Positions 1 through 32,838 of a stretch of 32,838 bases of DNA are shown one piece after another. Below the pieces are notes generated by a model. The model was not told the origin of the DNA. It worked only from the letters and a program-made list of their open reading frames with translations, and did not search any database. This stretch comes from Chloroflexota bacterium (GTDB lineage Bacteria; Chloroflexota; Dehalococcoidia; SM23-28-2; RBG-16-64-32), in assembly GCA_022564695.1 (NCBI GenBank), contig JADFKX010000004.1:1-32838 (forward strand). The letters run 5' to 3'. Each line of letters opens with the position of its first letter. Position 1 is the stretch's first letter. The position numbers and the translations under genes were made by a program.

Positions 1-1
1 C

Positions 2-125
2 ACGCCCGTGCCCACGCCTGCGCCCACGCCTGTACCCACGCCTGCGCCCACGCCCACGCCTGTGCTCACGCCTGCGCCCACACCGGTTCCAACTCCTGAG
101 CCCACCCCCACGCCTACGCCTGTCC
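2..125 (+). repeat. Degenerate 12-nt-period tandem repeat (cacgcctgcgcc-like) encoding TPAP/TPVP units
   Basis: Repeated acg-cct-g(c/t)g-ccc codons visible directly in sequence. Confidence 0.85.
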
Positions 126-361
126 TGCCGCCCAGCCAGGAGCTCATCGAATCAGAGCTCAGCGCTCATTTGCAAAAGCTGAGCGTGACTGGAGTGCAGG
201 ACTCCATTCTTCGGACCGTCTCCTACTTTGCAGAGCGATACCTTGTGGTCAGCACCGGATTGCTGGCTCTGGAGACTGATGGGGATGAGAATCCGGATTT
301 CGAGGTCAGGATGGCCGACGCCAGGGTGGGCGGGCCGTGGCTGGCGGCGTTTAAGTCCTAG
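2..361 (+). CDS. C-terminal part of a protein with a TPxP low-complexity linker followed by a ~75-aa domain of unknown function; 5' end outside window
   Basis: Frame is open from base 2 through the (TPxP)n repeat to TAG at 359-361; the listed GTG at 8 lies inside the repeat, so the real start is probably upstream. Confidence 0.6.
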   Translation, partial: TPVPTPAPTPVPTPAPTPTPVLTPAPTPVPTPEPTPTPTPVLPPSQELIESELSAHLQKLSVTGVQDSILRTVSYFAERYLVVSTGLLALETDGDENPDFEVRMADARVGGPWLAAFKS

Positions 362-1101
362 CTTCCGCCGGCGGCCTGACCGGAGGCCAGATCCAGCACC
401 CTCTCCGCTCGCACGATGACGCGGTGGCTGTAGTTTCCGCCGATGGGGTTGCTGTAGTCTTTCTGCCAGGTGCCGCCGCAGGTGATAAGTGTGAGCACGT
501 CCTTGGATGTGGGGTCCATAACATCGACTACGTTAGGGTCGTCGTAAGCGGTCGCCACGTTGCCGGTCACACTATATCGGAGCTGGCTGCCGTCCTCTAG
601 ATCTAGCGTTATCTGGTCGCCGATCTGAAGCTCGCGAAGGTGGTAGAAGACGCCCTCGACGGGCATGCCCCAGTAGTACCAGTCTACGTGGCCGGAGAAC
701 ACGGCGTTGCTGTTGCGACCGGGAGGAGCGCTGAAGTTGTACCACGCCACCTCATCGCCGGCGTTGGGGACCTCCGGATAGTTGTTGGCGTCCAACCCCA
801 TGGTGAGGACGGAGGCGTCCACTCCGATGCTGGGGATGCCGATGCGGGTGGGCGCCGGAGCGTCCGGTTCGCTCAGCGCCTCCGAACCAGCGGCAGGGGC
901 CGCTTCGTGTTCCTGGAGGATCTCCTCCAGACTGCCCTCGCTGGGCAGATCGACGTTATCGTCGCTCATGGTGATGAAGATACTGACCAGCCCGGCAACC
1001 AGGAGTAAGGTCGAGGCCAAGAGGACCAGGCCGGTGATAGCCAGGTTTCGGTTAATACTGCTAAACCGTTCGCGCATCGAATCAATATAGCGGCCAGCCA
1101 T
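358..1101 (-). CDS. Sortase family protein (class D/E/F-like), N-terminal TM anchor
   Basis: N-terminal hydrophobic segment; catalytic motifs FSGHVDW (His), LTLITCGG (Cys), SHRVIVRAE (Arg). Confidence 0.88.
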   Translation of the reverse strand: MAGRYIDSMRERFSSINRNLAITGLVLLASTLLLVAGLVSIFITMSDDNVDLPSEGSLEEILQEHEAAPAAGSEALSEPDAPAPTRIGIPSIGVDASVLTMGLDANNYPEVPNAGDEVAWYNFSAPPGRNSNAVFSGHVDWYYWGMPVEGVFYHLRELQIGDQITLDLEDGSQLRYSVTGNVATAYDDPNVVDVMDPTSKDVLTLITCGGTWQKDYSNPIGGNYSHRVIVRAERVLDLASGQAAGGS

Positions 1102-1290
1102 TGGGCCGGATGACCGCTCCTCTTATTATACGACTATATGGCTATACGGCTGAGGAGCGGCGGCAGCTTTCCACAATAGTAACTTTTCCATATTAGGTGG
1201 CGTTCTACCAATTGACGGGGAAATAGGGTATCATACTGGGGCAACCACCTGGACTACCGTTAGAAGGGGGCTGAGTGGGAGGGATGTCCC

Positions 1291-1872
1291 GTGAGCCCTA
1301 GTCTGGATGTTCAAGGCGAGCGCGCAATAGTCGACGCCGCTATTGCTGGCGACGAGGCCGCGCTCGCTGAGTTGTACAGTCTCTATTTCCCCCGAGTGTA
1401 CCGTTACATCCTTGCCCGTGTGGGCAATCAATACGACGCGGAGGATCTCACGGAGGAGGTGTTCCTGCGGGTTCTGGACGCCATCGGGCGGTTCCAGTGG
1501 CGGGAGGCGCCGTTTTCCGCCTGGCTGTTCCGCATCGCGCACAACGCGGTGATCAGCCAGCGTCGGAAGGAGGGGGCGCGAGGACGCTCGTCCCCGCTGA
1601 CAGAGGCGCTGCCGGTGGACTCGCAGGGGCCGGAGGAGATGGTAGAGAATCGGCTGGCCTTGAACGAGGTCATGAGGGCGGCGGACACGCTCCCAGAGGC
1701 GCAGCGTCGGGTGATCGGCTACCGATTCGCCGCCGGGCTGACGGTGGCGGAGACGGCGCGGGCGATGGGTAAGGGCGAGGGGAACGTAAAGGTAATACAG
1801 CACAAGGCGATTGCAAAGCTAAGGGAGATGCTGACCCAGAGGCCAAAAGTTCATGGGGAGAAGCGAGTTTGA
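1291..1872 (+). CDS. ECF-type RNA polymerase sigma factor
   Basis: Region 2 (AELYSLYFPRVYRYILARVGNQYDAEDLTEEVFLRV, FSAWLFRIAHN) and region 4 (LPEAQRRVIGYRFAAGLTVAETARAMGKGEGNVKVIQHKAIAKLRE). Confidence 0.92.
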   Translation: MSPSLDVQGERAIVDAAIAGDEAALAELYSLYFPRVYRYILARVGNQYDAEDLTEEVFLRVLDAIGRFQWREAPFSAWLFRIAHNAVISQRRKEGARGRSSPLTEALPVDSQGPEEMVENRLALNEVMRAADTLPEAQRRVIGYRFAAGLTVAETARAMGKGEGNVKVIQHKAIAKLREMLTQRPKVHGEKRV

Positions 1873-2680
1873 GGAGATCTTTGAGGAGTGCCTTTCGGCG
1901 TTGCTGGAGGGCCGAAGGAGCATTGAGGAGAGCCTCTCCCTATACCCCGCCTGGAGGGGCCGCCTAGAGCCTCTGCTCAGGGCCGCTGAAGAGATAGCGG
2001 CCGGCCTGAACGAAGTTCCGCCTCCGCATGTCAAGGAGCGCGGCCTCCAGCGTTTCCTGGAAGCAGCCCGCATGAGGCGTCGCCTGCAACGGATTCTGTC
2101 GGTTCATGCGGAGAGAACGCCTTGGTGGCGCTGGGCCTCGGCTGGCCTCGCTGGGATGGTCGTCATCGGTGTGCTGGCGCTGCTGAGCGTGACCCTGATG
2201 GCGGAGGGTGGCGAGAGGCTCAGCCGGGAAAGCGTTAGCGTCAGCCCTTACTTCGCTATGGAGGGGAGCGCTGCTAGCGCGGCTCCGGTGCAGACTCCTC
2301 TTGAGGTAGTGCAGGAGCGGGTGGCGGTCCTGGAGGATTCGGTTCGGGATGGAGAGTCGGTGGGGGTAGCGTTTCTGGAGGCGCTGAAGGAGGCCGACAA
2401 CGATCTAGCGGCGGACTTGGACAGCCCCGATGATATAGCGCTCATGGATCGGGTGGCGGCGGTCTCAGTAGCCAGCAGGCAGTACGAGCTGCTTCAGAAG
2501 CTGCAAGGGCAGTCCTCCGGGGAGCGGGCGCGGGCCGTAGAGGCGAGCCTGATGGCGGCGGAGAGGGTGCTGGAGAAGCTCGGGGCCACGCCATCGCCGA
2601 CGCCATCGCCCACGCCATCACCCACGCCTACTCCGTTTGCTGAGGGCACGGCTGCCCCTTCGCCGACGCAGGCCGAGTAG
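1853..2680 (+). CDS. Membrane protein paired with the ECF sigma factor; possible anti-sigma-like/DUF5667-related protein with PT-rich tail
   Basis: Overlaps the sigma CDS by 20 nt; basic cytoplasmic N-terminus, one TM (WASAGLAGMVVIGVLALLSVTLMA), helical outer domain, TPSPTPSPTP tail. Confidence 0.6.
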   Translation: MGRSEFEEIFEECLSALLEGRRSIEESLSLYPAWRGRLEPLLRAAEEIAAGLNEVPPPHVKERGLQRFLEAARMRRRLQRILSVHAERTPWWRWASAGLAGMVVIGVLALLSVTLMAEGGERLSRESVSVSPYFAMEGSAASAAPVQTPLEVVQERVAVLEDSVRDGESVGVAFLEALKEADNDLAADLDSPDDIALMDRVAAVSVASRQYELLQKLQGQSSGERARAVEASLMAAERVLEKLGATPSPTPSPTPSPTPTPFAEGTAAPSPTQAE

Positions 2681-2701
2681 ACGCCCTCTATCAGCACTCA
2701 T

Positions 2702-2731
2702 TTGACAGTGCTGGCGGGCGGCCATTAGAAT
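2702..2731 (+). promoter_or_regulatory. Candidate sigma70 promoter for the greA-like gene (TTGACA - 18 nt - TAGAAT)
   Basis: TTGACA at 2702-2707, TAGAAT at 2726-2731; ATG 13 nt downstream of the -10. Confidence 0.45.
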
Positions 2732-2743
2732 CAAAACCCCACC

Positions 2744-3532
2744 ATGCCTACGGTTTCCATTCTGGACGCAGCGACGCAGTACGTTTCGTCGCTGGCGAAA
2801 AGCACTAGCGCCTCGGCTCAGGCGGAGGTAAACCGGTTCGTACGCTGGTACGGCGCGAGCCGCCTCACCGACGAGCTTCGGGGTCACGAAATCTCGCTGT
2901 ACAGCGAGGAGCTGGGTGTGGCCACGGCGGAGGCGAAGCGGCGCGCAGACCAGGTGCGAGGATTTCTCTCCTATCTCAAGAAGGAGGAGATGACGCAGAC
3001 CAATCTGGCGCCTCACTTGCGGCTGAAGAAGAGTGCTAAGGGCTCTGCCTCCCGCTCCGTAAAGCAGCGGGTCGTTGAGGTCACGGCTGAGGGGCACGAG
3101 GCGCTGAAGAGTGAGTTGGAGGCGCTGAAGTCGCAACGGCCTCAGGTGCGGGAGGATATCCGGCTGGCGATGATGGACAAGGATTTCCGCGAGAACGCCC
3201 CTCTGGATGCGGCCAAGGATAAGCAGGCTCATCTGGAGTCGCGCATCCGGGAGATAGATGGCACGCTGAAGCATGCCGTGATAGTTAAGAAGGTGGATGG
3301 CCCCGGCTCACGAGTGCAAGTGGGGAGCACAGTAGAGATGACGAACCTGAACTCCGGCGCTTCGCTGCGCTACACGATTGTGGGGTTGAACGAAGGGAAT
3401 GCCGCCCAGGGTAAGATCACCAACGTATCCCCCATCGGCAAGGCGTTGCTGAAGCGGAGAGAGGGCGAGGAAGTGAAGGTGAATATCCCTGCCGGCGTGC
3501 TGCGGCTGCGGATCGAGAAGATCGAGGGCTAG
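2744..3532 (+). CDS. greA: GreA/GreB-family transcript cleavage factor with N-terminal recombinase-like (SAM-like/core-binding) domain
   Basis: C-terminal half has Gre coiled coil with tip DFRENAPLDAAKDKQ and Gre C-terminal domain (VQVGSTVEMTNLNSGASLRYTIVG...NVSPIGKALLKRREGEEVKVNIPAG); N-terminal ~95 aa resemble a tyrosine-recombinase core-binding domain. Confidence 0.85.
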   Translation: MPTVSILDAATQYVSSLAKSTSASAQAEVNRFVRWYGASRLTDELRGHEISLYSEELGVATAEAKRRADQVRGFLSYLKKEEMTQTNLAPHLRLKKSAKGSASRSVKQRVVEVTAEGHEALKSELEALKSQRPQVREDIRLAMMDKDFRENAPLDAAKDKQAHLESRIREIDGTLKHAVIVKKVDGPGSRVQVGSTVEMTNLNSGASLRYTIVGLNEGNAAQGKITNVSPIGKALLKRREGEEVKVNIPAGVLRLRIEKIEG

Positions 3533-3535
3533 AGG

Positions 3536-4681
3536 CTAGATCCGCCGCTCTATCGGCACGTACTCAAGGTTGTCCGGCCCTTCGTACTCAAGGAGCGGCC
3601 GGATGAGCGTATTGTCCTCCCACTGCTCCATGACCTGAGCGGCCCAGCCCGGTATTCGGCCGATGGCGAACATTGGCACGAAGACGTCCTCCGGGATTCC
3701 TAGCAGGTAGTAGACGGCGCCGGCGTAGAAGTCCACGTTGACGTTGACGCCGCGCTCAGCCAGGGGCGCCATCGCCTCGTGGATGGCGGTGAGGATGCGG
3801 AACCACTTGGGCTGTCCCAGCTTGTCGCCTAGCTCGCGGGCGCGGTCGCGCATATGGCGGGCGCGGGGGTCCTCTACGCGGTAGACGCGGTGGCCGAAGC
3901 CGTTGATCTTTTCGCCATGCTCACGCTTGCGGGCGATGAATGCCTTGGCGTTCTCAGGTTCACCGATCTCCTGGGCCAAATGCATCACGGCCTCGGCGGC
4001 GCCGCCGTGGCGGGGGCCCTTGAGGGTGCCGATGGCGGAGACGATGGCAGCGTGCAGGTCGGCCAGGGTGGAGGCGGTGACGCGGGCGGCGAAGGAGGAG
4101 GCGTTGGAGCCGTGCTCAACGTGAAGGATGAGGTCAACGTCTATGGCTCGGGCCGCTTGGGGATCCGGTCTCTGGCCGTGCAGCATGTACAGGAAGTTGG
4201 CGGCCAGCGTGAGGTTAGGGTCAGGCGCTACGGGCTCGTCGCCGCTGCGAATGCGGTGGTGGGCGGCGACGATGGCCGGCACCTGGGCGGTGAGGCGCAC
4301 AGCCTTGCGCAGGTTCGCCTCAGTCGACATATCATCGACGTCGGGGTCGAAGGCGGCGAGGGCGCTGACGGAGGTGCGCAGGACGTCCATAGGGTGGGCG
4401 GCGCTGACCTGGCGGATGACCTGGATGATGGTGTCCGGAATGGTACGGGCGTCTCTTAGTGCGGTCATGAACTGCTCTAACTGGGGGGTGGTAGGCAGGT
4501 GCCCGTACCACAGGAGGTAGGTGACCTCCTCAAAGGTGGACTGTTCGGCCAGATCGTGGATGTCGTAGCCGCGATAGACGAGCCTGCCTGCCTCGCCGTC
4601 GATTAGACTGAGGGCGGTCTTGTCAACGACGATGTTCTTGAGGCCGCGGGCGATGGGCTGGGCAGTGGTGCTTTCGGTCAC
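3536..4681 (-). CDS. gltA: Citrate synthase
   Basis: Family motifs LVYRGYDIHDLAEQSTFEEVTYLLWYGHLP, LHVEHGSNASSFAARVTAST, GPRHGGAAEAVM, GFGHRVYRVEDPRA, NVDFYAGAVYYLLGIP. Confidence 0.95.
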   Translation of the reverse strand: MTESTTAQPIARGLKNIVVDKTALSLIDGEAGRLVYRGYDIHDLAEQSTFEEVTYLLWYGHLPTTPQLEQFMTALRDARTIPDTIIQVIRQVSAAHPMDVLRTSVSALAAFDPDVDDMSTEANLRKAVRLTAQVPAIVAAHHRIRSGDEPVAPDPNLTLAANFLYMLHGQRPDPQAARAIDVDLILHVEHGSNASSFAARVTASTLADLHAAIVSAIGTLKGPRHGGAAEAVMHLAQEIGEPENAKAFIARKREHGEKINGFGHRVYRVEDPRARHMRDRARELGDKLGQPKWFRILTAIHEAMAPLAERGVNVNVDFYAGAVYYLLGIPEDVFVPMFAIGRIPGWAAQVMEQWEDNTLIRPLLEYEGPDNLEYVPIERRI

Positions 4682-5019
4682 GGGGAAACTCCTTGCAGAG
4701 GGCTGAATATAGAAACGCCCGCTGGGCCGTTGGCCAACCTGGGCGGGCCGCTATACGTGATTCCTTTTACCATTATAGCTGTTGGCTATACCTAAGCTAT
4801 TATAGGCAGGCGGTCAGCCTCGTGTAAAGAATACGATGCGAAGGCTTGTAACGATTGCGTTAAGCGTGTGGGGAATCTAAACCACATGACAATCGCGTAT
4901 CTATTTTCGGGAACACTGAGACGTGATCCCCCTCCAAGGTCGCGGGCTGGAGGCACAAACCTAGGACGGGCGATGTGGCTGAAAGCTTCCACCCGCGGCC
5001 GTCTTAGTAAGGTGACGGG

Positions 5020-6243
5020 ATGGCTGTGATGAGTGTTGGTCTGAAGACACGGCTACTATTCGCCTCCGCTGTAGCAGCTCTGATCGCCGTTGCCTGTGTG
5101 GGCGGTGGTGGCGGGGACGGCGATGGCGAAGACACGTCCGAGGTTGGTCTGACTTTCGATGACCTGGGCCTGGACGACAGGATACCTTTGTATACGGAGA
5201 GCTGGAACACGGACTGGACCAAGCGGACCATCTCCCTGTCCGAGCTGATCGCGGGGATCCAGCAGCCGGACCCGCGGGATGTGATCCAGCCCATCGACGA
5301 TCCGCAGTTTGATACGGTGGAGGAGGCCGCCCAGTGGCTGGTGGACAGGGAGCCGGTCGTCGCGTTGGAGCTAGAGGGCGAAGCGCGGGCCTATCCTCTC
5401 CGCATCCTGACCTCGCATGAAGTTGTGAACGATGTGGTGGGGGACCGCTCAGTTGTGGTGTCTTACTGCCCCTTGTGCAACAGCGCGGTCACGTTTGACC
5501 GCGAGCTGGACGGGCAGGTCCTCCGGTTCGGGGTGTCCGGTCTGCTGCGCAACAGCGACCTGGTGATGTGGGACCGCCAGACGGAGTCTCTGTGGCAGCA
5601 GATCACCGGCGAGGCGATAGTGGGTGAGCTGGCCGGCACGGAGCTGGAGTTCATACCTTCGCCGATCATGGCCTGGGAAGATTTCCGAGCCCAATTCCCT
5701 GACGGGAAGGTGCTGTCCCGCGACCAGGGCATCTTCCCGCCGGAGCTGTACGATAATCAGCCCTATGCGGGCTACGACTCGTCCACGCAGCCGTTCCTGT
5801 TCCGCGGCACCCCCGACGACCGCTACCCGGCGATGGAACGCGTGGTGGCGGTGAGGATCAGCGGAACGAACAAGGCCTACCCCTTCAGCGTGATCTCCGA
5901 GGAGCGGGCGGTGAACGATGAGTTTGCGGGCACGCCGATCCTGGTGGTCTTCGGGGCCGATGATACGGCCTCCGTGTTGGACACCGGCGACGTGAAGACG
6001 GGGCGCGGTGTGGGCGTAGGGCTGGCGTTCCAGAGGACAGTGGGCGACCGGGTGCTAACTTTCGATGCCCTGGGCGAGGACCGGTTCATGGATCGTGAGA
6101 CGGAAACCGTTTGGGACCTGTTCGGCAACGCTATGGAGGGGACTCTGGCCGGGGAGAAGCTGACGCCTGTGGTCAACACCAATGAGCTCTGGTTCGCCTG
6201 GGCGGCGTTCAACGCCGATTCCTCAGTCTACACCGGGTCCTGA
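5020..6243 (+). CDS. DUF3179 domain-containing lipoprotein with internal duplication
   Basis: Lipobox IAVAC; DUF3179-type core AYPLRILTSHEVVNDVVGDRSVVVSYCPLCNSAVTFDR...GVSGLLRNSDLVMWDRQTESLWQQITGEAIVG. Confidence 0.85.
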   Translation: MAVMSVGLKTRLLFASAVAALIAVACVGGGGGDGDGEDTSEVGLTFDDLGLDDRIPLYTESWNTDWTKRTISLSELIAGIQQPDPRDVIQPIDDPQFDTVEEAAQWLVDREPVVALELEGEARAYPLRILTSHEVVNDVVGDRSVVVSYCPLCNSAVTFDRELDGQVLRFGVSGLLRNSDLVMWDRQTESLWQQITGEAIVGELAGTELEFIPSPIMAWEDFRAQFPDGKVLSRDQGIFPPELYDNQPYAGYDSSTQPFLFRGTPDDRYPAMERVVAVRISGTNKAYPFSVISEERAVNDEFAGTPILVVFGADDTASVLDTGDVKTGRGVGVGLAFQRTVGDRVLTFDALGEDRFMDRETETVWDLFGNAMEGTLAGEKLTPVVNTNELWFAWAAFNADSSVYTGS

Positions 6244-6263
6244 AGCGTTTCGACGGTCGGCTA

Positions 6264-6890
6264 CTAGCTCGGTCGCAGGATCTTCGGCAGCATCTCCTCA
6301 GGTCCCGAAGGCACTGTGAAGTAGTCGTTGATCTCAATCTGGTCCACACCGACGGTATATCGCCAGGTGCGGATGCCAACGACGGCCACCTTGATGTCTC
6401 GGCAGAGCTTCCGCGCGAGGTCACCCTCACCAACAGGAACGTAGAGGTAGAGAGGCGCCAGCTCGGCGAAGGGGAGCCAGCGTCGTAGCGCCGCCTCCTC
6501 GCTGACCGTCTCCGCGGTCTCCACCTCGCCGATGATCTTGGCGTAGTTCTCGGGGTTCTGGACGACGACGACGTCCGGATAGGCGACGGCGTCATCAGGC
6601 ATCGCGACGCCCATTGAGCGCTGAGGGATGTTGGAGTAGGTCTTGTAATCCCGGTAGCGGTCAGTGGGGAAGCCGAAGCGGGCCTCGGCGATGTCTTTTA
6701 CGGCTCTGACGTGGGCGGCCGCTCGTGATTCGGACAGGGTGGCGATGCGCGGCTCGTAGGGCCGGGGCTGGCCGGGCGGGCGCACGCGGCCGAGAAGCAG
6801 GAACTGGGGCAGCACAGCCCTCACGCCGGCAGCGAAGCGGGCGACAGGGTCCGCTTTGGGTTCCTCCACGTCGTCAGCTTGTTGGGTCAC
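6264..6890 (-). CDS. Hypothetical protein with possible PD-(D/E)xK-like nuclease fold
   Basis: AYPDVVVVQNPENYAKIIGEVETAETVSEEAALRRWLPFAELAPLYLYVPVGE resembles the core of the restriction-endonuclease-like fold (PD...ExE). Confidence 0.55.
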   Translation of the reverse strand: MTQQADDVEEPKADPVARFAAGVRAVLPQFLLLGRVRPPGQPRPYEPRIATLSESRAAAHVRAVKDIAEARFGFPTDRYRDYKTYSNIPQRSMGVAMPDDAVAYPDVVVVQNPENYAKIIGEVETAETVSEEAALRRWLPFAELAPLYLYVPVGEGDLARKLCRDIKVAVVGIRTWRYTVGVDQIEINDYFTVPSGPEEMLPKILRPS

Positions 6891-6897
6891 GTTAGTC

Positions 6898-7368
6898 CTA
6901 CTCTACGCTGATGGTGCCGACCATCTCGAGGGGGTGGAAGTCGCAGCGGAAGATGATCTCGCCCGCCTCGTCGGGCGCTGTCCAGACCAGGGTCCCGGTG
7001 TCTTCCGCCTGGAACAGATCTGGGTCGGAGACGGTGTCATCGTCGGTGTCGTACTCTCCGTCGCCCCCATCGACACGCATATTGTGGATGGCGACGCCAT
7101 CGTTCGTGATGTTGAAGGTGACCTCTTGGCCGGGGCTGACCGTGAACTTGTTCAGCTCGAAGAAGTTGTCGCCCATGCTGATGTCGGGTGAGACCGGCCC
7201 AGCGTCGTCGGCATCGTCAGCCGACGTCTCATCCGCAGCCGGGGTCTCTCCGCTACCGCCGTCGTCATCACCGCCGCCGCCGCAGGCGGCTGCCAGCAGG
7301 GCGATGCTGATGATCAGCGAGGCCGACAACAGAAGGAGCTTGAGCCCTCTATGTGCGAGGTTAGACAT
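6898..7368 (-). CDS. Cupredoxin (plastocyanin-like) lipoprotein
   Basis: Lipobox LLAAACGGG; MGDNFFELNKFTVSPGQEVTFNITNDGVAIHNM...IIFRCDFHPLEMVGTISVE, a type-1 copper site (H, C-x2-H-x3-M). Confidence 0.9.
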   Translation of the reverse strand: MSNLAHRGLKLLLLSASLIISIALLAAACGGGGDDDGGSGETPAADETSADDADDAGPVSPDISMGDNFFELNKFTVSPGQEVTFNITNDGVAIHNMRVDGGDGEYDTDDDTVSDPDLFQAEDTGTLVWTAPDEAGEIIFRCDFHPLEMVGTISVE

Positions 7369-7479
7369 TTATCCTCCTACTAGGTGTGCTAGAGGCGCCG
7401 CTCACGCCCATATAGGAAGTATTGACCAGAAGGTCGGTCAGGCGCAAGGACGTAGGTTGGCCGAGTATGCGCGCCTTGC

Positions 7480-7507
7480 TTGACACCGGCTTCGCGCTTG
7501 TGATAAT
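7480..7507 (+). promoter_or_regulatory. Candidate extended -10 sigma70 promoter for the ctaA/cox operon (TTGACA - 16 nt - TGtGATAAT)
   Basis: TTGACA 7480-7485, GATAAT 7502-7507, TGn at 7499-7501; orientation matches the downstream operon. Confidence 0.55.
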
Positions 7508-7723
7508 TGGTACAAGACGTTGATGGCGGCGATGAGCCCTCTGGGCGGGCACCTGAACTCCCACGACTGTCGTAGAATGGGGACGCCCATGTGCCTATTG
7601 CAGTCGCTACCGGCGGTGGCTTCGTGCTGGTCAGATGACGGATGGGAGTGAACGCTGAAAGCTATTACCTCGGCGGCGTCCGGTGAACGTGGCCGTGCCG
7701 TTTGGCTGAGCTGTCTCCGCCTC

Positions 7724-8644
7724 GTGCTCGATGTCCGCTACTTGGCTTTGTTAAGCGTCATAGCCACCTACGCCCTCATTATCCTGGGCGGCACGGTGAG
7801 AGTGACCGATTCCGGTCTGGCTTGCCCTGACTGGCCCCGCTGCCAGGGTCAGTGGATACCTACCCTGGAGGGCCATGTCCTCATCGAGTACTCACACCGG
7901 CTCGCCGCGATGAGCGTAGGGCTGATAATCCTGGGCACGGCGATCGCGGCCTGGCTGTGGCACCGCGAAAATCGCTTCGTTGTGGCCGGCAGCACGATCG
8001 CGGTCGTGCTGGTCACCGTGCAAGCGCTGGTGGGAGGCCTGACCGTCAGTTTGGAGCTGCCGGACACCATAGTCGCCCTCCACCTGGCGATCGCCCTGAT
8101 CATCCTGGCAGTACTCGTCGCCACGGCCGTCGCCGCCTTCCGGCGGGGGCGCCTTCCACTCTCCGATGCCTCTGCTCTCGAGGACGCGGGACAGGTTGGC
8201 GCTGTCCCCGGTTTTGCCGTAGTGACCGCCCTGGCTACGTTCGGGCTCATTCTTCTCGGCTCCTACGTGGCTAACAGCGGCGCTGCCCTGGTCTATCCGG
8301 ATTGGCCCCTGTTCGACGGCCGGCTGGTGTCCGCTGGCGGCCGGCTGGCCGACCTCCATTGGGCTCACCGGATGATGGCGGTTGTTGTTGGCCTGCTGGT
8401 GCTGGGGTTGGCGGTGCAGACGTGGCGGCAGGGGCGGCGGCCGGCTCTCATTGCGGCGATGGGTTGCGCCCTGGTACTGTATGTGGCTGAGGTGTTAGTG
8501 GGCGCCAGCAACATCTGGTTCGAACTGGCCACCTCAGTGCGTATCGTTCATCTGGCGTTAGCCTCGGCGTTGTGGGTGGCGCTGGTGTTCACCGCAGTCT
8601 GGGCGTACGCTGAGCGCATTGGAGCACCGGGGGAAGTAAGGTAG
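7724..8644 (+). CDS. ctaA: Heme A synthase (COX15/CtaA family)
   Basis: GGTVRVTDSGLACPDWPRCQGQWIP, EYSHRLAAMSVG, LHLAIALIIL, LHWAHRMMAVVVG; multi-TM; next to ctaB and cox genes. Confidence 0.92.
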   Translation: MLDVRYLALLSVIATYALIILGGTVRVTDSGLACPDWPRCQGQWIPTLEGHVLIEYSHRLAAMSVGLIILGTAIAAWLWHRENRFVVAGSTIAVVLVTVQALVGGLTVSLELPDTIVALHLAIALIILAVLVATAVAAFRRGRLPLSDASALEDAGQVGAVPGFAVVTALATFGLILLGSYVANSGAALVYPDWPLFDGRLVSAGGRLADLHWAHRMMAVVVGLLVLGLAVQTWRQGRRPALIAAMGCALVLYVAEVLVGASNIWFELATSVRIVHLALASALWVALVFTAVWAYAERIGAPGEVR

Positions 8645-9547
8645 ATGCAAGGCACTATCGCGGCGCAGAGGGTTCGTGGCCTGCGTGAGGCCGTCTTAGC
8701 TTACCTGAGCCTCACCAAGCCGCGCATCATTTTGCTCCTGCTCATCGCCACGGTCCCCGCTATGATCCTGGCGGAGGGCGGCTGGCCCTCGCCCTGGCTG
8801 ATACTGGTGACCGTAGCCGGAGGCGCATTCGTTGCCGGCGGCGCTAACGCCATGAACTGCTACTTCGACCGCGACATCGATGGTGTGATGCAGCGGACGC
8901 GGGGCCGGCCTCTGCCGGCGGGGCAGATAGAGCCGGAGAGAGCGGTCGTCTTCGCTCTCTTGCTGGTGGCCATAGGGTTTCTGATGCTGGAGACGTTTGC
9001 CAACCTGCTGGCGGCTACCCTTACGCTGGGGGCGTTCGTCTTCTACGTTGTGGTGTACACGTTGTGGCTCAAACGCACGACGCCGCTGAACATCGTCATC
9101 GGTGGCGCCGCGGGGGCGATACCGCCCGTGGTAGGTTGGGCGGCCGTCACCGGCGAAGTAGGGCTGCCGGCGCTGGTGATGTTCGCGATAGTGACGGTGT
9201 GGACGCCGCCCCACTTCTGGGCCTTGGCGCTCAATTACAGCAGCGATTACCAGCGTGCAGGCGTTCCCATGTTGCCGGCGGTCTCGGGAGCAGAGGAGAC
9301 GAAACGTCAGATTTTGCTCTACTCATTGGCGCTGGTTGCAATCTCTCTCCTCTTGCCCCTTTCGGGCGCGACCGGGTTCATATATCTGAGCGCGGCCCTC
9401 GTCCTGGGTGGGGCGTTCCTGTATTACGCCTTCCGGCTCTGGCGCGGGACGTCGAAGGGTGCAGCCTCGGCCCTGTTCCGCTATTCGATCATCTATCTGG
9501 CGCTGCTGTTCGGGGCGATGGCAGTGGATGGGCTCGTGGGAGCGTAG
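8645..9547 (+). CDS. ctaB: Protoheme IX farnesyltransferase (heme O synthase)
   Basis: UbiA family motifs YLSLTKPRIILLLL, NAMNCYFDRDIDGVMQRTRGRPLPAGQI, YTLWLKRTTPLNIVIGGAAGAIPPVVGW. Confidence 0.95.
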   Translation: MQGTIAAQRVRGLREAVLAYLSLTKPRIILLLLIATVPAMILAEGGWPSPWLILVTVAGGAFVAGGANAMNCYFDRDIDGVMQRTRGRPLPAGQIEPERAVVFALLLVAIGFLMLETFANLLAATLTLGAFVFYVVVYTLWLKRTTPLNIVIGGAAGAIPPVVGWAAVTGEVGLPALVMFAIVTVWTPPHFWALALNYSSDYQRAGVPMLPAVSGAEETKRQILLYSLALVAISLLLPLSGATGFIYLSAALVLGGAFLYYAFRLWRGTSKGAASALFRYSIIYLALLFGAMAVDGLVGA

Positions 9548-9651
9548 TTCGCGTTGACTTGGGGTTGTGCGTGGCGGATCATATCGGATGTGCTTCCTGC
9601 CGGGCGGGTCCCGGCTCCAGCGCTTTTAACACCGATCGATGAAGGAGAACC

Positions 9652-10503
9652 GTGGGAGTAAATAGCGTCCAAATGAGACGCTTGGTTTCCGTTGCGCTTC
9701 TGATAGCCCTTGTGGGCCTGCTGATCGGTTGTGCTGGCGCGGATCCAGACCTTGATCAGAATACGTTTGCGCCGGAGGGCGATGTCGCCCGAATGCAGCG
9801 CGACATTCTCATTGTCTGGGTGCTGGGCCCGGCGGCCGTAATCTTCGTCGTTATGCAGGCGTTGTTGATCTACGCCGTCATTCGCTTTCGCCGGAAGAAG
9901 GGGCAGGAGCTTCCCCGGCAGGTGCATGGGAATAACCGCTTAGAGTACGCCTGGACGATAGCGCCTGCGATCCTGCTCCTTATGCTCATTGTGCCAACAG
10001 TGGCCGGCGTCATAGAACTGGGGCGTGATGCCGCGGATGACGCTCTGCGGGTGAGGGTGGTGGGCCAACAGTTTTCGTGGACGTTCCAGTACCCGGACCT
10101 GACGGACGCTGAGGGTAAACCCCTGACCGTCTTCGGCTTGCCCGGCGAGGTTGGCAAGCCCAGCACGGGCAGGCCCGCTGAGCTGCATATTCCTGTGGAT
10201 CGGGAGATCGGCGTCACGCTGGAGTCGGTGGACGTCATCCACAGCTTCTGGGTGCCCAAACTGGCAGGGAAGCTGGATGTTGTTCCAGGCCGGACGAACA
10301 GCATGTGGTTCAACGCCACCAAGATTGGTTCATACTCCGGGCAGTGCGCTGAGTTCTGTGGCTTCCAACATGCCGACATGCGGCTCATCGTAGTGGCTGA
10401 GAGCGAGGAGGACTTTGAGGCGTGGGTTGCGGATCAGCTTGAGGGAGGCGGGGCGGCCCGCTCGGGAGCCGGCGAGCCGGCGCTAGTCTCGTACGGAGAG
10501 TAA
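9652..10503 (+). CDS. coxB: Cytochrome c oxidase subunit II (CuA site, no fused cytochrome c)
   Basis: RBS aaggag, GTG start, lipobox LLIGCAG, NRLEYAWTIAPAILLL, VGQQFSWTFQYPD, YSGQCAEFCGFQHADMRL; no CxxCH. Confidence 0.95.
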   Translation: MGVNSVQMRRLVSVALLIALVGLLIGCAGADPDLDQNTFAPEGDVARMQRDILIVWVLGPAAVIFVVMQALLIYAVIRFRRKKGQELPRQVHGNNRLEYAWTIAPAILLLMLIVPTVAGVIELGRDAADDALRVRVVGQQFSWTFQYPDLTDAEGKPLTVFGLPGEVGKPSTGRPAELHIPVDREIGVTLESVDVIHSFWVPKLAGKLDVVPGRTNSMWFNATKIGSYSGQCAEFCGFQHADMRLIVVAESEEDFEAWVADQLEGGGAARSGAGEPALVSYGE

Positions 10504-10506
10504 GCC

Positions 10507-12420
10507 ATGGCGACACCGTTTGAACCGAGGCCAGGGACGATGGTGGGGGCGCTGCGGCGGCTGCGCCAGGAAGGCGAGTCCTACCAGGGGGTCTGGAGCT
10601 GGCTCACGACCGTCGATCACAAGCGCATCGGCATCATGTACGGCGTGACCGCCTTTTTATTCTTCTTGATGGGTGGGATAGAGGCGCTGCTGCTCCGGAT
10701 CCAACTCAGCTCGCCCAACAACGCAGTTTTGGATCCCGATCAGTACAACCGCATCTTCACAATGCACGGCACCACGATGATCTTCCTAGTGGTGATGCCC
10801 CTTAGCGCCGCCTTTTTCAACCTCCTGATTCCGCTGATGATCGGCGCCCGCGATGTCGCCTTCCCGCGCCTTAACGCCTTCAGCTTCTGGGTGTTCCTTG
10901 GTGGCGGCCTGTTCATGAACGCCAGCTTCTTCACGGGGGGCAATATATTGAAGGGGGAGCTGGGCGCGCCTGATGCCGGTTGGTTCGGCTATGCTCCGCT
11001 GTCGCTCCAGTCCGCAGGGACGGGGATAGACTTCTGGGCCTTTGGCCTTCTGATCCTCGGCGTCGCCTCGATGGCGTCTGGGTTCAACTTCATCGTCACG
11101 ATCTTCAACATGCGGGCGCCGGGGATGACGTTGCTGCGCATGCCGCTGTTCGTCTGGATGACGCTGGTCACATCCTTCCTCATCATCTTCGCAATGCCGA
11201 TAATCACGGTCGCCCTGTTTCAGCTCCTGTTCGACCGTCTGTATGGCGCCAACTTCTTCAACTTCGAGGCGGGCGGCCAGCCGTTGCTATGGCAGCATAT
11301 GTTCTGGCTGTTCGGCCATCCCGAAGTCTATATCTTGATCTTACCTGCTATGGGGATCGTCTCAGAGGTGCTGCCCACCTTCTCCCGTAAGCCGCTGTTC
11401 GGCTATCCGTTCGTGGTTATATCGGGCCTCGCCATCGCCTTCATGAGCTGGGGGGTGTGGGCGCACCACATGTACACAACCGGCCTGGGCCCGATAGCGA
11501 ACTCGGCGTTCGGGGTGTCCACAATCCTGATCGCGGTGCCGACGGGGATCAAGATATTCAACTGGCTGGCTACGTTGTGGGGTGGAGCTATCAGCCTGAA
11601 GACACCGCTGTTCTTCGCGGTGGGCTTCATCTCGATGTTCGTCATCGGCGGGCTAACAGGGGTGATACATTCCATAGTGCCTTCGGATTATCAGCAGCAG
11701 GACACCTACTTCGTCGTCGCGCACCTCCACCAAGTGCTGCTGGGTGGGGCGATGTTCGGCTTGTTCGCGGGGATCTACTACTGGTTCCCGAAGTTCACGG
11801 GCCGCCTGCTGCACGAGGGTTGGGGTCAGCTACACTTCTGGCTGATGTTTATCGGGTTTAACATCACGTTCCAGCCGATGATGATCTTGGGCCTGCTGGG
11901 TATGCCACGTCGGATCTACAGCTACCCTGAGGGGGCGGGGTGGGAATGGTGGAACGCGGTGGCGACTGTGGGCGCGTTACTCATTGGCGTTTCGATTCTG
12001 GTGTTCATGTTCAACGTGGTGCTTAGCCTCCGCAGGAATGATCAGGCCGGGCCGGACCCGTGGGACGGCCGCACTCTGGAGTGGGCGATACCTTCGCCGC
12101 CGCCGGCATACAATTTCAGGGAGATCCCCACGGTGCGCGCCCGCGACGACTTCTGGCACCAGAAGTATGAGGAGGATGAGACGGGGCGGCCCGTGCCAAT
12201 CGTGGGAGGTGGGGCCCAGGAGCCTGAGGAGGAGGAACACGCAGAGGGCGAAGGCCATGGAATACACATGCCCTCGCCGTCTTTCTTCCCTCTGATCGCC
12301 GCCATCGGCCTGCCGATAATCGCTACGGGCCTGATCTACGACGCCGCTATCGTCGCGGTGGGGGTTGCCGTCCTTGTGGTGGGGATCTACGGTTGGGCGT
12401 TGGAGCCCGCATCCGAATGA
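10507..12420 (+). CDS. coxA: Cytochrome c oxidase subunit I with C-terminal acidic/His linker and extra TM segments
   Basis: MHGTTMIFLVVMPL, WLFGHPEVYILILPAMGIVSEV, WAHHMYTTG, TYFVVAHLHQVLLGG; C-terminal EPEEEEHAEGEGHGIHMPS then hydrophobic segments. Confidence 0.96.
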   Translation: MATPFEPRPGTMVGALRRLRQEGESYQGVWSWLTTVDHKRIGIMYGVTAFLFFLMGGIEALLLRIQLSSPNNAVLDPDQYNRIFTMHGTTMIFLVVMPLSAAFFNLLIPLMIGARDVAFPRLNAFSFWVFLGGGLFMNASFFTGGNILKGELGAPDAGWFGYAPLSLQSAGTGIDFWAFGLLILGVASMASGFNFIVTIFNMRAPGMTLLRMPLFVWMTLVTSFLIIFAMPIITVALFQLLFDRLYGANFFNFEAGGQPLLWQHMFWLFGHPEVYILILPAMGIVSEVLPTFSRKPLFGYPFVVISGLAIAFMSWGVWAHHMYTTGLGPIANSAFGVSTILIAVPTGIKIFNWLATLWGGAISLKTPLFFAVGFISMFVIGGLTGVIHSIVPSDYQQQDTYFVVAHLHQVLLGGAMFGLFAGIYYWFPKFTGRLLHEGWGQLHFWLMFIGFNITFQPMMILGLLGMPRRIYSYPEGAGWEWWNAVATVGALLIGVSILVFMFNVVLSLRRNDQAGPDPWDGRTLEWAIPSPPPAYNFREIPTVRARDDFWHQKYEEDETGRPVPIVGGGAQEPEEEEHAEGEGHGIHMPSPSFFPLIAAIGLPIIATGLIYDAAIVAVGVAVLVVGIYGWALEPASE

Positions 12421-12436
12421 GCCAGGGAGGAGAGTG

Positions 12437-13024
12437 TTGAGTCACACGCCAGCAGCCCTAGAAACGGGCACGGGCCTCGATAACCGAAAGCTGCTGATGT
12501 GGCTGTTCTTAGCCTCGGAGTGCCTGCTTTTCGGGTCGCTCATCGGCGCCTATCTGCTTTACCGCGGTCAAAGCGTGGTTGGGCCTTACCCTGAGGACCT
12601 GTTCGATATCCCCTTTACGTCGGTCAGCGCCTTCGTTCTGCTGATGAGCAGCGTGACTATGGTGCTGGCGCTGGCGGCGATTCAGCGGGGGGACCAGCGG
12701 GGGCTACGGATATGGCTGCTGAGCACGGCGTTGCTGGGCCTCCTTTTCTTGAGCGGGCAGGCGTTCGAGTTCACGGAGTTCAACCATGAGGGGTTGTCGC
12801 TGAGCTCCAACCTGTTCGGCACGACTTTCTTCGTGCTCACGGGGTTCCACGGCGCCCACGTGACGGTGGGCGTGCTGATCCTGCTTTCGTTGTTAGTGAT
12901 GGCGTGGCGGGGTCGGTTGACGCAGTCCCAGAGCCTGAATATCGAACTGGCCGGCTTGTACTGGCACTTCGTAGACGTAGTGTGGATCGTTATTTTCACC
13001 CTCATCTACCTGATTCAGCCCTGA
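12437..13024 (+). CDS. coxC: Cytochrome c oxidase subunit III
   Basis: LFLASECLLFGSLIGAYLLYR, LFGTTFFVLTGFHGAHVTVGVLIL, YWHFVDVVWIVIFTLIYL. The 12365 start overlaps coxA; TTG 12437 (or GTG 12434) after gggagga is preferred. Confidence 0.92.
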   Translation: MSHTPAALETGTGLDNRKLLMWLFLASECLLFGSLIGAYLLYRGQSVVGPYPEDLFDIPFTSVSAFVLLMSSVTMVLALAAIQRGDQRGLRIWLLSTALLGLLFLSGQAFEFTEFNHEGLSLSSNLFGTTFFVLTGFHGAHVTVGVLILLSLLVMAWRGRLTQSQSLNIELAGLYWHFVDVVWIVIFTLIYLIQP

Positions 13025-13043
13025 TGCGAGGAGGTAGGCGTCG

Positions 13044-13394
13044 ATGACGCTGGCAGAGTCAAGGGGAATAAAGGGGCCAACAGAACGGGAGGCGGAGGCC
13101 GAGGAGGTTAAGGAGGGGGCACATCCGGGCCCGCTTGAGTACGTAAAGATCGGCCTGATCCTGGCTGTTATCACAGCGGTTGAGGTGGGGATATACTACA
13201 TCGAAGCGATCGAGGATGTCCTCGTCCCCATTCTCATCGTCCTTTCAGCGATCAAGTTCACCCTGGTGGTGTTGTGGTTCATGCATTTGAGGTTTGATAG
13301 CCGGCTGTTCTCGTGGCTGTTAGCGGGCGGCCTGATGCTGGCTGGGATACTGATGGTCATAGTGCTGTCTACGCTCGGTGGTAGGTTAGTGTGA
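13044..13394 (+). CDS. Cytochrome c oxidase subunit IV family protein (CtaF-like)
   Basis: YVKIGLILAVITAVEVGIYYIE...VPILIVLSAIKFTLVVLWFMHLRFDSRLFSWLL. Confidence 0.88.
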   Translation: MTLAESRGIKGPTEREAEAEEVKEGAHPGPLEYVKIGLILAVITAVEVGIYYIEAIEDVLVPILIVLSAIKFTLVVLWFMHLRFDSRLFSWLLAGGLMLAGILMVIVLSTLGGRLV

Positions 13395-13439
13395 CAGACT
13401 CCTGAAGGGCGATAACCTCGTCATCGGGGAGGGATAAGC

Positions 13440-14273
13440 TTGGCGGCGCTGCATATCGGCGGGTACGAGTGGCTGGACTGGAGCTTCCGTCCTGATGTCA
13501 TACTCCTGTGCGTCCTGCTGGTAGGGGCCTACTACTTCGCCGTAACCCAGCTGCGGCCCCGCACATCCGACGCCGGCCCGGTCAAGCGTAGCCAGGTAGT
13601 CTACTACTCGCTGGGCGTGCTGACGATCTACGCGGCTGCGGGGTCACCGCTGCACGGCCTGGCCGATGAGTATCTGGCCAGCGCCCACATGTTTCAGCAT
13701 GTGCTGCTGACGCTGGTGGCGGCGCCGCTGCTGCTGGCGGGAATCCCGGCCTGGGTATGGCAGGCGCTGCTGCGGGTGCGCGGCGTGCTGCCGGTGGCGC
13801 GCGTGTTGACCCAGGGGCTGATGGCGCTAGCCGTCTTCAACGCCGTGATGCTTCTCGTCCACCTGCCTTCGGCGGTGGACCTGCAGCTGCGAGAGTGGTG
13901 GTTCCATCTGTTCGCGCACACCTCTCTGGTGGTGGCCGGCCTTGTTATGTGGTGGCCGGTGCTGAGCACCGTGCCGGAGCTGCCGCGTCTCGCCTACCCG
14001 GTCCAGATGGGCTACCTGTTCCTGCAGTCGCTCGTACCCGCGGTGATGGCTTCGTTCATCACCTTCTCGGATCGTGTGGTGTATCAGGCGTACGCGGAGG
14101 CGCCCCGCATCTGGGGCATCTCACCGCTTGAAGATCAGCAGATCGCCGGCGGGATCATGAAGCTGATGGGCACTATCATACTGTGGAGCTTCGTAACTGT
14201 GGCGTTTTTCAAGTGGTACGAGCGGGAGGAGGGGGAGGCGCAAGGTCCTCGCTTGCAGGAGGCGAAGGAGTAG
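13440..14273 (+). CDS. ctaG: Cytochrome c oxidase assembly factor CtaG (caa3_CtaG family)
   Basis: GSPLHGLADEYLASAHMFQHVLLTLVAAPLLLAGIP, FHLFAHTSLVVAGLVMWWPVL, DQQIAGGIMKLMG; TTG start. Confidence 0.88.
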   Translation: MAALHIGGYEWLDWSFRPDVILLCVLLVGAYYFAVTQLRPRTSDAGPVKRSQVVYYSLGVLTIYAAAGSPLHGLADEYLASAHMFQHVLLTLVAAPLLLAGIPAWVWQALLRVRGVLPVARVLTQGLMALAVFNAVMLLVHLPSAVDLQLREWWFHLFAHTSLVVAGLVMWWPVLSTVPELPRLAYPVQMGYLFLQSLVPAVMASFITFSDRVVYQAYAEAPRIWGISPLEDQQIAGGIMKLMGTIILWSFVTVAFFKWYEREEGEAQGPRLQEAKE

Positions 14274-14277
14274 CTGC

Positions 14278-15303
14278 CTACTGTACCTTTATCGTACCTA
14301 TCATCTCGGCTGGGTGGAAGTCGCAGCGGAAGATGAAGGTGCCAGGCTCGTCGAAGCTGAACGTTATGCTGCCGGTGTCGCCGGCCTGAAACAGATCGGG
14401 GTCTGAGCAGGGCTCCTCTCCGCCTAACTCGCAGATGGCGTCGCCGAATTCGTTATCAGTGCCGGCGATGTGCATGTTGTGGATGGCGAGGCCGTCGTTG
14501 GTGAGGTCGATGGTGATCTCCTCGCCGGCCGCCACAGCGATGGCGGGTTCGGTCTCGCCATCGAACTCGAAGAAATTGTCGCCCAGGGACACCGCCAGGC
14601 TGCCCGGCGCGCCATCGGCAGCAGCGCCGTCGTCCGGCGAGGCCGCGGCTGCCGGTTCCTCTCCGCTCGCCTCGCCCTCGTCATTCTCAACGATGGAGAA
14701 GATCGTTCCGCCTGCGAGGACGGTGGCGGCCAATACGGTGATGGAGCCTATCTGCCAGCCGGGGACGCTGGGCCTGCTGGCTATGTACCAGGCTACGAAC
14801 ATTATCCCCAAGGCGATGCCTGCGGCCATGCCCGTTGCCACTTCGTTGGATACCTCCAGATAGATACGGGAGAGGCCGTATATCACCAGGAGGGCGAACG
14901 CCATTATACCCAAGGGTATCAGGAGGGGCAGGGCCAACCGTTCCGTGGCTTCCGTCGCCTCATCGGCAGGCCGCCCGGAGGCGGTTCTCAACGCCTCCAT
15001 GTCCAGCACCTGTAGGCTGTCCGCGACGATGAGGTCCTGGTGCTGGTTGATGATGCTCGACACGTTCGGCTCTCGCGTCTCGTACTCCACCAGGCTGTTG
15101 TCATCACTCCAGTGGGTCTCGATCACGAGCAGCACGTTACCTTCGGGGTTGATCGAGCGCGTCACGCGCATGTCCTGGAAGCCGGGTTGCTGCTCCAGGA
15201 AGCTCCTATGCTCATCCAGCGCCGCGAGGAGCCCCTGCGGGCGCGACGCTTCATCTGTCATGGTCGCCTGTATCTGGACGAGGACGGTTTGTATGTATTC
15301 CAT
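14278..15303 (-). CDS. Fusion: N-terminal ABM-like (antibiotic biosynthesis monooxygenase) domain, three TM helices, C-terminal cupredoxin
   Basis: N-term MEYIQTVLVQIQATMTDEASRPQGLLAALDEHRSFLEQQPGFQDMRVTRSINPEGNVLLVIETHWSDDNSLVEYE; three hydrophobic segments; C-term MGDNFFE-type cupredoxin with HNM and CDFHPAEM. Confidence 0.82.
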   Translation of the reverse strand: MEYIQTVLVQIQATMTDEASRPQGLLAALDEHRSFLEQQPGFQDMRVTRSINPEGNVLLVIETHWSDDNSLVEYETREPNVSSIINQHQDLIVADSLQVLDMEALRTASGRPADEATEATERLALPLLIPLGIMAFALLVIYGLSRIYLEVSNEVATGMAAGIALGIMFVAWYIASRPSVPGWQIGSITVLAATVLAGGTIFSIVENDEGEASGEEPAAAASPDDGAAADGAPGSLAVSLGDNFFEFDGETEPAIAVAAGEEITIDLTNDGLAIHNMHIAGTDNEFGDAICELGGEEPCSDPDLFQAGDTGSITFSFDEPGTFIFRCDFHPAEMIGTIKVQ

Positions 15304-15430
15304 GGTGTTTACCCTGTCTGTCTGAGTGAGTCGATTGTTAGCGCGGCCGGGTCCAGGTGGCCGCGGATTTCAATTGTAACGGGTTCACGAATCAGGAGCG
15401 AGTGTTGAGCGGGCAGGTGTCCGGCTGACC

Positions 15431-16426
15431 TTACTCTTCCAGTACCCGATCCAGGACGGTCTCCACTTCATCGAGGGAGATTATCCCCTCGAACTTGCCG
15501 ACGATCCGCCCCGGCGCATCGATGACGAACAGCCAGGGCTCCGTCTGTAGGCCCCACTCTGCCGTCGCCTCAACGGGTATGCGGTCGATGCCTTCGCGGA
15601 GCTCTTTGAGCTGGAACGGCTCGATGTGGATGAAGACGGCGTCGTCCGCGTACCTCTCGTACAGGGGGTCCATCACCGTGTCCATGAGCGGGCCGCAGGT
15701 GCGGCTCTCGCAGAAGGCGGGCGTGGCGAAGGCGACCAGTATTGGTTTGCCCGCGGCCAGCGCGTCCGCGACGGTGACCGCGTGCATGTGCGGGCGCGAT
15801 GGGAAGGAGGAGTCGATCTCCGTCACGTCGTCCACGTCGGCCAGCGTCAGCTGGCGGCTGGCGGGGGCGGGGTCGCCGATAGCCGGCTCGGCGGTCTCCT
15901 CGAGGACGTCGAAGCGGAACGGGATGGGATCCAGCTGGCGACCGTCCGCGAGAGTGACGTCTAGCTGCACGCCCCAGGCGCCTACGGTGTCGAAGCTGAC
16001 CTGGGTCACGTAGACGCCGTTGCTGCCCAGAAGGCGCTTCTCCTTGCCTGACGTCTCATCGATGAAGGACAGCTCTACTGGGACGAACCGGGCGTCCGCC
16101 TCAGAGGTCAGCACCGGCTCGTCGCCGGTCAGGTCGAAGAAGCGCAGGTGGATGTCAGCGTCGAGGACGGGGCTGTTCTCCTCGTCCAGCAGGCCGAGGC
16201 TGAAGCGGTTCTCGCCGACTGCGAGCGTGCGGTTTGTGATGACCGGAAAGACCTCGCCCTCTCCCAGGGTGATGACGTCGGGGAACTCTGGATCGGAGGG
16301 CGCTGACGAGCCACCGCAGGCGGCGGCCGATGCGGCCAGGATCGCCAGGACGGCCAGCACTGCGGCGAAGCGGCCCAGGCGCGGCCGTCCGGCGATTTGG
16401 TTCGCTGCCTTATCGCTCAAGGTCAT
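15431..16426 (-). CDS. Thioredoxin-fold lipoprotein with N-terminal beta-sandwich-like region
   Basis: Lipobox ASAAACGG; GKPILVAFATPAFCESRTCGPLMDTVMDPLYERYADDAVFIHIEPFQL...WGLQTEPWLFVIDAPGRIVGKFEG. Confidence 0.8.
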   Translation of the reverse strand: MTLSDKAANQIAGRPRLGRFAAVLAVLAILAASAAACGGSSAPSDPEFPDVITLGEGEVFPVITNRTLAVGENRFSLGLLDEENSPVLDADIHLRFFDLTGDEPVLTSEADARFVPVELSFIDETSGKEKRLLGSNGVYVTQVSFDTVGAWGVQLDVTLADGRQLDPIPFRFDVLEETAEPAIGDPAPASRQLTLADVDDVTEIDSSFPSRPHMHAVTVADALAAGKPILVAFATPAFCESRTCGPLMDTVMDPLYERYADDAVFIHIEPFQLKELREGIDRIPVEATAEWGLQTEPWLFVIDAPGRIVGKFEGIISLDEVETVLDRVLEE

Positions 16427-16432
16427 TCTCTC

Positions 16433-17215
16433 TCACCAGTGGTAGCCGGGGTGTCGTCGCAGACCCCAGGCGAACAGGGCGAACGCCAGCGCCGTCAGCA
16501 CGGCGAAATCGAGCGTCAGGCCGAAGTAGCCGGAGCCGTTGTCGTACACGGCGATGCGTAGCAGGTCTACGCCGTAGGATAGGGGATTCGCGGTGGCCAG
16601 CACCTTCAGCCAGGCCGGCAGGTCTTCCAGGGGGAAGAAGGCGCCGGAGAAGAACAACAGGGGGAACAAGACCAGGTTCATCACCAGGTGGAACCCCTGC
16701 ATTGTGCGGATGCGGGAGGCCACGACCTGAGCGAAGCCGTTGAGGAGGAGGGCGAGAAGGGCGATACCGATGGCGGCCAGGGCGATGCCGGGGATGACGC
16801 CGTGCTGCCACTCCAGGTCGATGGCGGGGATAGCGGCGGCCACGGCGAGCACGGCGAGCGCCTGGAGGCCGCCGATGCTGACGCCGGCGAGCGCCTTGCC
16901 CAGGAGGATCACCCTTGGTGAGTGGGGGGAAGCGAGCATGACGCGCATGAGGCCGGAATCGCGGTCCCGGTAGTAGGAGGCGGAGGAGAAGGTGGAGGAG
17001 AAGAGGACGGCCATAGCGATCATACCTGGGACGAGGAAGGTCGCGTAGTCGCCGTCGCGGACCAGGGTGGGGTCCAGCCCCTGGGAGACGCCGGTGCCCA
17101 GGATCGCCAGGAGCATCAGTGGGAGGAGGATGGTGGAGTAGAGCTGGGAGCGGGAGCGGAGGACGGCTCGCACGTCCCGCTGGAGGAGGGCGCCGCAGGC
17201 GGCGAGGGCGCTCAT
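16433..17215 (-). CDS. ABC-2 type transporter permease
   Basis: Six-TM ABC-2 pattern, ...FSSASYYRDRDSGLMRVMLASPHSPRVILLGKAL...NLVLFPLLFFSGAFFPLEDLPAWLKVLATANPLSYGVDLLR. Confidence 0.92.
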   Translation of the reverse strand: MSALAACGALLQRDVRAVLRSRSQLYSTILLPLMLLAILGTGVSQGLDPTLVRDGDYATFLVPGMIAMAVLFSSTFSSASYYRDRDSGLMRVMLASPHSPRVILLGKALAGVSIGGLQALAVLAVAAAIPAIDLEWQHGVIPGIALAAIGIALLALLLNGFAQVVASRIRTMQGFHLVMNLVLFPLLFFSGAFFPLEDLPAWLKVLATANPLSYGVDLLRIAVYDNGSGYFGLTLDFAVLTALAFALFAWGLRRHPGYHW

Positions 17216-18186
17216 CCGTCGACTCCCTGATCGGACAGGGAGGCGCCGACGATGTCGAAGTAGGCGTCCTCCAGGGTGGACTCCCGGATGCGAATGGCGC
17301 GTATAGCGTCGCCGGCGATCTGAAACAGGCGGGGGACGAAGGCGGAGGCGGCGTCGACGGTGACGTGGAGGGTGGGGTGGGCCCAGGTGAGTTTGCCGAC
17401 GCCCTCCCAGGCGGCGATCTCATCCGTCAGGGTGGGAGGGAGGTCCGGCCACTCTACCCACACGGCGTCGCGCTTGAGCCCGGCCTTGAGCTCGGCGGGC
17501 GTGCCCTGCGCGGCCAGGCGGCCGCGGTGGATGAAGGCGACCTGCCGGCAGTGCTTATCGGCCTCATGGACGTTGTTGGTGGCGAGGATGATGGTGGCGC
17601 CGGTCTGGTTCGCCTCGTGGAGGCGGGCCCAGAGGGCGGCCTCGGCGTCGGGGTCGAGGCCGGTGGTGGGCTCGTCGAGGAGGATGAGCTGGGGCGAGGG
17701 CAGGAGGACGCGGGCCAGCTCCAGGCGGCGCTTCATGCCGCCGGAGAGGGTGGAGACGAGCGAATCGGCGCGGTCCGCCAGGCCGACGCTCCCCAACGTC
17801 TGCGCGATGGTTGTGCGGAGGGTGTGGCCGGCCAGGCCGTAGAGGCGGCCGTGGAGCCACAGCGTCTCCCGTAGGGTCATGAGGGGGTCCAGGCTGGTCT
17901 CCTGAAACAGGAGGCCGATGCGGGCGCGGATCGCCGCCGAGGGCGGCTGGCCCAGGACGCGCACTTCGCCGGCGGAGGGCTGTCGCAGGCCGACCAGGAG
18001 GGAGAGGAGGGTGGACTTGCCGGAACCGTTGGGCCCAAGGAGGCCGAATACGGCGCCGGAGGGGACATCCAGAGTCAGGCCGTCCAGAGCGGGGCGCTGC
18101 TCCCCGCCGGGCATGGCGTAGGTGAAGGAGAGGTCTTGCACCTGGGCGGCGAGATCGGTCGCGGGTGGGGCGGCGGTCGTGGTCAT
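17212..18186 (-). CDS. ABC-2 type transporter ATP-binding protein
   Basis: Walker A GPNGSGKST, signature LSGGMKRRLELARVLL, Walker B LILLDEPTTGLDP; ATG at 18186 preferred over the upstream-extended ORF; 4-nt overlap with the permease. Confidence 0.94.
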   Translation of the reverse strand: MTTTAAPPATDLAAQVQDLSFTYAMPGGEQRPALDGLTLDVPSGAVFGLLGPNGSGKSTLLSLLVGLRQPSAGEVRVLGQPPSAAIRARIGLLFQETSLDPLMTLRETLWLHGRLYGLAGHTLRTTIAQTLGSVGLADRADSLVSTLSGGMKRRLELARVLLPSPQLILLDEPTTGLDPDAEAALWARLHEANQTGATIILATNNVHEADKHCRQVAFIHRGRLAAQGTPAELKAGLKRDAVWVEWPDLPPTLTDEIAAWEGVGKLTWAHPTLHVTVDAASAFVPRLFQIAGDAIRAIRIRESTLEDAYFDIVGASLSDQGVDG

Positions 18187-18338
18187 ATCTGCACAGCCAT
18201 GATAGCGCGGGCTGGGTGCAGGGGGAACGGCGGCGCGTTGACCGCGTGCGGTGGGCCAACGGATAATGGCTGCGGATTGACGGGTTGAGGGGGCGGTGGT
18301 AGCGTGTTGGTGTACGGAATACACTAAGTCTAATCGTC

Positions 18339-20057
18339 ATGCGTAATCTTCGAGTCGGGCTGGCCCAGATCAACACCACCGTTGGCGACCTGGAGGGTAA
18401 CGTCGCCAGGGTGCTGCGGTACGTGGAGCGCGCCCGCGAGCTGGGGGTGGACATCGTCTCTTTCCCGGAGCTCACGGTGACAGGCTACCCGCCGGAGGAC
18501 ATGCTGCTGCGCCCCTCGTTTCTGAAGGACAATCGGGAGGCGCTGGGGGCGGTGGTGAAGGGCTGCGGCGGCATCACCGCCGTGGTCGGCTTCGTGGACG
18601 TGGACGGCGACGACATCTACAACGCGGCGGCGGTTATCCACGACGGCCGCCTGGCCGATGTCTATCGCAAGCAGAGGCTGCCCAACTACGGCGTGTTCGA
18701 CGAGCTGCGCTACTTCCGCCCCGGCGAGGGCTGTCCGGCGTACACGGTGGCGGGCGTGCGTGTGGGCCTGAACGTGTGCGAGGACATCTGGTACCCGGGG
18801 GACCCTACGCAGGCGCAGGCGCTGGCGGGCGCGCAGGTCATCGTCAACATCAACGGCTCGCCCTACCACGCGGGCAAGGGGGAGTTCCGCCGTCAGATGC
18901 TGGCCGCTCGCGCCGTCGACTACGGCGTGTTCGTCTGCTACACGAACCAGGTGGGCGGCCAGGACGAGCTTGTGTTCGATGGCGGCTCCATGGTGCTTAG
19001 CCCCAAGGGCGAATTGGTGGCCCAGGCGGCGATGTTCGAGGAGGAGCTGCTGGTCTGTGACCTCGAGTGCGACGGGGCGAAGCGAGCGGCTCAGGGCGCG
19101 CAGGTGCGACACGTCGCGCTCAGCGACGGGCCGTTCGTCGCCGATAAGCCCGCGCTGGAACCCCGGTTGGCGCCGCCGCTGGAGGGGGAGGCGGAGGTGT
19201 ACGCGGCGCTGGTCAGCGGCACGCGCGACTACGTGCGAAAGACCGGCTTCGGCAAGGTCGTCGTCGCGCTGTCCGGCGGGATCGACTCCAGCCTGGTGGT
19301 GACGGTAGCAGTGGACGCCATCGGGCGGGAGAACGTGGTGGGGGTGAGTCTGCCCTCCCGGTACTCCTCCGAGGGGAGCATGAAGGACGCGCAGGAGCTG
19401 GCGGAGAGGTTGGGGATCGAGCTGATCGTCATCCCCATCGAGCCGGCGCACGCGGCCTACCTGGAGATGCTTGAGCGGGCGTTCGCCCAGACGGGCGGGC
19501 GTCTGCCCGCGGGGACGGAGCCGGGCGTGGCGGAGGAGAACATCCAGTCGCGCATCCGCGGCAACATCGTCATGGCGCTGTCGAACAAGTTTGGCTGGCT
19601 GACGCTGACGACGGGGAACAAGAGCGAGTTCGCCACCGGCTACGCGACGCTGTACGGGGACATGGCCGGCGGGTTCGCCGTGATCAAGGACGTGCCGAAG
19701 ACGCTGGTGTACCGGCTGGCGCGCCATCGCAACACCTGGCGGGACGGGCCGGTCATCTCGGAGAGTGTGATGGAGAAGCCGCCCTCAGCGGAGCTGAAGC
19801 CGGGGCAGATAGACCAGGACACGCTGCCGCCCTACGATGAGCTGGATCCGGTGCTGGAGGCGTACGTGGAGGAGGACAAGAGCATAGAGGAGATCGTGGC
19901 GATGGGCTACGACCGCGACCTGGTGGTGCGGGTGATCCAGATGGTGAACCGGAACGAGTACAAGCGCAGGCAGGCGCCGCCGGGGGTGAAGATAACGCCT
20001 CGCGCCTTCGGGCGTGACCGTCGTCTGCCGATAGCGAATCGATATAAGGGGTTTTAG
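18339..20057 (+). CDS. nadE: Glutamine-dependent NAD+ synthetase (nitrilase-type amidase + NAD synthase)
   Basis: N-term nitrilase: DIVSFPELTVTGYPPEDML, YRKQRLPNYGVFDE, GLNVCEDIW; C-term VVALSGGIDSSLVVTVAVDA, TTGNKSEFATGYATLYGDMAGGFAVIKDVPKT. Confidence 0.96.
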   Translation: MRNLRVGLAQINTTVGDLEGNVARVLRYVERARELGVDIVSFPELTVTGYPPEDMLLRPSFLKDNREALGAVVKGCGGITAVVGFVDVDGDDIYNAAAVIHDGRLADVYRKQRLPNYGVFDELRYFRPGEGCPAYTVAGVRVGLNVCEDIWYPGDPTQAQALAGAQVIVNINGSPYHAGKGEFRRQMLAARAVDYGVFVCYTNQVGGQDELVFDGGSMVLSPKGELVAQAAMFEEELLVCDLECDGAKRAAQGAQVRHVALSDGPFVADKPALEPRLAPPLEGEAEVYAALVSGTRDYVRKTGFGKVVVALSGGIDSSLVVTVAVDAIGRENVVGVSLPSRYSSEGSMKDAQELAERLGIELIVIPIEPAHAAYLEMLERAFAQTGGRLPAGTEPGVAEENIQSRIRGNIVMALSNKFGWLTLTTGNKSEFATGYATLYGDMAGGFAVIKDVPKTLVYRLARHRNTWRDGPVISESVMEKPPSAELKPGQIDQDTLPPYDELDPVLEAYVEEDKSIEEIVAMGYDRDLVVRVIQMVNRNEYKRRQAPPGVKITPRAFGRDRRLPIANRYKGF

Positions 20058-20058
20058 T

Positions 20059-20685
20059 ATGCAACAAGACGGAAGGGTGCGGGCCATCTTCTTCGACTTC
20101 GGGCAGGTGATCGCGCGATTGGACAGGGGTGTGCTGGCGAAATTCGAGGCGCGACACGGGCTGCCGAAGGGCAGCTTCATGAAGGCGTTGTACACGATCC
20201 CGGAGTGGAAGGCGGTGGAGATTGGAGAGGGCACGGAGGAGACCTGGGTAGTGGCGGCGAGCCGGAAACTGGACGAGCTGGCCGGGCGCCACCTCCCGGA
20301 CATCTGGGGGGAGCGAGAGACGATGTGGCGGACGCTGGACGAGGACGTGGTAGGGCTGATCCGGCGGCTGGGGAACCGCTACGACGTGGGTATAATCTCC
20401 AACGCGACGCCGCGGCTGGAGGGGGAGCTACGCGACTACCACAAGATCGACGGCCTGTTCAAAGTGATCGTGAACTCGGCGCTGGTGGGCATTGCGAAGC
20501 CGGACGCGCGCATATACCACCTGGCGGCGGAGCGAATGGGGGTGGAGGCATCAGCCTGCGTACACATCGATGACCTGGCGCACAACGTGGAGGGGGCGCG
20601 TGAGGCAGGCTTCCAGGCCATCCACCACGAGGGCGACTTCGCTGCGCTGGAGCGGGAGCTGCGGTCGATGGGCGTACAGTGGTAG
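20059..20685 (+). CDS. HAD-superfamily hydrolase
   Basis: AIFFDFGQVIARLD, IISNATP, GIAKPDARIYHLAAERMGV, CVHIDDLAHNVEGAREAGFQAI. Confidence 0.9.
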   Translation: MQQDGRVRAIFFDFGQVIARLDRGVLAKFEARHGLPKGSFMKALYTIPEWKAVEIGEGTEETWVVAASRKLDELAGRHLPDIWGERETMWRTLDEDVVGLIRRLGNRYDVGIISNATPRLEGELRDYHKIDGLFKVIVNSALVGIAKPDARIYHLAAERMGVEASACVHIDDLAHNVEGAREAGFQAIHHEGDFAALERELRSMGVQW

Positions 20686-20775
20686 CGGCCCGTCGCGGGG
20701 CGCTAGGTCACCGGCGTGGCTGAATGCAGGACGGACCGGCAGGCGCTCGATAGAGCGTCCGCTTCATCGTCCGGC

Positions 20776-20796
20776 GGGAGCTAAGGCTTAGCTCCC
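20776..20796. terminator. Perfect 10-bp inverted repeat GGGAGCTAAG-g-CTTAGCTCCC between convergent genes; possible bidirectional terminator
   Basis: Direct reading; followed on + strand by a short TTTT; contains the stop codon of the minus-strand ORF. Confidence 0.5.
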
Positions 20797-21003
20797 CAGC
20801 TTTTCGCGCACGCGTCCGATGTTGTAGAAGAGGACGCTCTGGAGGACCACGGAGACGCCGACCAGCACAAACCAGACGAAGGACGGCAGTTCCGAGAGCC
20901 CGGCCAGGAAGACCATGAAGGCCAAGAGGAACACTTCGAGGCCCACAATATCCAGGCGCAGGCGGACGGGACGTGAGGAGCGCCAGCGTGAAACTGTAAC
21001 CAT
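20788..21003 (-). CDS. Small two-TM hypothetical membrane protein (71 aa)
   Basis: Two hydrophobic helices (LEVFLLAFMVFLAGLSELPSFVWFVLVGVSVVLQSVLFYNIGRVREKL) in an otherwise non-coding gap. Confidence 0.6.
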   Translation of the reverse strand: MVTVSRWRSSRPVRLRLDIVGLEVFLLAFMVFLAGLSELPSFVWFVLVGVSVVLQSVLFYNIGRVREKLGS

Positions 21004-21066
21004 CTCAACCTAATTAACCGTCTAGGGCGGGTATTGTTACAGGTTCAAGGTGGACACTGAGCTGGC

Positions 21067-22710
21067 GTGCTGGCTACAATTCTCATGATTCGCCTGAGAC
21101 GGCGGATGTTATCAACCCCATCGATAGCTATCGGAGGGATATACGTGCCCCAGAGAGTGAGTATCGATGCGATCCCGCAGATGCGGGACGCTGTGTTCGA
21201 CTTGGTCGCCTCCTATAGCCGTAGCAAGCGCCACTGTCGCTACGCCGATGTTCGCGTTGAGGTGAGCGAGGGTAAGGTGGCGGTGGCCGAAAACGGGATG
21301 GATAAGTTCAGCGGCGAGGACTACGGCTTCGCCTTCGGCATCCGCGTCCTGGGGGGCGAGAATGTTGTCTCGCCCGGCTATTTCGGGGGGATTGTGGGCG
21401 CCGCTGACCTGCCGGAGATAGGAGAGCGGCTCAAGGAGGGGCTGGACCACGCCTACGAGCGGGCGGTGGCCAACGCCCGTTCCAAGGAGGGCGCGCGCAG
21501 CCGCTTCTCGGGCCTAGGCGACGCCCTGTACGATATGTCGCTGGCGCCTGTCGAGGTGCGCCAGGACACTACCGACGCCCGCTACGAGATCGACCCGCGG
21601 ACGGTGCCGCTGGAGGAGGTGGGAAAGTACGTGCGGGAGGTGTCGCAGCGGGTGCAGGGCCTGGACTCGGGCGTGGTGTTCAACTACATCTCGGCGTATA
21701 CGATGCTGGAGCGTCACCTGTTCGTCAGCTCGGAAGGGGCGAACATCGATCAGACGCGGGCGGTCAGCCAGGGGATGTGCTTCGTGGTAGCGCAGGGGAA
21801 GGACGGGCACCAGGAGCTGTACGATTACTCCGGGCACCAGCGGGGGTGGGAGGTGATCACGCGCGGCGTGGAGCAGGAGTTCATCCATCTGCCGCACCTG
21901 ATGGACTTCTCGCTGGAGCTGGCGCGGGACACGGTGGCGCTGGCCGCATGCAAGCCGCTGAAGGCGACTGACGATGAGGTGGTGGTGGTGACGGACCCGC
22001 ACTACAACGCGCTGGTCTGCCACGAGGTGGTGGGCCACCCGACGGAGCTTGACCGGGCGCTGAAGTTTGAGACGGGGTACGCTGGCCGCTCCTGGTTTCT
22101 GCGCGACGTGAAGGAGAACCAGATCGGCAAGCGGGTGGGGTCCGACCTGGTGACGGCGTTCAGCGACCCCACGATCGACGGGTTCGGGCACTACATGTAC
22201 GACGACGAGGGGACGCCGGCGCGCCGGGTGTACCACTTCGATAAGGGGATATTCGGCGGCTTCTCCAACAGCCGTCAGACGGCGGCGATCATGGGGCTGG
22301 AGCCGAACGGCCACTACAAGGCGACGGACGCCTCGCTGGTGCCGCTGATCAGGATGTCGAACACGGCGTTCGCGCCGGGAGACCGCGACCCACACGACAT
22401 AATACGGGAGGTGGAGAAGGGCTACTACGTGGTGGGCCATCGCATACCGTCTATCGCCGAGTCGCGGGAGAACTTCCGCATCACGGCGATGAAGGTGTAC
22501 GAGATCAAGAACGGGGAGATTGGGGAGATGTTCCGCGATGGGGGGCTGATGAGCGATACGCGGGACTACTTCCTGAACGTGGACGCGGTGGGGAACGACT
22601 TCCGGCTGTTCGCGATACCGAACTGCGGCAAGGGGCAGCCGATGCAGACGAAGCGTATGAGTAACGGCGGCCCGACGATGCGGAGCCGGGCGCGGCTGAC
22701 GGGGGTATAG
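21067..22710 (+). CDS. tldD: TldD/PmbA family metalloprotease, catalytic TldD-type subunit (true start possibly ~21145)
   Basis: HEVVGHPTELDRAL metal-binding motif; GxGR-like TldD context; paired with second family member. Confidence 0.9.
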   Translation: MLATILMIRLRRRMLSTPSIAIGGIYVPQRVSIDAIPQMRDAVFDLVASYSRSKRHCRYADVRVEVSEGKVAVAENGMDKFSGEDYGFAFGIRVLGGENVVSPGYFGGIVGAADLPEIGERLKEGLDHAYERAVANARSKEGARSRFSGLGDALYDMSLAPVEVRQDTTDARYEIDPRTVPLEEVGKYVREVSQRVQGLDSGVVFNYISAYTMLERHLFVSSEGANIDQTRAVSQGMCFVVAQGKDGHQELYDYSGHQRGWEVITRGVEQEFIHLPHLMDFSLELARDTVALAACKPLKATDDEVVVVTDPHYNALVCHEVVGHPTELDRALKFETGYAGRSWFLRDVKENQIGKRVGSDLVTAFSDPTIDGFGHYMYDDEGTPARRVYHFDKGIFGGFSNSRQTAAIMGLEPNGHYKATDASLVPLIRMSNTAFAPGDRDPHDIIREVEKGYYVVGHRIPSIAESRENFRITAMKVYEIKNGEIGEMFRDGGLMSDTRDYFLNVDAVGNDFRLFAIPNCGKGQPMQTKRMSNGGPTMRSRARLTGV

Positions 22711-22714
22711 ACTC

Positions 22715-24274
22715 ATGATCCCACTATCCGAGCTTGAGAAGGCCGTACGTGAGGGGCTCGCCTACCTGAAGGCGCAGGAGGACGTGGAGGAGGGGGAGGT
22801 CTACGTCGCATCCAACGGGGTGCTGCTGGCGCGGCTGAACTACACCTCGCATATCCCCTGCAACGGCGTCGAGGAGCCGAAATCGGTGGAGAACTACGGC
22901 GTCGGCGTGCAGGCCGTGTTCAAGGCTGACGGGGAGAAGGTGCGGCGCATCGGCTTCGGCTCGGAGACTTCCGATATCAGCGTCGAGGGTGTGAGGTCGG
23001 CGCTGGAGAAGGCGCGTAGGGGCGCTGTGGCCGACCCCGAGTTTTACACGCTGGTACGGCCCGCGGCGGAGCAGCGAACGCTGAACAGCTACCACGACCC
23101 GAGGGTGCTGGATATCCGGGACGCCGACCTGGTGGACGCCGGCTGGCGGGTGGTGAACGGGGCGTTGCGGGTGTTTCAGACGTCGGAGTCGCTGGGGAAC
23201 CTGGTGGAGAGGCCGGAGAAGCTGGGCGAGCTGGGGCTCATCGTCAGCGGCGACGTGACGATCCTCCAGGAGCGGATGGCGATCGCCTCCTACGCCATGC
23301 CGGAGGTGCAGACGGACGAGTCGGCGGCAATCATGTCGTTCATCACCTCGATGGTGGAGCGGGAGGGCTCCAAGGGGAGCGGCTATGAGGCGACGACGCG
23401 GCTGGACGGGTTCACGGACGGGGCGGGGCGGGAGGCGGCGCAGGCCGCTATCGCCACCATCGGCGGGGTGAGGCTGCCCAGCGGTGATTATCGCGTGGTG
23501 TTCGGTCGCCAGGCGACGATGGAGATCATGCACTACATCGTGCTGCCGGGCCTGAGCACGGGGATGTTCTACGCGGTGGGGTCGCCGTTCATGGGCCAGA
23601 TGGGCCAGCAGGTGGCCTCGACCAAATTCAACATCCACGATGACGGCGCCGCGCCGGGGCTGGTGGGGAGCAAGGGGATAACCTGCGAGGGGCTGCCCAC
23701 GGGCCGCACGGACCTGATCGTGGATGGCAAGCTGGTGGGGCTGCTCTCCAACCACTACGAGACGCAGCGGCTGATGAGCGATCCGAAGGCGAAGGAGAAG
23801 CTGGGAGTGGACCCGAAGGAGAACGCCTCGGCGTTTGTGCCAAGGAACGGGTTTCGGTTCGCCCGCGGGGGAGGCCGACACTTCGACGCCCAGCCGGGCA
23901 TCCACCCGACGAACATCCTCCTCCCCGGCGAGGTCGAGTCCACGGAGTCGATGTGCCGCCTGGTGGGCGATGGGATCTACATCGGGCGTATCTGGTACAC
24001 GTACCCTGTGAACGGCCTGCGGGCGGGCGACTTCACGGGCACGGTGGTCGGCGACTCCTACATCATCCGTGATGGCAAACTGGCGGAGCCGCTCAAGCCG
24101 AACACGCTACGCATAACTGAGAACATCCGCAACGTGCTCAACGGCGTCATCGGTGTGTCCAAGGAGGGGAAGCCGACGCTGGTGTGGGCGGCGGACGAGA
24201 TCGTGTACGCGCCGGAGATGGCGGTGGAGAAGGTGCATCTGGACTCCATCGGCGAGTATATGGAGACGCTGTAG
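22715..24274 (+). CDS. tldE: TldD/PmbA family protein, TldE-type partner
   Basis: Family C-terminal organisation (GLPTGRTDLIVDGKLVGLLSNHYETQRL...NILLPGEVESTESM...NGVIGVSKEGKPTLVWAADEIVYAPEMAVEKVHL); no HExxH. Confidence 0.85.
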   Translation: MIPLSELEKAVREGLAYLKAQEDVEEGEVYVASNGVLLARLNYTSHIPCNGVEEPKSVENYGVGVQAVFKADGEKVRRIGFGSETSDISVEGVRSALEKARRGAVADPEFYTLVRPAAEQRTLNSYHDPRVLDIRDADLVDAGWRVVNGALRVFQTSESLGNLVERPEKLGELGLIVSGDVTILQERMAIASYAMPEVQTDESAAIMSFITSMVEREGSKGSGYEATTRLDGFTDGAGREAAQAAIATIGGVRLPSGDYRVVFGRQATMEIMHYIVLPGLSTGMFYAVGSPFMGQMGQQVASTKFNIHDDGAAPGLVGSKGITCEGLPTGRTDLIVDGKLVGLLSNHYETQRLMSDPKAKEKLGVDPKENASAFVPRNGFRFARGGGRHFDAQPGIHPTNILLPGEVESTESMCRLVGDGIYIGRIWYTYPVNGLRAGDFTGTVVGDSYIIRDGKLAEPLKPNTLRITENIRNVLNGVIGVSKEGKPTLVWAADEIVYAPEMAVEKVHLDSIGEYMETL

Positions 24275-24278
24275 GGCT

Positions 24279-25724
24279 TCAGGCGGTGGCCGACTTCTTC
24301 TCGCCCAGGTAGCGGTCGATAGCGGCGGCGGTGCGCTTGGCGTCGGCCAGGGCGGTGACGACGAGGTCGGCGCCGCGGACGCTATCGCCGGCGGCGAAGA
24401 CGCCCGGGCGGCTGGTCTGGCCGGTCTCCTCAGTGGCTATCGTCCCCCAGTCGGTCGCTTTCAGGTCGGGTGTCGTCTGGAACAGCAGCTTCTCGACCTT
24501 GTAGCCGATGGCGATGACAACGGTGTCGGCCTCCAGTTCGAAATCTGAGGCGATAACCGGAACGGGCCGCGGGCGGCCTGATTCGTCGGGCTCGCCAAGC
24601 TCCACGCGCTGGAACCGGACGGCCTTGATATGGGCGCTGTCGTCGCCGACGAAGCGGATGGGGACGGTTAGGTAGTGGAAGAGGACGCCTTCCTCCTGGG
24701 CGTGGCGGCGCTCCTCCTCGCGTCCGCCCATCTCAGTCTCGCTGCGGCGGTAGGCGCAGACCACCTCTCGGGCGCCGATGCGCAGGGCCGAGCGGACGCA
24801 GTCCATCGCGGTGTCGCCGCCGCCGATCACCACCACGCGCTTGCCGCTTTCTATGGGTTGGCGGAGGTGGCTGGGCAGCTCCTCCGGCGGCAGGTTGGCG
24901 CGGACGAGGAACTCCGTGGCCATGTATACGCCTTCGAGGTCCTCGCCGGGGACGTTTAGCCGGTTACCCTGGCCAGCGCCTTGGCCCAGGAATACGGCTT
25001 CGAAGCCCTGGTCGAACAGCTCGTCGATAGTCACGTCGTAGCCCACGCGGACGTTGTACGCGAACTGGACGCCCAACTGGTGTAGGTAGTCGACCTGGTC
25101 GTCGATGTGGCGTTTGTCCATCTTGAAGCCCGGTATGCCGTAGCGGAGGACGCCGCCTGGCCTTGGCCAGGCCTCGAACAGCTTGACCCCGTGGCCAAGG
25201 AGCGCCAACTGCTCGGCGACGGCCAGGCCGGCGGGCCCGGAGCCGACTATGGCCGCTCGCTTACCGGTGGGCGGTGGCAGCTGGGGGATGGGCCGCCCGC
25301 CCATCGCCTGCTGCTGGTCGGCGATGAACGCCTCCAGCTTGCCGATAGCGACCGGGATCGCGACCTTTCCCACGACGCAGTCGCCCTCGCAGAGGGCCTC
25401 CTGGGGGCATAGGCGTCCGCACATGTCGGGCGCGGGGTTGGTGGCGCGGAACACCTCCGCCGCGCCCAGGACATCGCCCTCTTCCAGCTTGAGGAGGGCG
25501 CCGGGGATGTCGTTGTCTATAGGGCAGGCCTTGATGCAGGGGGCAGCGGGGCACTGGATGCAGCGGGTCGCCTCCAGCTGGGCGGTGGGTAGGTCGTACC
25601 CCAGGTACACCTCGTCCCAGTTCTTAACCCGCTCCTTGGGGTCCTGCTTGGGGACGGGCTGGAAGGGGATCTTAAGCCGCGCCTTGCGGTCTATCTGCAT
25701 CTCGGTCCTCGCGGCCTCTGTCAT
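24279..25724 (-). CDS. GltD-like NAD(P)-binding FAD/Fe-S oxidoreductase (glutamate synthase small-subunit family)
   Basis: CIQCPAAPCIKACPIDNDIPGAL, CGRLCPQEALCEGDCV, AAIVGSGPAGLAVAEQL, RVVVIGGGDTAMDCVRSALRIGA, GVFAAGDSVRGADLVVTALADAKR. Confidence 0.93.
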   Translation of the reverse strand: MTEAARTEMQIDRKARLKIPFQPVPKQDPKERVKNWDEVYLGYDLPTAQLEATRCIQCPAAPCIKACPIDNDIPGALLKLEEGDVLGAAEVFRATNPAPDMCGRLCPQEALCEGDCVVGKVAIPVAIGKLEAFIADQQQAMGGRPIPQLPPPTGKRAAIVGSGPAGLAVAEQLALLGHGVKLFEAWPRPGGVLRYGIPGFKMDKRHIDDQVDYLHQLGVQFAYNVRVGYDVTIDELFDQGFEAVFLGQGAGQGNRLNVPGEDLEGVYMATEFLVRANLPPEELPSHLRQPIESGKRVVVIGGGDTAMDCVRSALRIGAREVVCAYRRSETEMGGREEERRHAQEEGVLFHYLTVPIRFVGDDSAHIKAVRFQRVELGEPDESGRPRPVPVIASDFELEADTVVIAIGYKVEKLLFQTTPDLKATDWGTIATEETGQTSRPGVFAAGDSVRGADLVVTALADAKRTAAAIDRYLGEKKSATA

Positions 25725-25808
25725 CGCACTGTCTTGCCTACATCCATTCTATAGCTTAAGACGCGGGTAAGCGCCAGAGTATTGCGCGATCCGTGGCGAT
25801 TGAGCCCG

Positions 25809-26672
25809 TCAGGCGCGTTCAGTGGGGGTGAAGCGGTGCTGCCAGAGGAGGCCGCGGCCGGGGGCGAACAGGAAGGCGAGGAAGAAGAAGCCGGTTGCGG
25901 TGAGGACGATTGCGGCGGAGGCGGAGACGTCGGCGTACCAGGCGATGTAGAGGCCGCTGAGGGCGGAGAGGGCGCCGACCAGCGCGCCGATCGCCATCAT
26001 CGGGGGCAGACGCCGGGTGAGGAGCTGGGCGGTGGCTGGGGGCGCCACCAGCATCGCCAGGACGAGAACTATGCCCATCACCTGTAGGGCGATCACGACC
26101 GTGAGGCCGATGAGGGCCAGCAGGCCGTACTGCATAGCGGCCACGGGGACGCCGGTGGCGGCCGCCATTGAGGGGTCGTAGGCGGTGAACAGCAGCTCCT
26201 TGTAGAAGAGGGCGACGGCGAGGAGGATGAAGCCGCCCAGGCCGGCGGTGAGCCAGACGTCGGTCCAGCTTACCCCCAGGACGTTGCCGAAGACGAAGCT
26301 GAACAGGTCGACGACGTAGCCGCTCTGTGTGCTGACGATGAGGATGCCAAGGGCGAAACCCGAAATGAATACGATACCGATGGCGGTATCGTAGCGGACG
26401 GTGCCGCGGTGGGCGATGAAGCCGATGGAGAGGGCGGTCAGGAGGGCGGCTATGGCGCCGCCCAGATGCAGGTTGAAGCCCAGCGCGAAGGCGATGGCGA
26501 CTCCGCCGAAGCTGGCGTGGGGGAGAGCGTCGCCGATGAACGCCATCCCCTTGAGGATGACGAAGCTGCCGACGACGGCCGCCACCACGCTAACCAAAAC
26601 GGCGGCGATGAGGGCGCGCTGCATGAACTCAAACGTCCAGGGCTCGCGCAGGAGATCCAGCAGCTCGCTCAT
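25809..26672 (-). CDS. znuB: Zinc/metal ABC transporter permease
   Basis: ABC-3 family: SFVILKGMAFIGDALPHASFGGVAIAFALG; LLAFL-type TM pattern. Confidence 0.92.
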   Translation of the reverse strand: MSELLDLLREPWTFEFMQRALIAAVLVSVVAAVVGSFVILKGMAFIGDALPHASFGGVAIAFALGFNLHLGGAIAALLTALSIGFIAHRGTVRYDTAIGIVFISGFALGILIVSTQSGYVVDLFSFVFGNVLGVSWTDVWLTAGLGGFILLAVALFYKELLFTAYDPSMAAATGVPVAAMQYGLLALIGLTVVIALQVMGIVLVLAMLVAPPATAQLLTRRLPPMMAIGALVGALSALSGLYIAWYADVSASAAIVLTATGFFFLAFLFAPGRGLLWQHRFTPTERA

Positions 26673-27451
26673 GGGCCGACGAGTGTCCTTTCACCGCCTG
26701 GCAGGACGAGGAGGTGGCGCTGGAAGGCAGCGGCCAGGAGCTGCTCCGTGAACACCTCGCTCGGCCGGCCGAAGGCGATCACCTTGCGGTTGAGGAGGAC
26801 AGCGTGGTCGAAGTTGGCGGCCACGCAGGAGAGGTCATGGGTGGCGACGAACAGGGTCTTGTCTTCTCTACGTAGCTCCTCTAGGAGGCGGAGGAGGTCG
26901 TGCTGGGCGGTGGCGTCCAGGCCGGCCAGCGGCTCGTCCAGTAGGACGAGGTCGGCCTCCTGGGCCAGCGCCCGCGCGATCAGCATCTTTCTCTGCTCAC
27001 CTCCCGACAGCTCGCCGATGAGCCGTTTCGCCAGGTGCGCCAGGTGGACGCGCTCCAGGGCGGCCGTGGCGATCTCGCGGTCTCTGCGTCCCGGCCGACG
27101 GATGAGGCCTACACGGCCGTAGCGGCCCATGAGGACTGCGTCCGCAACGGTGATCGGGAAGCTCCAGTCCACCAGCTCTGACTGCGGCATATACCCTATG
27201 TGGCCGCGGCCCGACCTTCCCGGCGGGCCGGAGATGCTCACCTCTCCCTGCCAGGGCTTGTGCAGGCCGAGCATCACCCGCAGGAGGGTTGACTTGCCGG
27301 AGCCGTTGGGCCCGACTAGTCCGGCCAGGCAGCCGCGCTCTACGGAGAAGGTGACATCCTCCAGGGCGACGTGTCCGTTGTAGCCGGCGCTGAGGTTACG
27401 CACCTCCACCGCGGGGGCGAAGGTCGGTGAGTTATCAGGCATGGGCGTCAT
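26669..27451 (-). CDS. znuC: Zinc/metal ABC transporter ATP-binding protein
   Basis: GPNGSGKSTLLRVMLGL, LSGGEQRKMLIARAL, LVLLDEPLAGLD; 4-nt overlaps with neighbours. Confidence 0.93.
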   Translation of the reverse strand: MTPMPDNSPTFAPAVEVRNLSAGYNGHVALEDVTFSVERGCLAGLVGPNGSGKSTLLRVMLGLHKPWQGEVSISGPPGRSGRGHIGYMPQSELVDWSFPITVADAVLMGRYGRVGLIRRPGRRDREIATAALERVHLAHLAKRLIGELSGGEQRKMLIARALAQEADLVLLDEPLAGLDATAQHDLLRLLEELRREDKTLFVATHDLSCVAANFDHAVLLNRKVIAFGRPSEVFTEQLLAAAFQRHLLVLPGGERTLVGP

Positions 27452-28359
27452 ACTCCCAAACAGCGGGCGATCTCGTCCGCGTTGAATCGCATTAGGTCGA
27501 TGTAGGTGGGCGCGTCGTCGTTCAGGGCGTCGCTGTAAATTGCGCAGACCTCAACGCCGAGGTCGGCGGCGACCTGATTAAGGACGCTGGACTCGGCGCC
27601 CAGCTGGGGCTCCTCGAACACCGCCGCGATGCCGAACTCATCGATCGTTTGCACCAGTTCCGCGATGTCCGCAGCGCTGGGCTCCTGGCCGGGGCTCACC
27701 GATACGACTGCCGCTACCTCAAAGCCAATGTAATCGGCCAGGTAGCCGAACGCATCGTGAGTCGTCACCAGCTTGCGCCGCTCCGGCGGCAGGGCGGACA
27801 GTTTATCCCGGACGTACTCGTCCAGCTCATCAAGACGGGTGAGGTAGCCCTGGTAGTTCTGCTCGTACTTCGCGGCGCCCTCGGGGTCGGTCTCCGTGAG
27901 GGCGTCGCGGATGATGCGAGCGTACACGCGGGCGTTATCTACGCTCAGCCATAGGTGGGGGTCAGTGTCGCGTAGGGTGGCGCCCGCCGCCGCAGCCTCC
28001 TGGGCGAGTTCTATGAGGGAGGCGGCGTTGGGCAGATTGGGCTCAATGACGTTGAGGATGCCAGGTTCCAGATCGAAGCCGTTGGCGAAGGCGAGGTTCG
28101 CCTCCGTGACGCGCCGCACATCTTGGGGTGTGGGTTCGTAGGTGTGGGGGTCGGCCCCGGACGGCAGCAAAGAAGAGACCTCCACGAGATCGCCGCCGAC
28201 CTGGTGTACGAAGTCTGCGAACAGGGGCAGGCTGACCACTACTTGAAGGCGGCCGTCGTCCTCGCTCGCCCGGCTACCGCCGCAGGCGGCGAGCGCGAGG
28301 GCGGCGAGGAGGGCGGCGGCGATGGCGGTGCGGCGGAGCAAGGGCGGGCGTTGCCTCAC
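27448..28359 (-). CDS. znuA: Zinc ABC transporter substrate-binding lipoprotein
   Basis: Lipobox LALAACGG; GADPHTYEPTPQDV, DPHLWLSVDN, VTTHDAFGYLADYIGFEV, SPGQEPSA. GTG start at 28359 gives GTGA overlap with upstream fur-like stop. Confidence 0.9.
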   Translation of the reverse strand: MRQRPPLLRRTAIAAALLAALALAACGGSRASEDDGRLQVVVSLPLFADFVHQVGGDLVEVSSLLPSGADPHTYEPTPQDVRRVTEANLAFANGFDLEPGILNVIEPNLPNAASLIELAQEAAAAGATLRDTDPHLWLSVDNARVYARIIRDALTETDPEGAAKYEQNYQGYLTRLDELDEYVRDKLSALPPERRKLVTTHDAFGYLADYIGFEVAAVVSVSPGQEPSAADIAELVQTIDEFGIAAVFEEPQLGAESSVLNQVAADLGVEVCAIYSDALNDDAPTYIDLMRFNADEIARCLGV

Positions 28360-28790
28360 GCTCTGGCGGCCACGGCTACGGGGCTGCGACAGGCGGCGCA
28401 GCGGCCGTAAAACTCCAGCCAGTGGCCTTCGATCTCGTACTCCGTGGCCGCCGCCAGCTCCCGTACCAGATCTCCGACGGCGCACTCGTCCAAGTCCCGG
28501 GCGTTGCCGCAAGAGACGCAGACCAGGTGGTGGTGATGGCCGCGGCGGCTGACGCGGTAGTGCAGGCTGCCGTCGTCCAGGAGGACGCGGCAGACGACAT
28601 CGAGGTCTGTGAGGAGGCGCATGGTGCGGAAGACGGTGGCGCGGCCTACGGCGCGGGCCTGGCGGAGTACGTCTTCCACGGAGAAGTGGCCGCTCTGGGC
28701 GAGCACGGAGGCGATGACGGCCACGCGCGAGGGGGTGATCCTGTGATCGAGCGCCTCCAGCTTGCGGATGACGGATTCAAGTTCAGACAT
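28356..28790 (-). CDS. zur: Fur-family regulator, probably Zur
   Basis: Winged helix HRITPSRVAVIASVLAQSGHFSVEDVLRQARAVGRATVFRTMRLL; RRGHHHHLVCVSCG; C-terminal CAAC; operon with znuACB. Confidence 0.9.
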   Translation of the reverse strand: MSELESVIRKLEALDHRITPSRVAVIASVLAQSGHFSVEDVLRQARAVGRATVFRTMRLLTDLDVVCRVLLDDGSLHYRVSRRGHHHHLVCVSCGNARDLDECAVGDLVRELAAATEYEIEGHWLEFYGRCAACRSPVAVAARA

Positions 28791-28795
28791 GACAG

Positions 28796-28826
28796 TGATA
28801 CTTGGTATCAGTGAGACTTAGTATCG
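28796..28826. promoter_or_regulatory. Tandem Fur/Zur-type operator upstream of zur-znuACB
   Basis: Perfect palindrome TGATAC-TTG-GTATCA (28796-28810) then imperfect copy TGAGAC-TTA-GTATCG (28812-28826), 16-nt spacing, adjacent to the start codon at 28790. Confidence 0.75.
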
Positions 28827-28875
28827 TCTGTAGCCGTACGATTGTCAAGCGGTAGAGCAGTGAAAAGCGGCTGTA

Positions 28876-29646
28876 CTATTGCTCGAATTCAGCGAGCAGG
28901 AACATCTGTCCCGGCTCCCGCGCGTCGGCGTGCTCGATGCTGACGCCAATGGCGAGCGGCAGCTCAGGTAGGTCTCCCAGGTCCATTGTGAGCTGGCCGA
29001 TGCCGTCCCAGGTCTGGAAGCTGCCGGCTTCATAGCTGTGATCCTGGGTCAGGAACCATACCTTGTATTCCTGTCCCTCTTGCAGGGCAGGCAGGTTGTT
29101 ACAGAGTAGTGCGCCTGTCCCGGCGGAGCTGCTCCACTGGTAGACAGCACCAGCCGAGGTGGTGTGGTCGGTGGCGTCAAGCCTCACCTGCTGGACATCG
29201 GGAGCGGCGAGAATCGCCATAAGCTGGCGTTGCTCATTCAGTATCTCGCCGGCGTCCTCGACCTGGGCCTCTAGCTGGTCGTTCTCGTCGCGCAGGTCGT
29301 TTACTTCCGCCTGCAGGAAGAATGCGAAGGTGAGGGAGGCAACGGCCGCGGTGGTTACTATGCCGGCCCCGACCGGCCACAGGCTGCGCAGCAGTTGCAT
29401 GAGTTTGGGTACGCCGAGGCGCTCCCCTCGTTCGGTCTCGGCGAGGATGCGGTTGCGGAGCGATGCGGGAGCGCGCTGGAAGGCGGTAGAGAGGGCGATG
29501 GCGGCTGCTGCCTGCTGGGCTTCGTTGAGGGATGACCAGCAGCGCACACAGTCGGCCACATGCTCTTCCAAACGGGCGGCCTCATCGGCTTCGGCGGCGC
29601 CCAGGGCGTAGGCGTCCAGCAGCTGCCCGACCTGCTCGCAGTCCAT
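28876..29646 (-). CDS. Anti-sigma factor with zinc-finger N-terminus and RskA-like C-terminal domain
   Basis: LEEHVADCVRCWSSLNE (HxxxCxxC), single TM, C-term WSSSAGTGALLCNNLPALQEGQEYKVWFLTQDHSYEAGSFQ. Confidence 0.9.
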   Translation of the reverse strand: MDCEQVGQLLDAYALGAAEADEAARLEEHVADCVRCWSSLNEAQQAAAAIALSTAFQRAPASLRNRILAETERGERLGVPKLMQLLRSLWPVGAGIVTTAAVASLTFAFFLQAEVNDLRDENDQLEAQVEDAGEILNEQRQLMAILAAPDVQQVRLDATDHTTSAGAVYQWSSSAGTGALLCNNLPALQEGQEYKVWFLTQDHSYEAGSFQTWDGIGQLTMDLGDLPELPLAIGVSIEHADAREPGQMFLLAEFEQ

Positions 29647-30251
29647 CAGATTCGCTCCGACCTCATCTCGGGCGCCAGCGCCGCCCGCAGTTTCTGCATT
29701 CCCAGCCGGATACGGGTCTTGACTGTGCCCAGGGGTTGGTCCAGCCGGTCAGATATCTCCTGCTGGGTAAGCCCGCCGAAGTATGCTAGCTCAATGACCT
29801 GGCGCTGCTCCGGGGGGAGCTCCGTCAGGGAGGCGCGGACGGTGCGGGCCTGCTCGGCCAGCTGGGCGTTAAGCGCCGGATCGTTAGCTTCTCCGGCCGG
29901 GAATTCCCGTTCTTGCTCCTCCGGGGAGGCCGTCTCGTGACGCAGTCGGCGGCCGCGGGACCGTATCTCGTCCACGGCGCGGTTGCGGGTCACGGAGATC
30001 AGCCAGGTGAGGAAGCGGCCGCGCTCGGCCACGTAGCTTTCGGGCTTCCGCCACAGGCGTACGAATATCTCCTGGGAGATGTCCTGTGCCAGGTGAGCAT
30101 CTCGCAGGACCCGCAGAGCGGTTGAGTACACTAGATCACCGTACCTGTCGAATATCGCCTCAAAGGCGTGCTTGTCCTTTTGGAAGAGCCGCCGCATGAG
30201 CTCTTCGTCACCAAGCTGCTTGTAGTCCGAGTCACTATACGATACGTTCAC
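29646..30251 (-). CDS. ECF RNA polymerase sigma factor (SigK-like)
   Basis: AFEAIFDRYGDLVYSTALRVLRDAHLAQDISQEIFVRLWRKPESY; LPPEQRQVIELAYFGGLTQQEISDRLDQPLGTVKTRIRLGMQKLR; stop overlaps anti-sigma start (TGATG). Confidence 0.95.
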   Translation of the reverse strand: MNVSYSDSDYKQLGDEELMRRLFQKDKHAFEAIFDRYGDLVYSTALRVLRDAHLAQDISQEIFVRLWRKPESYVAERGRFLTWLISVTRNRAVDEIRSRGRRLRHETASPEEQEREFPAGEANDPALNAQLAEQARTVRASLTELPPEQRQVIELAYFGGLTQQEISDRLDQPLGTVKTRIRLGMQKLRAALAPEMRSERI

Positions 30252-30375
30252 GTGCGCCTTGCCAGATTTGTTCCCTACCGATGGGAGCTACCGATTCAGG
30301 ATTCATTCTACACGGCGAAACCTGGCTCATGCACCCAACGTTAATTACACTGGGGCAGGTGAAAAGGAGGTCTCT

Positions 30376-31464
30376 GTGTTTCGTCCTTTGCCAGTTAGTC
30401 TTTCGGCGTTCATTCTTTCGCTGGCGATAGTCACCGCCGCCTGCGGCGGTGGTTCGGGCGAGTCCAGCGCTACGGCGACGGCTACGATGGCTCCGCCTAC
30501 GCCGCAGGTGGACAATACGCCCGACGATAAGGAGCCGCTGTACGCGCCGGACGTGGTGGAGGAGCTGACGCCATCGGTTGTGCACATCCTCAGCGAGGCG
30601 GCCACCCTGGACGTATTCGGACAGGTCACGCCGACGCGGGGGGTGGGTACTGGTTTCATCATCGATGAGGAGGGACATATCGTAACCAACAACCACGTCA
30701 TCACGGTGGACGGTGGCCAGCCGGCCCAGCAGATCACCGTCACCCTAAGCGATGGTCGCCAATTCCAGGCGCGCATCGTCGGGCGGGATCCGCCAAGCGA
30801 CCTGGCGGTGCTCCAGATCGATGCCGATGGCCTGACGCCGGTGGAGCTCGGCAGCTCCGAAGCGCTCCAGGTGGGCGATGACGTACTGGCCATAGGTAAC
30901 GCCCTTGACCTCCCCGGCGGGCCGACGGTGACGAAGGGGGTGGTCAGCGCCAAGGGACGATTGATCCAGCAGGACGGCATAACGATCCCGGACGTGATCC
31001 AGACGGATGCGGCTATCAACCCCGGGAACTCCGGTGGGCCTCTGGTGAACAGGTTCGGCCAGGTTGTGGGAATCACCACCGCCGTGATCCGCGGTGATGC
31101 CGAGGGGATCGGCCTGGTGATCTCCATCGATAGCGCACGGCCCATAGTAGAGGAGCTGATCGAAGAGGGGCAGGTGAAGCGAGGCTTGCTGGGCGTGACC
31201 ATCACGGAGATTACGCCGTCTCTGGCCGAAAGCTTTGGCCTGGCGGTGGACCGCGGCATCGGTTTGCGGGACGTGTCTGATGGCGGCCCCGCCGATGAGG
31301 CCGGCCTCCAGCCCGGGGACATCATCGTTGAACTGGGGGGTGAGGAGATTAGCAACTCGGGTGACCTGTTCAACGTGCTGGCAGAGAACCGGGCCGGAGA
31401 CACGGTCACCGTGGAGTTCTATCGCGATGGCAGCCTGGAGAGGGCTGAGATCACGCTGGGCTAG
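30376..31464 (+). CDS. HtrA/DegP-like S1C serine protease lipoprotein with C-terminal PDZ
   Basis: RBS aaaaggagg and GTG at 30376; lipobox VTAACGG; triad in NNHVITV, SDLAVLQID, NPGNSGGPLVN; PDZ GGPADEAGLQPGDIIVELGG. Confidence 0.93.
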   Translation: MFRPLPVSLSAFILSLAIVTAACGGGSGESSATATATMAPPTPQVDNTPDDKEPLYAPDVVEELTPSVVHILSEAATLDVFGQVTPTRGVGTGFIIDEEGHIVTNNHVITVDGGQPAQQITVTLSDGRQFQARIVGRDPPSDLAVLQIDADGLTPVELGSSEALQVGDDVLAIGNALDLPGGPTVTKGVVSAKGRLIQQDGITIPDVIQTDAAINPGNSGGPLVNRFGQVVGITTAVIRGDAEGIGLVISIDSARPIVEELIEEGQVKRGLLGVTITEITPSLAESFGLAVDRGIGLRDVSDGGPADEAGLQPGDIIVELGGEEISNSGDLFNVLAENRAGDTVTVEFYRDGSLERAEITLG

Positions 31465-31487
31465 CGCATGATATAGTGGATTCCAGC

Positions 31488-32303
31488 ATGCGCTACGTGG
31501 ATGCGCTGAAGAGGACCCTGGAGGTGAAGTCGCCGCCGCGGCGTATCGTTTCGCTGGTGCCAAGCCTGACGGAGGCGTTGTTCGCGTTCGGTCTGGACAA
31601 GGTGATCGTGGGCGTCACCACCTTCTGCGTGGAGCCGAAGGAGGCCGTCGCCACCAAGCCAAAGGTGGGCGGGACAAAGACCCTGAAAGTAGACCAGGTG
31701 CTGGCGCTCCAGCCGGATCTGGTGGTGGTCAGCGCCGAGGAGAACCGCAAGGAGGACATCCAGGCGCTGGTTCGCGAGGGGCTGAACGTGTTCGTGACGT
31801 TGCCCGAGACGGTGCCCGACGCCATCGACCTGATGGAGCAGCTGGCGGAGATGACGGGCGCCGGCGCCGCTAGCGGGCGCATCGTAAAGGCGGCGAGACG
31901 GGCGCTGGCCGAGGTACAGGCGAGAACCGACGGCCGAGAGCCTGTGCGTACGTTTTGTCCTATCTGGCGCAACCCCTGGATGACCATCGGTCCCCACACC
32001 TACATGCACGACTTCATCACGGTGTGCGGCGGCGTCAACGTGTTCGAATGGCGGCACGAGCGGTATCCGCGGGTAGAGCTGAGAGAGATGGCGGAGCGCG
32101 ACCCTGAGGTGGTATTGTTGCCGGACGAGCCGTACCGCTTCGGGGCCAAGCACGTGCCGGAGATCGCCGCCTTCCGGGACGTCCACGCGGTGCGCGAGCG
32201 TCGTATCTATTTATTGGAGGGTAAGCATCTGTCCTGGTACGGGCCGCGGATAGTGGAAAGCCTGCGTTATGTGTGCGGGCTGATCGAGAGGAACGGCGCT
32301 TGA
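31488..32303 (+). CDS. BtuF-like (helical-backbone) cobalamin/metal-chelate binding protein without signal peptide
   Basis: RIVSLVPSLTEALFAFGLDKVIVGVTTFCVEP, VDQVLALQPDLVVVSAEENRKEDIQAL, ARTDGREPVRTFCPIWRNPWMTIG; GTG at 31476 is an alternative start. Confidence 0.8.
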   Translation: MRYVDALKRTLEVKSPPRRIVSLVPSLTEALFAFGLDKVIVGVTTFCVEPKEAVATKPKVGGTKTLKVDQVLALQPDLVVVSAEENRKEDIQALVREGLNVFVTLPETVPDAIDLMEQLAEMTGAGAASGRIVKAARRALAEVQARTDGREPVRTFCPIWRNPWMTIGPHTYMHDFITVCGGVNVFEWRHERYPRVELREMAERDPEVVLLPDEPYRFGAKHVPEIAAFRDVHAVRERRIYLLEGKHLSWYGPRIVESLRYVCGLIERNGA

Positions 32304-32372
32304 GAGGCTTGCCGGTTGGGAGTATCCTATAGATTGGAGCGTATGAGTTCTGCGCTCCGAGGTGAAAGATAG

Positions 32373-32838
32373 ATGAAAGCTATAAAGACGGTAGCTCTTC
32401 TCGCTCTACTATCGGCTATATTTCTGGTCGTTGGGTTTCTCCTGGCCGGGGTGACGGGGCTCATTGTAGCCATCGTCGGGGCCTTGGCTATGAACTTCTT
32501 CTCCTACTGGTCATCGGACAAGCTGGTGTTGAGGTTAACGGGCGCGCGGGAGGTGACGCCGGATCAGGAGCCGCACCTGCACCGCATCGTCGATGAGGTG
32601 TCGGCGATGGCGGGGATGCCCAAGCCGAAGGTCTACATAATGCAGAACGACGCGCCCAACGCCTTCGCTACCGGGCGCAACGCCACACACGCGGCTATAG
32701 CGGTCACCACCGGCATCATGCGCATCCTGGACGACCGCGAGCTGACGGCGGTGCTGGGTCACGAGCTGGCGCACATACGCAACCATGACATCCTGGTGAG
32801 CGCCATTGCGGTGACGATAGGGGCCGCGATCGGGTTCC
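32373..32838 (+). CDS. htpX: M48 family metalloprotease HtpX, truncated by window end
   Basis: My translation from ATG 32373: MKAIKTVALLALLSAIFLVVGFLLAGVTGLIVAIVGALAMNFFSYWSSDKLVLRLTGAREVT...PNAFATGRNATHAAIAVTTGIM...ELTAVLGHELAHIRNHDIL. Missing from ORF track because it has no stop in window. Confidence 0.93.
   Translation, partial: MKAIKTVALLALLSAIFLVVGFLLAGVTGLIVAIVGALAMNFFSYWSSDKLVLRLTGAREVTPDQEPHLHRIVDEVSAMAGMPKPKVYIMQNDAPNAFATGRNATHAAIAVTTGIMRILDDRELTAVLGHELAHIRNHDILVSAIAVTIGAAIGF

Follow-up and report, generated by a model that had tools for sequence, protein, structure and literature searches.

Gre factors are usually viewed as small, uniform proteins that touch RNA polymerase (RNAP) alone. 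An open reading frame in a 32,838-nucleotide stretch of DNA from a Chloroflexota bacterium (hereafter the window) raises the question of whether such a factor can carry a domain taken from a tyrosine recombinase, and what that domain would do there. The frame (2744..3532, + strand) opens with an ATG and encodes 262 amino acids, a translation identical to that quoted in the initial annotation, which had read the protein as a Gre factor behind a recombinase-like N-terminal domain and had proposed that it rescues backtracked RNAP at particular loci or while tethered to DNA.

A core-binding domain in front of a complete Gre factor

Residues 113–261 form a complete Gre protein, with both a coiled coil and a Gre C-terminal domain. 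The N-terminal coiled coil (3080..3283, + strand, residues 113–180) matches PF03449 at 5.3e-18 and, by Foldseek, GreA, Gfh1, and GreB, while the FKBP-like, RNAP-binding C-terminal domain (3308..3526, + strand, residues 189–261) matches PF01272 at 1.1e-21, both above the Pfam cut-offs, and the full-length model also matches GreA/GreB/Gfh1 in Foldseek. At the acidic tip, DFREN (3182..3196, + strand), D147 and E150 align with D41 and E44 of E. coli GreA, which are held to be necessary for cleavage (PMC7527559). The DFREN tip is invariant in 51 fusions, and the D/E pair is intact in 85 of 85. These Pfam matches and aligned residues uphold the earlier reading of an intact Gre module with an acidic tip. 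The fusion matches E. coli GreA (PDB 1grj) at 1.1e-18 in phmmer and shares with GreA/GreB (TIGR01462, PF03449 plus PF01272) the full coiled coil, the D/E tip, and the C-terminal domain, but it differs in having about 108 additional N-terminal residues, made up of a CB domain and a linker, and in scoring under the NCBIfam GreA cut-offs.

The additional residues comprise a tyrosine-recombinase core-binding (CB, SAM-like) domain (2756..3031, + strand, residues 5–96), followed by a flexible linker (3032..3067, + strand, residues 97–108) that is variable in the alignment and falls below a pLDDT of 50 at residues 100–105. AlphaFold2 folds the extension alone as a four-helix domain (pLDDT 84) with helices at residues 6–16, 19–36, 47–57, and 62–80, after which comes a basic tail, RLKK (3020..3031, + strand, residues 93–96), conserved across 52 sequences. 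As a single sequence the extension gives weak matches to XerD (0.0018), XerC, and Phage_int_SAM_4 that lie under curated cut-offs; all its single-sequence Pfam matches stay under the gathering cut-offs, and those to DPC2 and DUF6415, weak and supported by few members, were taken as chance. A profile built from 52 extension sequences, however, matches the integrase N-terminal domain 3nrw in the PDB at 2.2e-4. The same structure is the top Foldseek match (probability 1.00, TM 0.77), and among the best 21 matches, 20 carry the label of a tyrosine recombinase, an integrase, or the N-terminal domain of one, the remaining one being an NMR fragment that bears no label (2kob); the E-values, for a domain of this size, are modest (0.045, and 1.1e-3 in the full model). 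Alignment by hhalign to the CB domains of XerD from the same class reaches 96.4% probability over 99 columns, compared with at most 0.8% for one reversed and ten shuffled controls. When the host genome was searched with the extension profile (E up to 10), the sole other match fell inside its own XerD gene, and in other genomes several of the further weak matches coincide with XerC/D genes. Chance likeness between helical domains is ruled out by the reversed and shuffled controls and by these whole-genome searches, where the other matches that recur are Xer-type genes. In our view, the homology of the extension to Xer core-binding domains is settled, and the N-terminal assignment made in the initial annotation, including its expectation of a SAM-like fold, is confirmed by sequence profiles, by structure prediction (AlphaFold2, Foldseek), and by whole-genome search.

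The likeness to the CB domain of XerC/XerD and phage integrases (3nrw, 1a0p; PF13495, PF02899) extends over the four-helix fold and a co-linear profile alignment of the whole domain, and includes a basic residue conserved within the last long helix and a basic stretch behind it. The fusion differs from these proteins in several respects. It has no C-terminal catalytic R-H-R-Y domain, Gre domains following instead in the Pfam analysis, just as the initial annotation had stated. Its loop between helices 1 and 2 is shorter, its second helix lacks the S-x-N-T-x-x-A-Y motif with which that helix opens in Xer CB domains, and helix 3 only partly retains its alcoholic residue.

The long start is well anchored. 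A sigma-70-type promoter, TTGACA-N18-TAGAAT (2702..2731, + strand), ends 12 nt before the start codon (1 observed against 0.2 expected in shuffles), and all 22 relatives checked from the same order preserve this short distance, with the -10 hexamer 8–13 nt from the start. Such spacing implies a nearly leaderless transcript that begins with the extension, which in turn fixes the long start of the fusion; no in-frame start codon was found at the Gre boundary of the window gene. The extension is conserved in an alignment of 57 relatives, with dN/dS of 0.27–0.47 within the window's genus and 0.016–0.049 among closed genomes from a single small-genome genus within the class, and in both comparisons the dN/dS of the Gre part is similar or higher. 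Together, the dN/dS values and the conserved promoter rule out a start-site artefact, and the extension is, as judged from sequence, genuine coding sequence that is translated and under purifying selection.

Distribution and a probable division of labour with the normal-length paralog

Of 346 near-complete genomes from the class, which is very probably Dehalococcoidia, 325 match the extension profile, so the extension is widely retained among homologues. The weakest best match among the 325 is about 7e-8, compared with 9e-7 for the strongest Xer-only match seen, and given this gap few if any of the 325 are Xer genes. A phylum-wide draw places the full fusion in almost every class member and in several further Chloroflexota families. 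Trees of the Gre part group the fusions together, with an SH-aLRT support of 89 (79 rows) and, in a second tree, of 96 for the whole group, for which one fusion event is the simplest reading; from these sequences, CB-Gre looks like the product of a single ancient fusion. The six most Xer-like forms (L180–L184 and L195, in families f67, f90, and f101) take different positions in the two trees. These fusions lie outside the class, carry a more Xer-like CB domain with NPxxxxRxxxR/PR after the last helix, and possibly stand close to the ancestral form. Searches of phage, plasmid, and viral contigs returned no fusion, with matches there spanning the Gre part alone, which rules out cargo of mobile elements. 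The CB domain is gone from two clade members, L232 (G379) and L233 (G587), both of which keep the catalytic tip; they amount to a natural deletion experiment, and show that the CB domain is not indispensable.

Some genomes with the fusion encode a Gre protein of normal length as well, and the acidic tip distinguishes the two forms. In 23 of 23 sampled class genomes with both, the normal-length Gre has lost the D/E pair, D41 being replaced in all and E44 in all (by aspartate in two). The host genome follows this pattern, its normal-length Gre (L001, 1498–2151, - strand, contig C135) lacking both acids, with the tip DSKEMVGAQNAPEY. The normal-length Gre of five fusion-bearing genomes outside the class instead has D,D at the D41/E44 positions, and in Chloroflexota genomes without the fusion E44 is present in 28 of 28 and an acid at D41 in 27 of 28, all these tip counts being drawn from phylogenetically non-independent genomes. 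Because the D/E pair is lost in the coexisting short Gre and kept in the fusions, we infer that the fusion carries cleavage. It appears to be the sole catalytically intact Gre across nearly the whole class, where it has probably taken over transcript cleavage, leaving the normal-length paralog as a probable non-cleaving secondary-channel protein. In this respect the paralog (L001) is comparable to secondary-channel factors of the Gfh1/Rv3788 type, which do not cleave (PMC4598747), although Gfh1 keeps the acidic tip residues that the paralog lacks; the fusion itself, with its GreA-like tip, is not Gfh1-like.

Elsewhere, in many small genomes, the fusion has no Gre companion. Among 17 closed or near-complete genomes of 0.9–2.3 Mb, picked for a single Gre match, it is the sole protein with a Gre C-terminal domain in 15, and the other two have an extra match to this domain inside open frames of more than 1300 aa. 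The frames that contain Gre C-terminal-domain matches in L258 (G124, about 1600 aa) and L259 (G299, about 1300 aa) resemble the TPR-GreA/B-C conflict proteins (PMC8195603).

What the core-binding domain may contribute

We favour, at a probability of roughly 0.55, a reading in which the fusion is the working Gre factor of its lineage and the Xer-type CB domain at its N-terminus serves as a general, mostly non-specific contact to duplex DNA. Here, the Gre part, with its intact anatomy, would enter the RNAP secondary channel and, as its E. coli counterpart does, induce backtracked complexes to cleave their RNA, while the CB domain would stay outside the channel on the flexible linker of about 12 residues. 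The AlphaFold2 model of the whole protein has a pLDDT of 90.5 and a pTM of 0.55, the latter too low to place the CB and Gre parts relative to each other. Through its basic helices and the R-x-K-K tail, the CB domain would grip duplex DNA, mostly without sequence preference, and this grip may keep the factor longer, or at a higher local concentration, on elongation complexes, serving housekeeping in general and not chosen loci. Across 52 sequences, R72 and R93 are always K/R, while R31, R67, K95, and K96 are kept at 83–90% (K95 is K/R in 83% and K96 in 90%), and the mean net charge is +5 for the fusion CB domain, while the Xer domains found in this class average +2. Accessory DNA contacts have been described for CB-derived domains, and the reuse of CB domains as DNA-binding modules is on record (PMC3537659); it is this, together with the well-kept basic positions, that favours a general duplex-DNA contact. 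Weighing against it are the two clade members that do without the CB domain, the missing helix-2 motif, the partly kept alcoholic residue of helix 3, and the low pTM.

A bolder version holds that a DNA-tethered Gre carries out transcript cleavage throughout the class, its CB domain holding the DNA of the elongation complex while its coiled coil operates inside the secondary channel, and that ordinary GreA has been reduced to the part of a non-cleaving channel protein; we advance it tentatively, its chances falling a little short of even. A class-wide recombinase-derived module, alongside the loss of the acids from the standard copy, would mean that evolution can rebuild and replace a core elongation factor, and the fusion offers a natural system for asking if holding DNA alters backtrack rescue.

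The strongest competitor to a general DNA contact is that the CB fold has been kept as a protein-interaction or regulatory module from which DNA binding is gone; it would bind another factor or RNAP itself, close to the rim helices, jaw, or lobe, or would gate the entry of the coiled coil into the secondary channel. Core factors often acquire lineage-specific RNAP contacts. The most conserved residues of the domain are largely core or aromatic (F32, W35, G37, Y53, F74, L88), and helix 2 has lost the DNA-contact motif with which it begins in Xer domains, which are points in favour of such a module; the invariantly basic surface positions, the retained basic tail, and the raised charge argue against it, and we consider it unlikely, at about half the weight given to the DNA contact.

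Much less probable is the locus-targeted rescue put forward in the initial annotation, in which the CB domain would recognise specific DNA (dif-like sites, for example) and deliver Gre activity there. The CB domains of Xer recombinases do contribute to sequence-specific site binding, but the helix-2 motif is divergent in the fusion, and the gene is a vertically inherited, near-universal chromosomal one with a housekeeping-type promoter. Its class-wide presence, its frequent status as the sole Gre of a genome, and its absence from mobile elements all speak against targeting, and this part of the annotation is not supported, while plain tethering to DNA, its other suggestion, stays plausible.

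Least probable of all is that the extension is idle in the mature protein, either as a degenerate passenger or because some lineages bypass it through an internal start giving a normal-length GreA: two clade members without the extension, and an acetylated lysine in a Dehalococcoides GreA whose numbering implies that a short start was annotated, fit this idea, but strong purifying selection over an extension conserved in hundreds of genomes, a promoter positioned to serve the long start in the window's order, and the missing start codon at the Gre boundary of the window gene weigh heavily against it. The lysine in question is acetyl-K17 of D. mccartyi CBDB1 GreA, reported in a proteome paper (PMC7918482). 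It fits a count that begins at an internal Met where the Gre part opens (MTASGYKKLEDELSTLK in L087), while counting from the long start puts N or S at position 17 in the three genomes of matching type, so acetyl-K17 was rejected as proof that the extension is expressed. Since the internal numbering fits, the extension may be missing from the D. mccartyi annotation; the GreA of organohalide-respiring Dehalococcoides may thus be annotated from an internal start that hides a CB module, a guess made from the numbering.

Precedents and genomic neighbourhood

Reuse of a recombinase CB domain outside recombination has a precedent in the ALOG domain of plants (Iyer and Aravind 2012, PMC3537659), whose origin came to light through a profile match to 3nrw like the one above. 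Unlike the fusion, ALOG is eukaryotic, contains a zinc ribbon insert, is predicted to be a sequence-specific transcription factor, and is not attached to an RNAP-binding factor. Gre parts also stand behind large additional N-terminal regions in NF004969 (718 aa) and NF011309 (906 aa), and behind an extra N-terminal region in the TPR-GreA/B-C-PIN conflict proteins (PMC8195603), but the partner domains there are others and a CB domain is not reported. We found no description of a CB-Gre fusion in the openly available literature searched.

In the window, an ECF sigma factor overlapping its downstream gene, which is unassigned (1291–2680, + strand), lies upstream of the fusion, as in about eight related loci within the order; the fusion has its own promoter, apart from this pair. 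Citrate synthase lies downstream in loose synteny, and looseness of synteny led us to reject an operon-based function. In several other orders, rsmG (16S rRNA methyltransferase) is divergent from the fusion at about 0.7–1 kb (L045, L054, L061, L062, L064, L069, L070, L072), perhaps the ancestral neighbourhood. A 208-aa protein with no Pfam match (window 6264–6890, - strand) has similar ORFs near the fusion in a few relatives. Finally, two further loci (L234 in G223 and L235 in G386) encode a Gre coiled-coil hairpin with an intact DGDLKEN tip and no Gre C-terminal domain, in which Pfam sees GreA_GreB_N only and a short Cys-containing N-terminal segment (CPGC...WC) precedes the hairpin.
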